Translations under genes and position numbers: made by a program
The notes under the pieces: model-generated
What the model was told of the DNA's origin: nothing
What the model saw: only the letters and a program-made list of their open reading frames with translations
Databases searched by the model: none
NCBI RefSeq assembly: GCF_900113935.1
Contig: NZ_FORF01000013.1
Coordinates: forward strand, 1 to 64,000
From: Aquamicrobium aerolatum DSM 21857
Lineage (GTDB): Bacteria > Pseudomonadota > Alphaproteobacteria > Rhizobiales > Rhizobiaceae
Reading direction: 5' to 3'
Length of the DNA stretch: 64,000 nt
In this document: positions 1 through 64,000 of the stretch, piece after piece
How positions within the stretch are numbered: the first letter of the stretch is position 1
Layout of the letters: each line of letters starts with the position of its first letter

Positions 1-95
1 AAACCGGAGGCATTTTGATGACCCCACGTTAAGGGGTCCCGTTTGGACGAAAATCACCCCTTAAACAGGGTCCTCATTCCATGAAAAATCACATT
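1..95. mobile_element. Possible IS21-like terminal repeats (IS end or remnant)
   Basis: Two imperfect direct repeats of about 24-25 bp lie at 34-57 and 68-92. Each starts GGGTCC, has a variable middle, and ends AAAATCAC or AAAAATCAC. Multiple short terminal direct repeats of this style are known from IS21-family ends. No transposase is visible, so the element would lie left of the window or be a solo remnant. The family assignment is a recollection-based guess. Confidence 0.3.
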
Positions 96-578
96 GTACG
101 ATGACGCTTTTGTGCGGCCCAATCGGGAAAGCTGGCTGGAGGCCGCGTGAAGGTGCCAACGATCATCCATCATATCTCGGATGAAATCCGTGCTTGCGTT
201 TTGAACAGCTTCCTACGGGTGATGTCACTTTGATTGGCCTTCGAGTGGCATTTTCTACTGCCGTTCGAACCCGGCGGGTGACAGCATCTCCTTCCTGATT
301 TGCTTGCGAGGTGTTTTACCCCTTCCCTCTTGCTGGCAGCGTAAGCGTTGATGGTTGCATGATCCCGCAGCCGGACGATCGCTTGACTGCGACTAATTTC
401 GGCCTCGCGCCAGCCTCTTTTGCTGCGCCGCCGCAACAGCATGACTTTTCGAGGGTAGCCAGCCATCCGAACACGTCCTCGATCTGGTCACCGCTGCAAT
501 CGAGCCGACGACGTCGTCGGAGGCTGCCAGCGAAGCCGATAAACTGCATGGAGACCAGACCGTGGGGCCAGGCAGCTA
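96..578. other. Non-coding or decayed stretch, no supportable gene
   Basis: Only short overlapping reading frames occur on both strands. They carry no recognisable domain, no good ribosome binding site and no conserved motif. The stretch lies between the IS-like repeats at the left edge and the 3' end of the DapA-like gene, and may be debris from an insertion. Confidence 0.4.
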
Positions 579-1520
579 TTACTTGTTGCGGGAGGCGTGA
601 AGGCGTTCACGCCAGTATTCGGTGCCTTCCTGGATGTGGTCGAGCAGAACGCCTGCGGCCCAGTGGGTCTCTTCCACATCGTATTGGATAACGCGGCTGC
701 CGGGTTCGGCGAAGGTGCCGAGGCGGTTGTGGTAGAATTTTGCCAGTTTGGGATAGCCCATCGGTTCGGCCATGGCGGCAAGCGCAAGGAACACTTTCAG
801 CTCTTCGATCTCGCCGCCATCCTCGGTGCGACGCGCGTAAAGTTCGGCGTAGAGGTCGGGGTGGAAATTGGTGAAGACGCCTGAAAAGCCCTTTGATCCC
901 GAACGCATCGCGTCGAAGGCGATGGCGGCATTGGCGTTGATGACGGCGAGCGGTGAATCTTCAGCCAAGGCGACGCGACGCTGAACGGTTTCAAGGTCGC
1001 AGGAGACATCCTTGAGAACAACAAAGCGCCCGCTGTCACGGCACAATTTGAACTCGTCGTCGCTGAGCAGGCGGCGGTAGGGCGCCGGGCATTCATAAAG
1101 ACCGAGCGGCATGTCCGAAGGCAGGGCCGCCAGCAACGCATCGAGATGGGCGCGGAAAGCATCCGTGCCCTTGTTGTCGGGATCGAGCCGGTTGGTGACC
1201 AGCACCAGCGCGTCGACACCGGTGTCGGCGACCGCCTTCAACTCGGCGATCTGCTCGTCCAGGTCGGTGCTGATATGCCCGGAGGAGATCACCGGCAGCT
1301 TGCTGCCTGCGAGCTCGACGACGCGCTTTGACAAAGCGACGCGCTCGTCCAGCGTCAGGCGCTGCATCTCGCTCGACTGGCACACTGCAAAGAGGGCATC
1401 GGAGCGATGCTCGATATACCAGTCGACAAGGTTTTCCAGACCTTCCCAATCGATCGCCCCGCCATTGTCCATGGGGGTCAACATGACCGGGACAATACCT
1501 TCAACCGCTCTGCGCATCAT
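579..1520 (-). CDS. Dihydrodipicolinate synthase / N-acetylneuraminate lyase family protein
   Basis: This is a class I aldolase-fold lyase or synthase of the DapA/NAL superfamily. These enzymes form a Schiff base between an active-site lysine and a 2-oxo acid, usually pyruvate. From the ATG at 1520 the protein has about 313 residues, normal for the family. The likely catalytic tyrosine is in LYECPAPYRR (about residue 142) and the Schiff-base lysine in VVLKDVS (about residue 170). A TTG at 1547 would add nine residues, but an AAAGG sits about 11 nt before the ATG pair at 1520/1517. It is divergent from the FG-GAP gene and shares its intergenic region and IclR-type operator, which suggests a step in the same catabolic route. 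The substrate is not deducible. The motif differs from the YNVPxRT of true DapA, so lysine biosynthesis is unlikely. Confidence 0.85.
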   Translation of the reverse strand: MMRRAVEGIVPVMLTPMDNGGAIDWEGLENLVDWYIEHRSDALFAVCQSSEMQRLTLDERVALSKRVVELAGSKLPVISSGHISTDLDEQIAELKAVADTGVDALVLVTNRLDPDNKGTDAFRAHLDALLAALPSDMPLGLYECPAPYRRLLSDDEFKLCRDSGRFVVLKDVSCDLETVQRRVALAEDSPLAVINANAAIAFDAMRSGSKGFSGVFTNFHPDLYAELYARRTEDGGEIEELKVFLALAAMAEPMGYPKLAKFYHNRLGTFAEPGSRVIQYDVEETHWAAGVLLDHIQEGTEYWRERLHASRNK

Positions 1521-1559
1521 TCCACCCGTTGCCTTTCGTCCGGCCAAAATTTATATACA

Positions 1560-1583
1560 ATTCCATTTCAGAATAGCATTCCA
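1560..1583. promoter_or_regulatory. Predicted IclR-family operator, copy 1
   Basis: Three half-sites of the ATTCCA/TGGAAT type lie in alternating orientation with 3-nt spacers; the middle one is degenerate (CAGAAT). The right part reads CAGAATAGCATTCCA (1569-1583). It matches 19 of 24 positions of the site upstream of the iclR gene (10481-10504). It lies in the divergent promoter region between the DapA-like gene and the FG-GAP gene, next to an AT-rich TATATA at 1552-1557 that could be a -10 element for the minus-strand gene. The TGGAAT-N3-ATTCCA type resembles the known E. coli IclR operator consensus. Confidence 0.65.
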
Positions 1584-1609
1584 AAATGATCATGAACAGG
1601 GAGGATGGC

Positions 1610-3580
1610 GTGTCAAAAGTTCTGCGGTGGGAAGACGACGCTCATGTGTGGTCCGGACCGGATTATGGCGACGACAACATTCGCTATCATCCTTCCGTCA
1701 AATCGGCGGCGGTGGCGGGCAGGATCATCACCTGCGTCGATGTGGTCGACTGGGATGGCGATGGCGGGCGCGATCTTTTGCTGTCGAGCTGGGATGCCTG
1801 CTATGACGGACGCGTGTTTCTGCGGCAGCAGATCGGCGTCAATGCGGATGGCACGCCGATTCTAGGCAAGGAGGAACTGATCGAAGGCGTGCGCGGCTAT
1901 GTGACCGCGGTGCCGGATGGCGATGTGTTCCATCTCGTCTCGGCCTCGCGCATGCGCAAGCAGATTTATCTCTACCCCAACATTGGCACCAGGGGCGCGC
2001 CTGAATTCGGTGCGCCGGTGGCGCTTGATCTCGACGCCGACTGGGTCAAGGGCAACGAGTTCTACCATATGGCGCGCTTCGTCGATATTGACGGCGACGG
2101 TGAAAAGGAACTCGTCGTCGGCAGCGACCATTGGGACGATTATTGGCCGAACGGCCTGGAGTGGAACGATTTCGGCTATCGCGGCTATGATGCGGCAGAT
2201 CGCTGGCTCGGCGGGCCGCTGCGCGCCTATCTCTATGTGTTCAAGAACAAGGGTAGCCTGGCCGCGCCGGTGCTGGAGAAGGGCTATGCGCTGAAGGCGG
2301 GCGACACGCCGCTGGAGGTCTATGGCCAGCTTGGCCCGGCGTTCGGCAAGTTCGATGACGGTGCGCCTTTGGTCGTGGCGGGCGAGTTCTGGAACATCCT
2401 GCATGTGGCGCGTCAGCGCGACGATGGCCATTTCGAACCGCTGCGTCTCATTCGCGACCGTGACGACAATGTGCTGGAACTGGACCAGTGCATCCATCTG
2501 CCCTGCGTGGTGGATTGGGATGGCGATGGCAAGCTCGACATTCTCGTCGGGGCGGAAGACGGTTATGTCACCTTCCTGCGCAATGTCGGCACCGGCAGCG
2601 ATGGCCTGCCAAGATTTGAGAAAGTCGGTCGCGTCGAAACGACCGAACCGCTGATCCATGCCGGTGTGCTGCCATCGCCCGCCGCGCATGATTTCACCGG
2701 TAATGGTCTGCCCGACCTTGTGGTTGGTAACAGCACGGGCGAATTGCTGTTTTATGAAAATATGGGGCCGGCCGGAAACCCGTCTCTCGGGCTGGAGCGA
2801 TTCATTGAAGCGGGCGGCAAGCCGGTTCGCATCGCGGCCGGACCGACCGGGTCGATCCAGGGACCGTCGGAAAAGATGTTTGGCTATTCCTGCCCGACGG
2901 TGGCCGACTGGGATGGCGACGGCAAGGCCGACATCCTGTTCAGCGACGTGCATGGTTATCATCGCTTCCTGCGCAATCTGGGCGGAGAGGGAACGCCGCG
3001 TTTTGCCGAAGAGCAATTGCTGACCTATGGCGGCAAGCCGCTGAAGACGGTGTGGCGCGTGCGCCCGGCCGTGGTCGATTGGCAGAACGATGGCCAGCTG
3101 CACTATCTCGCGCTGGACGAGGAGGCGCGGCTGTCGGATTATCGCCGGGCGTCCGACACCGAGCTGGTCGACAAGCGCTTCCTGCGCTGGGAAGATGGCG
3201 AGATCATCACCTTCACCGAAGATGTCGGCGGCGGGCGCGGCCGTGCCAAATTGTGCATCTGCGACTGGGAAGGTCAGGGCCGGCATGATTTGATCGTCGG
3301 TGTCAATGCGCGTGCCACCGTGCCGCCCAAGCCCGGCAATGCGCCACGCCACACCACCAAGCAGGCGGCGATCTTCTACTGCCGCAATGTCGGCACGCCC
3401 GATAATCCGGTGTTTGCAGCGCCGATCCAGATGAAGCATCGCGGCGAATATATCGCGATGGCGATGCATGTCGCTTCGCCCGAAGCGGTCGACTGGCGCG
3501 GCACCGGCAGCCTCGACCTCGTCGTTGGCGTCGAGGACGGCACGCTGGTCTGCCTCAAGCGGGAAGATCTGTCATGGTAG
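1610..3580 (+). CDS. Cytosolic FG-GAP/VCBS repeat beta-propeller protein
   Basis: About 656 residues built almost entirely of FG-GAP/VCBS-type repeats. I count about eight units, each with a calcium-loop-like Asp-rich core such as DWDGDG, DIDGDG or DFTGNG followed by a hydrophobic strand (DILVG, DLVVG). The last three cores are degenerate (DWQNDG, DWEGQG, DWRGTG). This is typical of a seven- or eight-bladed propeller. I see no signal peptide or membrane segment, which is unusual because such repeats are mostly extracellular. The start is set at GTG 1610 because AGGGAGG at 1598-1604 is ideally spaced for it; in-frame ATGs at 1586 and 1592 have no such site. The 3' end overlaps the next dehydrogenase by 7 nt, implying translational coupling. 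It may be a lyase, a binding scaffold or an enzyme of the pathway; the function is unknown. Confidence 0.8.
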   Translation: MSKVLRWEDDAHVWSGPDYGDDNIRYHPSVKSAAVAGRIITCVDVVDWDGDGGRDLLLSSWDACYDGRVFLRQQIGVNADGTPILGKEELIEGVRGYVTAVPDGDVFHLVSASRMRKQIYLYPNIGTRGAPEFGAPVALDLDADWVKGNEFYHMARFVDIDGDGEKELVVGSDHWDDYWPNGLEWNDFGYRGYDAADRWLGGPLRAYLYVFKNKGSLAAPVLEKGYALKAGDTPLEVYGQLGPAFGKFDDGAPLVVAGEFWNILHVARQRDDGHFEPLRLIRDRDDNVLELDQCIHLPCVVDWDGDGKLDILVGAEDGYVTFLRNVGTGSDGLPRFEKVGRVETTEPLIHAGVLPSPAAHDFTGNGLPDLVVGNSTGELLFYENMGPAGNPSLGLERFIEAGGKPVRIAAGPTGSIQGPSEKMFGYSCPTVADWDGDGKADILFSDVHGYHRFLRNLGGEGTPRFAEEQLLTYGGKPLKTVWRVRPAVVDWQNDGQLHYLALDEEARLSDYRRASDTELVDKRFLRWEDGEIITFTEDVGGGRGRAKLCICDWEGQGRHDLIVGVNARATVPPKPGNAPRHTTKQAAIFYCRNVGTPDNPVFAAPIQMKHRGEYIAMAMHVASPEAVDWRGTGSLDLVVGVEDGTLVCLKREDLSW

Positions 3581-4380
3581 GCGTGCGCGTCGATGGCACG
3601 ACACGGCTGATGGGGATCATCGGCGATCCGATCAGCCAGGCCAGGACACCGCAGGCGATCAACCCGATCTTTGCAGGCAAAGGCGCCGACATTGTCTGTG
3701 TGCCGCTGCATGTGCCGGCGGACGATCTTGCGACCGTGTGGGCGGGGCTGAAAGCCATGCCCAACCTGATCGGCTTTGGCGTGACCCTGCCGCACAAGCA
3801 GATCGTGCCGCAGCTCTGCGACAGTCTCGATCCGCTGGCCGCGCGGATCGGTGCGGTCAATGTCGTGCGACGCGAACCGGATGGCAGATTTCGCGGCTAT
3901 CAGTTTGACGGGCAGGGCTTCGTGCGCGGGCTGATCGCGCAAGGCGTGGTCCTGCAAGGGCGCGATGCGCTGATGATCGGCGCGGGCGGGGCGGCGGTGG
4001 CGATTGCGTTTGCGTTGCAGCAGGCGGGCATTGCCCGGCTGGTGGTGGCCAACCGCACCTTTGACAAGGCCGAAGCCCTGGCCCGTGCGGTCAATGAGGC
4101 GACCGGAACGTCTTTTGCGACTGCCGGTGCGCCGACGCCTGAGTCGGGTCAGCTGGTCGTCAACGCGACATCGCTGGGGCTGAACGACAGCGACCCACTG
4201 CCACTGGACGTGTCAATGCTGCAGGCGGGGATGACGGTGGCGGAAGTGATTGCAAAACCGGAGATCACGGCGCTGTTGCGCGCTGCCGAACAACGCGGCG
4301 CGGCGATTCATTCCGGCATTCACATGATTACCGGTCAGGTCAGCCTGATCGCCGATCACATGATCGCGGCGCTCGGTTAA
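3574..4380 (+). CDS. Shikimate dehydrogenase-like oxidoreductase (AroE fold), copy 1
   Basis: A 268-residue NAD(P)-dependent dehydrogenase of the AroE/YdiB fold. The N-terminal substrate domain keeps the catalytic lysine (VTLPHK, K75) and the aspartate (FDG, D112). The nucleotide-binding loop is GAGGA at 136-140. The usual shikimate-binding serine pair (HSxSP) is replaced by SQARTP around residues 21-26, so shikimate is probably not the substrate. The ATG overlaps the stop of the FG-GAP gene by 7 nt, so the two are co-translated. A paralogue is encoded convergently just downstream. Its place in the island points to oxidation of a hydroxy acid in a catabolic route rather than aromatic amino acid biosynthesis. 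Confidence 0.85.
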   Translation: MVGVRVDGTTRLMGIIGDPISQARTPQAINPIFAGKGADIVCVPLHVPADDLATVWAGLKAMPNLIGFGVTLPHKQIVPQLCDSLDPLAARIGAVNVVRREPDGRFRGYQFDGQGFVRGLIAQGVVLQGRDALMIGAGGAAVAIAFALQQAGIARLVVANRTFDKAEALARAVNEATGTSFATAGAPTPESGQLVVNATSLGLNDSDPLPLDVSMLQAGMTVAEVIAKPEITALLRAAEQRGAAIHSGIHMITGQVSLIADHMIAALG

Positions 4381-4389
4381 AGCAAAATT

Positions 4390-4412
4390 GCCGCTGGTTT
4401 CAGGCCAGCGGC
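4390..4412. terminator. Hairpin terminator between convergent AroE-like genes
   Basis: An 8-bp perfect stem (4390-4397 with 4405-4412, GCCGCTGG/CCAGCGGC) sits between the two convergent dehydrogenase genes. On the minus strand the stem is followed by CAATTTTG, a short T-run, so it probably ends the long minus-strand operon and may also serve the plus strand. Confidence 0.6.
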
Positions 4413-5227
4413 GTTCCTGCCGGACGTCCGGCGGCAAAGCCGGCGATCAGCGCGATTTGCGCCGACAGCATGTCGTTGCCATCCGATATTGCGCAGCCGG
4501 CTGCGCGGGCAGCGCGCAGCAAGGGTGTGTCGCCGGAAAGCGCTGCAATATCGGCAACCAGCATCGAGGACACGAGGCGTTCGGGCGCAAACGGGAAGGT
4601 CGCCGTGCCCTTGATGCCGATCGGCGAGGCGTTGAGGATCACGTCAAAATCGCTTTGTGACAGATCGGCTTCAACGGCCAGATCGCGCTGCGCAGCGGCA
4701 TTGACGATCTCGATGGTGGCGGCAACGGATGTTGGATCGAGATCGAGCAGCGCCAGTTGTGCCAGTCCTTCGGATGCCAGCGCATGAGCGATGGCGCGTC
4801 CGGCCCCGCCTGCGCCGACCATCAGCACCTTGGCACCCTTCAGGCGGCTCCGATTGTCGCCCAGTCCGGCGACGAAACCGTCGCCATCAAACAATGCGCC
4901 ATGCAGCCTGCCATTGGCTGCGCGCTGGATCGAGTTAACCGCGCCGACTGCTTGCGCCGTCGGTGTCAGCGTGTCGCATAATTGCGCAGCGGCGATCTTG
5001 TGCGGGACGGTGACGCCGATTCCAGCCGTGCTCGGCATCGCGGAAAACGTCGCCCAAGCCTGCGCGAAAAGGCTGGCGGGGACATGGAACGGGACCGCGA
5101 CGATGTTTTCGCCGGCATTGGCAAAGAGCGGATTGATCAGACGCGGGGTCTGGACCTGCGCCACCGGGTCGCCGAAGACCGCATAGGTCCGGGTGCTACC
5201 ATTCAGGTTCGGGATCGTGTCGGTCAT
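4400..5227 (-). CDS. Shikimate dehydrogenase-like oxidoreductase (AroE fold), copy 2
   Basis: A 275-residue AroE-fold dehydrogenase, last gene of the minus-strand operon. The start is the ATG at 5227, which overlaps the TGA of the upstream TIM-barrel gene (ATGA). Catalytic lysine (VTVPHK, K77) and aspartate (FDG, D114) are present and the nucleotide loop is GAGGAG at 138-143. As in the convergent paralogue, the HSxSP serine motif of true shikimate dehydrogenases is replaced, here by QVQTP at 24-28. The shared Q-x-x-TP-x-x-IN-P-x-F block suggests both belong to one subfamily with a non-shikimate substrate. Two paralogues may act on two stereoisomers or on successive intermediates. Confidence 0.85.
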   Translation of the reverse strand: MTDTIPNLNGSTRTYAVFGDPVAQVQTPRLINPLFANAGENIVAVPFHVPASLFAQAWATFSAMPSTAGIGVTVPHKIAAAQLCDTLTPTAQAVGAVNSIQRAANGRLHGALFDGDGFVAGLGDNRSRLKGAKVLMVGAGGAGRAIAHALASEGLAQLALLDLDPTSVAATIEIVNAAAQRDLAVEADLSQSDFDVILNASPIGIKGTATFPFAPERLVSSMLVADIAALSGDTPLLRAARAAGCAISDGNDMLSAQIALIAGFAAGRPAGTPLA

Positions 5228-6039
5228 GGGGTCACCAGATCTGGAAATATCTGCGTGCAACGCTGGACGACCGTGTCGAGCACAAAGGCCGGGTCGCGCG
5301 CGGCCCAGTCGTCGGAGAAGATTTCGACCTCGACCGGCCCGTTGAAGCCGGTGGCGCGGACCAGCCCGTCGATATAGGGCAGGTCGATGATGCCATCGCC
5401 CATCATGCCACGGTCGCGCAGCAGATGGCGTGTCGGCACCAGCCAGTCATTGACGTGGAAGCCAAGGATGCGCCCGGCTTTCCCGGCGCGCGCGACTTCT
5501 TCTTCCAGCCGCTCGTCCCACCAGACATGGTGGACGTCGATGACGATGCCGATGCCATCGCCCAGCGCATCGCAGATCGCATTGGCGTGCGACAGGCTGG
5601 CCAGGGTCGTACGGTCGCCGACCAGCATCGGGTGCAGCGGTTCCAGCGCCAGCTTCACGCCGATCTGCCGCGCCTGATCGAGCAGGCCGCCGATGATGTC
5701 CTCGTGCCGGCGTCGCGCGGCCTTCAGGTCATGTTCGCCGTCAACCAGACCGCCGGTGAACACCAGCACATGATCGGCACCGAAGCGCGCGGCCTGCTCC
5801 AGCTGGGCGGGCGCCTTGTCGAGTTCTGTGGCAATGAACGGACCGATGCGATTATAGCCGTACACCGTCATGCCGGCCTGCTGCAGAGCTGCCTGCGCGG
5901 CGGCTTCGCCGACCTTGTCGATCTCGTCGCCCCAGATCGAGACAGCGCGCAGATTGCGCGCGGCGCACAAATCGATGAAGGCCAGCATGTCTGCCTTCTC
6001 ACGCACGGTGGCGTGGTTGATCGCGATGTCGCGGGTCAT
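5224..6039 (-). CDS. Xylose isomerase-like TIM barrel protein (AP endonuclease 2 family)
   Basis: A 271-residue TIM barrel of the sugar phosphate isomerase/epimerase (AP_endonuc_2) family. The probable metal ligands are visible: E133 in LALEPLHP, D168/H170 in VIDVHHVWW, H195 and D198 in GFHVNDWL, and E239 in EVEIFSDD. The family includes ketose epimerases, hydroxypyruvate isomerase and bacterial 3-dehydroshikimate dehydratases; which reaction applies cannot be decided here. It begins 8 nt after the transporter ATPase and overlaps the downstream AroE-like dehydrogenase by 4 nt. An isomerase or dehydratase acting beside two dehydrogenases and an aldolase-type lyase would make a coherent catabolic route. 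Confidence 0.82.
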   Translation of the reverse strand: MTRDIAINHATVREKADMLAFIDLCAARNLRAVSIWGDEIDKVGEAAAQAALQQAGMTVYGYNRIGPFIATELDKAPAQLEQAARFGADHVLVFTGGLVDGEHDLKAARRRHEDIIGGLLDQARQIGVKLALEPLHPMLVGDRTTLASLSHANAICDALGDGIGIVIDVHHVWWDERLEEEVARAGKAGRILGFHVNDWLVPTRHLLRDRGMMGDGIIDLPYIDGLVRATGFNGPVEVEIFSDDWAARDPAFVLDTVVQRCTQIFPDLVTP

Positions 6040-6047
6040 AAAGGTCC

Positions 6048-6875
6048 CTAGAATTTGTAGACGCCGAGCTTCGCGAAAATCTTGTAGATGCGCTCGGCAT
6101 AGGCCGAAAACTCGGGATATTCGCCAAGATGGGCCGGGCGGGGACGCGGCAGGTCGATCTTGATTTCCTCGACGATCCGGCCAGGATTGTTCGACATCAC
6201 CAGCACGCGGTCGGACAGGCCGACGGCCTCTTCAATGGAGTGGGTGATGAACAGAACCGTCTTGCGGGTTTCCAGCCAGAGCATTTCGAGGTCGTGCCGT
6301 ATCTGGGTGCGGGTGATGGCGTCGAGCGCGCCGAACGGCTCGTCCATCAACAGCATCGACGGGTCATGAACCAGCGCGCGGGCGATGGAGACACGCTGGC
6401 GCATGCCGCCCGACAACTGGCGTGGATAGCGGTCCTTGGCATGGCTCAGGCCCAGCCGGTCGAACAGCATGTCGGCACGGGCACGGGTCTGCGCCTTGTC
6501 GAGACCGCGAATTTCCTGCTGCAGCATGACATTGTTCATGGCGGTGCGGAAGTCGAGCAGCAGATGGTCCTGAAACACGATGCCGACTTCGGAAAGCGGC
6601 TTGGTCAGCGCCTTGCCGTCGACCTTGATGGTGCCGGTGGTGCAGGGCTCGAGGCCGGAGGCCATCAGCAATGTCGTGCTCTTGCCGCAGCCCGACGGGC
6701 CGATCAGGCTGACAAATTCGCCGGGCTTGATGTCGAGGTCGATCGGACCGAGGGCATGGAAAGCCGCATCGCCGGAGCCGTAGACCTTGGTCATGTTGGT
6801 GGCGACGATCGAGGCCCCCGCATGGGAGGTCTGGCCGCTCGACAAGGCGCTGTTGGGGGATGCGTTTTCAGTCAT
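6048..6875 (-). CDS. NitT/TauT-type ABC transporter ATP-binding protein
   Basis: A 275-residue nucleotide-binding subunit like TauB or SsuB. Walker A is GPSGCGKST (59-67), the Q-loop FQD is near 101-103, the signature LSGGMRQR is at 154-161 and Walker B LLMDEP is around 175-180, followed by the D-loop and a switch histidine (ITHS). It energises import of the island's substrate from the cytoplasmic side. It lies between permease 2 and the TIM-barrel gene. It is the only ATPase for two permeases, so one ATPase dimer probably serves either a heterodimeric channel or two alternative channels. Confidence 0.92.
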   Translation of the reverse strand: MTENASPNSALSSGQTSHAGASIVATNMTKVYGSGDAAFHALGPIDLDIKPGEFVSLIGPSGCGKSTTLLMASGLEPCTTGTIKVDGKALTKPLSEVGIVFQDHLLLDFRTAMNNVMLQQEIRGLDKAQTRARADMLFDRLGLSHAKDRYPRQLSGGMRQRVSIARALVHDPSMLLMDEPFGALDAITRTQIRHDLEMLWLETRKTVLFITHSIEEAVGLSDRVLVMSNNPGRIVEEIKIDLPRPRPAHLGEYPEFSAYAERIYKIFAKLGVYKF

Positions 6876-6911
6876 GGTCTGTCCTGAAACTTCGAAAAAC
6901 GGGTTATGGAA

Positions 6912-7754
6912 TCAGTAGGCGGTATTTGCCCACGGCATCAGGATCCTGCCGGCAATGCTCATCAGGCTGTTGAACGCTAGCGCAACGATGGCCGCAGCGA
7001 TCAGCCCGGCGAACATCAGCGAGACATCCATGTAAGCGGAGGCTTGCAGGATCATGAAGCCGATGCCGGCATTGGAGGCGATGAACTCTGCGACGATGAC
7101 GCCTTCGACGGCTTTGACGACACCGATGCGCATGCCGGAGAAAATATGCGGCATCGCGGCGGGCAGACGGAACTTGAAGAAGCCCTGCAAGGACGACGCG
7201 CCCATGGTGCGCGAGATGTAGAACAGGCGCGGATCGATCGACTTGAAGCCTGAAATGGCGTCCACCAGGATCGGAAAGAAGCACATCAGGAACACGATCA
7301 GCGCCGCAACCAGCGGACTGATGCCGAACCAGACGATCAGGATCGGCCCGATTACGGTTTTCGGCATGATGTTGAGGAACACGATGACGGGGTAAAGCCC
7401 TCGCTCCAACGCCGGGACCGAGGCAATAGCGAGCGCGAGCGGAACCGCGATCAAAACGCCCAAGCCGAACCCTTTCAGGATCGTCACCGACGTTGCAAGG
7501 GCGTGGTGACCGATCATCTGCCAGTCGGTGACGAGGCGGTTGAGAAAATCGGACGGGCGCGGGAACAGCCAGCGCGGCACGTCATAGGCCCATGCCAGAA
7601 GCTCCCACAATCCCAGCAGTGCGGCGACCGAGAGAACAGCGATAATGGCCGATCCGACAAAGGACTGTCGCAACCTGTCGACGCTGTGCCACAGGCTGCG
7701 TTGGGGAGAGGCGGCGACCACCTTCGTGAGGGCGTGATCAGGCATGACCAGCAT
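6912..7754 (-). CDS. NitT/TauT-type ABC transporter permease (copy 2)
   Basis: A 280-residue inner-membrane permease of the BPD_transp_1 family with about six transmembrane helices and the cytoplasmic EAA-like loop near SRTMGASSLQGFFKFRLPAA. An AGGA about 5 nt upstream supports the ATG at 7754; an ATG at 7745 is an alternative. It is separated from the binding-protein gene by 67 nt holding a strong hairpin. It is clearly related to, but distinct from, the permease encoded upstream of the binding protein. Confidence 0.9.
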   Translation of the reverse strand: MLVMPDHALTKVVAASPQRSLWHSVDRLRQSFVGSAIIAVLSVAALLGLWELLAWAYDVPRWLFPRPSDFLNRLVTDWQMIGHHALATSVTILKGFGLGVLIAVPLALAIASVPALERGLYPVIVFLNIMPKTVIGPILIVWFGISPLVAALIVFLMCFFPILVDAISGFKSIDPRLFYISRTMGASSLQGFFKFRLPAAMPHIFSGMRIGVVKAVEGVIVAEFIASNAGIGFMILQASAYMDVSLMFAGLIAAAIVALAFNSLMSIAGRILMPWANTAY

Positions 7755-7779
7755 GGATCCTGTGTTCTGTTCCGAAATG

Positions 7780-7806
7780 GCTCGCGGGAAATAAGTTCCC
7801 GCGAGC
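7780..7806. promoter_or_regulatory. Intercistronic hairpin after the binding-protein gene
   Basis: A perfect 11-bp stem (7780-7790 with 7796-7806) and a 5-nt loop lie 16 nt past the stop of the binding-protein gene, inside the operon. There is no T-run after it on the minus strand. Such hairpins often protect the 3' end of the upstream message or attenuate downstream transcription, giving more binding protein than permease. Confidence 0.7.
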
Positions 7807-7821
7807 GCTTGTGGCGCTGCC

Positions 7822-8826
7822 TTACTGGCAGGTGACCGGCGTCTGCGGGACGTAGTCGTTGGTGTAGTAGTCGGTCACCGGACGGTCGGCTGGGACACCC
7901 ATGGCGGTGGTCATGACGTCGTACATCTTGTCCCATGTCGCGGCGTCGGTGACGCCGATGCTGTCGCCAGCACCGCCGGGGCAGACCGAGTTGAAGCTGT
8001 AGACCGCGCCCTGCATCAGCGCATCATGCGTCAGTTGCGTCTCCGGGAACATTTCCTTCAGCGTATCGACGGCCGTCTTCGGGTCCTTCATCGCTTCCTG
8101 CCAGCCTTGTGCGGTCGCCTCGATGAAGCGACGGAACATGTCCGGGTTTTCCTTCAGCTTGTCGTCGAGCGCGACAAGGCTGAGGCTGGCGAGCGGCACG
8201 CCATGATCGTAGAAATACATGTTGCTGGCCTTGTAGCCTTCGGCGGCCAGCGGCACGACAACGTTCTCCGGCGTCCGCGCCACCGCGTCGACCTGACCGG
8301 AAGTCAACAGACCGATGAAGGCCGTGTCGGAAGCGTTGATGATCTCGACATCGGATTCGCTGATGCCGTTGGCCTTGAGAAAGACGGGGATCAGCGGCAC
8401 AGCGGCTGCGCCTGGATTGACGGCAAGACGCTTGCCGACGAGATCCTTGGGCTCATTGATGTTTGCTGTCTCAAGCGACTGAACACCGAACTGGCCTGAC
8501 TTCCAGATCGTCGAGATGATGCGGATCGGGGCGCCCTGCGCCGCGATATTGATAGCGGCAACCGTGTCGGCAAAGCCAAGCTCGACCTGCCCGCTTGCGA
8601 CCAGCTGCGCGGCGACGGCCGAGCCGCGGCCCTCGATCAGCGTCACGTCGAGATTGTGCTTGTCATAGATGCCGAGCTTTTCAGCCATGACGAAGCCGAG
8701 ATGCGCGGAATCAGCGGTCCAGTTCATCTGCATCGAAATCTTGTCCTGCGCATAGGCGCTGCCAAATGGCAGGGCGGACACGACTGCGAGCATCGCAAGC
8801 GTCTTTTTCGATAGAATTTTTGACAT
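7822..8826 (-). CDS. ABC transporter substrate-binding protein (NMT1/THI5-like)
   Basis: A 334-residue periplasmic solute-binding protein of the NMT1/SsuA/TauA type. A Sec signal peptide is clear (hydrophobic core at about 8-22, cleavage after SAYA near residue 26). It starts at the ATG at 8826 behind a strong AGGAGG. The mature protein has the family features GRGSAVAAQLVASGQVELGFAD and the hinge regions. It captures the substrate and delivers it to the two permeases encoded on either side. Family members bind taurine, alkanesulfonates, nitrate, pyrimidine precursors or aromatic acids, so specificity cannot be read off. Paired cysteines near the C-terminus (Cys in NSVCPGG and the last Cys) may form a disulfide. 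Confidence 0.92.
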   Translation of the reverse strand: MSKILSKKTLAMLAVVSALPFGSAYAQDKISMQMNWTADSAHLGFVMAEKLGIYDKHNLDVTLIEGRGSAVAAQLVASGQVELGFADTVAAINIAAQGAPIRIISTIWKSGQFGVQSLETANINEPKDLVGKRLAVNPGAAAVPLIPVFLKANGISESDVEIINASDTAFIGLLTSGQVDAVARTPENVVVPLAAEGYKASNMYFYDHGVPLASLSLVALDDKLKENPDMFRRFIEATAQGWQEAMKDPKTAVDTLKEMFPETQLTHDALMQGAVYSFNSVCPGGAGDSIGVTDAATWDKMYDVMTTAMGVPADRPVTDYYTNDYVPQTPVTCQ

Positions 8827-8864
8827 TTAATATCCTCCTAGAAAGCAGATTTTGGTGCCCGGCA

Positions 8865-9626
8865 TCAAACGCTCCGCCAGGGCAGGAGCAACCTTTCAAC
8901 CAATGTGACCAGACCGCTCAGCACCACTCCGATCATCGAGGCGACCATGAGGATGGCGAAAAGCAGCGGCGTGTTGGAACTGTCCATGGCGCGCAGCACG
9001 AGATAGCCAAGCCCGCTCTGGGAATTGAGCCATTCGACGACGATCACCACTGTGACGGCCACAACGGCGGTGATCCTGAAGCCCGAAAAGATGTAGGGTG
9101 CAGCCGAGGGCAGCTCGAATTTGGTGAACGTCTGCCACCACGACGCGCCCATCGAGCGGCTGAGATAATATTGCCGCTTGTCGATCGCGCGAAACCCTGT
9201 GGCGCTGTCGACCAGCACCGGGAAAAACGTGATCAGCGCGGTCAACAGGATTTTTGGGAAATCGGCAAAGCCGAACCAGACCAGCAGCAGCGGCGCCAGC
9301 GTGATCTTGGGCATGCCCTGAATGAACACGACGATCGGATAGAGAATCTGGTCGGCGAGACGGAAACGGGCGATGAGATAGGCGAGGATGATGCCGGGGA
9401 TGGCCCCGGCGACAAAGCCGTAGAGAATGAGCTTGGTCGTAATCAGGCCGTGACGGGCGAGCCGTTCGTGGTCGATGACGAGTTGCGAGAGGAACGCGCT
9501 CGGGGCGGGCAGGATGAAGCTGGGCACCTCGAACCAGCGGACGAGGAATTCCCAGATCAGAAGCAATCCGGCAAACCAGATGATCGGTTCGGCAATCTGG
9601 CGGGCGGATGAAAGGGGGCTCTTCAA
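8865..9626 (-). CDS. NitT/TauT-type ABC transporter permease (copy 1)
   Basis: A 253-residue inner-membrane permease of the BPD_transp_1 family with about six helices and an EAA-like loop around SRSMGASWWQTFTKFELP. The start appears to be TTG at 9626, whose G-A overlaps the TGA stop of the iclR gene (TTGA, 4-nt overlap), so it is translationally coupled to the regulator. The binding-protein gene follows after 38 nt. Having two non-identical permease genes with a single ATPase is uncommon in this transporter class, where the permease is normally a homodimer. Confidence 0.88.
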   Translation of the reverse strand: MKSPLSSARQIAEPIIWFAGLLLIWEFLVRWFEVPSFILPAPSAFLSQLVIDHERLARHGLITTKLILYGFVAGAIPGIILAYLIARFRLADQILYPIVVFIQGMPKITLAPLLLVWFGFADFPKILLTALITFFPVLVDSATGFRAIDKRQYYLSRSMGASWWQTFTKFELPSAAPYIFSGFRITAVVAVTVVIVVEWLNSQSGLGYLVLRAMDSSNTPLLFAILMVASMIGVVLSGLVTLVERLLLPWRSV

Positions 9627-10444
9627 GGCGTAGGCCTTTCATTGACGCTGACCACGTTTGCACGCTGCCGCGACCGTACGGCCCAGATGGCGGCGATATC
9701 CTGCGCCGCCTTGTGCAAGGCAGCGACGAGCGTGTCGTAGCGGTCGGGGGCAATCCGGATGGCGGGGCCGGCGACGCTGATTGTGCCGGCGACGGGCGCA
9801 TCGACAAGCGGGCTGGCGAAAAACGGAACGGCAAGCGCTGCCGTGCCCTGTTCGGCTTCTTCCAGTGAAAGCCCATAGCCGCGCTCGCGCGCGACCCGTA
9901 GGCGGTCCCGCAATTCGTCGATGGTTTGCGCGCTGTTCGGCCCCAGCGGTCGGTTGGCCTGAAAGCCACGGGCAAACACGATGCGCACCGCTTCATCTTC
10001 CGGCAGGGTCGACAGCCAGGCTTTGCCGTTCGCGGTAGCGTGGAGGATGATTTCCTGCCCCATATCCGGGTCGTAGCGCAGGCCCGAGGTTGCCCCCTGG
10101 GCACGCGCGACCCAGACGAGGTCTTCGCCCTCGACGATGGCAAGGCGGCAATATTCGCGCGTCTCGCGCGCCAGATTGTCGAGCACCGCCTGCACGATAT
10201 CGGGCACCGCACGCGCATCGAGATTGCGAAATGCCAGCGTGCTCATGCGCAGCGACAGCGAATATTTCTGGCTGAGCGGATCCTGAACGACCCAGCCATG
10301 GTTCAACAGCGTGACGATCAGCCGGTGAACGGCACTGGCCGGCATATCGAGACGGACAGCAAGTTCTGTCACCTCGACGGGTTCACGCTCGTTGGCAAGG
10401 ACTTCGAGCAGGGCCAAGCATCGGCTTACGGCGGCAACGGTCAA
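9623..10444 (-). CDS. IclR family transcriptional regulator
   Basis: A 273-residue IclR-type regulator with an N-terminal winged helix-turn-helix (about residues 5-65, VTELAVRLDMPASAVHRLI being the recognition region) and a C-terminal GAF-like effector domain (about 80-255). The start is a TTG at 10444 with an excellent GGAGGAA seven nt upstream. It is the first gene of the transporter/dehydrogenase operon, and a triple half-site operator lies about 40 nt upstream, so autoregulation is likely. A near copy of the operator lies in the divergent promoter at the other end of the island, so it probably governs all ten genes. The inducer is presumably the imported compound or an intermediate. Confidence 0.93.
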   Translation of the reverse strand: MTVAAVSRCLALLEVLANEREPVEVTELAVRLDMPASAVHRLIVTLLNHGWVVQDPLSQKYSLSLRMSTLAFRNLDARAVPDIVQAVLDNLARETREYCRLAIVEGEDLVWVARAQGATSGLRYDPDMGQEIILHATANGKAWLSTLPEDEAVRIVFARGFQANRPLGPNSAQTIDELRDRLRVARERGYGLSLEEAEQGTAALAVPFFASPLVDAPVAGTISVAGPAIRIAPDRYDTLVAALHKAAQDIAAIWAVRSRQRANVVSVNERPTP

Positions 10445-10480
10445 GACAGGTTCCTCCTGGAGAGAATTCTAGATCAACTG

Positions 10481-10504
10481 ATTCCAAAATGGAATAGCAT
10501 TCCA
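10481..10504. promoter_or_regulatory. Predicted IclR-family operator, copy 2
   Basis: Three perfect half-sites (ATTCCA, TGGAAT, ATTCCA) alternate with 3-nt spacers. The right pair forms the perfect palindrome TGGAATAGCATTCCA (10490-10504). The site lies about 40 nt upstream of the iclR start and matches the copy at 1560-1583 at 19 of 24 positions. It is the likely autoregulatory and operon-control site. Confidence 0.72.
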
Positions 10505-10832
10505 GTTTTATGTTTTGTTGAGTGGCAATCGGAAAGATGTCCTATCATGACGACAGCTTTTTGGATCGGCTCTGGTGGTGCACGATGGTTGGTCGAAAAT
10601 CTGCGCCAGGCTGCAGTGACGATTCAATCATTTGAGCCAAAGCATGGTACGATTTTGATGAAGTCGAGGAATGTGGCGGCCAGCGATTCCAGATCGCCGG
10701 CTATTGCCTCAAGCGGCTGGTCGAACACCGTCATCTCGATCCAGCGGTAGAGGCGCCGTTGGCCGTCTGATAGGGGGCGAACCGTTCTGTGCGGAAGTCG
10801 CGCCGTCCTGAAACCTGAATTTGTTGCTGCAG
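10505..10832. other. Intergenic stretch with a possible gene remnant on the minus strand
   Basis: No intact gene is supported. On the minus strand an open frame runs to a stop at 10624 and reads LYRWIEMTVFDQPLEA followed by a plausible helix. The neighbouring frame just upstream reads FAPYQTANGA, as though one reading frame had been broken by a frameshift. The only ATG, at 10734, would give 36 residues. I do not recognise the parent protein. Confidence 0.25.
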
Positions 10833-10905
10833 TCTAGAGCGATTCCAGCAAAGGTGCGAAGCCGCTTTGCGTTTGGAATTGCGCTGAAAAACGGAAATGA
10901 TCTAG
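10833..10905. repeat. Rhizobial-type intergenic palindromic repeat
   Basis: The segment runs from TCTAGAGCGATTCCA to a closing GATCTAGC and contains an inverted repeat (GCGATTCCA with TGGAATTGC) around a GC-rich core. This resembles the dispersed palindromic elements common between genes in Mesorhizobium and relatives. It abuts the stop codon of the DUF423 gene and could act as its terminator or mRNA 3' structure. Its ATTCCA arms are part of the repeat and should not be taken for an IclR site. Confidence 0.5.
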
Positions 10906-11258
10906 CTTTTCTCGCGCAGCGTCACAGCGGAGGCGGCGAGTACCAGCCAGCCGAGTATCATAGATGTGCCGCCGAGCGGAGCGGCCATCGGAAACAGCCG
11001 GGTTCCGACATAGTGGCGGATCAGCAAATCGCCGGCAAACAAGAGCACGCCGACCAGCAGGATCGCGCCGCCAATCGCCAGCACCCGCCCGCGTCCAAAC
11101 AGTCCGATGGCAAGCAGCGCCGGGGCGTGGGCCAGCAGGAAGCTCGCCGCTGTCGCGACATTGCCGCCACCAGCATGAGCCGCCGCCGCTGACAGCGCAA
11201 CGCCGGCAGCGCCGAAGAGGCCACCGGCAAGGGTGAAGACGGTGCGCATGGTTGTCAT
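10902..11258 (-). CDS. DUF423 family small membrane protein
   Basis: A 118-residue inner-membrane protein of the DUF423 family (YgdD-like), with about four hydrophobic helices and the conserved LAHAPALLAIGL and PLGGTSMILGWL stretches. Function is unknown. The start is the ATG at 11258, with GGAG 8 nt upstream; longer in-frame starts have no such site. It stands alone on the minus strand after the two DUF1801 genes, 66 nt away, and may be co-transcribed with them. Confidence 0.88.
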   Translation of the reverse strand: MTTMRTVFTLAGGLFGAAGVALSAAAAHAGGGNVATAASFLLAHAPALLAIGLFGRGRVLAIGGAILLVGVLLFAGDLLIRHYVGTRLFPMAAPLGGTSMILGWLVLAASAVTLREKS

Positions 11259-11324
11259 CGGTAAACTCCGGTCGCGGCAGGAATGGTACGCTGTGCATAG
11301 CAACATCGCGGCGCCGGAGCGAGA

Positions 11325-11711
11325 TCATTTGCGCCTGGCGGGCTTTGGCAGGTTGAGCGCGATGGCGGCGCGGATGAGCGCGGTGAATGCGGCGGCGTCG
11401 ACGGTCTCGCCTTCGCGCAGGTCGATGGCGCGGCGGGTGTTGCCGTCAAGACTGGCGTTGAACAGGCCGGCCGGATCGGCGAGCGCTGCGCCCTTGGCGA
11501 AAGTCAGCTTGACCACCGCCTTGTAGACTTCGCCGGTGCAGATGATGCCGCTTTGCGACCACACCGGCACGCCGCGCCATTTGATTTCCTCGACGATGTC
11601 GGGATCGGCTTGCAGGATGATGCTGCGCATGGCGGCCAGCGTCTGGCCGCGCCAGTCGGAGAGCGCCTCGATCTTGGCGTCGATCTGTGCGGCAGCGGTC
11701 GGGTTTGTCAT
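11325..11711 (-). CDS. DUF1801 domain protein (first of tandem pair)
   Basis: A 128-residue soluble protein of the DUF1801 (YdhG-like) family. The conserved core is visible: an early helix with LRGQTL-like residues, then EEIKWRGVPVWSQSG and a TFAKGAAL strand. The biochemical role of the family is not established. It follows another DUF1801 gene by 11 nt in the same direction, so they are probably one transcript. The two are too different to be a recent duplication. Confidence 0.85.
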   Translation of the reverse strand: MTNPTAAAQIDAKIEALSDWRGQTLAAMRSIILQADPDIVEEIKWRGVPVWSQSGIICTGEVYKAVVKLTFAKGAALADPAGLFNASLDGNTRRAIDLREGETVDAAAFTALIRAAIALNLPKPARRK

Positions 11712-11722
11712 CGGCCTGCTTC

Positions 11723-12154
11723 CTACATCTTTTCGCCGGGTAGCTGGCTTGCCTGTTCCACCCAGTCGGCAAACTGGGCTTCGTCAAAAGGCGCGTCTTC
11801 GTAAATGTCGAGATAGCGCACATGTTGTTGTTTCGACTTGCCCGGCGGCAGTGGCGTCAGCGCCGCACCGCGGAAGAACGCCACCTTCACGTATTTCGTC
11901 ATGCAGTGAAAGCTGAGGAACCAGAGGTCATTCCTGGTGCCATAGAACGGTGAGTTCCATTTCACCGCCTTGGCAACGTCTGGAACAGTGCGCGTGACGA
12001 TGGCGTCGAGGTGCGCGCCGAGATCGCGCTTCCAGCCCGGCATGGCGGCGATATAGGCCTGCACGGGTGCGTCGCCAAAGCCTTTGGCGATCTGTGGATT
12101 GCCGCCGGACAACAGCACGACGGTATCCGGGTTTGGTGGCTTGTCCTGCGCCAT
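11723..12154 (-). CDS. DUF1801 domain protein (second of tandem pair)
   Basis: A 143-residue DUF1801 family protein. The characteristic block KAVKWNSPFYGTRNDLWFLSF aligns with the EEIKWRGVPVW block of its downstream neighbour. The start is the ATG at 12154 behind GGAAG. It is the first gene of a small minus-strand group (DUF1801, DUF1801, DUF423) that is divergent from dnaK. No enzymatic motif is recognised. Confidence 0.85.
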   Translation of the reverse strand: MAQDKPPNPDTVVLLSGGNPQIAKGFGDAPVQAYIAAMPGWKRDLGAHLDAIVTRTVPDVAKAVKWNSPFYGTRNDLWFLSFHCMTKYVKVAFFRGAALTPLPPGKSKQQHVRYLDIYEDAPFDEAQFADWVEQASQLPGEKM

Positions 12155-12485
12155 GCAGCTTCCTATCTCTCGCCCGGACCAGAATAAAGCATGTTGTTGG
12201 CGGAGTCTGCACGCGGCAGATGAAGAGATGTGGCCGGGTTTCCGAAGAGGCTGTGTTGCCCCCGCGACCTGCGCAATCTAGAAGAAGCCGGTTTGGGTGC
12301 TCACATGCAGCTTTTGCCATCGATCAACGTGCTAAAGCCGCTTGCACCCCCAAACGACGGTTCTTATATACGCCGCAACATCACGGGAACGTCAGAACGA
12401 CGCGCCGGTGAATATCGAGTTGTAAGGGGCCGTCCCCGGAACGCCTGATTGGGTCCATGACGGTCTGCTAAAGGAGAGAATGAAC
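12155..12485. other. Divergent intergenic region upstream of dnaK
   Basis: No gene is supported. The stretch separates the minus-strand DUF1801 gene from dnaK and holds the predicted heat-shock promoter (12341-12370) and a roughly 110-nt dnaK leader ending in the GGAGAG ribosome site at 12473-12478. Confidence 0.5.
12341..12370 (+). promoter_or_regulatory. Predicted RpoH (sigma-32) promoter of dnaK
   Basis: CTTG at 12341-12344 and CTTATATA at 12363-12370 are separated by 18 nt. This fits the alphaproteobacterial heat-shock promoter pattern (CTTG, then C-Y-TATNT). It is about 115 nt upstream of the dnaK start. Confidence 0.65.
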
Positions 12486-14408
<1,923 letters not shown>

Positions 14409-14427
14409 TCCGGTCAGGCTGAAGACG

Positions 14428-14452
14428 AAAACCCGGCCTAGCGCCGGGTTTT
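14428..14452 (+). terminator. Rho-independent terminator between dnaK and dnaJ
   Basis: A 10-bp perfect stem (AAAACCCGGC at 14428-14437 with GCCGGGTTTT at 14443-14452) with a 5-nt loop; the second arm ends in TTTT. It lies 20 nt after the dnaK stop and probably allows partial read-through to dnaJ. Confidence 0.8.
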
Positions 14453-14602
14453 CCATAGGTGGCCGATGCGGCAACGCTGGCCCGGTGCTTTCGAAAGATG
14501 GTGTTTCTGGTAAGGCCCACCAAGGCGGTGCAGCCATGCGGATGATCTACCCCATGCGTCCTGCGCTCAGAACCAAGGCGGGCTCCTCGCCCAGGGAAGA
14601 CG

Positions 14603-15730
14603 ATGAAGGCTGATTTCTACGAAACGCTGGGTGTCCAGAAGGATGCCGACGAGAAGGAACTGAAAAGCGCGTTCCGCAAGCTCGCGATGAAGTTCCATCC
14701 CGACCGCAACCCCGGCGATGACGCGGCAGAGCACAAGTTCAAAGAGATCAATGAAGCGTATGAAACGCTGAAGGATCCCCAGAAACGTGCTGCCTATGAC
14801 CGCTTCGGCCATGCCGCATTCGAAAACGGCGGCATGGGTGGCGGCCAGGGTTTTGGCGGTGGCGGCTTCGCCGACATCTTCGAAGACATTTTCGGCGACA
14901 TGATGGGTCGTTCACGCCGTTCTTCCGGCGGACGCGAGCGCGGGGCGGACCTGCGCTACAACATGGAAATATCGCTGGAAGAAGCGTTCACCGGCAAGAC
15001 GGCACAGATCCATGTGCCCGCGTCGATCACGTGCGACGATTGCTCAGGTTCCGGCGCCAAGCCAGGAACCCAGCCGGTGACGTGCTCCATGTGCGCCGGC
15101 CATGGCAAGGTCCGCGCCAGTCAGGGCTTCTTCTCGATCGAACGCACCTGCCCCCAGTGTCAGGGCCGTGGCCAGACGATCGCGGATCCGTGTCCGAAAT
15201 GCGCGGGGCAGGGCCGTGTCACGGAAGAACGGACTTTGTCCGTCAATATCCCGGCGGGTATCGAGGACGGCACCCGCATTCGCCTCTCGGGCGAGGGAGA
15301 AGCCGGACTTCGCGGCGGACCGTCAGGAGACCTCTATATCTTCTTGTCGGTGAAACCGCATGAGTTCTTTCAGCGCGACGGTGCAGACCTGTTCTGCAAG
15401 GTGCCGATCTCAATGACGACCGCGGCATTGGGAGGTGCGTTCGAAGTCACGACGCTGGATGGTTCACAGGCGCGCGTGAAGGTGCCGGAGGGCACCCAGA
15501 ATGCGATGCAGTTCCGTCTCAAGGGCAAGGGCATGCCCATCCTGCGGCAAGCGGCGGTCGGCGATCTCTACATCCAGGTGGCGATTGAGACGCCGCAAAA
15601 TCTGACAAAGCGGCAGCGCGAGCTGCTGCAGGAGTTCGAGCAGATTTCGTCGCACGAGAACAACCCCCAGTCGACCGGGTTTTTCTCGCGCATGAAGGAC
15701 TTTTTCGAAACTTTCGGTGAACGGAGCTGA
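14603..15730 (+). CDS. dnaJ: Chaperone protein DnaJ (Hsp40)
   Basis: A 375-residue class I J-protein that stimulates DnaK ATPase and hands it unfolded clients. The J domain (1-70) carries the HPD motif at 32-34. A Gly/Phe-rich linker follows (about 77-95). Four CxxCxGxG-type zinc repeats (about 144-203) and the C-terminal substrate-binding domains complete the standard layout. It lies 194 nt downstream of dnaK, with a terminator hairpin between them, and is followed by its own hairpin. Confidence 0.98.
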
Positions 15731-15772
15731 ATTCGACACAGAATTGTCGTGGTCCCCTGATAGTTTCTACGA

Positions 15773-15800
15773 AGGTCTTGCGCGGGGAAACGCAAGACCT
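15773..15800 (+). terminator. Hairpin terminator after dnaJ
   Basis: A perfect 10-bp stem (AGGTCTTGCG at 15773-15782 with CGCAAGACCT at 15791-15800) and an 8-nt loop lie 43 nt after dnaJ. The T-run is short (AGTTTGG), so efficiency may be moderate. Confidence 0.6.
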
Positions 15801-15840
15801 AGTTTGGGGACCGTAAGTTCGATCAGGAGGCGACACACGG

Positions 15841-16306
15841 ATGGCAGACACACCACGTAGGTCGCTCGGTGCTTGAGCTGGGCCCCGGCACCGGCGTCAT
15901 CACGAAGGCAATATTGGCGACCGGGATTGCGCCTGAAAAACTGATCTGCGTGGAATTTTCCCCGGAGTTCGTTGGTCATTTGCGCGCCAATTATCCCGGC
16001 GTCAATATCATTCAGGGCGACGCCTTCAACCTCGATGATACCCTGTCTGACAAGCGCGATACTGTTTTCGACAGCATCATCTCGGGCGTTCCGCTTCTCA
16101 ATTTCCCGGTGCACCAGCGTGTTGCCTATATCGAGGATTTGCTCGCTCGCCTGCCGGCGGGCCGCCCTGTGGTGCAGCTCACCTATGGTCCCAAATCGCC
16201 GGTGCCGCCCGGGCTTGGCAACTACACTGTCGAGCATTTCGACTTTATCCTGCGCAACATTCCACCCACACAACTGTGGATCTACCGGCGCGCTCACGCG
16301 TCCTGA
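15841..16306 (+). pseudogene. pmtA: Phospholipid N-methyltransferase with internal deletion and frameshift
   Basis: The C-terminal three quarters match a rhizobial-type PmtA, which methylates phosphatidylethanolamine to phosphatidylcholine at the inner membrane. The SAM motif LELGPGTGVIT and the later PVVQLTYGP and NIPPTQLWIYRR stretches are intact. An AGGAGG and ATG at 15841 open the expected MADT start, but that frame stops after eleven codons. The methyltransferase frame resumes 28 nt further on without the roughly 50 residues normally lying between. The only in-frame start for the SAM domain is GTG 15869, with no ribosome site. The simplest reading is a deletion that removed the amphipathic N-terminal part and shifted the frame; an assembly or sequencing error is the alternative. 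Confidence 0.7.
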
Positions 16307-16393
16307 CCAAGCGTTATGCCCGTTCTCCGGGTGAGTTCCGCTTTGTCGCGATTTGGCCTATAGCCGAGACGACAGAGTTGGGCGGAGATCTAC

Positions 16394-16984
16394 ATGAATC
16401 CTAGAATTCTAGTGTTTGCGGGCTCGAACCGCACCGGCGCATTCAGCGGCAAGACCGCTGACGTGGCGCAAAAGGAACTGGCGCTGCAAGGGGCGGCAGT
16501 GACGCGCATCTCGCTGGCCGATTATCCGCTGCCGATCATGGATCAGGACCTCGAAAAAGAAAAAGGCATCCCGGACAATGCCTATAAGCTGGCGCGGCTG
16601 TTCGATGCCCACGACGCAATCCTGATCGCGACGCCGGAATATAATGGTTCGATCCCGCCACTGGTGAAGAACGTGCTCGACTGGATCAGTCGTATCAAGA
16701 CTGACGCAGACCGGCCGCTGCGGCCGCTGCCGGGCAAGGTGATGGCGATCTGCTCGTCCTCACCTGGGCACTTTGCCGGAATTCGCGCGGCCTCGCATCT
16801 GCGTCAGATCCTGGCACATTTGCAGGCTGAGGTCATCGCCACGCAGTGCTCGATACCGAATGCCGAGGAAGCTTTCGACGATGATGGCGAGTTTCGCGAA
16901 GAGCGCAACCGCCGCTCGATGAGGAGCGTTGCAACCAATCTGATCGATCGGGCGTCGCAGGTCTCGCGGCACGCTGACCGATGA
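16394..16984 (+). CDS. NADPH-dependent FMN reductase
   Basis: A 196-residue flavodoxin-fold reductase of the NAD(P)H-dependent FMN reductase family (ChrR/YieF/ArsH-like). The FMN phosphate loop GSNRTGAFS lies near the start and the isoalloxazine-contacting motif TPEYNGSIPPLVKNVLDW is central. These enzymes reduce quinones, chromate, azo dyes or free flavin in the cytoplasm. The ATG at 16394 follows GGAG at 8 nt. The stop overlaps the ATG of the phosphatase-like gene by 4 nt, so the two are co-translated, and pyrF follows closely. Confidence 0.92.
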   Translation: MNPRILVFAGSNRTGAFSGKTADVAQKELALQGAAVTRISLADYPLPIMDQDLEKEKGIPDNAYKLARLFDAHDAILIATPEYNGSIPPLVKNVLDWISRIKTDADRPLRPLPGKVMAICSSSPGHFAGIRAASHLRQILAHLQAEVIATQCSIPNAEEAFDDDGEFREERNRRSMRSVATNLIDRASQVSRHADR

Positions 16985-17556
16985 TCGTCTACTATCTTAC
17001 TCACCCGCAGGTGCAGATGGAACCGGACCGGCCCGTCGCGCTCTGGCGGCTGTCTGAGGTCGGGCGTGCCCGTGTGCACTCGGTGCTGGGGCGCAAGTGG
17101 GTCAGCGACGTTCAACGGATCATCTCGAGTGCCGAGACCAAGGCGGTCGAGACGGCATCAATCATCGGCGCGCATCTCGGCATCGCTGTCGAGTTTCATG
17201 AAGACATGGGAGAGAATGACCGCTCATCGACGGGTTTTCTTGAGCCAAAGGCGTTCGAGGCCGCAGCCGACTGCTTTTTCGGTGCGCCGCAAACAAGCTG
17301 GAACGGCTGGGAGCGGGCAGTGGACGCCGCAGATCGTATCGAAGCTTCGGTTCGTGCTGCGCTGGCGGCGCCGGCAGGGGCAGGACCGGTCCTTCTGGTC
17401 GGTCATGGGGCGGTTGGCACATTGCTGAAATGCCGGATTGCCGGGCAAGAGATTGATCGCCGCCACGATCAGCCGGCTGGCGGGGGCAATCTCTTTGCAT
17501 TCGATGTTGCAGCGGAGCGGGTGCTGTGCGACTGGACGGCGATGGAACAATATTGA
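16981..17556 (+). CDS. Histidine phosphatase superfamily protein with variant RHG motif
   Basis: A 191-residue member of the histidine phosphatase (phosphoglycerate mutase-like) superfamily. The catalytic histidine is kept at H8, but the usual RHG reads THP (YLTHPQ), so a phosphate-binding arginine and the glycine are missing. The second histidine is in VGHGAVGT (H142), and the [11 protein letters not shown] block matches the family SPxxRAxxTA motif with A in place of P and K in place of R. Such changes could mean altered substrate or loss of activity. Related proteins with THPQ are, to my recollection, common in Hyphomicrobiales, which argues for a conserved function. It overlaps the FMN reductase gene by 4 nt and precedes pyrF by 13 nt. 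Confidence 0.85.
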
Positions 17557-17569
17557 AGGAGTGCCTCAG

Positions 17570-18265
17570 ATGACTGATGCTGTTGCTGATCGCCTGATCG
17601 TGGGTCTGGACCTGGCGCATGTCGCTGACGCCGAGAAGGTGGTGAAGGAACTGGACGGCGTCGCGCACTTCTACAAGGTCGGATATCGGCTTGCCTATAA
17701 TGGCGGCCTGGAATTTGCCCGCGATCTCGTGCGTGACGGCAAGAGCGTGTTTCTCGATCTGAAGCTGCTCGACATCGACAATACGGTGGCGGAAGGCGTG
17801 GAGAACATCGCCAAGATGGGCTTCAGGATGCTGACGCTGCATGCTTACCCCAAGGCGATGCGGGCCGCCGTGGCTGCTGCCAAGGGATCGGACCTGACGC
17901 TTCTCGGCGTCACGGTGTTGACGTCGATGGATGCCGAGGATCTCAAGGAGGCAGGCTACCAGGACGACCCGCAGACGCTGGTGCTGCGCCGTGCCCGTCA
18001 AGCACTCGACGCCGGCATGGGCGGCATCGTCTGTGCGGCGACCGAAGCTGCTGCCGTGCGGCAGATCGTCGGCGCGGACATGGCGGTGGTCACGCCCGGT
18101 ATCCGTCCGGCGGGTGCCGATCAGGGTGACCAGAAGCGCGTGATGACGCCGCGCGATGCATTGGTTGCGGGCGCGAGCCATCTTGTCGTGGCACGTCCGA
18201 TCATTGCAGCGCCTGATCGTCGTGCGGCGGCGCAGGCCATTCTCGCCGACATGGCGAGCGCGTAA
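17570..18265 (+). CDS. pyrF: Orotidine 5'-phosphate decarboxylase
   Basis: A 231-residue TIM-barrel enzyme for the last step of UMP synthesis. The catalytic Asp-Lys-Asp network is visible in [10 protein letters not shown] (D63, K65, D68) with the phosphate-side lysine in YKVG (K36). The C-terminal phosphate-binding block [16 protein letters not shown] is canonical. The ATG at 17570 follows AAGGAG; a longer in-frame reading upstream is not needed. It sits at the end of an FMN reductase-phosphatase-pyrF string, followed by a DUF1330 gene after 28 nt. Confidence 0.96.
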
Positions 18266-18293
18266 AATTCAACATTGGGAGGAGAACCGGAAC

Positions 18294-18581
18294 ATGGCAA
18301 AGGGATACTGGATCGCTCATGTCAATGTGCGCGATGCCGAGCGTTATAAGGACTATGTCTCGACCGCAAAGCCTGCTTTCGAACGCTATGGTGCCAATTT
18401 TCTGGCGCGGGGCGGGGCTTATCAGACGCTTGAAGGGCGCGCGTTCGCGCGCAATGTCGTAATAGAGTTTCCCTCGCTTCAGGCGGCGCTTGATTGCTAC
18501 AACTCGCCCGAATATCAGGCGGCAAAAGCGATCCGCGTGACTGTCGCTGATGGTGAAATCACCATCGTCGAGGGTGCGTAG
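18294..18581 (+). CDS. DUF1330 domain protein
   Basis: A 95-residue small soluble protein of the DUF1330 family (dimeric alpha-beta barrel, ferredoxin-like fold). Typical features are GYWIAHVNVRD at the N-terminus, RGGAYQTLEG in the middle and the Y-NSPEYQAAKAIR block near the end. Function is unknown for the family. The ATG at 18294 is preceded by a strong GGGAGGAG. It follows pyrF by 28 nt and is likely co-transcribed. Confidence 0.92.
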   Translation: MAKGYWIAHVNVRDAERYKDYVSTAKPAFERYGANFLARGGAYQTLEGRAFARNVVIEFPSLQAALDCYNSPEYQAAKAIRVTVADGEITIVEGA

Positions 18582-18601
18582 CCTTCCTTGAAGCTATTTT
18601 C

Positions 18602-18627
18602 GTCGTGCATCGAGAAGGGTGCACGAC
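18602..18627 (+). terminator. Hairpin downstream of DUF1330 gene
   Basis: An 8-bp stem (GTCGTGCA at 18602-18609 with TGCACGAC at 18620-18627) lies 20 nt past the DUF1330 stop and about 160 nt before phaZ. There is no T-run, so it may be a weak or factor-dependent terminator. Confidence 0.4.
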
Positions 18628-18788
18628 ATCGCCTTGAAGGTAGCAGAAACGGAACAAACGCTCCGGTTCCTCGTTGTTGCTGGCAAAATATTCTGTTGCA
18701 TCGCAGCAAAAGACTGTTAGCTTTTGCACAATTGCACGAATGTCGACCGGCTCCCATTGCCGCTGCCGGCCGCGGCCCGAGGGTACCG

Positions 18789-20075
18789 ATGTACTATCAG
18801 CTTTACGAACTGAACCATGCCATCTTGCAGCCATATCGCGCCGGCGCAGACGCGCTGAAGCTGTTCTACCAGAACCCGCTTAATCCGTTCTCGATGACGC
18901 CGTTCGGTCGCTCCGCCGCCGCCGCCGCCGAAGTTTTCGAACGCACCACACGTCGCTATGCCAAGCCGGCCTTCGGGCTGGACTGCACGACTGTCGATGG
19001 CGATTTGGTTGCGATGCGCGAACAGGTGGTCTGGTCGCGTCCGTTCTGCCAGCTGGTGCATTTCGAGCGGGATCTGCCGCGCGAGCGCAAGCCCGATCAG
19101 AAGCTACTGATCGTGGCGCCGATGTCCGGTCACTACGCGACGCTGCTGCGCGGCACGGTCGAGGCGATGAGCCAGCACGCCGACGTCTACATTACCGACT
19201 GGACGGACGCGCGCATGGTGCCGCTGTCGGACGGGCGTTTCGACCTCGACGACTATATCGACTACATCATCGACATGCTGCACCATATTGGCCCCGGTAC
19301 ACACGTCATGGCGGTGTGCCAGCCTTCTGTGCCGGTGCTGGCGGCAGTTGCCGTCATGGAAAGTCGGGGTGATCGCATGGCGCCGGCTTCGATGACGCTG
19401 ATGGGCGGGCCCATCGACACGCGCCGCAATCCGACCGCTGTCAATAAGCTGGCCGAAGAGAAAGGGATCGACTGGTTTCGCGACAACGTCATCATGCAGG
19501 TGCCGTTTCCCAATCCCGGCTTCATGCGCGACGTCTATCCCGGCTTTCTTCAATTGTCGGGTTTCATGACCATGAATCTTGACCGCCACCTGATCGCGCA
19601 GAAGGATTTCTTCGTCAATCTGGTGAAAAATGACGGAGATTCGGCGGAGAAACACCGCGATTTCTATGATGAATATCTCGCGGTGATGGATTTGACGGCG
19701 GAGTTTTATCTGCAGACCGTCGAGACGGTGTTCTGCAATCACGACCTGCCAAAAGGCACGATGATGCATCGCGGCCAGGCAATTGACCCGAGCGCGGTGC
19801 GCAATGTCGCGCTGTTCACGGTCGAAGGCGAGAACGACGACATTTCCGGCCTCGGCCAGACGCAGGCTGCACACGATCTGTGCAGCAATATCCCGCCGGA
19901 AAAGCGTGCCCACTACATGCAGCCGCAGGTTGGGCATTATGGCGTGTTCAACGGCTCGCGTTTCCGCGCGCAGATCGTACCCCGGATCGTCGATTTCATC
20001 GCGGCCAATGCGATGGCAGACGCGCAGAAACCAAAAGCGGCGGCCAAACCGCGCCTTGTTTCAACGAGAAAATGA
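18789..20075 (+). CDS. phaZ: Intracellular polyhydroxyalkanoate (PHB) depolymerase
   Basis: A 428-residue intracellular depolymerase that mobilises native PHB granules. It resembles Ralstonia PhaZ1 with an alpha/beta hydrolase core and a cysteine nucleophile. The nucleophile is in MAVCQPSVP (C177), the acid in VEGENDDISG, and the histidine in QVGHYGVFNG. It has no signal peptide, as expected for the intracellular type. The start is the ATG at 18789; the in-frame region upstream lacks family similarity. The ribosome site (GAGGGTACCG) is modest. No PHB synthase is in the window. Confidence 0.95.
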   Translation: MYYQLYELNHAILQPYRAGADALKLFYQNPLNPFSMTPFGRSAAAAAEVFERTTRRYAKPAFGLDCTTVDGDLVAMREQVVWSRPFCQLVHFERDLPRERKPDQKLLIVAPMSGHYATLLRGTVEAMSQHADVYITDWTDARMVPLSDGRFDLDDYIDYIIDMLHHIGPGTHVMAVCQPSVPVLAAVAVMESRGDRMAPASMTLMGGPIDTRRNPTAVNKLAEEKGIDWFRDNVIMQVPFPNPGFMRDVYPGFLQLSGFMTMNLDRHLIAQKDFFVNLVKNDGDSAEKHRDFYDEYLAVMDLTAEFYLQTVETVFCNHDLPKGTMMHRGQAIDPSAVRNVALFTVEGENDDISGLGQTQAAHDLCSNIPPEKRAHYMQPQVGHYGVFNGSRFRAQIVPRIVDFIAANAMADAQKPKAAAKPRLVSTRK

Positions 20076-20181
20076 TGGTCGTCGTCTGTCGGTGTGGAAT
20101 TGCTGTCACACCGGCACACTCACGGTAACCATGTTCGCATTGACGCCCGCAGCTTCGATTGACTTGCCCCTGACTGGACGG

Positions 20182-20196
20182 TTAACGTTTCATTAA
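20182..20196 (+). promoter_or_regulatory. Predicted CtrA binding site
   Basis: A perfect TTAA-N7-TTAA box (TTAACGTTTCATTAA), the alphaproteobacterial CtrA consensus, centred about 43 nt upstream of the cysteine-peptidase start. Its position is suited to activation or repression of that gene. Confidence 0.6.
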
Positions 20197-20231
20197 CGAC
20201 CTACAGATTCAGTGAGCTCGGGGTGGCGAGA

Positions 20232-20855
20232 ATGAAAGCCAACAAGGACGGATGGCGGTTGTGGCCGCTGGCAGCCTCAGCGCTGTTCTTTGCCGCCACG
20301 ACCAGCAGCACTTCCCAGGCGTCCGGCGTTCACTCGATGATTACCGGCGGACTGACGTCGCAGCCGATCGGTCATTATGAGTTCTGCCAGACCAATTCAG
20401 CAGAATGCTCGATCCGTGTCCTCGATAGTGGACCGATGACGCTGACGGATGACAACTGGAAACTGATCTCACGCATCAACAGGGCGGTGAACGATGCCGT
20501 CACGCCGATGAGCGACTTCGACATCTATGGTAAGGAAGAGCATTGGGCTTATCCTGACCAGGGCGTCGGTGATTGCGAAGACTATGTTCTGGAAAAGCGT
20601 CGCCAGCTTGCGTCAGAAGGTATTTCACTGTCCAACCTGCTGATCACCGTTCTGCGCAAGCCGGATGGGGAAGGTCATGCGGTCCTCACCGTACGTACGG
20701 ATCGCGGTGATTTCGTGCTCGACAACCTGAATGACGATGTCAAGCTCTGGTACAAGACGGGCTATCAGTTTCTCAAGCGACAGGCAGCAACCCATACAGG
20801 CCGTTGGGTTTCCTTGCGTGAAGATCAGAACATGCTCGTCGGTGCCGTCCAGTAG
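20232..20855 (+). CDS. Bacterial transglutaminase-like cysteine peptidase (BTLCP)
   Basis: A 207-residue exported protein of the BTLCP family (formerly DUF920). The N-terminal hydrophobic stretch (about 9-30) looks like a signal peptide. The papain-like triad is visible: Cys115 in GVGDCEDYVLEKR, His149 in GEGHAVLTVRT and Asp164 in VLDNLNDDV. Family members act on or near the cell envelope and in some proteobacteria work with c-di-GMP-controlled adhesin systems (LapG), though this single-gene rhizobial form is not tied to an adhesin here. I use ATG 20232; GTG 20223 is in frame and possible. A CtrA box lies just upstream, suggesting cell-cycle control. Confidence 0.88.
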   Translation: MKANKDGWRLWPLAASALFFAATTSSTSQASGVHSMITGGLTSQPIGHYEFCQTNSAECSIRVLDSGPMTLTDDNWKLISRINRAVNDAVTPMSDFDIYGKEEHWAYPDQGVGDCEDYVLEKRRQLASEGISLSNLLITVLRKPDGEGHAVLTVRTDRGDFVLDNLNDDVKLWYKTGYQFLKRQAATHTGRWVSLREDQNMLVGAVQ

Positions 20856-20886
20856 GCTGAACTGCGACCACACCGCAGACTTCTAT

Positions 20887-22443
20887 TCACGCAGCCTGCT
20901 GCAACAGGCGCTCGCCGGCAATCCGATAGGAGATCGCCTCGGCGACATGTAGCCGTCCCACAACGGCGTTCCCTTGCAGGTCTGCCAATGTTCGCGCAAC
21001 CTTCAAGACACGATGATAGGCGCGTGCCGACAGGCCAAGCCGGTCGCTGGCGTCGCGCAGAAGCGTGATGGCGGCAATGTCCGGGGCGGCGATTTCCTCG
21101 ATCAGTGCCGTGGGACAGTTGGCGTTGACCGTCACGGTTTCGAAGCCGAGGCTGGCATAGCGCGCAGCTTGTATGTCCCGCGCCTGTTGAACCCTCGCAG
21201 CGACGGTTGCGCTTGTCTCGGCGCGCGCCGGGCCGATCAACTCGGCGGCTGAGACGGCGGGTACATTGACGCGCAGATCGATGCGGTCGAGCAGCGGGCC
21301 GGAGATGCGCGCCTGATAGTCGGACTGGCATCTTTGACCACGCGCGCAACGATGATCCGGCTCACCTGCCATCCCGCAGCGGCATGGGTTCATCGCCGCA
21401 ATCAGCTGAAAGCGGGCCGGGTAGGTCACGCGGCCATTGGCACGCGCAACGACGCATTCACCCGCCTCCAGTGGCTGGCGCAGCGAATCGAGTGCCTGTG
21501 GCGTGAATTCGGGCAGTTCATCCAGAAACAACACGCCATGATGGGCGAGAGAGGCTTCTCCGGGACGCACGCGCAACCCACCACCGGTCAGGGCAGCCAT
21601 GGTCGCGGAATGATGCGGCGCGCGAAACGGGCGACGGTCCGACAGCTTGCCTCCGGCGATTTCACCGGCCACCGAGGCGACCATCGACACTTCCAGAAGT
21701 TCGCGCGGGGAAAGCGGTGGCAGGATCGACGGCAGTCTCTGCGCCAGCATCGATTTGCCGCTACCGGGAGGGCCGATCATGAGAAGATTGTGGCCACCGG
21801 CGGCGGCAATCTCCAGTGCGCGACGGGCCGCCTCCTGACCTTTAATGTCCGAAAGGTCTGGCAGGTCGTTTGGAGGTGCGTGAACGGCAGGTTGTGGGCG
21901 CGTCAGCACCTGGGTGCCGCGGAAATGATTGGCGATGGCGATCAGGCTGCGTGGCGCGAGGATGTCTATATTCTCGCCGGCCCAGGCCGCCTCTGCACCG
22001 ACGGAGTGCGGACAGATCAGGCCCTTGTGCATCTCATTGGCGCCGATGGCCGCCGGCAGCGCACCGACCACTGGTGCAATCGTTCCGTCGAGCGCCAGTT
22101 CGCCGATGACGACATAGGGGGCAAGCGCGTCAGCGGGCAGGACACCGATCGCGCTCATCAGCCCGAGTGCGATCGGCAGGTCGTAGTGACTGCCTTCTTT
22201 CGGCAGGTCGGCAGGTGCTAGATTGATTGTGACCTTCTTGGCGGGCATCGAGAGCCCCGAGGCATATAAGGCGGCCTGAATGCGCTCGCGGCTTTCGCCT
22301 ACGGCCTTGTCGGCGAGGCCGACAATGTGCATCCCGACCTTGCCCGGTCCGACCATGACCTGCACATCGACCGGCACCGCCTCCACACCGTTGAATGCGA
22401 TTGTCGTGACGCGAGAAACCACCGCCCCCTCCAGCGTGGCCAC
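20887..22443 (-). CDS. comM: Magnesium chelatase-like AAA+ protein (ComM/YifB)
   Basis: A 518-residue AAA+ protein of the YifB/ComM family. ComM is a hexameric helicase that promotes branch migration in natural transformation. An N-terminal Lon-like domain (about 20-170) precedes the Mg-chelatase AAA+ core with Walker A GPPGSGKS (224-231), Walker B VLFLDELPEF and the sensor regions. A cysteine cluster (CRCG, then two further Cys) is family-typical. The first start is GTG 22443, but GTG 22422 has GGAGG at good spacing and would give the usual MVSRV-type N-terminus. It converges on the cysteine-peptidase gene. Confidence 0.93.
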   Translation of the reverse strand: MATLEGAVVSRVTTIAFNGVEAVPVDVQVMVGPGKVGMHIVGLADKAVGESRERIQAALYASGLSMPAKKVTINLAPADLPKEGSHYDLPIALGLMSAIGVLPADALAPYVVIGELALDGTIAPVVGALPAAIGANEMHKGLICPHSVGAEAAWAGENIDILAPRSLIAIANHFRGTQVLTRPQPAVHAPPNDLPDLSDIKGQEAARRALEIAAAGGHNLLMIGPPGSGKSMLAQRLPSILPPLSPRELLEVSMVASVAGEIAGGKLSDRRPFRAPHHSATMAALTGGGLRVRPGEASLAHHGVLFLDELPEFTPQALDSLRQPLEAGECVVARANGRVTYPARFQLIAAMNPCRCGMAGEPDHRCARGQRCQSDYQARISGPLLDRIDLRVNVPAVSAAELIGPARAETSATVAARVQQARDIQAARYASLGFETVTVNANCPTALIEEIAAPDIAAITLLRDASDRLGLSARAYHRVLKVARTLADLQGNAVVGRLHVAEAISYRIAGERLLQQAA

Positions 22444-22599
22444 AAAGGCTACAATGCGAGTTCTCTAGCGACACCAATGAAGCATAAAAAGCGGAGTCTT
22501 TCAAGAACAAAATAAGAACATATCAAATTCAATAAATATCGATAGTTGTGTCCATTTGTAACAATGGAGCGAGTGTTGCGAGGTCCGGAAAGATACGAA

Positions 22600-23067
22600 C
22601 TATAGAGTGCGTGCGACTTCCTCCAGTTGTTCGGCGCACTGGCCCCATCCTTCGTGGAAGCCCATCTTTTCGTGAGCCGCGCGGTCTTCTTCCTTCCAGT
22701 GCAGAGCCCGCGCGGTGTAGCGGGTCTTGTCGCCCTCGTCCTCGAAGGAGATGACGGCGGTAAAGAAGGGGTTTTCCGCCGGGGTCCAGGCATCGGTGTA
22801 GGCGTCGGTGAACACCAGTTTTTCGTTTGGAACGACTTCCAGATAGACGCCGCGTGACGGGAACTCCTCACCGTCAGGATTGCGCATGGTAATCAGGTTG
22901 GCGCCGCCAGGACGCAGGTCGAGCGAAGCGGATGCCGTCTCCCAGGGACGGGGGGCAAACCATTTCACCAGCAGGTCGGGCTCGGTCCAGCAGCGCCAGA
23001 CCTTGTCACGCGGCGCATCGATAAGGCGTGTCAGAACCAGTTCGTGAACGGTTTCGGAGCCCGACAT
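22600..23067 (-). CDS. SRPBCC / AHSA1 (START-like) domain protein
   Basis: A 155-residue soluble protein of the AHSA1 (activator of Hsp90 ATPase homologue 1-like) branch of the SRPBCC superfamily. The start motif LTRLIDAPRDKVWRCWTEPDLLVKWFAP, the middle RPGGANLITMRNPDGEEFP and the C-terminal HEKMGFHEGWGQCAEQLE are typical. These proteins form a hydrophobic ligand cavity; the ligand is unknown. It starts at ATG 23067 behind an AGGAGGAA-type site. It is transcribed in the same direction as gshB upstream, 68 nt apart. Confidence 0.9.
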   Translation of the reverse strand: MSGSETVHELVLTRLIDAPRDKVWRCWTEPDLLVKWFAPRPWETASASLDLRPGGANLITMRNPDGEEFPSRGVYLEVVPNEKLVFTDAYTDAWTPAENPFFTAVISFEDEGDKTRYTARALHWKEEDRAAHEKMGFHEGWGQCAEQLEEVARTL

Positions 23068-23135
23068 GTCTTCCTCCTGATGAAATGGGGTTTACCCAAA
23101 CGTCACAGGAGGAAGAGAGTTCCCGATAGGCGCGA

Positions 23136-24077
23136 TCAGGCGCGCTTGGCTTCGACCGCGTCCCAGAACAAGGCCGCGATGTCGGCGCCGCCGAACCGCT
23201 TGACCTCGCGGATGCCGGTCGGCGAGGTGACGTTGATCTCGGTCATGTAGTCGCCGATGACGTCGATGCCGACGAGGATGAAGCCGCGTTCCTTCAGCGA
23301 CGGGCCGATGCGGGCGCAGATTTCACGTTCGCGCGCGGTCAGTTCGGTCGGCTCGGCGCGCCCGCCTGCATGCATGTTGGAGCGGGCGTCGTGTTCGGCC
23401 GGTACACGGTTGATCGCGCCGACCGGCTCGCCGTCGATCAGGATGATGCGCTTGTCACCCTTGCGCACGTCCTTGAGATAGCGCTGCACGATATAGGGTT
23501 CGCGGAACATCTGATCGAACATTTCGAGGAGCGAGGACAGGTTGCGGTCGGCTTCGTGCAGGTGGAAGATGCCAGCGCCGCCATTGCCGTAGAGCGGCTT
23601 GACGATGATGTCGCCATGCTGCTTACGGAACGCGTCGACCTCGCGCGGGTCTTTGGTGATCAGCGTTTCCGGCATCAGGTCGGGAAATTCGGTGACGAAG
23701 ATCTTTTCCGGGCTGTTGCGCACCCAGGCCGGATCGTTGACCACCAGCGTCTGCGGGTGGATGCGCTCCAGAAGATGCGTGGTGGTGATGTAGTTCATGT
23801 CGAAGGGCGGGTCCTGGCGCAGCAGGATCACGTCCATTTCCGACAGGTCGGTGCGCACTTCTTCGCCAAGCGTGTAGTGGTCGCCCTGAACGTCGCGCAC
23901 CTCCATGGCCTCGATGCGGGCATAGATCTTGCCGCCTTCCATCGAAAGCCGGTCGGGCGTGTAGTGGAACAGCTTGTGGCCGCGTCGTTGCGCCTCGAGC
24001 GACAGGGCAAAAGACGTGTCGCCTGCAATCGAGACGGTGGAGATGTGGTCCATCTGGACCGCGACCTTCAGGGCCAT
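23136..24077 (-). CDS. gshB: Glutathione synthetase
   Basis: A 313-residue ATP-grasp enzyme joining gamma-glutamylcysteine and glycine. N-terminal substrate domain [17 protein letters not shown] and [20 protein letters not shown] are diagnostic. The ATP-grasp core shows [14 protein letters not shown], and the C-terminal metal/substrate residues are in [22 protein letters not shown]. The start is ATG 24077; the longer open frame upstream is not conserved. It forms a minus-strand series with the AHSA1 gene and comM. In several Rhizobiales gshB neighbours rsmI and yraN; here those lie about 27 kb away. Confidence 0.97.
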
Positions 24078-24147
24078 GGCGGACTCTCGCTGTTCGGTTG
24101 ATGTCTGCGATGCTCTACAAGGTTGCGGGTTTGTTGCCAATCGCCAT

Positions 24148-25146
24148 CTATCCGGCGCGGCTGAGCGGCAGCGCCGGGGCAACCGCAGCATTGTCCTGCA
24201 GCGGCACGCCATGTGCCGGGGCGAGGCTGAGATAGTGGATGCGTTTCTGCTCGGCGCGGCCACGGGCGACGGAATCGAGGATCAGGCCGGCGACCATCAT
24301 GATCATCGACAGCGACAGCAGACCCATCGACAGGATCCAGGTCGGCATACGTGGCACGAGGCCGGTCAGCGCGTATTCGTACAGCACCGGAATGGCGAAC
24401 ACACCGCTCACGCCCAGAAAAACTGCCGACAACGCGCCGAAAAAGCGCGCCGGGCGCGTCTCCATCATCAGCATGGCGAACATCCAGAGGATCTTCGCGC
24501 CGTCACGGAAGGTCGACAGCTTCGATTGCGAACCTTCGGGGCGACGGCCGTAGTCGAGCGTCATCTCGCAGACCGGGATGCGCAGCATCGAGGCATGCAC
24601 CGACATTTCGGTTTCGATCTCGAACCCGGTTGACACTGCCGGGAAACTTTTGACGAAGCGACGGGAAAACACACGGTAGCCGGAAAAGATGTCGGTGAAG
24701 TCGCGTCCGAACAGGGACCGGTAGAGCAGGTTGAAAATGCTGTTGCCGAAGGCGTGACCGGCGCGACCTGCATCGTCCGTGACGCCTCTGCGGGTGCCGA
24801 CGACCATGTCGACCCGCTCGGTCACCAGCGCGTTGATGAGTTGCGGCGCGTCGTGCGGATCATAGGTGCCGTCGCCATCGGCCATAATGTAGATGTCCGC
24901 GTCAACGTCGGCAAACATGCGGCGCACGACGTTGCCCTTGCCCTGGCGCGGTTCGCGCACGACGATCGCGCCGGCAGCGCGCGCCTGCAAGGCGGTCAGG
25001 TCGCTGGAATTGTTGTCGTAGACATAGATGGCGGCCTGCGGCAGCGCGTCACGAAATCCGCGCACAACCGCGCCGATAGTCTGCTCCTCGTTGTAGCAGG
25101 GCAGCACCACCGCAATGGTCGGGTCGGGCCGGGACAGCACTTGCAT
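24148..25146 (-). CDS. Glycosyltransferase family 2, polyprenyl-phosphate hexose synthase type
   Basis: A 332-residue GT2 enzyme with a GT-A domain resembling dolichol-phosphate mannose synthase or Gtr[12 protein letters not shown], the metal-binding [14 protein letters not shown], and the acceptor region [24 protein letters not shown]. Two hydrophobic helices near the C-terminus (about 240-310) anchor it in the inner membrane. It probably transfers a sugar from a nucleotide donor to undecaprenyl phosphate. ATG 25146 is preferred because GGAG lies 9 nt upstream; GTG 25155 is the alternative. It is divergent from a GT-C-like membrane protein that could use its product. Confidence 0.88.
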
Positions 25147-25229
25147 ATGGAGCACTCCGAGAAGGAAACGCGCTTGCGACGTCGGCTTTACTATTTCTTG
25201 AACGGGTTAAGGTCAGGTTAGGCGACAGC

Positions 25230-27056
25230 TTGGCAGAGGCGGATTTCAACTTGAGCAGCGTTTCCTCGTTATTTCGGACCGACGGGCGGTCTGCGGCGGT
25301 CCGCCATGCTGGTATCGCCATCGCGGTGACGCTGGCCTTTCTGGCTTTCCATGCAGCGCGTGGATTTCCGACGCTGACTGACAGCAAGGGCGACAATGAC
25401 AGCCTGTTACGACTGGTGCAGGTCCGCGACCTTCTGGCCGGTCAGTCATGGTTCGATCTGAACCAATATCGGATGGGGCTGGAAGGCGGTTTTGAGATGC
25501 ACTGGTCGCGGTTGATCGACCTGCCGATCGCGGTGCTCATCCTGACAGTCGGCGAAACGGCTGCATTGGTGATATGGCCGATGCTCTTGTTTGCGCTAAG
25601 CCTTTTTCTGATCATTCGCGCGACGCATCTGATTGGTGGGGATGCGGCAATTTTGCCGGCCGCCGTGACCGGCGGGCTGGCGCTGCTCTTCGTCAACGTC
25701 TTTGTGCCCGGCGCACTCGACCACCATAATGCCCAGCTGGCGTTGGCGCTTGGCACGATCTACGCGATGATGACCGCACTACAGGCAGGCAGCAGATCTG
25801 CCGCTTCCGGTGGGGCTGCGGCAGCTATCTGCGCTGCCCTGATGGTGGCCATCGGGATGGAGGCAGCGCCCTATGCCGCGGCGGCCTGTGCCGTTGCCGC
25901 GGGCGGATTTCTCGCTGGAGGCACTCGAAATGTGACGGTCGCGCGTTGGTTCGGGCTTGCTTTTGCAGGCACCGCAGCGCTTTGCCTTGGCGCGACCGTG
26001 CCACCGCAAAACTGGTTTCTGGTCGCGTGTGACGCGCTGTCATTGCCGCAGACCACGCTCGCCGTCCTTGGTGGTGGCGGGCTGGCACTGGTAACATTCA
26101 TCCCGTCGCTGTCACGCACATTTGCGATGCGTCTTTCTGCCTTGGTGGGGCTCGGCCTGTTCGCCACCTTCGTTGCGGTCAGCGCTTTCCCTCAATGTCT
26201 TGGCGATCCTTATGCCGACCTCGACCCCTTGCTGCGACGCTATTGGCTGAGTTCGGTCACCGAGGCGCAGTCCTTGTCTGCATTGATAGACGCGCGCGGA
26301 TACAGCACGATTGCAGGCTACTACGCCACGCCTCTCCTTGCGCTGATGGTTTTGGCCGTAGCAGCGCTGCGCCGAGGGTTCACCGCACCGGCGTTGGTAC
26401 TTGCGGTTTTCCTGACGCTGGCGGTGGCTGTTTCGTGCTGGCAGGTGCGCGGCGGTGTGTTTTCTGTGGCATTTGCTGCCATTGTTCTGGCTGCCTGGAT
26501 CGGCAGGTTGCGCATTGCTGCGCTGGACCAACGCAACCTGTGGGCACAATTGCCGATGGCGGCAGTCTGGCTCCTGTCCGTCAGTCTGCTGTGGCAAGCT
26601 GTTGGAGCCGCGGCTGAGCCCAAAACGGCGGATCTTGCGCGCAACTCCGATCTGGCCGAACCGCAGCAGCAGAGCTGGTGCTATTCGCTCAGCGATCTAG
26701 CGGAGCTGGCGCAATTGCCGGCAGGAACGGTACTGACGATCTCGAATCTCGGCTCGATTGTGCTGCGTCAGACGGGGCACCGGGTGCTGAACGGTCCTTA
26801 CCACCGTAACAATGACGGCAATCGGGCGGCGCTCGATCTGTTGATGGCTCCGCCAGCTGACGACGGGCGCGGCGCGCGGGCGCGTGGGATCGACTATGTT
26901 GCCTTCTGCCCCGGCAATCCTGAAACAGTGGCATTGGCGCATTGGGCACCAGCGGGTCTTGCAGCAGTGATGCTGGATGGAAGCATTCCGGACTGGCTCG
27001 AGCCGTTGACAGGCAGCGAAACATCGCCTTTGCAAATTTTTCGGGTAAGCCCTTGA
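25230..27056 (+). CDS. Polytopic membrane protein resembling GT-C glycosyltransferases (STT3-like)
   Basis: A roughly 608-residue integral membrane protein with about ten or more hydrophobic helices. An early periplasmic-loop motif (DSKGDNDSLLRLVQVRDLL, residues 51-69) and a later VPGALDHHNAQL (about 159-170) recall the acidic and DHH-like motifs of STT3/ArnT-type GT-C enzymes, which transfer sugars from polyprenyl phosphates outside the membrane. A soluble C-terminal domain follows (about 455-608). The TTG start at 25230 has only a weak ribosome site, so the start is uncertain. It is divergent from a GT2 polyprenyl-phosphate sugar synthase; the pair probably decorates a surface polymer or protein. 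I do not recognise a characterised orthologue. Confidence 0.72.
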   Translation: MAEADFNLSSVSSLFRTDGRSAAVRHAGIAIAVTLAFLAFHAARGFPTLTDSKGDNDSLLRLVQVRDLLAGQSWFDLNQYRMGLEGGFEMHWSRLIDLPIAVLILTVGETAALVIWPMLLFALSLFLIIRATHLIGGDAAILPAAVTGGLALLFVNVFVPGALDHHNAQLALALGTIYAMMTALQAGSRSAASGGAAAAICAALMVAIGMEAAPYAAAACAVAAGGFLAGGTRNVTVARWFGLAFAGTAALCLGATVPPQNWFLVACDALSLPQTTLAVLGGGGLALVTFIPSLSRTFAMRLSALVGLGLFATFVAVSAFPQCLGDPYADLDPLLRRYWLSSVTEAQSLSALIDARGYSTIAGYYATPLLALMVLAVAALRRGFTAPALVLAVFLTLAVAVSCWQVRGGVFSVAFAAIVLAAWIGRLRIAALDQRNLWAQLPMAAVWLLSVSLLWQAVGAAAEPKTADLARNSDLAEPQQQSWCYSLSDLAELAQLPAGTVLTISNLGSIVLRQTGHRVLNGPYHRNNDGNRAALDLLMAPPADDGRGARARGIDYVAFCPGNPETVALAHWAPAGLAAVMLDGSIPDWLEPLTGSETSPLQIFRVSP

Positions 27057-27161
27057 GAAGTCAGCCTCACAACAGATCGGGCGGATACCTTTCATTAAAG
27101 AAATCTGTGACAGCTTGCCGCCCGTCTCGGGCAAAACATAGACGACTGGAAAGAGAACATC

Positions 27162-28532
27162 ATGCCGGTGCCAAGCCGAAAGGGGAGCGGCCACATCAGC
27201 AACACGGAGGGCGTGGATCTTGCCTTCACGGATCCACTGACCGGGCTCGGCAATCTGCGTCGTTTTTTCGACAAGATCGATCGGCTGATCGAGGAGCGAG
27301 CTGACGATCCGGCGCCGTTTACGGTAGGCATTCTCGATCTCGACGGGTTCACCCCGATCAATGATCTGTTCGGGCGTCGTTCGGGTGATAACATTCTGCA
27401 GCAGGTGGCAATGCGGCTCTCTGCGTCGATGGATCAGCACTCGACCGTCACACGCGTCGGCGCCGATGAGTTCGCCTTTCTGTATCCAATGGTGTTCAGC
27501 GAAGAAGCAGCGCGCGAGCGCGCGTTGATGCTGATCGAGATCCTGTCCGCGCCTTATGATGTCGGGGACCGTACGGCCCGTCTGTCGGCATCGGTTGGCT
27601 GCTCCATGTATTATTCGGGCGAAGAAGATACCGAGACGCTAGTCTCCAAGGCCGAAACTGCACTCTATCATGCCAAACAGTCCGGTCGCGGCAAGGTGAT
27701 GGTTTACACCCGTGAGATGGAGGAAGCGGCCAAGCGCGTGACCCGCATCGAGCAGGCGCTGCGTCGCGCGGTCGCGGCCGGCGAGGTCGAACCCTTCTTT
27801 CAGCCGATCGTTGATCTTTCCACCCGGCAGGTCGTCGGGTTCGAGGCGCTGGCGCGCTGGAACGACCGGGATCTCGGCATGGTTCCACCGGATGTTTTCA
27901 TTCCGATTGCCGAAGAGCGGGGTATCATCGGCCAGCTGTCGCAATTGTTGCTGCGCCAGGCAACCGAAGCTGCCTGCAACTGGCCGGACGAGCTGTTCCT
28001 GTCGTTCAATTTGTCGCCGTCGCAACTGGTGGACCAGAACACCGCACGCCACATTCTCGACATTCTCCAACGAACGGGCTTCGATGCCCGCCGGCTGGAA
28101 ATCGAAATCACCGAAACCGGCCTCATGACCGATCCGGACTCGGCAGAGAAGATCGTAGGCGAGCTGCGTGCGGTTGGCATCCGGGTCGCTCTCGACGATT
28201 TTGGGACGGGCCAGTCATCGCTCGGACGGCTGCGAGAATTTCACTTCGACAAGCTCAAGATCGACCGCGCTTTCGTCAGTTCGATCCTCGAAGACAAACC
28301 TTCCGAGCACATCATTCGCGCAATTCTTGCGATGTGCGAGGGTCTGGGCATGGATGTGGTGGCCGAGGGGATCGAGGAGGAAGAGCAGGCTGCGCGCCTT
28401 CTGCAGTTTGGGTGCGCCGGCGGCCAGGGATATATGTTCGGCAAGCCGGTCAATGCCGCGGCCACAATGAGATATCTGCGCGATCATTACCGCGCGGATT
28501 TGCCGGCAGATGGCGCTTCCAGCTCAGCTTGA
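27162..28532 (+). CDS. GGDEF-EAL protein, probable c-di-GMP phosphodiesterase
   Basis: A 456-residue cytosolic protein with a GGDEF domain (about 20-185) and an EAL domain (about 195-445), and no recognisable N-terminal sensor. The diguanylate cyclase motif reads GADEF (100-104) and the RxxD inhibitory site is absent, so cyclase activity is doubtful. The EAL domain keeps its key residues: EAL at 228-230, N283, E315, DDFGTG at 345-350, K366, E402 and Q422. The likely role is c-di-GMP breakdown, with the GGDEF part possibly sensing GTP. Its 3' end overlaps the convergent rlpA-like gene by 9 nt. Confidence 0.93.
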
Positions 28533-28883
28533 CTTGCTGATGCAGATAGGTGCGTGACCAGAACTGACGAAGCCGAGCTTGCTGGCGGCAGCCTTTGAAA
28601 GATCGATTACCCGGCCCTTGATGAACGGGCCGCGATCATTGATGCGCACGACGACGGATTTGCCGTTGCGCTGGTTGGTGACTTTTACCTTTGAGCCAAA
28701 GGGAAGGCTGCGATGAGCGGCAGTCATCAGCGAGGCGTTCATCCGCTCGCCGGAAGCCGTCTTGGAGGACAGGGCATACCAGGACGCACTGCCGCACTGG
28801 GCGGAGGCTGCGGTGGCGGAAAGAGCGACAAAGGTCGCGGCGGCAACGGTCGCGAAGGCGACCCGTGCTCGTCTGGCTGTCAT
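28524..28883 (-). CDS. rlpA: Small RlpA-like protein (double-psi beta-barrel)
   Basis: A 119-residue exported protein with a signal peptide (about 1-28, ending ASA) and a single DPBB domain. RlpA hallmarks are clear: [36 protein letters not shown] and [24 protein letters not shown]. RlpA proteins are septal lytic transglycosylases or cell-wall binding proteins. This one has no lipobox and no SPOR domain, so it is a minimal form whose septal targeting is uncertain. It overlaps the convergent GGDEF-EAL gene by 9 nt. Confidence 0.92.
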
Positions 28884-29052
28884 GCTGGAAAATGTCCTGT
28901 GCCATTGAAGATAGCCGAGCGGCTACCGAGCGAATGGGGCAGGGCAAGGTCACGGCCGAACACTTATGCCGACTCAATGAAACATTAGGTCATGCGCATG
29001 GAGGCAGCGCGACCGCCATCGCGCTGTTCTTAAGGACCGGACATTGCCGGTC

Positions 29053-29529
29053 TCAGCCTGCGTCGGCGGCGGCTTCGAGCGCGGCGATGTCGAATTTGTC
29101 CATCTGCATCATCGCTTCGGCAACGCGCTTCACGCGTGCCGGATCGGCGTCCATCATCAGTTCGCCAAGCCGTCGCGGCGTGATCTGCCAGGACAGTCCC
29201 CAGCGGTCGCGCAACCAGCCGCATTGCTCATAGCTGCCATGCTTGCCCAGCTCTTCCCAGAGAAAATCTATCTCCGCCTGCTCGTCACACTCGACCATGA
29301 TCGAAAAGCTGTGGTTGAACGGATCGAGTGGCCCGGCTTCGATCGCCTGATAGTTCTGGTCGCCAAGGGTGAAGCCTGCGAGCCGCACGCTGCCGGCCGG
29401 CCCGCTCGGCGAGTCGGCAGGAAGGGACGACACCCAGTGAAGCGCCGAACCTGGGATCAGCGAGGTGTAGAAGGTGACAGCCTCCTCCATCCCGCGTTCG
29501 AACCAGAGGTGCTGGGTGACGCGGGTCAT
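29053..29529 (-). CDS. VOC family protein, PhnB/3-demethylubiquinone-methyltransferase-like
   Basis: A 158-residue VOC-superfamily protein of the PhnB-like type. It begins VTQHLWFERGMEEAVTFYTSLIPGS and holds the family block LWEELGKHGSYEQCGWLRDRWGLSWQI. These beta-alpha-beta-beta-beta proteins are often metal-binding, but most PhnB-like members have no proven activity. It is the last gene in a minus-strand run (DUF1428 duplex, double VOC, PhnB-like), overlapping the preceding gene by 4 nt, so the three are probably one translation-coupled operon. Confidence 0.88.
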   Translation of the reverse strand: MTRVTQHLWFERGMEEAVTFYTSLIPGSALHWVSSLPADSPSGPAGSVRLAGFTLGDQNYQAIEAGPLDPFNHSFSIMVECDEQAEIDFLWEELGKHGSYEQCGWLRDRWGLSWQITPRRLGELMMDADPARVKRVAEAMMQMDKFDIAALEAAADAG

Positions 29530-30314
29530 GGCTGGGCCTTCACGTCCTGAGCTGGACCGACAAGACCAAACATCGCACCTTGCGGATCGGTAGCGACGAT
29601 GATCCTGCTGCCGCCCGGCACGTCGGCGGGGCCGTGGTGAATCTGTCCGCCATGTGCGGCGATAGACGTGGCAGCGTTGTCGATGTCGTCAACACCGAAA
29701 TAGAAAACCCAGGTCGATGGCATGCCGCTTTGCGCCTTCATTACCGCGCCAATGTCGACGCCGTTCTGCTGGAACATCTGATAGTCGCCGAGGTCATCCA
29801 TCGGCATTGCCTGACCCTTCTGCCAGCCGAACTGCTCGCCGTAGAAGGAGAGCGCTGCTTCGGGATCGCGGGTTGCCAGTTCATTCCATTGACAGTGACC
29901 GGGCTTCTGAGCGTCAAATGAGCCGCTCGTCTCGTCGGGCTCGCCGCGCATGACGTAGAGCGCGGCCCCTTGCGGGTCCGACAGCATGGCAAAGCGTCCA
30001 ACGCCAGGAATGGAGCGTGGCGCGAGGTGAACGGTGCCACCAGCTTGCGCCATGCGAAGGGACGTGGCATCGACATCATCAACCCCGATATAGCCGAACC
30101 AGGACGGGTGAGCGCCGTTGTCGGCCGCTTCGCTGGGCGTTTGCAGGAGTCCCGCCACAGGCATGTCGCTGGCCGAAAATACCTGATAGTCGCTTGCGGG
30201 GTCGCCAAATTTGTCGGACGACCACCCCATCACGGCCTGATAGAACGCGCGGGCGGCCTCTGGGTCCGAGGTCATCAATTCGTACCAGATGAAATCGCCT
30301 TGTCGGTTACGCAT
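29526..30314 (-). CDS. Double-VOC-domain protein (glyoxalase/bleomycin resistance-like)
   Basis: A 262-residue protein with two tandem VOC modules (about 1-120 and 130-255). Both begin with an F/C-x-W-x-EL-x-T-x-DPEAA-x-FY block (FIWYELMTSDPEAARAFY, CQWNELATRDPEAALSFY) and end with a DPQGA block, as in the CFP-30B/YraH-like enzymes. Function is not known; metal-dependent enzymes and simple ligand binders both occur. The start at ATG 30314 overlaps the stop of the DUF1428 gene by 8 nt, and the stop overlaps the PhnB-like gene by 4 nt. Confidence 0.9.
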   Translation of the reverse strand: MRNRQGDFIWYELMTSDPEAARAFYQAVMGWSSDKFGDPASDYQVFSASDMPVAGLLQTPSEAADNGAHPSWFGYIGVDDVDATSLRMAQAGGTVHLAPRSIPGVGRFAMLSDPQGAALYVMRGEPDETSGSFDAQKPGHCQWNELATRDPEAALSFYGEQFGWQKGQAMPMDDLGDYQMFQQNGVDIGAVMKAQSGMPSTWVFYFGVDDIDNAATSIAAHGGQIHHGPADVPGGSRIIVATDPQGAMFGLVGPAQDVKAQP

Positions 30315-31038
30315 GTCCCGTCTCCTGCACGTCGAGGATCGGGCGGAAGCCGCCATGGATCATGCGGCTGCCATCGAACGGCATCTCGCCTTCCATCATC
30401 CTTGGGTCTGACATTGCGCGCGCCCAACCGGCGTCGCGGGCTTCGCGCGAGGGCCATTCGATCCAGGAATACACCACTTTCTCGCCCTCTTGCGCCATCA
30501 CCGCTCTCTGGAAGTCGGTGATCTTGCCGACGGGCACGTCGTCACCCCAGGCGTCAACCACGCGGGTTGCGCCAAACTCTTTCAACAGATCGCCGTTGCG
30601 GCTGCTGAATTTCTCGTAGGCGGCACGGTTGTCGTGCGGAACCGCGCAGACCATGCCGTCGACATAACCCATCGTTGCCGTCGCGCCGTCGTCGCCGACG
30701 ACTTCGAAGCCGCCAAAGATCATCCGCATGGCATCAAACGGCATGGTCTTGCTCATTTCTTCCATGCGCGGATCGGCCATCATCTTCTGATGGGCTGAAT
30801 CGCGGACCTGTCGGGAAGGAAACTCGATCCAGGAAAAGAGGACGATTTCGTCGTCCTTGGCTTTCACCGATCCCTTGAAATCGTTGATCTTGCCGTCCGG
30901 GACATCGTCGCCCCAGCACTCGACCAGACGCGTGGCGCCAAATTGCAGAAACAGCGGGGCAGCGGTTGCCGCATGCTGGCGGTATGCCTCCTTGTTTGCA
31001 GCCGGGACGGCTACAACAAAACCTTCAATATAGGTCAT
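30307..31038 (-). CDS. Tandem DUF1428 protein (two fused copies)
   Basis: A 243-residue protein made of two DUF1428 (YbaA-like, dimeric alpha-beta barrel) domains, each about 115 residues. Both halves repeat the same landmarks: Y-IEGFVVAVP / Y-VDGMVCAVP, FGATRLVECWGDDVPDGKINDF / FGATRVVDAWGDDVPVGKITDF, and MPFDAMRMIFGGF / MPFDGSRMIHGGF. Most family members are single-domain homodimers, so this is a fused pseudo-dimer. ATG 31038 has a good AGGAGG upstream. It heads a minus-strand operon with two VOC genes. Confidence 0.9.
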   Translation of the reverse strand: MTYIEGFVVAVPAANKEAYRQHAATAAPLFLQFGATRLVECWGDDVPDGKINDFKGSVKAKDDEIVLFSWIEFPSRQVRDSAHQKMMADPRMEEMSKTMPFDAMRMIFGGFEVVGDDGATATMGYVDGMVCAVPHDNRAAYEKFSSRNGDLLKEFGATRVVDAWGDDVPVGKITDFQRAVMAQEGEKVVYSWIEWPSREARDAGWARAMSDPRMMEGEMPFDGSRMIHGGFRPILDVQETGHA

Positions 31039-31234
31039 GACGGGTCCTCCTGATTTCAGTCGGCAGGTTGATACCAACGTAGCTGTCGCAACGTGTTGCA
31101 TATCTCGACATGCCGCAAGTGACTAACAACGCATGGCGACGCCTCGGGTTCACACACGTCCTGAATAAACCGGCTGCCGCTCAATGATTTTTCGGGGCGA
31201 GAGGCTGCATATGGTCAGATTGACTTGGTTCGGA

Positions 31235-31245
31235 ATTGTATACAT
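31235..31245. promoter_or_regulatory. GTATAC palindrome upstream of galB
   Basis: ATTGTATACAT contains the perfect palindrome TGTATACA (31237-31244), centred about 35 nt before galB. Such sites are typical operators of FadR-type GntR repressors. No GntR gene is in the window, so a regulator would have to be elsewhere. Confidence 0.4.
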
Positions 31246-31275
31246 ACCTTGAGAGGTGGAGACAGGGAGGACGTT

Positions 31276-32007
31276 ATGACGAAAAAGACGGCGTTGGTTG
31301 TCAGTGCGCATTCGGCGGATTTTGTCTGGCGATGCGGTGGCGCAATCGCGCTGCACTCGCAAAAGGACGTTGATGTCACTGTTGTGTGCCTGTCCTACGG
31401 CGAGCGCGGCGAAAGTGCCAAACTGTGGAAGCAGGCGGGAATGACGCTGGATAAGGTGAAGTCCGAGCGTCGCCGTGAGGCCGAAAACGCCGCACGAGCG
31501 CTTGATGTTCATGACATCCAGTTCTTCGACCTCGGCGATTATCCGCTCGAGATGGATCGCGCCGCCAAGGATCGGCTGGTCGATGTCATGCGGGCGGTGC
31601 AGCCGTCTTTCATGATGACCCACTCGAAATACGATCCTTACAACACCGACCACATGTATGTGTCGCAATGGACGCTGGAATGCCGCGCCATTGCGCAGGC
31701 CTGGGGGCACAATCCCGGGCAGAAGATCCTCGGTGCGCCGCAGGTCTATCTGTTCGAGCCACACCAGACCGAGCAGATGAACTGGAAGCCTGATACTTTC
31801 CTCGACATCACGCCGGTGTGGGAGAAGAAGTGGGCGGCGATCCAGTGCATGGAAGGTCAGGAGCACCTCTGGCACTACTATCGCAATGTTGCGGAAAATC
31901 GCGCCAATCATTTCCAGCGCAATTCCGGCGGCCAGTCGGGTGGGCGTGCCGCAAAATATGCCGAAGGTTTCGAGAGCATCTTTCCGCGCACTGTGGATGA
32001 ACTGTGA
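31276..32007 (+). CDS. galB: 4-oxalomesaconate hydratase (PIG-L/LmbE-like)
   Basis: A 243-residue metal-dependent protein of the PIG-L deacetylase fold. GalB hydrates 4-oxalomesaconate to 4-carboxy-4-hydroxy-2-oxoadipate in the gallate and protocatechuate 4,5-cleavage routes. The metal-binding N-terminus reads [16 protein letters not shown], the GalB-type variant of the AHPDD motif, and a second metal residue set lies in [11 protein letters not shown]. The identification rests strongly on context, since the next two genes are galC and galD. ATG 31276 follows AGGGAGG. The stop shares a base with the galC start (TGATG). Confidence 0.85.
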
Positions 32008-32681
32008 TGGCAGGGATCGTCGTCAGGAACATTGAACGCGCGGCCCAATCGGTGATCGACAGGCTTGCGCTGTGCGGGGTTGCGACGGTTCACGAGGCGC
32101 AGGGGCGGACCGGGCTTCTGGCCAGTAATTTGCGCCCCATTTACAGCGGGGCGCGCGTTGCGGCGTCGGCGGTGACCATTTCAGCCCCGCCTGGCGACAA
32201 CTGGATGGTGCATGTGGCCATCGAGCAGTTGCAGGAAGGCGATATCCTTGTGCTGGCTCCGACAAGCCCGTGCGAAGACGGCTATTTTGGCGACCTGTTG
32301 GCGACCTCGGCGCAGGCACGTGGATGCCGTGGGCTGATCATCGACGCGGGCGTGCGAGACGTTGCCGACCTGACCGACATGCGCTTTCCGGTCTGGTCGA
32401 AAGCGATCTTTGCGCAAGGCACGGTCAAGGAGACGCTGGGCTCGGTGAACGTGCCGATCGTCTGCGCAGGTGCGCTGATCAATCCGGGCGACGTGATCGT
32501 GGCTGACGACGATGGTGTCTGTGTCGTGGCGCGCGAAGACGCCGCGGCGGTAGCCGAAAAGGCTGAAGCACGCGTCGCGCTGGAGGAGGAAAAGCGCCGC
32601 CGTCTTGCCGAGGGCGAACTCGGTCTCGACATCTACAACATGCGCGGCCGCCTTGCCGAAAAGGGCCTCAAATATGTCTGA
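32007..32681 (+). CDS. galC: 4-carboxy-4-hydroxy-2-oxoadipate aldolase / oxaloacetate decarboxylase
   Basis: A 224-residue class II pyruvate aldolase of the RraA-like HMG/CHA aldolase family (LigK/GalC/ProA). It cleaves 4-carboxy-4-hydroxy-2-oxoadipate to pyruvate and oxaloacetate and can decarboxylate oxaloacetate. Diagnostic parts are [10 protein letters not shown] near the N-terminus, the metal/phosphate-binding [14 protein letters not shown], and [16 protein letters not shown]. Regulators of RNase E share the fold but lack this C-terminal extension and the operon context. It starts at ATG 32007 in a TGATG junction with galB and overlaps galD by 8 nt. Confidence 0.9.
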
Positions 32682-33738
32682 GCCCTCTCAGGCTCGATGC
32701 ATGTGGATGCGCGGCGGCACGTCGAAAGGCGGCTATTTTCTCGCCGACGATCTGCCGCAAGATGCAGCGGAACGCGACGCGTTCCTGCTGCGGATCATGG
32801 GCTCGCCCGACCCGCGCCAGATCGATGGCATGGGCGGTGCAGATCCGCTGACGTCAAAGGTGGCGGTGGTGCGCCGCTCGCAGCGCCCCGGCGTTGATGT
32901 CGACTATCTGTTCCTGCAGGTGTTCGTCGACCGCGCGGTTGTCACCGATGTGCAGAACTGCGGTAACATTCTTGCAGGCGTTGGCCCGTTCGCGATCGAG
33001 CGCGGGCTGGTGGATGCTCAGGACGGCGAAACCAGCGTTCGCATTCACATGGACAATACCGGGCAGATCGCCATTGCGACGGTGGCAACGCCACGTGGAC
33101 ACGTCACCTATGCGGGCGATGCGCGGATCGATGGGGTTCCGGGCACAGCAGCGCCGGTGCCGATCGAGTTCAAGGACACGGCTGGCTCTTCTTGCGGTGC
33201 TTTGCTGCCAACCGGCAATTCCTTCGATGAGATCGACGGCGTTGAACTGACGATGATCGACAACGGCATGCCCTGCGTCGTGATGCGCGCGCATGATCTC
33301 GGCGTCAGCGGATATGAAACGCCGCAAGAACTGGAAGACAACCTGGCGCTGCGCGAAAGGCTTGAAGCGATCCGGCTCAAGGCCGGGCCGCTGATGAATC
33401 TTGGCGATGTCAGCGACAAGTCGGTGCCGAAAATGACGCTGGTGGCGCCAGCCCAACATGGCGGCGCGATTGCCACCCGAACATTCATCCCGCATCGGTG
33501 CCATTCGTCCATTGGCGTACTGGGCGCGGTCAGCGTTGCAACAGCGTGCCTGCTTCCGGGCTCGCCAGTGGCTGATCTGGCTTCCGCAGGGCAAGGCGCG
33601 CGCCGGAGCCTGTCGATCGAGCATCCCACCGGTGAAATGACCGTTGTCGCCACATTGGATGACCAGGGAAATGTCGCGAGTGCCGCAATCTTGCGCACGG
33701 CGCGCAAGCTGTTCGATGGCGTGGTCTTCGCAGACTAG
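32674..33738 (+). CDS. galD: 4-oxalomesaconate tautomerase (PrpF family)
   Basis: A 354-residue protein of the PrpF/AcnD-accessory isomerase family with two pseudo-symmetric diaminopimelate epimerase-like domains. GalD converts the keto form of 4-oxalomesaconate to the enol form used by GalB. Family landmarks are [13 protein letters not shown] at the start, the catalytic cysteine region [15 protein letters not shown], and [20 protein letters not shown]. It begins at ATG 32674 inside the end of galC, so galB-galC-galD are one translation-coupled operon. The ring-cleaving dioxygenase for the pathway is not in the window. Confidence 0.9.
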
Positions 33739-33762
33739 GACATTTCCGCTTGCCGCCGAAAG

Positions 33763-33785
33763 CAAGGAAAAGCTCTCCTTGTTTC
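33763..33785 (+). terminator. Terminator after galD
   Basis: A short stem (CAAGGA at 33763-33768 with TCCTTG at 33776-33781) is followed by TTTCTT on the plus strand. It is nested in a longer inverted repeat (33740-33748 with 33799-33807, ACATTTCCG/CGGAAATGT). The structure lies between the convergent galD and moeA genes and could serve both. Confidence 0.5.
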
Positions 33786-33813
33786 TTCGCACTCTCGCCG
33801 GAAATGTTCTCGC

Positions 33814-35097
33814 TCAGAACGGCTCGAACTGAACCAGCGTACCCTCATCGATCGCGTCATCCCCCGGCGGGAGCAGGGCGATGCCGTCGGCGGTGGCGGC
33901 GGCGCTGAGGCTGGCGGAGGAGCCGCGTGCCAGCCGCTCGATGACAGGCAGGCCGTCGACGGTCCGCCCGGAAAAGCGCGCGGGCACGAATTCGGTGCGC
34001 CCGTGGCGAGCCGCGTGTGAAAAACCGGTAATCACCGGCTGGGCGACGGGGTCGATTTCTGCAAGGCCGGCCATTGCACGCAAGGCTGGAAGCGCGATGC
34101 GGCGGAAGGTGACAAGGGCGGCGTTGGGGTTGCCGGGCAGGCCGACAAACAGGGACTGGCCGATGCGCCCGATCTTCACCGGCTTGCCAGGGCGCATGGC
34201 GACCTGAACCACATCCAGCTCCCCGCCGCTGTCTTGCAGCACCGAAGCGACGTGGTCTTCCTCGCCGGCCGAGACTCCGCCAGTGGTGATGATGGCGTCG
34301 CACGCAAGGGCAGCCTTTGCGAGCATGTGCCTGAGTGCGTCCGGGTCATCCGCCACAATCCCGAAATCCTCAACGTCAGCCCATTTGCTTTCGGCCAGCA
34401 TGGCACGCAGCAGGACGCGGTTGGAGTTGTGGATCTGCCCCGCAGACAGGGCCTCGCCCGGTTCGCGCAACTCGGAGCCGGTGGAAATCAGGGCGATGCG
34501 AACTTTGCGGGCGACTGCTACCTTGCCATGTCCGGCGCCTGCCAAGAGGGCTAGCCGGGTTGGGGTTAACAATATGCCTTTTGCCAAGAGGCTTGCCTCG
34601 GACGCGACGTCTTCGCCGGAAAAGCGGATATTGTGTCCGCTGGCCGGACGGGAGCTGAAAGTGACGTGATCGCCGCTGCGCAGACAACGTTCCTGCATCA
34701 CGACCGCGTCAAAGCCGTCGGGCACCGGCGCGCCGGTGAAAATACGCAAAGCCGTCGCAGGGCCATGCGACGAATGTAGCGGCTTGTCGCCCGCAGCACG
34801 CCGGCCTTCGACTGTGAAGGTCCATGGGCCTGATCCATGGAATTCTTCAGTGCGGACAGCATAGCCGTCCATTGCTGATGCATTGAACGGCGGGACGGCA
34901 TTGCGCGACAGCACCGCACCGGCAAGAACACGGCCTGCCGCATCAAGCAATGGCAGAACCTCCGTTTCCGTGACGGTGGCCGCCAAGGCAACCGCGCGCG
35001 CCGCTGCGATATCGGGGGCGACCGGGGCAGAGCGGGCGCTGCCGCTTGTGGAAGCGTGGCGGCCCTGCGTCAGGAAGCTGTCATCTGTCGTCGCCAT
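33814..35097 (-). CDS. moeA: Molybdopterin molybdotransferase MoeA
   Basis: A 427-residue enzyme that inserts molybdate into adenylylated molybdopterin. The N-terminal domain has NAVPPFNASAMDGYAV and the central MogA-like domain has the molybdate/MPT-binding TTGGVSAGEEDHV, followed by RPGKPVKIGRIG and FVGLPGNPNAALVTF. The C-terminal domain (about 345-427) is complete. An N-terminal extension of about 25 residues before the conserved core is Ser/Ala-rich and of unknown use. It is convergent with galD and stands apart from other molybdenum cofactor genes. Confidence 0.95.
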   Translation of the reverse strand: MATTDDSFLTQGRHASTSGSARSAPVAPDIAAARAVALAATVTETEVLPLLDAAGRVLAGAVLSRNAVPPFNASAMDGYAVRTEEFHGSGPWTFTVEGRRAAGDKPLHSSHGPATALRIFTGAPVPDGFDAVVMQERCLRSGDHVTFSSRPASGHNIRFSGEDVASEASLLAKGILLTPTRLALLAGAGHGKVAVARKVRIALISTGSELREPGEALSAGQIHNSNRVLLRAMLAESKWADVEDFGIVADDPDALRHMLAKAALACDAIITTGGVSAGEEDHVASVLQDSGGELDVVQVAMRPGKPVKIGRIGQSLFVGLPGNPNAALVTFRRIALPALRAMAGLAEIDPVAQPVITGFSHAARHGRTEFVPARFSGRTVDGLPVIERLARGSSASLSAAATADGIALLPPGDDAIDEGTLVQFEPF

Positions 35098-35353
35098 CGC
35101 AGGATCCTCCTTCGCCCACAGGCACTATTTTGAGCCCTAGCTGTAGCATCAGGCACACATTTTGCCGATTTATTGCGCCGGGGTGTGGAAATATCGCACT
35201 CGGAGCCGATTTTATTCAGGAAGATTTAATTCAAACTTTACCATGCTGGCGCTGACGTAACGTCAATCTGGCCGTTGCGGGAACTTTTCCGGCGAATGTT
35301 TCTTTCTGTACACAATCGGAACGTTAATTATGTCTACCCGGAAAGAAGAGACG

Positions 35354-35524
35354 ATGAAACAACGTCAGGCACGGGACCTGATCCATCAGGAATTGACGTC
35401 GGAGACCAACCGGCGCTTCCTGAATCGCATGAGCGCATTCAAGCTTGAACGGGGGCTCCCCGATCGGCTGCAGGATCTGTTGCGACAACTCGACAACGCA
35501 GAAAGAAAGCGTTGGAGTTCATAA
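35354..35524 (+). CDS. Small hypothetical protein
   Basis: A charged protein of about 56 residues (64 if ATG 35330 is used), largely predicted helical, rich in Arg, Lys, Glu and Gln. It has no cysteine and no membrane segment. ATG 35354 follows a purine-rich GAAAGAAGAG; neither start has a classical site. It lies alone between moeA and rpsU and ends next to the rpsU terminator. I do not recognise a family. Codon use and the sharp stop make it plausible but not certain. Confidence 0.5.
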   Translation: MKQRQARDLIHQELTSETNRRFLNRMSAFKLERGLPDRLQDLLRQLDNAERKRWSS

Positions 35525-35528
35525 AAAA

Positions 35529-35551
35529 ACCGCCGGCTTGGGGCCGGCGGT
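35529..35551 (-). terminator. Rho-independent terminator of rpsU
   Basis: A perfect 9-bp GC-rich stem (ACCGCCGGC at 35529-35537 with GCCGGCGGT at 35543-35551), loop of 5. On the minus strand it is followed by a run of T (A7 at 35523-35529 on plus), a textbook terminator for rpsU and close to the end of the facing small gene. Confidence 0.85.
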
Positions 35552-35572
35552 CGACGTTCGTAGAAACTTAAA

Positions 35573-35839
35573 TCAGGCTGCCGAAGGAGCCGCTGGACGC
35601 GGGCTGCGCACTGGCATTTTCTTCTTCGGTGCCGGCAGCAGACCTTCACGCTGCGCCTGCTTGCGGGCCAGCTTGCGCGCACGGCGCACTGCTTCACCCT
35701 TTTCGCGGGCACGCTTCTCGGATGGCTTTTCGTAAGCGCGACGTGCCTTCATTTCGCGGAAGACACCTTCACGCTGCAACTTCTTCTTGAGAGCCCGGAG
35801 GGCCTGGTCAACGTTGTTGTCGCGTACAATAACCTGCAA
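35573..35839 (-). CDS. rpsU: 30S ribosomal protein S21
   Basis: An 88-residue basic protein of the small ribosomal subunit, which binds near the anti-Shine-Dalgarno region of 16S rRNA. The family core [45 protein letters not shown] is present, followed by an alphaproteobacterial Lys/Arg/Pro/Ala tail. It is monocistronic on the minus strand with a strong terminator. A 5' region of over 200 nt lies upstream before the next gene. Confidence 0.97.
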
Positions 35840-36077
35840 TGGATTTCCTGACTTCTAACGGGTTCACCCGGCATGTTCTCGGCATGATGGGTATGGAAGA
35901 GGACCGTCCGTGCGATCCTGTGGCGGAGGCGCTGGCAAAAAATGAACGAATGAGATCGTCGCGACGCCTGCGCACCAAAAGATGAACTCGATATAGAGCT
36001 CTGGGCCAGATATGCAACCCTTTTGGTCGAAAAGCCGCTTTCAAGTATCCGGGATCTGCGCTTTCTCCACCGCGCGA

Positions 36078-36917
36078 TCACGTTCCAACGAACTGACGCA
36101 AGATCTCGATCTCCCGGCTGGAGGCCAAAGTCGGCGCATGACCGCAGCCTGGGAGAACTTCCAGATGCGGGCGCGGGCCGCGCAGGGTCATCTGTTGCGC
36201 AACATCAGCCGAGAGCACATCCGACGTCTCGCCACGCAACAACAGTGTCTTGGCTTCAATCGCATCATAGGCAGGCCAGACGTTGAGATCGGCCTGGTGG
36301 TGTGTGAATTGCGAGACGATTGAAGGGTCGTAGTGAACCGTGACACGGCCATCATCGGTGCGCCGCACCGAGGTGTCGGTCATCCGTCGCCAGAAAGCAT
36401 CGGTATTGTCGCCGAAGGGGGCGTAATTTTCCCGCAGCCACTGCTCCATCTCGACAACGGTGTCGTAGACAGGAGGATTGCCGACATAGGACGAGATGCG
36501 CCCGGTGCCGGTGGCCGGAATGTCCGGACCGATGTCGTTGATCACAAGATGGGTCACGCGTCCCTTCAGTGCCCCGGCAGCCAGCGTGACGCCGATGAGG
36601 CCGCCCATCGAGGTGCCGACCCAGCGCAGCCGATCAACCTTGTATTTGTCGAGCAGATCCAGTGCGATGCGCCCGAAGCTGCTGTAGGAATAGTCCGTTG
36701 TATAGTCGCGCGCCCAACCCGAAAGGCCGCGCCCAAGCGTGTCGGGGCAGAGGACGAAATAGCTGTCTGCAAGCGCTGCAGCCGCTTCGTCGAAGTCGCG
36801 GCCGGTTCGCGCCAGGCCATGCCACATCACCAGCGCCGGATTGGTCGGGTTGCCCCATTCGGTGACGTGAATCTCAAAGCCTGCGGCCTCAACATAGGTG
36901 GAGCGGGGAGTGGTCAT
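36078..36917 (-). CDS. Alpha/beta hydrolase
   Basis: A 279-residue alpha/beta hydrolase-fold protein. The oxyanion region is WHGLARTGRDFD, the nucleophile elbow GTSMGG (serine), and the C-terminal histidine is in LPGCGHAPTL. A cap region lies around 135-200. It is the last gene of a Liv-type transporter operon, overlapping the permease gene by 4 nt (ATGA). A hydrolase coupled to a transporter suggests that an ester, amide or C-C bonded substrate is imported and then cleaved. The exact substrate is unknown. Confidence 0.88.
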   Translation of the reverse strand: MTTPRSTYVEAAGFEIHVTEWGNPTNPALVMWHGLARTGRDFDEAAAALADSYFVLCPDTLGRGLSGWARDYTTDYSYSSFGRIALDLLDKYKVDRLRWVGTSMGGLIGVTLAAGALKGRVTHLVINDIGPDIPATGTGRISSYVGNPPVYDTVVEMEQWLRENYAPFGDNTDAFWRRMTDTSVRRTDDGRVTVHYDPSIVSQFTHHQADLNVWPAYDAIEAKTLLLRGETSDVLSADVAQQMTLRGPRPHLEVLPGCGHAPTLASSREIEILRQFVGT

Positions 36918-38026
36918 TTGTGGTCGCCCTTGCCCATGAGAGTGCCTGCGATGCCTGCGGGGAAGAAATAGACGAGGAGGATGAAGAGGACGCCGAGCCA
37001 GAGCAGCCAGCGATCCGGATTGAGAAGGTCAGGGAGGAGCGGGACGTTCGAGGTGGCCGCCGCGCCGCTTGCCATCAGGTCCTTCAGGTAGAACTGGGCC
37101 AGCGTCATGATGACGACGCCGATCACCGCACCCATCATCGTGCCCATGCCGCCGATGACGACCATCAGAAGAAGGTCGATCATGATGTCGAACGACAAGG
37201 TGACGTCCGGCCCGGTGTAGCGGAGCCAGACAGCGCGCAGGATGCCCGCAAGCGCGGCGATGACGGCGCCGATGCAGAAGATCGAGGTGCGATAGGCAAC
37301 CACGCGGTAGCCGATTGCCTCGGCACGCATCTCGTTTTCACGGATCGCCTCAAGGACGGTTCCGAGCGGGGAGGCGACAATTCGCAACATTGCAAGGAAC
37401 AGGACAAGGCTCGACAGAAAGATGAAGTAGTAGAGCGCGAGCCTGCCGTTTGCGGCGACGCCGAAGATGCGAATTGCCTTGCCGTTTTCGTCGGCAATGA
37501 GCGTGTTGGCAGGTGAGAAGAACCGGGGAATGGTGTAGGTCATGCCGTCTTCGCCGCCGGTGTATTCGAAGAACTGGCTGGCCAGAACCATCATCACCGA
37601 CGCAGCTGCAAGTGTGATCATGGCGAAGAAGATTGCCTTCACCCGCAGGGACAAAAGCCCGATCAGCACCGCAAGAACCAGCGACGCAAGGACACCCAGC
37701 GAGCCACCCAGCAGGATCGCGTCGAAGCCGGGCCCCATGGTTTTCAGCGCGATGGCTGTTCCGTAAGCGCCAAGACCGAAGAACATTGTGTGCGCGAACG
37801 AGACGATCCCGGTGTAGCCGATGAGAAGATCGTAGCTGGCGACCAGAACGATGAAGACACAGATGCGCGCTGCCACTTCCTGCGCCCGCACATCTGGGAA
37901 CAGGAACGGGGCGAACATCAGAACGGCACCGATGGCAAGCACGATGGCGTAGACGAAAAGGCGACCAGCAGGCACACGGCGTTGCGCGGTTGTCGTGATC
38001 GGATTGGAAATGGTCACAGTACTCAT
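36914..38026 (-). CDS. LivM-type ABC transporter permease
   Basis: A 370-residue inner-membrane permease of the branched-chain amino acid (HAAT/LivM) family, with about ten hydrophobic helices, the GYTGIVSFAHTMFFGLGAYGTA motif and the cytoplasmic EAIRENEMRAEAIGY loop. It pairs with the LivH-type permease. The start at ATG 38026 overlaps the LivH-type stop by 4 nt, and its own stop overlaps the hydrolase start. Members of this family carry amino acids, amides, urea and aromatic acids; the neighbouring hydrolase favours a non-amino-acid substrate, but this is inference. Confidence 0.92.
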   Translation of the reverse strand: MSTVTISNPITTTAQRRVPAGRLFVYAIVLAIGAVLMFAPFLFPDVRAQEVAARICVFIVLVASYDLLIGYTGIVSFAHTMFFGLGAYGTAIALKTMGPGFDAILLGGSLGVLASLVLAVLIGLLSLRVKAIFFAMITLAAASVMMVLASQFFEYTGGEDGMTYTIPRFFSPANTLIADENGKAIRIFGVAANGRLALYYFIFLSSLVLFLAMLRIVASPLGTVLEAIRENEMRAEAIGYRVVAYRTSIFCIGAVIAALAGILRAVWLRYTGPDVTLSFDIMIDLLLMVVIGGMGTMMGAVIGVVIMTLAQFYLKDLMASGAAATSNVPLLPDLLNPDRWLLWLGVLFILLVYFFPAGIAGTLMGKGDHK

Positions 38027-39021
38027 CCCTTCACCGCAGGCTTCAGCCCGAACGGGCGCCACAACAGGATCGCCATCATCAGGATCATGTTCGAGGCGAG
38101 AGACATCTTTGGAAACAGGAAGGCGACATAGTTCGCCATCAGGCCGACAAGGATGGCACCAAGCAGCGAGCCTTCGATGGAGCCAAGGCCGCCAATGATG
38201 ACGACGATGAACACCATGATCATCATTTCGGACCCTATGGCGGTGGTGATGAGGCCCTGATAGCCCGCCCACATCGCCCCGCCTGCCGCCGCAAGGGCGG
38301 AGCCTGCCATGAACACGGCGATGAACAGTCGGTCAACGCGGAATCCGAGGGCTTCAACCATCTCGCGATTTTCCACGCCGGCGCGGATCAGAAGGCCGAT
38401 GCGGGTTCGGTTCAGCGCAAGATGCATGGCGATATAGACCGCCAGACCCAGCACAAACGCGAAGATGCGATAGACCTCGATGGCAACGTCGCCAATGACG
38501 AGCGAGCCGGTCAGCACGGCAGGACGCGGCACCGGGATCGGCGCGCCGCCCCACACCATCAAAATCAGTTCTTCAGCGACAATCAGGGCCCCCATGGTGA
38601 TGAGGATTTGACGCAGATGGTCCTTGTAGACGGGTTTGACGATGATGCGCTCGAACGCCCAGCCAGCCAGCGCGCCAAAGGCGGTGGCTGCGGCGATCGC
38701 GCTCATCAGTGCCAGAATGTTCAGCCCGGCATTGCCACCCGACACCCAGACGCCCGACCATGCCAGAACGCTCGCGGCGATGAAGGCGCCAAAGGAGACA
38801 AAGGCGGAGTGGCCGAAATTGAGCACGTCCATCAGGCCGAAGATCAGCGAAAGGCCAGACGCCATCAGAAAGATCATCATCCCCATGGCAAGCCCGGCCG
38901 CCGTCAGCGTGATCCAGGTCGACGGGCGGCCGATCAGGACAAATGCAATGAGACCAAGCGCGACAGGCAGCAGCATGACGCCGCCGAAACGCTCGAAAAT
39001 GGAGGACAGGTTCTTGGGCAT
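38023..39021 (-). CDS. LivH-type ABC transporter permease
   Basis: A 332-residue inner-membrane permease of the LivH family with about eight or nine helices, the GLSLIFGLMDVLNFGHSAFVSFGAF signature and the ENREMVEALGFRVDRLF loop contacting the ATPases. It heterodimerises with the LivM-type partner. Its ATG shares a base with the stop of the LivF-type gene (TGATG at 39021), showing tight coupling in the operon. Confidence 0.93.
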   Translation of the reverse strand: MPKNLSSIFERFGGVMLLPVALGLIAFVLIGRPSTWITLTAAGLAMGMMIFLMASGLSLIFGLMDVLNFGHSAFVSFGAFIAASVLAWSGVWVSGGNAGLNILALMSAIAAATAFGALAGWAFERIIVKPVYKDHLRQILITMGALIVAEELILMVWGGAPIPVPRPAVLTGSLVIGDVAIEVYRIFAFVLGLAVYIAMHLALNRTRIGLLIRAGVENREMVEALGFRVDRLFIAVFMAGSALAAAGGAMWAGYQGLITTAIGSEMMIMVFIVVIIGGLGSIEGSLLGAILVGLMANYVAFLFPKMSLASNMILMMAILLWRPFGLKPAVKG

Positions 39022-39740
39022 CAGTTCGCCTCCATCGACAGGCTCAGGAAGCGGTTTTGCAGGGCTTGATCTGCCACGAGGTCTGACATCAGTCCGTGGT
39101 GGACGATGCGCCCGTCATCGATGACCGCAACGCTCTGGCCGAGCGCGCTGGCAAAATGGAAGTTCTGTTCAACCAGCAGAATTGTCGTTTCGGTTGCAAT
39201 TTCGCGAAACGCTTCGATCATGGCGCGGATAATGGCCGGGGCGAGCCCCTTGGTGGGTTCATCGATCAGTATCAGGTCGCGCTTTTCGATGATCGCGCGG
39301 GAAATCGCGAGCATCTGTTTCTGCCCTCCTGAAAGGGAAGAGGCCTGGTTGTGCCAGAACTTTTCCATTGCCGGAAAGATCTCGAAGATATGGCGGAGCC
39401 GCTGGCTGTCGAACCGTCCACCATGGGCGGCCAGGCGCATGTTTTCCTCAACCGTCAGACCGCCAAAGATGCCCATGTTTTCCGGGACAAAAGCCACGCC
39501 AAGACGGGCAATGTCGGGCGTCTGCATCGCGGTGATGTCCTGGCCGCGAAACCGGATCGTGCCCTGGCGGGCGCGCCAGAGGCCCATGATGGTGCGCAGG
39601 GTCGTGGTCTTGCCGGCACCGTTTCGACCCAGAAGCACGTGGACACCACCGGCGGGCACGTCAAGCGAGATGCCGTGCAGAATGTGATATTGCGCAATAT
39701 CGGTGTGGACGCCTTCGAGACGCAGGAGGGATTCGCTCAC
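39021..39740 (-). CDS. LivF-type ABC transporter ATP-binding protein
   Basis: A 239-residue ATPase subunit. Walker A GRNGAGKTT at 38-46, signature LSGGQ at 136-140 and Walker B LILIDEP at about 156-162. VPENMGIFGGLTVEENM is typical of LivF. It works with the LivG-type ATPase to power the transporter. The ATG overlaps the LivG-type stop by 4 nt. Confidence 0.94.
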   Translation of the reverse strand: MSESLLRLEGVHTDIAQYHILHGISLDVPAGGVHVLLGRNGAGKTTTLRTIMGLWRARQGTIRFRGQDITAMQTPDIARLGVAFVPENMGIFGGLTVEENMRLAAHGGRFDSQRLRHIFEIFPAMEKFWHNQASSLSGGQKQMLAISRAIIEKRDLILIDEPTKGLAPAIIRAMIEAFREIATETTILLVEQNFHFASALGQSVAVIDDGRIVHHGLMSDLVADQALQNRFLSLSMEAN

Positions 39741-40504
39741 GCCACCTCCTCCGTGCCGATGCCAAGATAGATGTCGCGCACAATCGGCAGCGCCATCACT
39801 TCGGTCGGCTTTCCATCGGCGATGAGCTCGCCATTGTGCAGGACGACGATGCGGTCGGCGAGCGCGCGCACGACGTCCATCTTGTGCTCGACCAAAAGGA
39901 TCGTCTTGGAACGGTCCTTCTTGATGTCGGCAATCAGCTCGAGAATGACGGGTGCTTCATCGACCGACATGCCGGCGGTTGGCTCGTCGAACATGAAGAT
40001 GTCGGGCTCCATCGCCGCCAGCAGCGCGACTTCCAGCTTGCGCTGGTCGCCATGCGGGAGTGCGGCGGCCGGAAGGTGGGCAACGGCAGAAAGGCGCGTG
40101 GCCTCAACAAAGTGGAAAGCCTTGTCGCGAATTTCGGTCATTGCCGCAGCACGCTTGAAAATGTGCGGCCCCTGTCCTGCTTTGGCCTGCACCGCCAGAC
40201 GGACATTTTCCAGTACCGTCAGCTTCGGAAACAGATTGGTCAACTGGAAGGCGCGACCGATCCCGGCCTTGGCGCGCGCGGATGGGGACAGGGCACTGAT
40301 GTCCTGCTCGCCTTTGAAGATGCGGCCTTCCGTTGCCGTCAATTGGCCGGAGACGAGGTTGAACCATGTCGTCTTGCCAGCGCCGTTGGGGCCGACGATG
40401 ACCGTCAGTTCGCCGGGATGGAAGGCGCAGCTGACATTGTGAACAGCCGCGTGACCGCCAAAGCGGATCGTCAGGTTTTCAGTGCGGATGGAGGACGTTG
40501 TCAT
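39737..40504 (-). CDS. LivG-type ABC transporter ATP-binding protein
   Basis: A 255-residue ATPase subunit. Walker A GPNGAGKTT at 38-46, the LivG-type signature LPHGDQR at 149-155 (in place of LSGGQ, usual for LivG) and Walker B IFMFDEP at 169-175. GRAFQLTNLFPKLTVLENV is a LivG hallmark. It follows the binding-protein gene by 88 nt containing a hairpin and overlaps the LivF-type gene. Confidence 0.93.
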   Translation of the reverse strand: MTTSSIRTENLTIRFGGHAAVHNVSCAFHPGELTVIVGPNGAGKTTWFNLVSGQLTATEGRIFKGEQDISALSPSARAKAGIGRAFQLTNLFPKLTVLENVRLAVQAKAGQGPHIFKRAAAMTEIRDKAFHFVEATRLSAVAHLPAAALPHGDQRKLEVALLAAMEPDIFMFDEPTAGMSVDEAPVILELIADIKKDRSKTILLVEHKMDVVRALADRIVVLHNGELIADGKPTEVMALPIVRDIYLGIGTEEVA

Positions 40505-40530
40505 GATGCTTGTGCCAAAGGCAAGAGGTG

Positions 40531-40565
40531 TCCCTCACCGCGCCGGGCCAGACACGGTGAGGGGG
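40531..40565. promoter_or_regulatory. Intercistronic hairpin after the Liv-type binding-protein gene
   Basis: A 9-bp stem (CCCTCACCG at 40532-40540 with CGGTGAGGG at 40555-40563) with a 14-nt loop lies 27 nt past the binding-protein stop and upstream of the ATPase gene. It probably stabilises or attenuates the message, mirroring the hairpin at 7780-7806 in the other transporter operon. Confidence 0.6.
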
Positions 40566-40592
40566 AATAGTCGGTGAGAGGCCTCACACGGA

Positions 40593-41789
40593 CTATTGCT
40601 GGTTGTTGCGTCCGAGCGGGATGTTCATCTCGTCCGCCTTGATCTCGCGGACGAACTCCGGGACCGCCCAATCAACGCCATCCTCGACCTTGATCTTGAA
40701 GTGGTACATCGACTGCAACGCCTGATGGTCCTCGGGGCGGAAGGTCATCGGTCCCTTTGGCGTATCGAAGGTCATGCCTTCCATGGTCGCGATCAGGGTT
40801 TCGGTATCCCAGGTCTCGGCTTTTTCCAGCGCGGTCACGATGGCCATGGCCGATGCCATGCCGCCGGCGGTGAAGAAATCTGGCGGCGTGCCGTAGCGCT
40901 CCTTGTGGTGTTCGACCAGCCAGTCATTGACCGGATTTTTTGGCGCTTCGTAATAGTAGTACATCGCGCCTTCCATGCCCGGCACCTGCTTGTAGGCAAC
41001 CAGCGCGGGTAGGATGTTGCCACCTGACGACAGCTCGATGCCGTAGCGGCCCGGATCCGCGGCGGCCAGAGGTGTCATCGCGTCGATGCCGGCGACGTTC
41101 ATGAAGATGACCTTGCGGCCGTCCTTGTCACGCAGCGCATTGAACAGGCGCTCGATGGTGGCGGTAAAATCGGTCGTCTGCTGCGGCACATATTCTTCCG
41201 CAACTACATTGGCGCCGGTGCCATCGAGCGCCGACTTGAAGGCGGCGATGCCGTCGCGGCCGAAGGCATAGTCCTGCGCCAGCGTCGCGACGTAAAGCTT
41301 TTCGTTCGGCTGCAGGGCGAGGGCCTGCGCCTGCATGTCCATCGACGAGTTGCGCGAGGTCTTGAACACGAAACGGTTGGAATCGGGGCCAGTCAGGCTG
41401 TCGGCGACGGCTGGCTCGACGAGAAGGATTTTCTCGTATTCTTCCGCGACCGGCAGCAGCGCCATCGCCACCCCTGATGAGGTGTCACCGACCGCGATCA
41501 GCGCGTCGTCGTCGCCATAGGCTTCGGCCAGCAGCGCGCGCGCCACGTCAGGCTTGAACTGGGTGTCCTTGATGATCAGTTCGATCTTGCGGCCCTTGAC
41601 CTCGAGTGTGCCTTCGGTGGCGTATTCAAGGCCGAGCTGGAAACCAGCATGGGTCTGCTTGGAATAGGCTTCCAAGGGTGAGCCGGAAAGGCCGTGCAAG
41701 AGCGCGATCTTTACCGGGTCTTCCTGCGCCAAGGCTTGTGTGCCCATCAGCGCGGTCGCTGCGGCCAGCGCAGCAAAAAGCGACTTCAT
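40593..41789 (-). CDS. Liv-type periplasmic substrate-binding protein
   Basis: A 398-residue periplasmic binding protein of the type I fold (LivK/Peripla_BP_6). A signal peptide is clear (MKSLFAALAAATALMGTQALA, cut before QED). The mature start VKIALLHGLSGSPLEAYSKQTHAGFQLGLEYA is typical. ATG 41789 has GGAGGAGA upstream. It is the first gene of the operon and is divergent from a PAS-LuxR regulator. The binding specificity is not evident; the length and motifs also fit urea/short-amide and aromatic acid binders. Confidence 0.93.
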   Translation of the reverse strand: MKSLFAALAAATALMGTQALAQEDPVKIALLHGLSGSPLEAYSKQTHAGFQLGLEYATEGTLEVKGRKIELIIKDTQFKPDVARALLAEAYGDDDALIAVGDTSSGVAMALLPVAEEYEKILLVEPAVADSLTGPDSNRFVFKTSRNSSMDMQAQALALQPNEKLYVATLAQDYAFGRDGIAAFKSALDGTGANVVAEEYVPQQTTDFTATIERLFNALRDKDGRKVIFMNVAGIDAMTPLAAADPGRYGIELSSGGNILPALVAYKQVPGMEGAMYYYYEAPKNPVNDWLVEHHKERYGTPPDFFTAGGMASAMAIVTALEKAETWDTETLIATMEGMTFDTPKGPMTFRPEDHQALQSMYHFKIKVEDGVDWAVPEFVREIKADEMNIPLGRNNQQ

Positions 41790-41910
41790 GATGTTCTCCT
41801 CCCAGAGTAAGATGAAGCGGCGGATGGCGCACTTCGAACTGACGTCGATTATCGCGCCGCGAAGAGGTTTGCGGCAATATCGTAGGAATACCAAGGGTAG
41901 AAATACGGGC

Positions 41911-42468
41911 ATGGGTTCAGGGGGAAACTTTCACGAACTTGCATTTGAACATGCACTGGTAGGGCTGGTGGTGACGGAAAGCCGCATCATCCGTGCCTGC
42001 AATCCGCGATTTGCCGAGATGTTCGGTTATGGGCGCGACGAACTGGTCGATCAGTCCTTCATGGTGCTCTATCCTTCGCAGGAAGAATTCGTGCGTATCC
42101 GCGATGTCGGCGTCGAGCCCTTGAAGAAGAACAACCGCTACTCTGACGAGCGGATCATGGCGCGCAAGGACGGTTCCTTGTTCTGGTGCCGCGTGCGCGG
42201 CCATTCGCTGACCCGCGATGATGACCCGTTGCGGCGTGCGGTGTGGAGTTTTGCCGATCTTTCGGAAATGCGCGTCGTCATGGACCTGACAATGCGGGAA
42301 CGCCAGATCGTCATGCATCTGGGAGAAGGACGCACGTCCAAGGAAATCGCCAGGACGTTGTCGATCTCGCCGCGCACGGTCGAAGCCTACCGGGCAAAGC
42401 TGCTAAAGAAATGCGGTGCTGCCAATGTCGCCGAACTGCTTTCGCATCTCAGTTCAATGCCGCATTGA
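41911..42468 (+). CDS. PAS domain LuxR-type transcriptional regulator
   Basis: A 185-residue regulator with an N-terminal PAS sensor (about 5-120; FHELAFEHALVGLVVTESRIIRACNPRFAEMFGY and the C-terminal WSFADLSEMR) and a C-terminal LuxR/GerE helix-turn-helix (about 122-183; MTMRERQIVMHLGEGRTSKEIARTLSISPRTVEAYRAKLLKK). It lacks a receiver domain and may sense a ligand directly. It is divergent from the Liv-type transporter-hydrolase operon and probably controls it. The ATG at 41911 has only a weak ribosome site. Confidence 0.88.
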   Translation: MGSGGNFHELAFEHALVGLVVTESRIIRACNPRFAEMFGYGRDELVDQSFMVLYPSQEEFVRIRDVGVEPLKKNNRYSDERIMARKDGSLFWCRVRGHSLTRDDDPLRRAVWSFADLSEMRVVMDLTMRERQIVMHLGEGRTSKEIARTLSISPRTVEAYRAKLLKKCGAANVAELLSHLSSMPH

Positions 42469-42502
42469 TTTGAGATTTGCGTCCGTGAAGGACGCACGAC
42501 GC

Positions 42503-43252
42503 TCAGACGTGCTGGCCGCCATTGATGTGGATCTCCGAGCCGGTGACGTAAGAGGCCTGTTCGGAGCAGAGAAAAAAGATGATGTCGGCCACTTCTGAAG
42601 TGGCGCCAAGGCGGCGCAGCGGGATGGTCTCGACGATCTTTTCCGTGCCGGGTGACAGGATCGCGGTGTCGATCTCGCCGGGCGCGATGGCGTTGACGCG
42701 AATGCCGTGCGGCCCGAAGTCCCCGGCCATCTCACGGGTCAGCGATCCCAGTGCTGCCTTGGATGTCGCATAGGCGGTTCCGGCAAACGGATGGACGCGC
42801 GTACCGGCAATCGAACTGACATTGACGATCGAGCCCTTCGCGGCGGCAAGTTCCTTGAACAGGCCGCGTCCCAACATGATCGGCGCGAAGAAATTCACCT
42901 GGAAGACGTCACGCCAGACATGCATCGGCGTGTCGATGGAGTTCATGCGCGCGCCACCCTCCAGCTTGGGTGAAATGGCGGCGTTGTTGACCAACGCATC
43001 CAGACGTCCGCCGTCGCTTTGCAGGCGGTGACGGATTTCCGCCACCGCGATGCCGACATCTTCCGGGTCGGACAGGTCGACCTTGATGTGATCCTCCGGT
43101 CCGGACGGCCACGGGCAGTTGTCGGCGAAGGGCTGGCGTGAACAGGTGATGACCCGCCAGCCGTCTTGTGAAAACCGCTTGACGGTCGCATGGCCGATGC
43201 CGCGGCTCGCGCCGGTCAGAACCAGGGTTTTGCGCGGTTGTGAGTTGGTCAT
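42503..43252 (-). CDS. Short-chain dehydrogenase/reductase (SDR)
   Basis: A 249-residue classical SDR. The NAD(P)-binding TGASRGIG is at the N-terminus, NNAA in the middle, and the catalytic Ser-Tyr-Lys set is in NVSSIAG and YATSKAA. APGEIDTAI follows. The C-terminus has the common SEIHINGGQHV. It has a strong AGGAGG before ATG 43252. It sits between the PAS-LuxR gene and the PBP1A gene, 63 nt downstream of the latter on the same strand; the substrate is unknown. Confidence 0.9.
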   Translation of the reverse strand: MTNSQPRKTLVLTGASRGIGHATVKRFSQDGWRVITCSRQPFADNCPWPSGPEDHIKVDLSDPEDVGIAVAEIRHRLQSDGGRLDALVNNAAISPKLEGGARMNSIDTPMHVWRDVFQVNFFAPIMLGRGLFKELAAAKGSIVNVSSIAGTRVHPFAGTAYATSKAALGSLTREMAGDFGPHGIRVNAIAPGEIDTAILSPGTEKIVETIPLRRLGATSEVADIIFFLCSEQASYVTGSEIHINGGQHV

Positions 43253-43315
43253 TGCGATCCTCCTGCGCAAGCCTGTCTAGCCGAAGCGCGGGCAGATAGC
43301 GAGAGACGCCGAAGC

Positions 43316-45511
43316 TCAGTTGCCCAGAATGATGTCCATGATCGAACCGACACCGCGCGGGACGGTTTCGCCCACCGCGCCGGGGGGAATCGGCTGTTCC
43401 ACCGATCCAGTGTGCTGAGATTGCTCCGGGCTCCGTCGCAGCAAGTCTTCAATGTCAGACAGAACGCGGCCATTCCATCCACCGGGAAGCTGTGCCACCG
43501 GCACGCCCTCATGGGCAGCGGTCATGAATTCGTTCCAGGCCATTGCCGGCAGGGAGCCGCCGGTCATGTTCTTGGTGGCCTCCCCGTCGTCGTTGCCGAA
43601 CCAGACACCGGTGGTCAGGTTGGCCGTATAGCCGACGAACCAGGCATCGCGCGCATTCTGCGTCGTGCCGGTCTTGCCGGCGGCGGGCCAGCCGAAAGCT
43701 GCGCGCCGGGCGGTGCCGTCAGAAACCGTCTGCGCCATCATTGCATTCATCATGCCGATCACGTCGGCGCGAGCGATCCTTGGGCCAACGGATGGGCGAT
43801 GCTCATAAAGCACCTCGCCCTTGGAGGACGTCACGCGCCGCACGAAATGAATGTCCGGCTTGTGGCCGCCATTGGCAAACGGAACAAAGGAGGCTGTCAG
43901 CTCCAGCGGCGTCACTTCCGACGTTCCCAGTGCAATCGACAGATTTGGCTGCAGGTTGGATTCGATCCCCATACGCCAGGCGGCTTCAACCACGGCGGCG
44001 GGGCCGACCCGGTTGGCAAGCTGCACAGCAACCGAATTGAGTGACCGCGCCAATCCCTCAGTCAGCGTGACATTGCCGAAATACTTGTCATTGTAGTTTC
44101 GCGGCGCCCATTTGCCATATTTGACCGGGGCGTCGTTGACGAGCGTGTCGGGGAAGAAGCCATTCTCCAATGCTGCCATGAACACGAAGGGCTTGAATGC
44201 CGAGCCAGGCTGGCGTCGTGCTTCCGAAGCCCGATCGAACTGGCTGGTGGCATAGTCGTAACCGCCTACCATGGCGCGGACCGCTCCGGTGCCATCGATC
44301 GACACCAGCGCGCCCTGGCGGACATTGTATTTCTTTCCCTCGGCATCGATCAGGCGACGGATCGATGCCTCCGCGAATGTCTGCAAGACCAGATCGACGG
44401 TGGTTTCGACGATGATGTCCTGACGGGCCTCGCCGATCAGTTGCGGCAGTTGTTCCATCACGCGGTCGGCAAAATAATGCTCGGACCCGGTCCAATATGT
44501 GGGCGCGCGCACTGCCGGCGTGTTCATCGCAACGCTGAGCTCGTTTTCACCGATGCGGTTCTGATCCCGCATGGCGGCAAGGACGAGTTGGGCGCGGCGA
44601 TCCGCGGCGGCGGGGTCGCGGGCGGGCGAGAGCCGCGAAGGGGCCTGGAGAAGGCCGGCAAGAAGCGCTGCCTCTGGCAGGGAGACGTCACGGGCCGACT
44701 TGCCGAAATAGCGTCGCGAGGCCGCTTCCACCCCATAAGAGCCCGAGCCAAAATACACCCGGTTAAGGTACATTTCGAGGATCTGGTCCTTGGAAAACTT
44801 GTGCTCGAGCCAGAAAGCCATAAGCAATTCTTGGATTTTGCGCTCGATGGTGCGGTCGGGCTTGAGGAAGAGGTTTTTGGCCAGCTGCTGGGTGAGCGTG
44901 GATCCGCCTTGGCCAAATCTGCGATCAACCAGGTTGGAGACAACAGCGCGGCCAAGGCCGATCGGATCGATGCCGAAATGCGAGTAGAACCGGCGATCCT
45001 CGATGGCCATCACGGCTTGCGGTATGTGCGGCGACATTTCATGTAGGCCGATGGCTTCGCCCCCGGTCATGCCACGATTGGCGACCAACTGTCCGCTGAC
45101 GGAGACGATTCGGACATTCGGCGGTCGGTCAGGAACCGTCCATGTTGTCGCTGCCGGCATCTTGGCGCCGTAATAGGCGACGATGCCGACCACGCCGATG
45201 CCGCCCCAGAGGCACATGACCATGCCCCAATAGGCGGCGCTGCGCAGGACGCCGAAAAAACCGCGGCGCTTGCGGGAGGAACGGCGCGACTTCGGCGCGC
45301 TCCGTCTGGGCGAGCTATCGAAGCTGTCGAGCGATGGCTCACTCTTGCGACGGGGTGCAGCCGCCTTCTGTTTTTTACCGGAGCCTGTCCGTTTGGCGCG
45401 CGAAGGCATCACGCGATCGTCTTCGCCGACGAAAAACCCCGATGGCAGCTTGTCGTCGCTGGGTTGATCGAAGCGGGGCTCTATCCGGTTTGATGTCTTT
45501 CGGCCGCTCAT
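43316..45511 (-). CDS. mrcA: Penicillin-binding protein 1A (bifunctional peptidoglycan synthase)
   Basis: A 731-residue class A PBP. A long basic cytoplasmic tail (1-90) precedes one membrane helix (about 91-113). The glycosyltransferase domain carries the catalytic glutamate in IEDRRFYSHFG (E171) and GGSTLTQQLAKN (202-213). The transpeptidase has SAFK (S437, K440), SLN (490-492) and KTGTT (613-617). It polymerises and cross-links peptidoglycan in the periplasm. The start is ATG 45511, but no clear ribosome site is visible and a perfect 30-bp tandem duplication begins 9 nt upstream; the frame stays open through the repeats. Confidence 0.94.
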   Translation of the reverse strand: MSGRKTSNRIEPRFDQPSDDKLPSGFFVGEDDRVMPSRAKRTGSGKKQKAAAPRRKSEPSLDSFDSSPRRSAPKSRRSSRKRRGFFGVLRSAAYWGMVMCLWGGIGVVGIVAYYGAKMPAATTWTVPDRPPNVRIVSVSGQLVANRGMTGGEAIGLHEMSPHIPQAVMAIEDRRFYSHFGIDPIGLGRAVVSNLVDRRFGQGGSTLTQQLAKNLFLKPDRTIERKIQELLMAFWLEHKFSKDQILEMYLNRVYFGSGSYGVEAASRRYFGKSARDVSLPEAALLAGLLQAPSRLSPARDPAAADRRAQLVLAAMRDQNRIGENELSVAMNTPAVRAPTYWTGSEHYFADRVMEQLPQLIGEARQDIIVETTVDLVLQTFAEASIRRLIDAEGKKYNVRQGALVSIDGTGAVRAMVGGYDYATSQFDRASEARRQPGSAFKPFVFMAALENGFFPDTLVNDAPVKYGKWAPRNYNDKYFGNVTLTEGLARSLNSVAVQLANRVGPAAVVEAAWRMGIESNLQPNLSIALGTSEVTPLELTASFVPFANGGHKPDIHFVRRVTSSKGEVLYEHRPSVGPRIARADVIGMMNAMMAQTVSDGTARRAAFGWPAAGKTGTTQNARDAWFVGYTANLTTGVWFGNDDGEATKNMTGGSLPAMAWNEFMTAAHEGVPVAQLPGGWNGRVLSDIEDLLRRSPEQSQHTGSVEQPIPPGAVGETVPRGVGSIMDIILGN

Positions 45512-45520
45512 CCGTGCCCG

Positions 45521-45580
45521 CTGTCCGATCGCTAGAGCATGCCGCGCCCGCTGTCCGATCGCTAGAGCATGCCGCGCCCG
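45521..45580. repeat. Perfect 30-bp tandem duplication upstream of the PBP1A gene
   Basis: Two identical 30-bp units occupy 45521-45550 and 45551-45580, each starting CTGTCCGATC and ending GCCGCGCCCG, with a partial trace of the unit just before. The repeat fills the leader of the minus-strand PBP1A gene and contains a CTAGAGCATGC stretch like that of dispersed rhizobial repeats. Confidence 0.9.
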
Positions 45581-45743
45581 CCTGATTTTCTCGGGACACG
45601 CGCATGCGGCATAACCAAAAAGGTGGAGCAGGTCAGCAGGGCGCTGACACGCCCGACATTCCGGCATCGGTGGCGATAGAGGTTAAATGCGGCAATTTAA
45701 TAATCTACTAAGCATCGCCTGAGGCCGCTGGTCCGGGCGATGA

Positions 45744-45777
45744 AACACCCCGCGGAATGGTGTCCGCGAGGTGTGTT
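45744..45777. terminator. Hairpin downstream of the glutamate dehydrogenase gene
   Basis: A 12-bp stem with one mismatch (ACACC-x-CGCGGA against TCCGCG-x-GGTGT) and a 6-nt loop. It begins 9 nt past the dehydrogenase stop on the minus strand, where a short TTTC follows. It separates the dehydrogenase from the PBP1A gene. Confidence 0.6.
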
Positions 45778-45785
45778 ATTCTTGC

Positions 45786-47051
45786 TCAGCTGGCGAAGAA
45801 GTTTTGCGTTCCATGTGCTTCGATTGCCTCGGCAAGACGGCTCAAAGCATGGACATAGGCAGCGGTCCGCATGGTCACGCCCTTTTGCTGGGACACTTCC
45901 CAGATCGCACGACCTTCGCGCTCCATGATGGTGCGCAGGCGTTCATGAATTTCCTCGACGGACCAGTAGAAGCCCTGGCGGTTCTGCACCCATTCGAAAT
46001 AGGAAACCGTGACGCCACCGGCATTTGCCAGGATGTCCGGGAGGACGATGACGCCGTTCTGTGCCAGGATTTCATCAGCTTCCGCGGTGATCGGACCGTT
46101 GGCCAGTTCGAGAACAAGCTGGGCCTTCACGGAGCCTGCGTTGTCCTCATCGATCATGTTCTCAAGCGCCGATGGCACCAGAAGCTCTGCTTCGACGCCG
46201 ACCAGATCGTGTCCGGCGAGAAATTCGTGGCCATGCTGTCCCACCGTGGAAACAACCGAATTCCCACTGGCTTTCGCAGCCAGAAGTGCGTCCAGGTTGA
46301 GCCCGGATGCGCAGTAAACGCCCCCTTCGGAATCGGACACAGCGACGATCTTGTGGCCATCACAGGCAAGCAGGCTGGAAATGTGCTGGCCGGCATTGCC
46401 GAACCCCTGCACCGCAACGCGGATCGAGGCGCCGAAGTTGAGGTCTTCCTTCAGATGGGAGACGAGGTAATAGCCGCCGCGTGCGGTAGCATCGCCACGA
46501 CCAAGCGAACCGCCCAGTGCAATCGGCTTGCCGGTAATGACGGCGGGAACCGTCTGGCCGACGATCTGGGCGTATTCATCCGCCATCCAGCCCATGATCA
46601 TGGAGTTGGTGTAGACGTCGGGCGCAGGAATGTCTCTGTCCGGCCCGATGATGCGCGAGAATGCCTGGATATAGGCGCGCGACAAGCGCTCCAGTTCTGT
46701 CTTCGACAGTTTGCGCGGGTCAACCTGTACCGCGCCCTTGCCGCCGCCGTAGGGCAGGTTCATCACCGCGCATTTGAAGGTCATCCAAAAGGCGAGGGTT
46801 TCGACTTCGTCGTCGGTTGAATCGGGGTGGAAGCGGATGCCTCCCTTGGTCGGTCCGCGTGTGTCATCATAGCGGCAGCGCCATGCCAGGAACGATTTTC
46901 GTGAGCCGTCATCCATGCGTATCATGAGACGGGCTTTGGTAGTTTCTCGCGGGAATTTCAGTTTCTCGATCACATCGGCGTCGATGTTGAGGTGGGCTGC
47001 AGCTGCATCCAAGCGGACGAGCGCGTTATCGAGAAGACTGTCTTCCGACAT
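45786..47051 (-). CDS. Glu/Leu/Phe/Val dehydrogenase (glutamate dehydrogenase type)
   Basis: A 421-residue amino acid dehydrogenase of the GudB/RocG-like hexameric class. The glycine-rich substrate loop NLPYGGGKGAVQVDPRKLS contains the substrate-binding lysine, and the IPAPDVYT block carries the catalytic aspartate. The Rossmann domain has VAVQGFGNAGQHIS. It most likely deaminates glutamate to 2-oxoglutarate with NAD, but the family also acts on branched and aromatic amino acids. Two adjacent ATGs exist; the second (47051) is better spaced from AGGAG than the first (47054). It is a single gene with its own terminator. Confidence 0.93.
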   Translation of the reverse strand: MSEDSLLDNALVRLDAAAAHLNIDADVIEKLKFPRETTKARLMIRMDDGSRKSFLAWRCRYDDTRGPTKGGIRFHPDSTDDEVETLAFWMTFKCAVMNLPYGGGKGAVQVDPRKLSKTELERLSRAYIQAFSRIIGPDRDIPAPDVYTNSMIMGWMADEYAQIVGQTVPAVITGKPIALGGSLGRGDATARGGYYLVSHLKEDLNFGASIRVAVQGFGNAGQHISSLLACDGHKIVAVSDSEGGVYCASGLNLDALLAAKASGNSVVSTVGQHGHEFLAGHDLVGVEAELLVPSALENMIDEDNAGSVKAQLVLELANGPITAEADEILAQNGVIVLPDILANAGGVTVSYFEWVQNRQGFYWSVEEIHERLRTIMEREGRAIWEVSQQKGVTMRTAAYVHALSRLAEAIEAHGTQNFFAS

Positions 47052-47384
47052 CATGGCTCCTGACGTGGTTAGAGAAACGTAGGTGCACTGCATAAAATAG
47101 AGGCAGCCGGAGCGCAAGAGGGGTCAGCAATGCTGACCTAATTTTATTGCTTTTTCGCCGCGTTATCGATCAGATTTGTCCATTTTCCTCCAGTCAAATA
47201 AGCGGAAAATGCCTCAAACTGCAAATTCCGGCGGTTTCCGCACTTTCTCATGCATCGCAAGAAAAGCTAAGGAAATGCCGGAATTGCGCCCCCGCGAAAC
47301 GAAAAAATCCCCCCTCGCATTGCCCGATAAGCGGGAGGCGAAGGAGGATTTCAGATTTTTCGCAAAAAGTGATCGGTTTTCCGG
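47052..47384. other. Intergenic region between gyrB and the dehydrogenase gene
   Basis: No gene is supported on either strand; short frames here lack ribosome sites and similarity. It is more AT-rich than its flanks and holds the gyrB terminator (47302-47353) and presumably the dehydrogenase promoter near the TAATTTTATTG around 47140. Confidence 0.5.
47302..47353 (-). terminator. Terminator of gyrB
   Basis: A long imperfect stem (AAATCC....TCGC at about 47305-47318 with its complement at 47338-47351, two mismatches) is followed on the minus strand by a T-run (A6 at 47302-47307 on plus). It lies about 32 nt after the gyrB stop. Confidence 0.65.
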
Positions 47385-51411
<4,027 letters not shown>

Positions 51412-51437
51412 GCGGACTGCGCCGCGCTGCTCGCCGT

Positions 51438-51815
51438 CTATGACCTGCCTTCAAAAATATTGGGGATGTGGACGGGCCAGCGACGCGGCAGGACGGCGAC
51501 CATGTCGAAACGGATGGACAGGCGTGCATGATCCGGCTGGCGCATGAGCCAGAGGTCCGCGGCGGCCTCAATCCTCTTCTCTGACATGCGGGTGACCGCG
51601 TCCATCGCGGCGGTGAGGGTGGGGCGCAGTTTTACCTCCACGACCAGCACCAGATCGCCGCGTCGCGCAATCAGGTCGATCTCGCCAAGACGCGTCTTGT
51701 AGCGTCGCGCGACGATGCGATAGCCCTTGAGCATCAACGCGATTGAGGCGAAGAACTCGCCGCGATGGCCGCGACGTTCGTTGAGTTGCCGGTCGGTGCG
51801 CCGGCTAGCTCCCAT
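51438..51815 (-). CDS. yraN: UPF0102 family protein YraN
   Basis: A 125-residue protein with the endonuclease-like UPF0102 fold: an N-terminal [49 protein letters not shown] carrying the E..D..EVK pattern of restriction-like nucleases. The cellular role is not established. Its start overlaps the rsmI stop by 11 nt, the usual gene pairing in alphaproteobacteria. It converges on the P450 gene. Confidence 0.92.
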
Positions 51816-52704
51816 CGCCCTTCAGTTCCATGAGGCGACGATAAAGATCAGCCTTGCGAGCGCCTGTCATTCGGGCTGCCTCTCCCGCTGCCTTGGAGGC
51901 ACCCATCTCAGATGCCAGCGACAACAGGAGTGCGTCGATATCATCGCCGCTCGGTGCCTCGGCCTCAAGCGGAGGCCCGACGCAGATGACGATCTCGCCC
52001 CGGGGCGTGTCGGCTTTTGAATAGAAGTCGGCGAGCTCTGTCAGGGAGCCGCGGCGGAACTCCTCAAATGCCTTGGTCAGTTCGCGACCGATGGCGGCAG
52101 GGCGGTCGCCCAGTACCTCCAGCATGTCGGCCAGCGTATCGGCAAGACGGCGTGGCGATTCGTAAAAGATCAGCGTTGCCGGGGTGGCGCGAAGTTGTTC
52201 GAGCCGGGTCTTGCGCTGGCTCGACTTGGCGGGGAGAAACCCGGAAAACAGGAACGTATCGGAGGGGAGGCCCGATGCCGTCAGGGCTGAAAGCAACGCC
52301 GAGGCGCCGGGGATCGGGATCACCTTGCCACCGCCTGCCACAACTTCGCCAACGAGACGGAAACCCGGATCGGAGACCAGCGGCGTGCCCGCATCCGACA
52401 CCAGCGCGACGCTCTGACCAGACAGCACAGCCTCGACAAGGCGGGGGCCAGCCTCTGCCGCATTATGCTCATGGTAGGGCGTTGACCTGCGGCGGATACC
52501 ATAGCGGTCCAGCAGCACGCGGGTCACCCGTGTGTCCTCGCAGGCAAGGATATCGGCAGCCGCCAGCGTTTCGAGTGCGCGCACGGTGATGTCGGAAAGG
52601 TTGCCGATCGGGGTCGCGACGAGATAAAGCGCAGGCTCGATCGCGCGCGGCGTGAAGGACGCCTGACCGATTACATATCCCCGCTTACCGTCGATCTCGC
52701 TCAT
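51805..52704 (-). CDS. rsmI: 16S rRNA (cytidine(1402)-2'-O)-methyltransferase
   Basis: A 299-residue tetrapyrrole-methylase-fold enzyme that 2'-O-methylates C1402 of 16S rRNA using SAM. Hallmarks are [50 protein letters not shown] and [19 protein letters not shown] 52704 is preferred since AAGGA lies 6 nt upstream; ATG 52710 is too close to it. It overlaps yraN and follows hemW by 60 nt. Confidence 0.96.
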
Positions 52705-52764
52705 GATCATTCCTTGCCATGTCTGGCGATGCTTTCAAAGCCTTGGGCCTGAAAGGCAGATGTG

Positions 52765-53925
52765 TCAGATGGCGAGATCTGCGACGACCGCGTCGAGGAC
52801 GATCATCCCCGCCGAGGTGGCGCGCAGGCGCGAATTGCCGACGGGCGCGACCAGCGCCTCATCTTGCAGCGTGGCGATCCGCTTTGACGAAAGCGGCCGC
52901 CCCGAAAGCTGCTCGAAACGGGCAAGGTCGATGCCTTCGGTGAGGCGCAGGCCCATCATCAGGAACTCGTCGGCTTCCTCCGAGCGCGTCAGCGTCTCGC
53001 CGCCGATGATGCCGTGACCATGTTCCTCCACCAGCGCGGCCCAGGCTTCCGGTGACTTCTCGGTGAAGGTGACGATCCGCTGGCCATCTTGAAGGAAACG
53101 GCCATGCGCGCCGGGGCCGATGCCGACATATTCGCCATAACGCCAGTAGACCAGATTGTGTCGGCTTTCTGCGCCCGGCTTTGCGTGATTGGAAATCTCG
53201 TATGCCGGCAGGCCACCCGCAGCCGTGACCTCTTGCGTGACCTGATAGAGGTCGGCGGAGTGGTCGGGGCTGGGCATTTCGAACTTTCCCGCCTTGTGCA
53301 GCAGGTGGAATCGCGTGCCTTCCTCGATCGTCAACTGGTAGAGCGACAGATGATCTGCGGCATGGCCGATGGCCTGCTCCAGTTCCTGTTCCCACGCTTC
53401 AAGCGTCTGGCCGGGGCGGGCATAGATCAGGTCGAACGACAGGCGCGGGAAGGTGTCGCGCGCCAGCCGGATCGCACCCAGTGCCTGCTCGACCGAGTGC
53501 AGCCGTCCGAGGAAACGCAGATCCGCATCGTTGAGTGCTTGAACGCCGAGCGAGACGCGATTGACGCCCGCATCACGGTATCCTCTGAAGCGGGCAGCTT
53601 CGACCGATGAGGGGTTGGCTTCGAGCGTGACCTCGATGCCGTTCGGCACGCTCCAGTTGGCAGCAACCGCGTCGAGAACAGCAGCCACGGTCTGCGGTTG
53701 CATCAGCGATGGCGTGCCGCCGCCAAGAAAGATCGACGTCACCTCACGCGGGCCGGTGCGCTGGCGCATCGTTGCCATTTCACGGGCAAAGGCAGCAGCG
53801 AAGCGTTCTTCATCGATCTTGTGATGGCGGACATGGCTGTTGAAGTCGCAATATGGGCATTTGGCCGCGCAGAACGGCCAGTGGACATAGATGCCGAAGC
53901 CCGGCTGACGGTCGTCGGGGATCAT
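52765..53925 (-). CDS. hemW: Radical SAM heme chaperone HemW
   Basis: A 386-residue radical SAM protein related to coproporphyrinogen III oxidase HemN but now viewed as a heme chaperone. The cluster motif is CAAKCPYC (C19, C23, C26), followed by [10 protein letters not shown]. The Cys of HemN-type CxxxCxxCxC is absent (CDF), as expected for HemW. A C-terminal HemN-like domain follows. ATG 53925 overlaps the rdgB stop by 4 nt, so the two are coupled; upstream in-frame sequence is not conserved. Confidence 0.95.
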
Positions 53926-54557
53926 TTTTCGCCCAGAAGTGCGTGTTTGAATTTCTCGAAGGCGCGGGCGCGGTGCGACAGCGGCGTATCTGTGCCGTGC
54001 TTTTCGTGCGGCTCCATTTCGCCGAAGGTCACGTCGAAGCCTTCCGGCTGGAACATCGGGTCGTAGCCGAAGCCCTTGCCACCGCGCGGCGGCCACACCA
54101 GATGGCCCTCGACTTCGCCACGGAAATAATCGGCATGGCCATCGGGCCAGGCAAGGCACAGCACCGAGACGAACCGGCCTGTGCGCTTTTCCGGGGTGAG
54201 CGCGCCGACGGCGACCAGCTTTTCCTGCGTATTGCGCATCGCCATATCGAAATCGCGCGTCCCGTCGCCGGTTTCCGCCCAGTCTGCAGTGTAAACGCCG
54301 GGCGCCTTGGCGAGCGCGTCAGCTTCAAGGCCGCTATCGTCGGACAGGGCAGGCAGCCCGGTCGCCGAGGCGGCGGCGAACGCCTTGATGTAAGCGTTTT
54401 CCTCGAAGGTGGTGCCGGTTTCGGCAGGCTCCGGTAGGCCGTAGTCGGCAGCCGACTTGGCTTCAAAGCCGTAGGGGCCGATCAGTTCCTCGATCTCGAC
54501 AAGTTTGCCCTTGTTGTGGCTGGCCACGACAATCTTCCGGTTTTCGAGCTGACGCAT
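53922..54557 (-). CDS. rdgB: XTP/dITP diphosphatase (non-canonical purine NTP pyrophosphatase)
   Basis: A 211-residue Ham1/RdgB enzyme that removes dITP and XTP from the nucleotide pool. The substrate loop [15 protein letters not shown] begins the protein, [10 protein letters not shown] carries the catalytic aspartate, and the C-terminal [12 protein letters not shown] and [10 protein letters not shown] are typical. It overlaps hemW by 4 nt and starts right next to the stop of the VOC gene upstream. Confidence 0.97.
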
Positions 54558-54968
54558 TCAAAGTCCCCAGATTTTCGGTTCGGCGATCTCGAGCGAGTTG
54601 CCCGCCGGATCGCGAAAATAGATTGAACGCCCGCCTTGCGGCCATTTCAGTTCGGCCTCGATGCCGACATCATGCCGGCGCAGATGGGCTTTCCAGTGTT
54701 CGATTTCAGCGGCCGTGCCACGAAAACACAGATGGCCTGCGCCGCTGGTGCCGTGCGGCGGGACGGCGAGGCGGGCATCGGGTGCGGGCGGCTCTACAGT
54801 CTTTTGCGCATTGAACAGCAATAGAACGCCGTCGCCGCAGCGAAAGAACACGTGCCGGTCTGCCACTTTGGCAATCCGCTCCAATCCCATCACCGTGGCA
54901 TAAAACGATTCTGCCGCGTCGAGATCGTCGACGTAGAGCGCAGATTCGAGAATGCCGGACGGGGTCAT
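54558..54968 (-). CDS. VOC family protein (glyoxalase-like)
   Basis: A 136-residue single VOC-fold protein: ILESALYVDDLDAAESFYATVMGLERI at the start, then FRCGDGVLLLF, HLCFRG and the C-terminal RSIYFRDPAGNSLEIAEP. The metal-type residues (H in GHLCF, E in LEIAE) suggest a metal-dependent dioxygenase, glyoxalase or resistance protein; the reaction is unknown. It is inserted between rph and rdgB, abutting the latter, in an otherwise housekeeping operon. ATG 54968 is used because the family starts there. Confidence 0.88.
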   Translation of the reverse strand: MTPSGILESALYVDDLDAAESFYATVMGLERIAKVADRHVFFRCGDGVLLLFNAQKTVEPPAPDARLAVPPHGTSGAGHLCFRGTAAEIEHWKAHLRRHDVGIEAELKWPQGGRSIYFRDPAGNSLEIAEPKIWGL

Positions 54969-55036
54969 GAAGCTGTCCCAACGACGGGTTGAATGTGGGG
55001 TGCGCTCTTCGAGGCTCGAAGGGCGCACGCCACGGA

Positions 55037-55753
55037 TCAGGCGATCGCCATCTTCTGCAGATTGACGAGGCGGGCAATGCCATTCTTGGCAAGGCCCATC
55101 AGGGCGGCGAACTGCTCTTCGCTGAACGGCTCGCCCTCGGCGGTGCCCTGAACTTCAACGATGCCGCCCTTGCCGGTCATGATGAAGTTGGCGTCGGTAT
55201 CGGCTGACGAATCCTCGTCGTAGTCGAGGTCGATGACAGGCGTTCCATTGTAGAGGCCGCAGGAGATTGCAGCGACATGGTCCTTCAGGACTTTCTGCAC
55301 GCTGACCATCTGACGGGTTTCCATCCACTTCAGGCAGTCATAGAGCGCGACGAAACCACCGGTGATCGCGGCGGTGCGGGTGCCGCCATCAGCCTGGATG
55401 ACATCGCAGTCGACTGTAATCTGGACTTCGCCGAGCGCTTGCAGGTCAACGACAGCGCGCAAAGAGCGACCGATCAGGCGCTGGATCTCGAGCGTGCGTC
55501 CGCCCTGCTTGCCGGAAGATGCCTCGCGACGCATCCGATCGCCTGTGGAGCGCGGCAGCATGCCGTATTCTGCCGTGACCCAGCCCTTGCCGGAATTGCG
55601 CAACCATGGCGGGACTCGCTCTTCGAGGCTGGCGGTGCACAGCACATGCGTGTCGCCGAATTTGACGAGGCAAGAGCCCTCGGCATGTTTCGACACGCCG
55701 CGCTCGAAGGAAATTGCCCGCATCTCGTCGGGCTGGCGCTTGGATGGCCGCAT
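55037..55753 (-). CDS. rph: Ribonuclease PH
   Basis: A 238-residue phosphorolytic 3' exoribonuclease that trims tRNA precursors. Landmarks are [50 protein letters not shown] and [16 protein letters not shown], with [19 protein letters not shown] near the end. ATG 55753 follows a GGAAGAG-type site. It is divergent from hrcA, a conserved arrangement in this order, and heads the rph-VOC-rdgB-hemW string. Confidence 0.97.
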
Positions 55754-55882
55754 ATTGGTCTCTTCCGATCCTTTACGATTTGAGGGGCTTGTAGCCCCAG
55801 TTCGGCCCGCGACGCAAAGGAAAAGGGCTTTGACAGAAGTTTGGCAGCCTTTGCGTCGTGATGGTAAGGGATTATATCTTCG

Positions 55883-56977
55883 ATGATGAAGGAAGCGAGA
55901 CAAACGATGACAAGGCCTCTGTTGGAGCAGCAGCTGCAGTCACTCGATTCGCGCTCACGCGATATTTTCAGGATCATCGTCGACAATTATCTTCGCGATG
56001 GCGAGCCCGTGGGCTCGCGCAGCCTGTCGCGTCTGCTGCCTCAGACACTGTCCCCGGCGACGATCCGCAACGTGATGAGCGATCTCGAACATCTGGGTTT
56101 GATCTATGCGCCGCATGTGTCTGCCGGACGCTTGCCGACACAGGCCGGCCTGCGTTTTTTCGTCGATGCATTCATGGAGCTGGGTGACCTTTCCGACGAC
56201 GAGCGCAGAGGTATCGAGACACAGGTCAAGGCATCCGGCAGCGGCGCAACGCTGGAGCATATGCTGACCGAGGCGAGCCAGATGCTGTCGGGCATGTCGC
56301 GCGGGGCCGGGGTCGTTCTCACCACAAAAAGCGAAGTGCCGCTCAAGCACATCGAATTCATCCAGCTGGAGCCGACAAAGGCACTGACCGTGCTGGTGTC
56401 ACAAAATGGCGACGTCGAAAACCGGGTGGTGGACCTGCCCGTCGGGGTCACGACGTCGCAACTCCACGAAGCGTCGAATTTTCTCAATGCTCATATCCGT
56501 GGGCGCACATTGGCGGAAGCGCGCAGCGAGATCGGGCGTTTGAAAGAGGAAACCCGCGCGGCGCTCGATGCCTTGTCGCAGGATCTCGTCGAGCGCGGGC
56601 TTGCCGTCTGGGCCGGCACCGAGAGTGGCTTACCGTCGCGTCTGATCGTGAGGGGGCGGGCCAATTTGCTCGAAAATGTGACCGCGCAGGGCGACATCGA
56701 GTTGTTGCGTCACCTGTTTGATGATCTTGAGACCAAGGATGGCATGATGCAATTGCTTGATCTGGCCGAAGAGGGACATGGCGTGCGCATCTTCATCGGC
56801 TCGGAAAACAAGCTGTTTTCGCTGTCGGGGTCATCATTGGTGGTCGCGCCCTATCGTGACAAGGATTCGCGGGTCGTCGGGGCGCTGGGGGTGATCGGAC
56901 CCACGAGGCTCAATTATGCGCGAATCGTGCCGATGGTCGACTACACGGCGCAGATCATCAGCCGTTTGCTGCGCTGA
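55883..56977 (+). CDS. hrcA: Heat-inducible transcription repressor HrcA
   Basis: A 364-residue repressor (356 if ATG 55907 is the start) of class I heat-shock genes that binds CIRCE elements and needs GroEL for activity. The winged HTH is at about 15-85 ([36 protein letters not shown]), followed by a GAF-like domain and the C-terminal [23 protein letters not shown] see no CIRCE in this window, so its targets (groESL) lie elsewhere. It is divergent from rph; grpE follows in the same direction after the opposing nuclease gene. Confidence 0.95.
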
Positions 56978-56980
56978 GCC

Positions 56981-57550
56981 TCAGCTGCACCATTGCTCCT
57001 TGCGTCCGCGCCATGGACGCGCCAGTCCTTCGCGAACGAGGATGTCGCCGGCCTCGCCGATCGGCGTTACCGCCCGCGCCAGCGTGCGACCATACCGGTC
57101 CGTGCCACGGCGCTGGAGTGCAAAATTCTGCCCCGACAGAAGTTCGCTGAGACGGCGCGTTGCGCGCTGTGCCAGATCACGTTCATAGGCGCAGGCGCCC
57201 TTGATCTCCGGCGCGTCGATACCCTCGAGACGTATTTTTTCGCCGGACACCCAGAACGTGTCTCCGTCAACGACGCAGGAGATGCGTCTGCCGCTGCCGC
57301 ATAGCGGCATCGGGCGGACCATGCCGACCAGTGCGACCGGGCGGGGTACATCATTTTTCGCGGTCGCGGGCAGCATCTCCCTGACCGAAGATGGAAGTGA
57401 AGAGACGATCCCTGGCAGGATCGATTCAAATCGTGCAGGTTCAAGACCGATGGCGGCAGCGATGGCGAGTGCGCCGAACAGCCCCGCGGTACGAAAAGCC
57501 CGCAATGGGGAGCGTTGCCTGCGACGCCTTGAAGGTCTGCGCTTCATCAT
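56981..57550 (-). CDS. Staphylococcal nuclease-like (SNase) protein with N-terminal anchor
   Basis: A 189-residue protein. A basic N-terminus and one hydrophobic helix (about 17-36) suggest an inner-membrane anchor or signal. The C-terminal SNase domain (about 90-189) has CVVDGDTFWVSGEKIRLEGIDAPEIKG and GTDRYGRTLARA, with the catalytic Arg/Glu/Arg pattern plausible. Several cysteines suggest a disulfide-bonded, periplasmic protein. It lies on the minus strand between hrcA and grpE, 3 nt past the hrcA stop in convergent orientation, and is not part of the heat-shock set. Confidence 0.88.
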   Translation of the reverse strand: MMKRRPSRRRRQRSPLRAFRTAGLFGALAIAAAIGLEPARFESILPGIVSSLPSSVREMLPATAKNDVPRPVALVGMVRPMPLCGSGRRISCVVDGDTFWVSGEKIRLEGIDAPEIKGACAYERDLAQRATRRLSELLSGQNFALQRRGTDRYGRTLARAVTPIGEAGDILVREGLARPWRGRKEQWCS

Positions 57551-57731
57551 CTGTCCTGCCGCGTACCCTGATCGGAAAGGTTCGGGTAACAGGGCGAGGT
57601 TTCGAAAGACTTAGCACTTTGGGCATGCACGACCGGCAGGAGTGGCCGATTTCGCTTTCTTCCCTTGATTTTCGAGCGTCAAACCTCGATATCGGGCGCA
57701 ACTTCAAGAACCATTGCAAATGGGGTCATCG

Positions 57732-58403
57732 ATGAGCGAACAGCCCAAAGACGAACGTGCACCCGAGCAGACTGCAGCTGAAAGCGAATATGCTCAGACG
57801 GCGGCAACTGGCGAAGCCTTTCAGGCTGAAATAGATGCACACAGCCAGACAGCCGACTATGAAGCAGTGGTGCGGCTCGTCAAGGAAAACGAGGAATACA
57901 AGGATCGCGCGCTGCGTTTGGCAGCCGAGATGGAGAATCTGCGTCGGCGCACTGCGCGCGATGTGCAGGATGCGCGCGCCTATGCGATTGCGAATTTCGC
58001 CCGTGAGATGCTGCAGGTCTCTGACAATCTGACACGAGCGCTCGATGCTATTCCAGCGGAAGCGAAGGAAAGCGGCGACGCCGGTTTCAAGGCCCTGATC
58101 GAAGGGGTCGAACTGACAGGGCGCTCGATGCTGTCCGCGCTGGAGCGCCACGGCGTCAAGAAGCTCGATCCGGAAGGTGAGAAATTCGACCCGAATTTCC
58201 ACCAGGCAATGTTCGAGGTACCAAATCCCGACATTGCAAGCGGCACGGTCGTCCAGGTCGTGCAGACCGGTTTCGTCATCGGCGACCGGGTGCTGCGTCC
58301 GGCGATGGTTGGTGTTTCCAAAGGTGGACCCAAGCAGGTGGCCGAGCCCTCGACGCCGGTCGAGCCGGGACCGCCCAATGAACAGGCAGAAAAAGACGCC
58401 TGA
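57732..58403 (+). CDS. grpE: Nucleotide exchange factor GrpE
   Basis: A 223-residue co-chaperone that releases ADP from DnaK. A long acidic/helical N-terminus precedes the dimerising coiled coil ([34 protein letters not shown]) and the beta-wing domain [15 protein letters not shown]...[31 protein letters not shown] 57732 is used; upstream ATG 57720 and TTG 57714 are in frame but unsupported. A CTTG at 57664 with CGATAT at 57687 is weakly heat-shock-promoter-like. Confidence 0.96.
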
Positions 58404-58457
58404 TCGTGCTCTTTCTCCCTTCGTCGCCTTCCGCTACATCTGCCAGGGGAGGCGACG

Positions 58458-59090
58458 ATGGACCAGATCATCTTCTTTGACTATGCGGGTATCGCGGTTT
58501 TCGCCGCAACAGGTGCCCTTGCTGCGTCACGCAAACAGATCGACATTATCGGCTTTCTGTTTTTTGCCGGCCTGACGGGCGTCGGCGGCGGCACATTGCG
58601 CGATCTGATCCTCGGCGTGCCGGTGTTCTGGATTCAGAACCACGACTATCTGATCGTTTGCTGCGCCGTTGCGGTGCTTGTCTATTTCACGTCCCATCTC
58701 GTGGAATCGCGTTACAAGCTCTTGCTGTGGCTGGATGCCATAGGGCTTGCGGCCTACAGCGTATTCGGCGCGTGGAAAGGTCTGGTCGTAACGGGCTCGG
58801 GGCTGGTCGCGGTTGTCATGGGAATTCTGACCGCGACGTTTGGCGGTATCCTGCGCGACCAGATTGCCGGGGAACCTTCGGTGTTGATGCGGCGCGAGGT
58901 GTACATCACGGCTGCGATGGCTGGAGCCGTGATGTTTACAGTGATCTATATCGCTCAACTGCCTCTGCTGGTGGCCGCTCTTTCCGGTTTCCTCGTCGCT
59001 CTGGCAATCCGTGGCGGTGCGATCCGCTATGGCTGGTCGCTTCCCGCCTACAAGGCGAGGCCCGGCAGGAGACCGGAAGACATCCCCTGA
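58458..59090 (+). CDS. TRIC family (UPF0126) membrane protein
   Basis: A 210-residue inner-membrane protein with seven predicted helices, the prokaryotic TRIC cation-channel (YicG/UPF0126) family. The two half-repeats each carry a glycine-rich motif with RD (TGVGGGTLRDLILG and ATFGGILRDQIAGE), the pore-lining signature. It has a GGGGAGG ribosome site. It follows grpE by 54 nt in the same direction. Ion selectivity and physiological role are not deducible. Confidence 0.93.
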   Translation: MDQIIFFDYAGIAVFAATGALAASRKQIDIIGFLFFAGLTGVGGGTLRDLILGVPVFWIQNHDYLIVCCAVAVLVYFTSHLVESRYKLLLWLDAIGLAAYSVFGAWKGLVVTGSGLVAVVMGILTATFGGILRDQIAGEPSVLMRREVYITAAMAGAVMFTVIYIAQLPLLVAALSGFLVALAIRGGAIRYGWSLPAYKARPGRRPEDIP

Positions 59091-59093
59091 CGG

Positions 59094-60086
59094 TCAGATC
59101 AAGCCGCGCTGCTGCGCTTCCTCGCGCAAGTTCTGGCGTGGTCGTGGTCCGACCTGCTGGATCACAAGGCCGGCTGCCAGCGATCCGAGCGCACCGCAAT
59201 CGATGAGACTGCGACCGCTCGTGTAGCCGTAAAGGAAGCCGGCGGCGTAAAGATCCCCCGCGCCGGTCGTGTCGACCAGATCCGCGATCTCGATTGCGTC
59301 GATGATGACTGTTTCATCGCCGCGTACCGCAACGGACCCCTGCTCGGAACGCGTGACGGCAGCCAGTTTGCAATCCTTGCGGATGGCATCAAGGCCCGTC
59401 TCGAAAGAAGATGTCTGATAAAGCGCTTTCAGTTCGCTTTCGTTCGCAAAAACGATGTCGACAGTGCCTGTGCGCATCAAGTCGAGGAATTCGTCGCGAT
59501 AGCGGTCGACGCAGAACGAATCGGACAATGTCATTGCCACTTCGCGTCCTGCCGCATGGGCGTGCTCCGCAGTCAGACGGATTGCGTCTTTGGCCTGCGG
59601 CGGATCCCACAGATAACCTTCGAAATAAGTGACTTTGGCGCCCTTCGCCTTGTGTTCCTCGACGTCTTCGGGGCCCAGTTCAACGCAGGCACCCAGATAG
59701 GTGTTCATTGAGCGCTCGCCGTCGGGCGTGACGAAAATCATCGACCGGGCTGTGGGTGGGGCGATGTCGAGCGGCTTGGTGTCGAACGCCACGCCGAGCG
59801 AACGGATGTCGTGGGTGTAAATCCCGCCGAGATGGTCTTTGGCGACCTTGCCAAAGAATGCGACCTTGCCGCCAAAACTGGCAACTCCCGCCGCAGTGTT
59901 GCCGGCGCTGCCGCCCGACGCTTCGATTGCGGGGCCCATCCGGCTGTAAAGTTGCTCGGCGCGTTCTGCCCCGATCAGGTTCATCGCGCCCTTGATGATG
60001 GCGTTCTCGCTCAGGAATGCCTCATCACATCGCGCGATGATGTCGACGATCGCATTTCCGATGCAGAGCACGTCGTACTGGCTCAT
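59094..60086 (-). CDS. Adenosine kinase (PfkB family carbohydrate kinase)
   Basis: A 330-residue ribokinase-fold kinase. The N-terminal YDVLCIGNAIVDIIA and SGGSAGNTAAGVASFGG are close to the adenosine kinase branch found in alphaproteobacteria, and the C-terminal DTTGAGDLYAAGFLYGY gives the catalytic aspartate and anion hole. It probably phosphorylates adenosine to AMP, though other nucleosides or sugars are possible. It is convergent with the TRIC gene, 3 nt apart, and divergent from the CysZ-like gene. Confidence 0.9.
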   Translation of the reverse strand: MSQYDVLCIGNAIVDIIARCDEAFLSENAIIKGAMNLIGAERAEQLYSRMGPAIEASGGSAGNTAAGVASFGGKVAFFGKVAKDHLGGIYTHDIRSLGVAFDTKPLDIAPPTARSMIFVTPDGERSMNTYLGACVELGPEDVEEHKAKGAKVTYFEGYLWDPPQAKDAIRLTAEHAHAAGREVAMTLSDSFCVDRYRDEFLDLMRTGTVDIVFANESELKALYQTSSFETGLDAIRKDCKLAAVTRSEQGSVAVRGDETVIIDAIEIADLVDTTGAGDLYAAGFLYGYTSGRSLIDCGALGSLAAGLVIQQVGPRPRQNLREEAQQRGLI

Positions 60087-60268
60087 ATGAAATCCCCGCT
60101 ATTGCCGGTTGGTGGCACTTTGGTGAGCTGGCCCAGCCGTAAAAATGCACGTCTTAGACGCTGCCAAGCCGCAAAACAACATGCATAGGATGGATGCTCC
60201 GACATGAGCGCATTGTCTTGCGCGGCCGGGATGGTCCTCCTATCTCAGGTGGTGACACAGGAGAGGCC

Positions 60269-60976
60269 ATGATCCTTGAAGCTGCTGCCGCTGCGGCGGG
60301 CCGGGTACTCACGCGCGAATTTCGCGCTGTGCTGTTCAAGTCGCTGGGATTGACCATCCTGGCGCTGATCGGCCTGTGGTTTGCGATCACGGGTCTGGTC
60401 GACTGGTTCGCGCTGCCGCCGCTTCTGGAAATGATGCCGGAACTGCCGGGGTGGGTGAGCTGGTTCGGCTTTGCCGCGGCTGTCCTTGCAGGGCTCGCGC
60501 TTGCATTGGGGCTGGGGTTGCTGATTGCGCCGATCACAGCGGTGATCGCCGGGTTCTTCCTCGACGACGTGGCGGAGATTGTTGAACGCGAAGATTATCC
60601 GCAAGACCCGCCCGGCCGCGCATTGCCAATGATGGCGGCGGCGTTGGTATCGGTAAAATTCCTCGCGCTGGTCGTGGTTGCCAACCTGTTTGCGCTGTTC
60701 TTGTTGCTGATTCCGGGCGTGAATATTGCCGCCTTCTTTGTCGTCAACGGTTATCTGTTGGGGCGGGAATTCTTCGAGTTTGCGGCCATGCGATTTCGCA
60801 GCGAAGCGGACGCAAAAGCGCTGCGGCGTCGCCATGCGGGCACGGTGTTTCTCGCGGGGCTGGTGATTGCCGGAGTTCTGGCGATTCCGGTTGTCAATCT
60901 TCTCACACCGCTGTTTGCGGCCGCCATGATGGTTCACCTGCACAAGATGATCTCGCTGCGCGATGAGCGGGTCTGA
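60269..60976 (+). CDS. CysZ/EI24-type membrane protein
   Basis: A 235-residue inner-membrane protein with about four to six hydrophobic helices of the EI24/CysZ-like family. Recognisable parts are LLIAPITAVIAGFFLDDVAEIVE, NLLTPLFAAAMMVH and the NGYLLGREFFEFAAMR stretch. E. coli CysZ is a sulfate channel; distant homologues like this lack proof of that role. ATG 60269 follows AGGAGAG. It is convergent with nth, 3 nt apart. Confidence 0.88.
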   Translation: MILEAAAAAAGRVLTREFRAVLFKSLGLTILALIGLWFAITGLVDWFALPPLLEMMPELPGWVSWFGFAAAVLAGLALALGLGLLIAPITAVIAGFFLDDVAEIVEREDYPQDPPGRALPMMAAALVSVKFLALVVVANLFALFLLLIPGVNIAAFFVVNGYLLGREFFEFAAMRFRSEADAKALRRRHAGTVFLAGLVIAGVLAIPVVNLLTPLFAAAMMVHLHKMISLRDERV

Positions 60977-60979
60977 GTT

Positions 60980-61747
60980 TCAACCGATGGCTTCCAGCGC
61001 AGGTTGCGTCAGAGGCACCAGCGGAGCGGCGATTGCCGTGGTCTTTTCCAGTGACTTGCAGATGTCGGCGATCACGCAGGCGACGCAGTCGGGTTTGCGC
61101 GCCTTGCAGACATAGCGACCATGCAGAATCAACCAGTGATGGGCGTGGCGCATATAGTGGTCCGGAATGATACGGACCAGAATATCCTCGATCTGGTCCG
61201 GCGTCTTGCCAGGAGCCAATCCGATCCGGTTGCCGATGCGTATGATGTGGGTGTCGACCGCCATCGTATGTTGGCCAAATGCCATGTTGAGTACGACATT
61301 CGCAGTTTTTCGCCCAACTCCCGGCAGCGTCACCAGTTCCTCACGCGTGGAGGGCACCTGGCTGCCGAAATTGTCGATCAACGCCTTTGAAAGCAGGATG
61401 ACGTTCTTGGCCTTGTTACGCCACAGGCCAATGGTGCGGATGTGATTGCCGACTTCCTCTTCACCGAGCGCTAGCATCTTTTCCGGTGTGTCGGCGATGG
61501 CAAACAGCGCACGGGTCGCCTTGTTGACACCAGCGTCAGTCGCTTGCGCCGACAGGACGACGGCCACCAGCAGGGTAAAGACATTGACGTGTTCAAGCTC
61601 GCCTTCCGGCGCTGGCCGCTGCACTGAAAAGCGCCGGAAGATTTCTTCAATCTCCGCCGGCGAATAGGCCGTCAGACGTCTGCGTCTTGTCGAAGGCTTG
61701 GCTGCCTTGATGGCAGGCGAAGTTTTTTTGATTTTTGGCTTTTCCAT
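60980..61747 (-). CDS. nth: Endonuclease III
   Basis: A 255-residue base-excision repair DNA glycosylase/AP lyase for oxidised pyrimidines. The helix-hairpin-helix with catalytic lysine is in TLPGVGRKTANVV and the aspartate in VDTHIIRIGNRIG. The C-terminal [4Fe-4S] cluster ligands follow C-x6-C-x2-C-x5-C. An N-terminal basic extension of about 30 residues is usual in rhizobia. ATG 61747 is used; upstream in-frame sequence is not family-like. It is divergent from the DUF2244 gene with 21 nt between the start codons, a commonly conserved pair. Confidence 0.96.
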   Translation of the reverse strand: MEKPKIKKTSPAIKAAKPSTRRRRLTAYSPAEIEEIFRRFSVQRPAPEGELEHVNVFTLLVAVVLSAQATDAGVNKATRALFAIADTPEKMLALGEEEVGNHIRTIGLWRNKAKNVILLSKALIDNFGSQVPSTREELVTLPGVGRKTANVVLNMAFGQHTMAVDTHIIRIGNRIGLAPGKTPDQIEDILVRIIPDHYMRHAHHWLILHGRYVCKARKPDCVACVIADICKSLEKTTAIAAPLVPLTQPALEAIG

Positions 61748-61768
61748 AAGCCCTCTATACTGCGAGCC

Positions 61769-62254
61769 ATGTCGAACTTGAAACCCGCCGATGAACCAAT
61801 CTTCAGTGCGCTGCTGTTGCCGCACCGCTCGATGGGGCGTACCGGCTTTATCGTCGTGATGGGAATTATCGGTTTCGTCTGGCTGGTGGCGGGACTGTTC
61901 TTCCTGTCAGTGGGGGCCTGGCCGGTATTGGGGTTCTTTGGCCTCGATATGCTGGCGGTCTATATTGCGTTCAAGATGAACTACCGTGCCGCGCGGGCCC
62001 GCGAGGAAGTGTCCGTGTCGCGACTGGCCGTCGACATCGTCAAGATCGCGCCCTCAGGGCGCAGTGAGGTCCATCGTTTCAATCCTTTCTGGGCGCGGTT
62101 CAGGGTCGCACGCCACGACGAGATCGGGATTACCGGCATGGCGGTCGAGGCCGGGGGGCAGATCGTACCAATTGGCGCCTTTCTCAACCCGGATGATCGG
62201 GAAAGTTTTGCAACGGCTTTCGGTCGAGCTCTTTCGGCTGCGAGAGCCGGATAG
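61769..62254 (+). CDS. DUF2244 family membrane protein
   Basis: A 161-residue protein of the DUF2244 family with two close transmembrane helices (about 25-70) and a soluble C-terminal domain containing FNPFWARF and GAFLNPDDRESFATAF. Function is unknown. It is divergent from nth, as in many alphaproteobacteria, and its short 21-nt intergenic gap implies overlapping promoters. The Ada-like gene follows 62 nt downstream. Confidence 0.9.
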   Translation: MSNLKPADEPIFSALLLPHRSMGRTGFIVVMGIIGFVWLVAGLFFLSVGAWPVLGFFGLDMLAVYIAFKMNYRAARAREEVSVSRLAVDIVKIAPSGRSEVHRFNPFWARFRVARHDEIGITGMAVEAGGQIVPIGAFLNPDDRESFATAFGRALSAARAG

Positions 62255-62316
62255 GCGGGAAACGGGTGGTGTCGGCTGCATCGGCGGACAATAGTGGTCC
62301 TCAAGGAGATACGACC

Positions 62317-63195
62317 ATGAACGTGCGAACCGCCGTCCTGCAACATGACGTGACACCCGTCGGGAGCGACTACGACATTGTCCGCCAGGCAATCGAAAAG
62401 ATCAGCCTCGATTATCGCGAGCAACCATCGCTGGAACAACTGGCGCTTGAGGTCGGCGAAACGCCGGGTGGATTGCAGAAATTGTTCACCCGCTGGGCCG
62501 GCCTGACTCCCAAGGGCTTCCTGCAGGCGGTGACGCTCAATCATGCGCGGCGCCTGCTTGATGAGGGGTTGCCGCTCCTCGACACGGCGCTGGAGGTCGG
62601 CATGTCGGGCCCTGGCCGACTACATGATTTGTTCGTCAGCCATGAAGCAATTTCACCGGGTGCCTACAAGACACGCGGGCAGGGACTGACCATTCGGTTC
62701 GGCTACCATCCATCGCCCTTTGGCACCGCGCTGGTGATGGTGACGGATCGTGGCCTGGCGGGTCTGGCCTTCTGCGATGAGGGTGACGAGAGCGCGGCTT
62801 TCGCGGACATGACCGGGCGCTGGCGCAATGCCACCTATATCGAAGACAGCGCCGCCACGGCTCCCTATGCCGGACGCGTGTTCAACCCTGAACGCTGGCG
62901 ACCGGACGAGCCGCTTCGGGTGGTTTTCATCGGGTCTGATTTCCAGATCCGCGTGTGGGAAGCATTGCTCAAGATCCCGATGAATCGGGCGCGAACCTAC
63001 TCTTCGATTGCGGCGCAGATCGGCAACCCATCTGCCAGCCGCGCCGTCGGGGCTGCTGTTGGCGCCAACCCGGTCTCGTTCGTGGTGCCTTGCCATCGCG
63101 CCCTTGGCAAGACTGGCGCTTTGACCGGATATCACTGGGGTTTGACACGCAAGAGGGCAATACTTGGCTGGGAAGCCGGGCAGATTGGCGGGTAA
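62317..63195 (+). CDS. AraC-type HTH / methylated-DNA-cysteine methyltransferase fusion (Ada-like)
   Basis: A 292-residue protein. An AraC-type helix-turn-helix (about 20-118) precedes a complete O6-alkylguanine DNA alkyltransferase domain (about 125-290) with the active-site PCHR (C259) and RAVGAAVGANP. It repairs O6-methylguanine by suicide alkyl transfer. Compared with E. coli Ada it lacks the N-terminal zinc/phosphotriester domain, so methyl-phosphotriester-triggered activation of the classical kind is not possible and regulation must differ. ATG 62317 follows AAGGAGATA. Confidence 0.92.
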   Translation: MNVRTAVLQHDVTPVGSDYDIVRQAIEKISLDYREQPSLEQLALEVGETPGGLQKLFTRWAGLTPKGFLQAVTLNHARRLLDEGLPLLDTALEVGMSGPGRLHDLFVSHEAISPGAYKTRGQGLTIRFGYHPSPFGTALVMVTDRGLAGLAFCDEGDESAAFADMTGRWRNATYIEDSAATAPYAGRVFNPERWRPDEPLRVVFIGSDFQIRVWEALLKIPMNRARTYSSIAAQIGNPSASRAVGAAVGANPVSFVVPCHRALGKTGALTGYHWGLTRKRAILGWEAGQIGG

Positions 63196-63260
63196 GCCCT
63201 TAACGTGGCGCGTCAATTTGAGTAGAGCTTGCGGGAAGCAAATTTCCGCAAAGGCCTGCC

Positions 63261-64000
63261 ATGATCACGGTTATCGGTTCCATCAATCTGGATCTCATTG
63301 CGACGGTGGGACGTCTGCCCCGCCCCGGCGAAACAGTGCCGGGTGACGGCTTTACCACTGCGCCTGGCGGCAAAGGGGCAAATCAGGCACTGGCGGCACG
63401 ACGCGCCGGCGCGCGCGTCAAGATGATTGGTGCCGTGGGTACTGACGCATTCGCGGGGCAGGCGACGGCGCTGCTCGATGAGGGTGGCGTTGACCTCACT
63501 GCCGTGCGCGCTTCCGGAGAGTCGACGGGTATTGCCGTCATCTTGGTCGAAAAAGCCGGAGAGAACGTGATCGCCATCATTCCAGGCGGCAATGGTGATG
63601 TCGCACAGGAAGATGTAGCGCGCGCTGCCGTGGCGAAAGGCGATCACGTCGTACTGCAGCTGGAAATCCCGATGGAGACGGTAAAGGCCTCGCTTGAGGC
63701 GACGCAGGCGGCAGGAGCGGTGTCGCTCCTCAACACCGCGCCGTTTCGCAAGGAAGCTGCCGAGTTTCTCGCGCTTGCCGACTATGTGATCGCAAACGAA
63801 ACCGAATTCGACCTTTATGCGGAAGCGCTCGCACTGAGCGGCCATGATCGTGAGGAGCGGATTCGCGACTTTGCCGCCAGAACCGGTCGCGCCATTGTTG
63901 TGACGCTGGGTGCTGATGGTGTGGTTGCCGCGTCGAAGGGTGAATTCCATCGCGCTCTTGGCTTGAAGATTACGCCTGTCGATACCGTCGGAGCAGGCGA
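63261..64000 (+). CDS. rbsK: Ribokinase-like PfkB family kinase (3' end beyond window)
   Basis: The first 246 residues of a ribokinase-type sugar kinase. The N-terminal ITVIGSINLDLIATVGRLPRPGETV and GGKGANQALAARRAGA match ribokinase closely, with INLD and the substrate-binding GGKGAN. The frame runs off the right edge inside the DTVGAGD anion-hole motif, so the gene is truncated by the window and not broken. It probably phosphorylates ribose or another pentose. The ribosome site is weak (AAAGGCCTGCC). Confidence 0.9.
   Translation, partial: MITVIGSINLDLIATVGRLPRPGETVPGDGFTTAPGGKGANQALAARRAGARVKMIGAVGTDAFAGQATALLDEGGVDLTAVRASGESTGIAVILVEKAGENVIAIIPGGNGDVAQEDVARAAVAKGDHVVLQLEIPMETVKASLEATQAAGAVSLLNTAPFRKEAAEFLALADYVIANETEFDLYAEALALSGHDREERIRDFAARTGRAIVVTLGADGVVAASKGEFHRALGLKITPVDTVGAG

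Follow-up and report, generated by a model that had tools for sequence, protein, structure and literature searches.

Which compound does the ten-gene island at the left end of this Aquamicrobium aerolatum contig act on, and by which reactions? The sequence-only reading of the window (the whole stretch of 64,000 nucleotides that was analysed) had described ten genes between two matching operators, forming a self-contained catabolic system of a composition not known from any characterised pathway. Open reading frames and profile searches of the window confirm ten intact genes at 579-10444 in the proposed order and orientation, and both operator sites are present as claimed. The features are as follows.

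1..95, no strand: IS-like repeated sequence at the contig end, adjoining the left edge of the island
579..1523, minus: DapA-like (DHDPS superfamily) lyase/aldolase; PF00701, 79.9 bits
1561..1583, plus: predicted IclR-type operator in the gap between DapA and FG-GAP, which are divergently oriented; sequence, genome-wide scan and conservation
1610..3580 (start 1586 also possible), plus: predicted cytosolic FG-GAP/VCBS beta-propeller of about 656 aa; PF13517, 86 bits
3574..4380, plus: AroE-like dehydrogenase 1 (AroE1), overlapping the FG-GAP 3' end; PF08501/PF01488; QARTP replaces HSxSP
4390..4412, no strand: hairpin, possible terminator, where AroE1 and AroE2 converge; stem of 8 pairs followed by a T-rich tail; a consensus match only, with 6 such sites in the window against 8.0 expected from shuffles
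4400..5227, minus: AroE-like dehydrogenase 2 (AroE2); PF08501, 66.1 bits; QVQTP motif
5224..6039, minus: xylose-isomerase-like (AP_endonuc_2) TIM barrel; PF01261, 96.6 bits
6048..6875, minus: ABC importer ATPase of SaoA/taurine type; PF00005, 113.5 bits; best NCBIfam models SaoA and taurine ATPase, below cut-offs
6912..7754, minus: ABC importer permease; PF00528
7822..8826, minus: NMT1/SsuA-type periplasmic binding protein; PF09084, 156 bits
8865..9626, minus: ABC importer permease; PF00528
9623..10444, minus: IclR-family regulator, TTG start after AGGAGG; PF09339 and PF01614
10482..10504, plus: predicted IclR-type operator preceding the IclR gene; exact 14-mer GGAATAGCATTCCA and conservation

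The FG-GAP protein probably starts at GTG 1610, behind AGGGAGGA, and not at ATG 1586, because the conserved alignment begins at the former. Inspection of the window protein by eye shows no signal peptide, and a cytosolic location is therefore expected. Profile searches identify a complete NMT1/SsuA-type importer (NMT1 binding protein, two BPD permeases and ATPase). Genes for a Gfo/Idh dehydrogenase, a lactonase, a kinase or an aldonate dehydratase are absent from the ten. The repeat at the contig end has 13 further copies in the genome, 12 at 100% and one at 93%, and seven of these lie at most 550 bases from the start of a contig.

The expected co-occurrence of the FG-GAP gene with the two AroE-like genes and the DapA-like gene is strongly borne out. 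In one set of 297 genomes from a single family, whose counts for the different proteins are therefore not independent samples, the propeller is found in 14 genomes, accompanied by DapA in 14 of 14 and by AroE1 and by AroE2 in 13 of 14 each. Relatives of the TIM barrel at 54% or more occur in exactly these 14 genomes, and those of AroE1 (at least 57%) and AroE2 (at least 52%) in 13 genomes each, all within the 14. DapA relatives at 62% or more are present in all 14; a further 14 genomes that have no FG-GAP match carry relatives at 53-68%, and thus DapA is not confined to the pathway. The same nesting is observed among 72,556 plasmids, where FG-GAP is carried by 21, the TIM barrel by 20 and AroE2 by 19, with AroE2 and the TIM barrel (E<=1e-60) found only on FG-GAP-carrying plasmids.

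AroE1 accompanies FG-GAP in all 25 relatives compared; in some of them DapA, AroE2, the TIM barrel or IclR is absent from the fetched stretch, and in one (L034) the FG-GAP frame is broken. Evolutionary distances are correlated at 0.77-0.95 over 28 protein pairs, each value being reached in 0 of 500 shuffles. The island proteins co-evolve and form one conserved, co-inherited unit. The DNA at 604-10558 is 91% identical to an island in another genus, whereas dnaK is only 86% identical, which shows a horizontally moved unit. An island of this identity is carried by Pseudaminobacter salicylatoxidans DSM 6986. The term "self-contained" is nevertheless too strong: relatives have exchanged the importer for others, and what stays constant is the enzymes and, mostly, the regulator.

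The two predicted operators, TTCCATTTCAGAATAGCATTCCA at 1561-1583 and TTCCAAAATGGAATAGCATTCCA at 10482-10504, are identical at 18 of 23 bases, and their similarity is more than chance. At one mismatch or fewer, the 14-mer GGAATAGCATTCCA occurs in the 3.64 Mb genome only at these two sites; at up to two mismatches it has 15 genome sites, against 5 for the reversed control. At the latter threshold it precedes FG-GAP/DapA in 15 of 25 relatives and IclR in 16, with at least one place occupied in 19, both in 12 and neither in 6, compared with 0.09 hits per locus for single-base shuffles. The natural candidate for the reader of these sites is the island IclR, which has HTH_IclR and IclR_C domains and an operator-like site at its own promoter, and we infer from sequence that it would bind both. 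Two relatives (L029 and L030) with an IclR only 51-52% identical to that of the window lack the site, which fits this assignment. Two others do not fit it: L031 lacks the site, yet the two pieces of its IclR match at 63-72% identity, and in L016, where IclR identity is 72%, a site precedes FG-GAP and none precedes IclR.

The presence of two AroE-family proteins suggests catabolism of quinate or shikimate, in which the paralogs would be shikimate dehydrogenases, the TIM barrel a 3-dehydroshikimate dehydratase-like enzyme and the regulator PcaR-like. The barrel is indeed of the AP_endonuc_2 family, and the best NCBIfam match of IclR is PcaR/PcaU/PobR (121.1 bits, cut-off 284.75). Both dehydrogenases match Shikimate_dh_N (PF08501; AroE1 70 bits, AroE2 66.1 bits), and the Lys of PHK and the Asp of FDG, which we take to be the catalytic residues, are invariant in 28 AroE1 and 19 AroE2 sequences. 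However, the SxS serines, thought to hold the substrate carboxylate in shikimate dehydrogenase, are absent from all of these sequences, being replaced by Q(A/V/I)x(T/S)P in AroE1 and QVQTP in AroE2. The best AroE-type NCBIfam scores fall below the curated cut-offs (166 against 252 and 153.4 against 200.2 bits). On an NXC14 plasmid, a further annotated shikimate dehydrogenase and a gene with an isomerase/4-hydroxyphenylpyruvate domain stand apart as a set of their own, upstream of the island, and we know of no role for DapA-like or FG-GAP proteins in quinate or shikimate catabolism. Without the carboxylate serines this explanation is highly improbable, and the earlier suggestion of quinate-like acids as carbon sources is disfavoured. 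Of the initial description, a conserved unit of FG-GAP, two AroE, DapA, TIM barrel and IclR with operators in 19 of 25 relatives stands, while its autonomy needs qualifying and quinate-like substrates are unlikely.

The best solved relative of both AroE1 and AroE2 is PDB 4k28, a shikimate dehydrogenase family protein, presumably from Pseudomonas putida, that also has Q-V-x-S-P; the six other shikimate dehydrogenase chains in the alignments (2egg, 2gpt, 6bmb, 1nvt, 2hk9 and 2hk7) have HSxSP. Several AroE2 relatives are labelled ThiF family adenylyltransferase in public records. AroE2 scores 27.2 bits with ThiF, under the cut-off of 28.1, against 66.1 with PF08501, and the label is, by these profile scores, a database naming error. 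A keto-sugar substrate, as we propose for the island proteins, has a precedent in the AroE family in 5-ketofructose reductase (PDB 7cok), which in the available part of its description is a single enzyme with no comparable island (PMC7954740).

The remaining enzymes also diverge from their best-known relatives. In 22 DapA-like sequences the Tyr of YECP and the Lys of LKDVS are invariant; we take both to belong to the DHDPS active set, with the Lys as the Schiff-base residue. The position of the GTTGE-type motif, characteristic of DapA, is occupied by an invariant CQSSEM, and the NCBIfam dapA score is 80 bits against a cut-off of 206. In the TIM barrel, candidate metal ligands, assigned by motif, are invariant in 23 sequences: Glu (EPLHP), Asp (VxD), His (FHV) and Glu (third residue of EVE). 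Similar sites by motif residues (E or H, D, H, E) are found in the Mn TIM-barrel 3-keto-glycoside eliminases CGE and AtOGE, as far as these are covered in the accessible text (PMC10628242). These enzymes have an E/H-x-H pair, with His two residues after the first ligand (His132/His134 in AtOGE), whereas the island barrel mostly has E-P-L-H, with His three residues on. Given this difference, the barrel may be an isomerase.

For the propeller, an alignment of 42 sequences, down to 31% identity, contains invariant Q425, E429, W490, R491, K555 and H628, of which the Q, E, R, K and H are non-repeat residues outside the DxDGDG loops. The protein is probably an enzyme, judging from this conservation. 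Such conservation could also be that of a binding protein, and the propeller could be a non-enzymatic cytosolic carbohydrate-binding protein or a scaffold for the other enzymes. VCBS-type propellers include the PVL lectins and toxin component B, and their core group is accompanied by interaction domains, according to a survey of the superfamily (PMC8023676). Among four distant FG-GAP loci that were typed (L050, L051, L065 and L072), one has a sulfatase in the open frame of the propeller, one has an FGGY kinase and a sulfatase nearby, and three have a DapA gene directly before FG-GAP. The overlap with AroE1 and its constant company in the 25 relatives, together with the invariant residues, speak against a purely binding role, which we consider rather improbable.

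An enzymatic precedent is provided by the aldos-2-ulose dehydratases (AUDH), fungal enzymes with cupin domains that dehydrate keto-sugars. AUDH share the VCBS/FG-GAP propeller with the island protein, which has no cupin domain in the Pfam scan. No sequence match between the two is detectable at the level tried: AUDH is not among the FG-GAP profile matches to solved structures up to E 10, in a library that may not include it. The placement of AUDH within the VCBS superfamily comes from the accessible part of the same survey (PMC8023676).

This precedent underlies an Entner-Doudoroff-like alternative, in which a dehydrogenase would form a keto-sugar, the propeller would dehydrate it as AUDH does, the TIM barrel would isomerise the product, DapA would cleave a 2-keto-3-deoxy acid, and the second AroE-like enzyme would handle the aldehyde or an epimer. 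Relatives of the island add a ribokinase-like PfkB, Gfo/Idh dehydrogenases, an SMP-30 protein, an aldo/keto reductase and a carbohydrate ABC importer, of which SMP-30, PfkB and Gfo/Idh favour such a route. So do the DapA loci without FG-GAP (eight fetched, L107-L114, from the 14 genomes): one has YhcH/YjgK/YiaL and MFS genes (L109), another PfkB (L108), and others TRAP-like genes recognised by eye. In contrast, the island of the window lacks a lactonase and an aldonate dehydratase, and its propeller lacks the cupin domains of AUDH. We regard this alternative as unlikely.

The importer raises the possibility of a sulfate ester of a sugar, taken up through the SsuA-like system, as its ATPase and permeases score best, though under the cut-offs, with SaoA/SaoP and taurine models. 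A sulfatase lies near the island in L035, and L021 has another of its cluster; relatives at 76-77% occur in G019, G121 and G055 besides G186, the genome of the query sulfatase itself, giving 4 of 13 island genomes. Among the distant loci, L065 has a sulfatase close to FG-GAP, and in L072 the two share an open frame. However, the genome of the window has no relative of the island-cluster sulfatase at E<=1e-40, and a sulfated substrate is thus a weak rival and very improbable.

The explanation that we favour, while holding it at somewhat short of even chances, is a catabolic island that moves horizontally among rhizobia-like soil bacteria and serves the use of an imported compound, ring-shaped and polyhydroxylated but without a shikimate-type carboxylate, such as a keto-sugar, anhydro-sugar, glycoside or cyclitol. 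In the reactions, substrate class, propeller function and direction of regulation that we infer, IclR on the two operators would control DapA, FG-GAP-AroE1 and the long IclR-to-AroE2 operon in response to a ligand, and the ABC importer would bring the compound into the cell. One AroE-like enzyme would oxidise the ring at a hydroxyl, giving a ketone. The metal TIM barrel and FG-GAP, the latter as lyase or hydratase, would perform elimination and hydration (or isomerisation) beside the ketone, and the second AroE-like enzyme would reduce the product, making ring opening redox-neutral overall. DapA would then split a 2-keto-3-deoxy intermediate by aldol cleavage into pyruvate and an aldehyde. The sugar genes added by relatives, and the DapA gene directly before FG-GAP in three distant loci, fit this model. 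The NMT1-type importer, not typical for sugars, counts against it, as do the absence of Gfo/Idh, lactonase and kinase genes from the island, the E-P-L-H of the barrel, the broken FG-GAP frame of L034 and the DapA relatives in genomes without FG-GAP.

By analogy, such a route would follow the oxidise-eliminate-hydrate-reduce logic of levoglucosan catabolism with other protein families. In the accessible part of its description, the LgdA-LgdB1-LgdB2-LgdC pathway of Bacillus smithii has two dehydrogenase steps around elimination and hydration. The eliminase and the hydratase, whose substrate is a 3-keto-sugar, bear the annotation of sugar phosphate isomerases, and sugar ABC importer genes are next door, as the island has its own importer (PMC7676230). 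The island differs in its AroE-like dehydrogenases, single barrel, DapA-like lyase, FG-GAP protein and IclR.

In the literature searched, on the family combination and on single parts, we found no description of the island and no pathway combining FG-GAP, AroE-like, DapA-like and TIM barrel families, in agreement with the initial claim. The island joins families for which no joint role was found: an intracellular FG-GAP propeller, AroE paralogs unable to bind shikimate by the usual contacts, and a DapA-like lyase. It is possible, and we propose it tentatively, that the propeller founds a new intracellular class of VCBS-propeller carbohydrate lyases/hydratases. It would act together with two AroE-type dehydrogenases on ring ketones of sugars or cyclitols, in a catabolic pathway not yet described that is spreading among plant-associated rhizobia and agrobacteria, with conjugative plasmids among its vehicles. 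A VCBS propeller subfamily whose distant relatives occur in planctomycetes and verrucomicrobia would thereby gain a function. Because the occurrences are nested, strains that carry the island allow immediate tests of the pathway.

Three further candidates were set aside. Opine catabolism, as on Ti plasmids, was considered because FG-GAP occurs on 11 Agrobacterium plasmids; the three of these that were opened are named pAt plasmids. A phage origin was set aside, FG-GAP having no PHROGs match. Finally, a P450-ferredoxin set is seen beside the island in one relative (L120); its inclusion in the pathway, for O-demethylation, was not retained: L120 is the one relative considered for it, and the operator matches there only at 2 mismatches, in two places.

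The ten-gene island is a probable catabolic operon of a generally known kind and of new composition. All ten genes proposed in the sequence-only reading are confirmed at 579-10444 in the window, with which a 124.5-kb contig of the organism's own assembly begins (G000:C33:1-64000). The genes for the DapA-like protein and the probably cytosolic FG-GAP/VCBS beta-propeller protein diverge from a gap common to both, and the 3' end of the FG-GAP gene is overlapped by AroE1, one of two AroE-like dehydrogenase genes. The opposite strand carries, with short gaps or overlaps, a row of AroE2, a xylose-isomerase-like TIM barrel, an ABC ATPase, a permease, a binding protein, a second permease, and IclR. 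AroE1 and AroE2 converge on a predicted element:

4390-4412, between the two convergent genes: hairpin, called by consensus match only

The FG-GAP gene probably starts at GTG 1610, because a ribosome site, AGGGAGGA, precedes it and the conserved alignment begins there; thus the putative operator at 1561-1583 falls outside the gene. To the right of the island, two adjoining tandem DUF1801 genes occupy 11325-12154.

The expected co-occurrence of FG-GAP with the AroE1, AroE2 and DapA-like genes was borne out in 297 genomes of the family and 72,556 plasmids. FG-GAP is present in 14 of the 297 genomes, partially in one (G262). TIM-barrel matches of at least 54% identity occur in exactly these 14 genomes, other matches being at most 47%, and AroE2 at 52% or more occurs in 13 genomes, all among the 14. 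AroE1 reaches at least 57% in 13 of the 297 genomes, and matches of 42-47% occur in five genomes lacking FG-GAP. DapA at 62% or more accompanies FG-GAP in 14 of 14 genomes and is also found, at 53-68%, in 14 others. Among the plasmids, 21 carry FG-GAP (16 predicted conjugative), and AroE2 (19 plasmids) and the TIM barrel (20), at E<=1e-60, are confined to these 21. All 28 pairings of eight island proteins (13-26 loci each) show correlated pairwise distances, at 0.77-0.95, which none of 500 shuffles reached; shared phylogeny explains part of these correlations.

Scanning the genomes of 84,980 species yielded 88 FG-GAP relatives, of which 80 were kept. Twenty-five of them, at 66-98% identity, are by title nearly all rhizobia and their kin; they include Albibacillus, a member of the Rhodobacterales, and a locus labeled as a Spirochaetales MAG (L037), which may be a binning error. 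In the stretches fetched, with misses counted in, AroE1 is present in all 25 close relatives, IclR (at least 50% identity) in 22, the TIM barrel in 20, DapA in 18, AroE2 in 17 (two partial), and the window-type binding protein in 13. In L018 (genome G169) and L032 (G092), DapA lies further away in the genome, outside that stretch, and in L034 the FG-GAP frame is broken. The other 55 relatives, at 25-36%, come from planctomycetes, verrucomicrobia and others. A DapA-family cluster occurs at six of these 55 loci: the gene is immediately 5' of FG-GAP in L050 and L065, and in L072 it overlaps a long FG-GAP open frame that also encodes a sulfatase. As a sign of a functional tie this adjacency is suggestive only, because DapA is common. 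In two close relatives, L035:2808-4241 (typed) and L021:3557-5113 (same cluster), a few genes separate a sulfatase from the island; sulfatases also lie near, or in one open frame with, two distant FG-GAP relatives. More distant AroE1 relatives (47% in L116, 44% in L117) belong to another cluster common to both, with genes that by eye resemble SDR, GMC oxidoreductase, thiamine-diphosphate enzyme and branched-chain ABC importer genes.

The catalytic Lys and Asp are kept in AroE1 (28 sequences) and AroE2 (19). The HSxSP serines of shikimate dehydrogenase hold the substrate carboxylate; at the HSxSP position of six shikimate dehydrogenase chains, AroE1 has Q(A/V/I)x(T/S)P and AroE2 has QVQTP. The best solved match of both, the shikimate dehydrogenase family protein 4k28, has QVKSP and likewise lacks HSxSP. 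In the window, AroE2 matches ThiF below the Pfam cut-off and Shikimate_dh_N strongly. Four of its relatives are publicly named "ThiF family adenylyltransferase":

L121:22853-23680, AroE2 relative
L122:36100-36927, AroE2 relative
L123:16845-17675, AroE2 relative
L125:18853-19680, AroE2 relative

Judged by sequence, this naming is a database error that conceals the AroE pair. The DapA-like proteins keep Tyr and Lys and have CQSSEM where a GTTGE-type motif is usual for DapA, and the TIM barrel keeps Glu, Asp, His and Glu. In 42 FG-GAP sequences, Q425, E429, W490, R491, K555 and H628 are kept, together with the DxDGDG loop residues. No solved structure matched the FG-GAP protein at E<=0.01, and its profile gave weak partial matches only (best E 0.025).

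The enzyme set fits an oxidize-eliminate-hydrate-reduce logic, for which we infer both substrate and step order. AroE1 and AroE2 would be two ring-ketone dehydrogenases, the TIM barrel a metal barrel, and the DapA-like protein an aldolase; among the invariant residues of the FG-GAP propeller are acid, base and aromatic ones. This logic was demonstrated for levoglucosan (PMC7676230), and 3-keto-glycoside eliminases with a barrel fold exist (PMC10628242). Keto-sugars can be substrates of AroE-family enzymes (PMC7954740), and aldos-2-ulose dehydratase is a known VCBS propeller enzyme (PMC8023676). The putative intracellular FG-GAP enzyme is the most surprising part of the island. No description of the island, including its combination of families, was found in open-licence PMC literature.

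The two matching putative operators were also confirmed: TTCCA-N5-GAATAGCATTCCA is common to both sites, which agree at 18 of 23 bases. The 14-mer GGAATAGCATTCCA has two matches genome-wide with at most one mismatch, both at the island, and 15 with at most two, against five for the reversed pattern. At the latter threshold, a putative operator precedes FG-GAP/DapA in 15 of the 25 close relatives (L015-L039) and IclR in 16; 19 have at least one and 12 have both, with a background of 0.09 matches per shuffled locus (single-base shuffles only). Neither site was detected at this threshold in L024, L029, L030, L031, L032 and L037, the last of which starts at a contig edge. In L029 and L030, which lack the site, IclR is more distant (51-52%). 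The site is also missing from L031 despite a closer IclR, and L016 has none before IclR; both count against a simple rule tying the site to IclR closeness.

Comparison with other genomes shows horizontal transfer of the island. The island DNA is 91% identical over 604-10558 to that of another genus, Pseudaminobacter salicylatoxidans DSM 6986 (G179, L015), against 86% for dnaK; with 1-10560 as query, no match to this genome extended past those bounds. In the four sampled genomes of the window's own genus, dnaK is 86-88% identical but no FG-GAP match was found at E<=1e-20. The repeat at bases 1-95 recurs at 13 other places in the genome, seven of which lie no more than 550 bases from where a contig starts; perhaps it is a mobile element that flanks the island and broke the assembly.

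The importer varies among relatives. The window type is found in 13 of the 25 close ones. L017, L018, L020 and L032 carry genes of clusters that, by their typing in L020, belong to a carbohydrate-type ABC importer, and L036 has its ATPase; L021 and L035 share a TRAP-type binding protein family, typed DctP in L035. Carbohydrate ABC importer genes are annotated near the island in all five plasmid records examined (L121-L125), and in two of them (L121, L125) a row of importer genes resembling that of the window is present as well. Extra genes in relatives encode a ribokinase-like PfkB, a LysE-like protein, Gfo/Idh dehydrogenases, SMP-30, an aldo/keto reductase and a FAA-hydrolase-like protein. 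The surroundings of the island in relatives are a sugar setting. Just upstream of the island on a Rhizobium NXC14 plasmid (L124:4016-12338) are an annotated shikimate dehydrogenase, a branched-chain ABC importer, SMP-30 and a sugar isomerase/4-hydroxyphenylpyruvate-domain gene. In one Rhizobium relative (L120:12072-16368), two cytochrome P450 genes, a 2Fe-2S ferredoxin and a ferredoxin-reductase-like gene (Pfam) adjoin the island extension.
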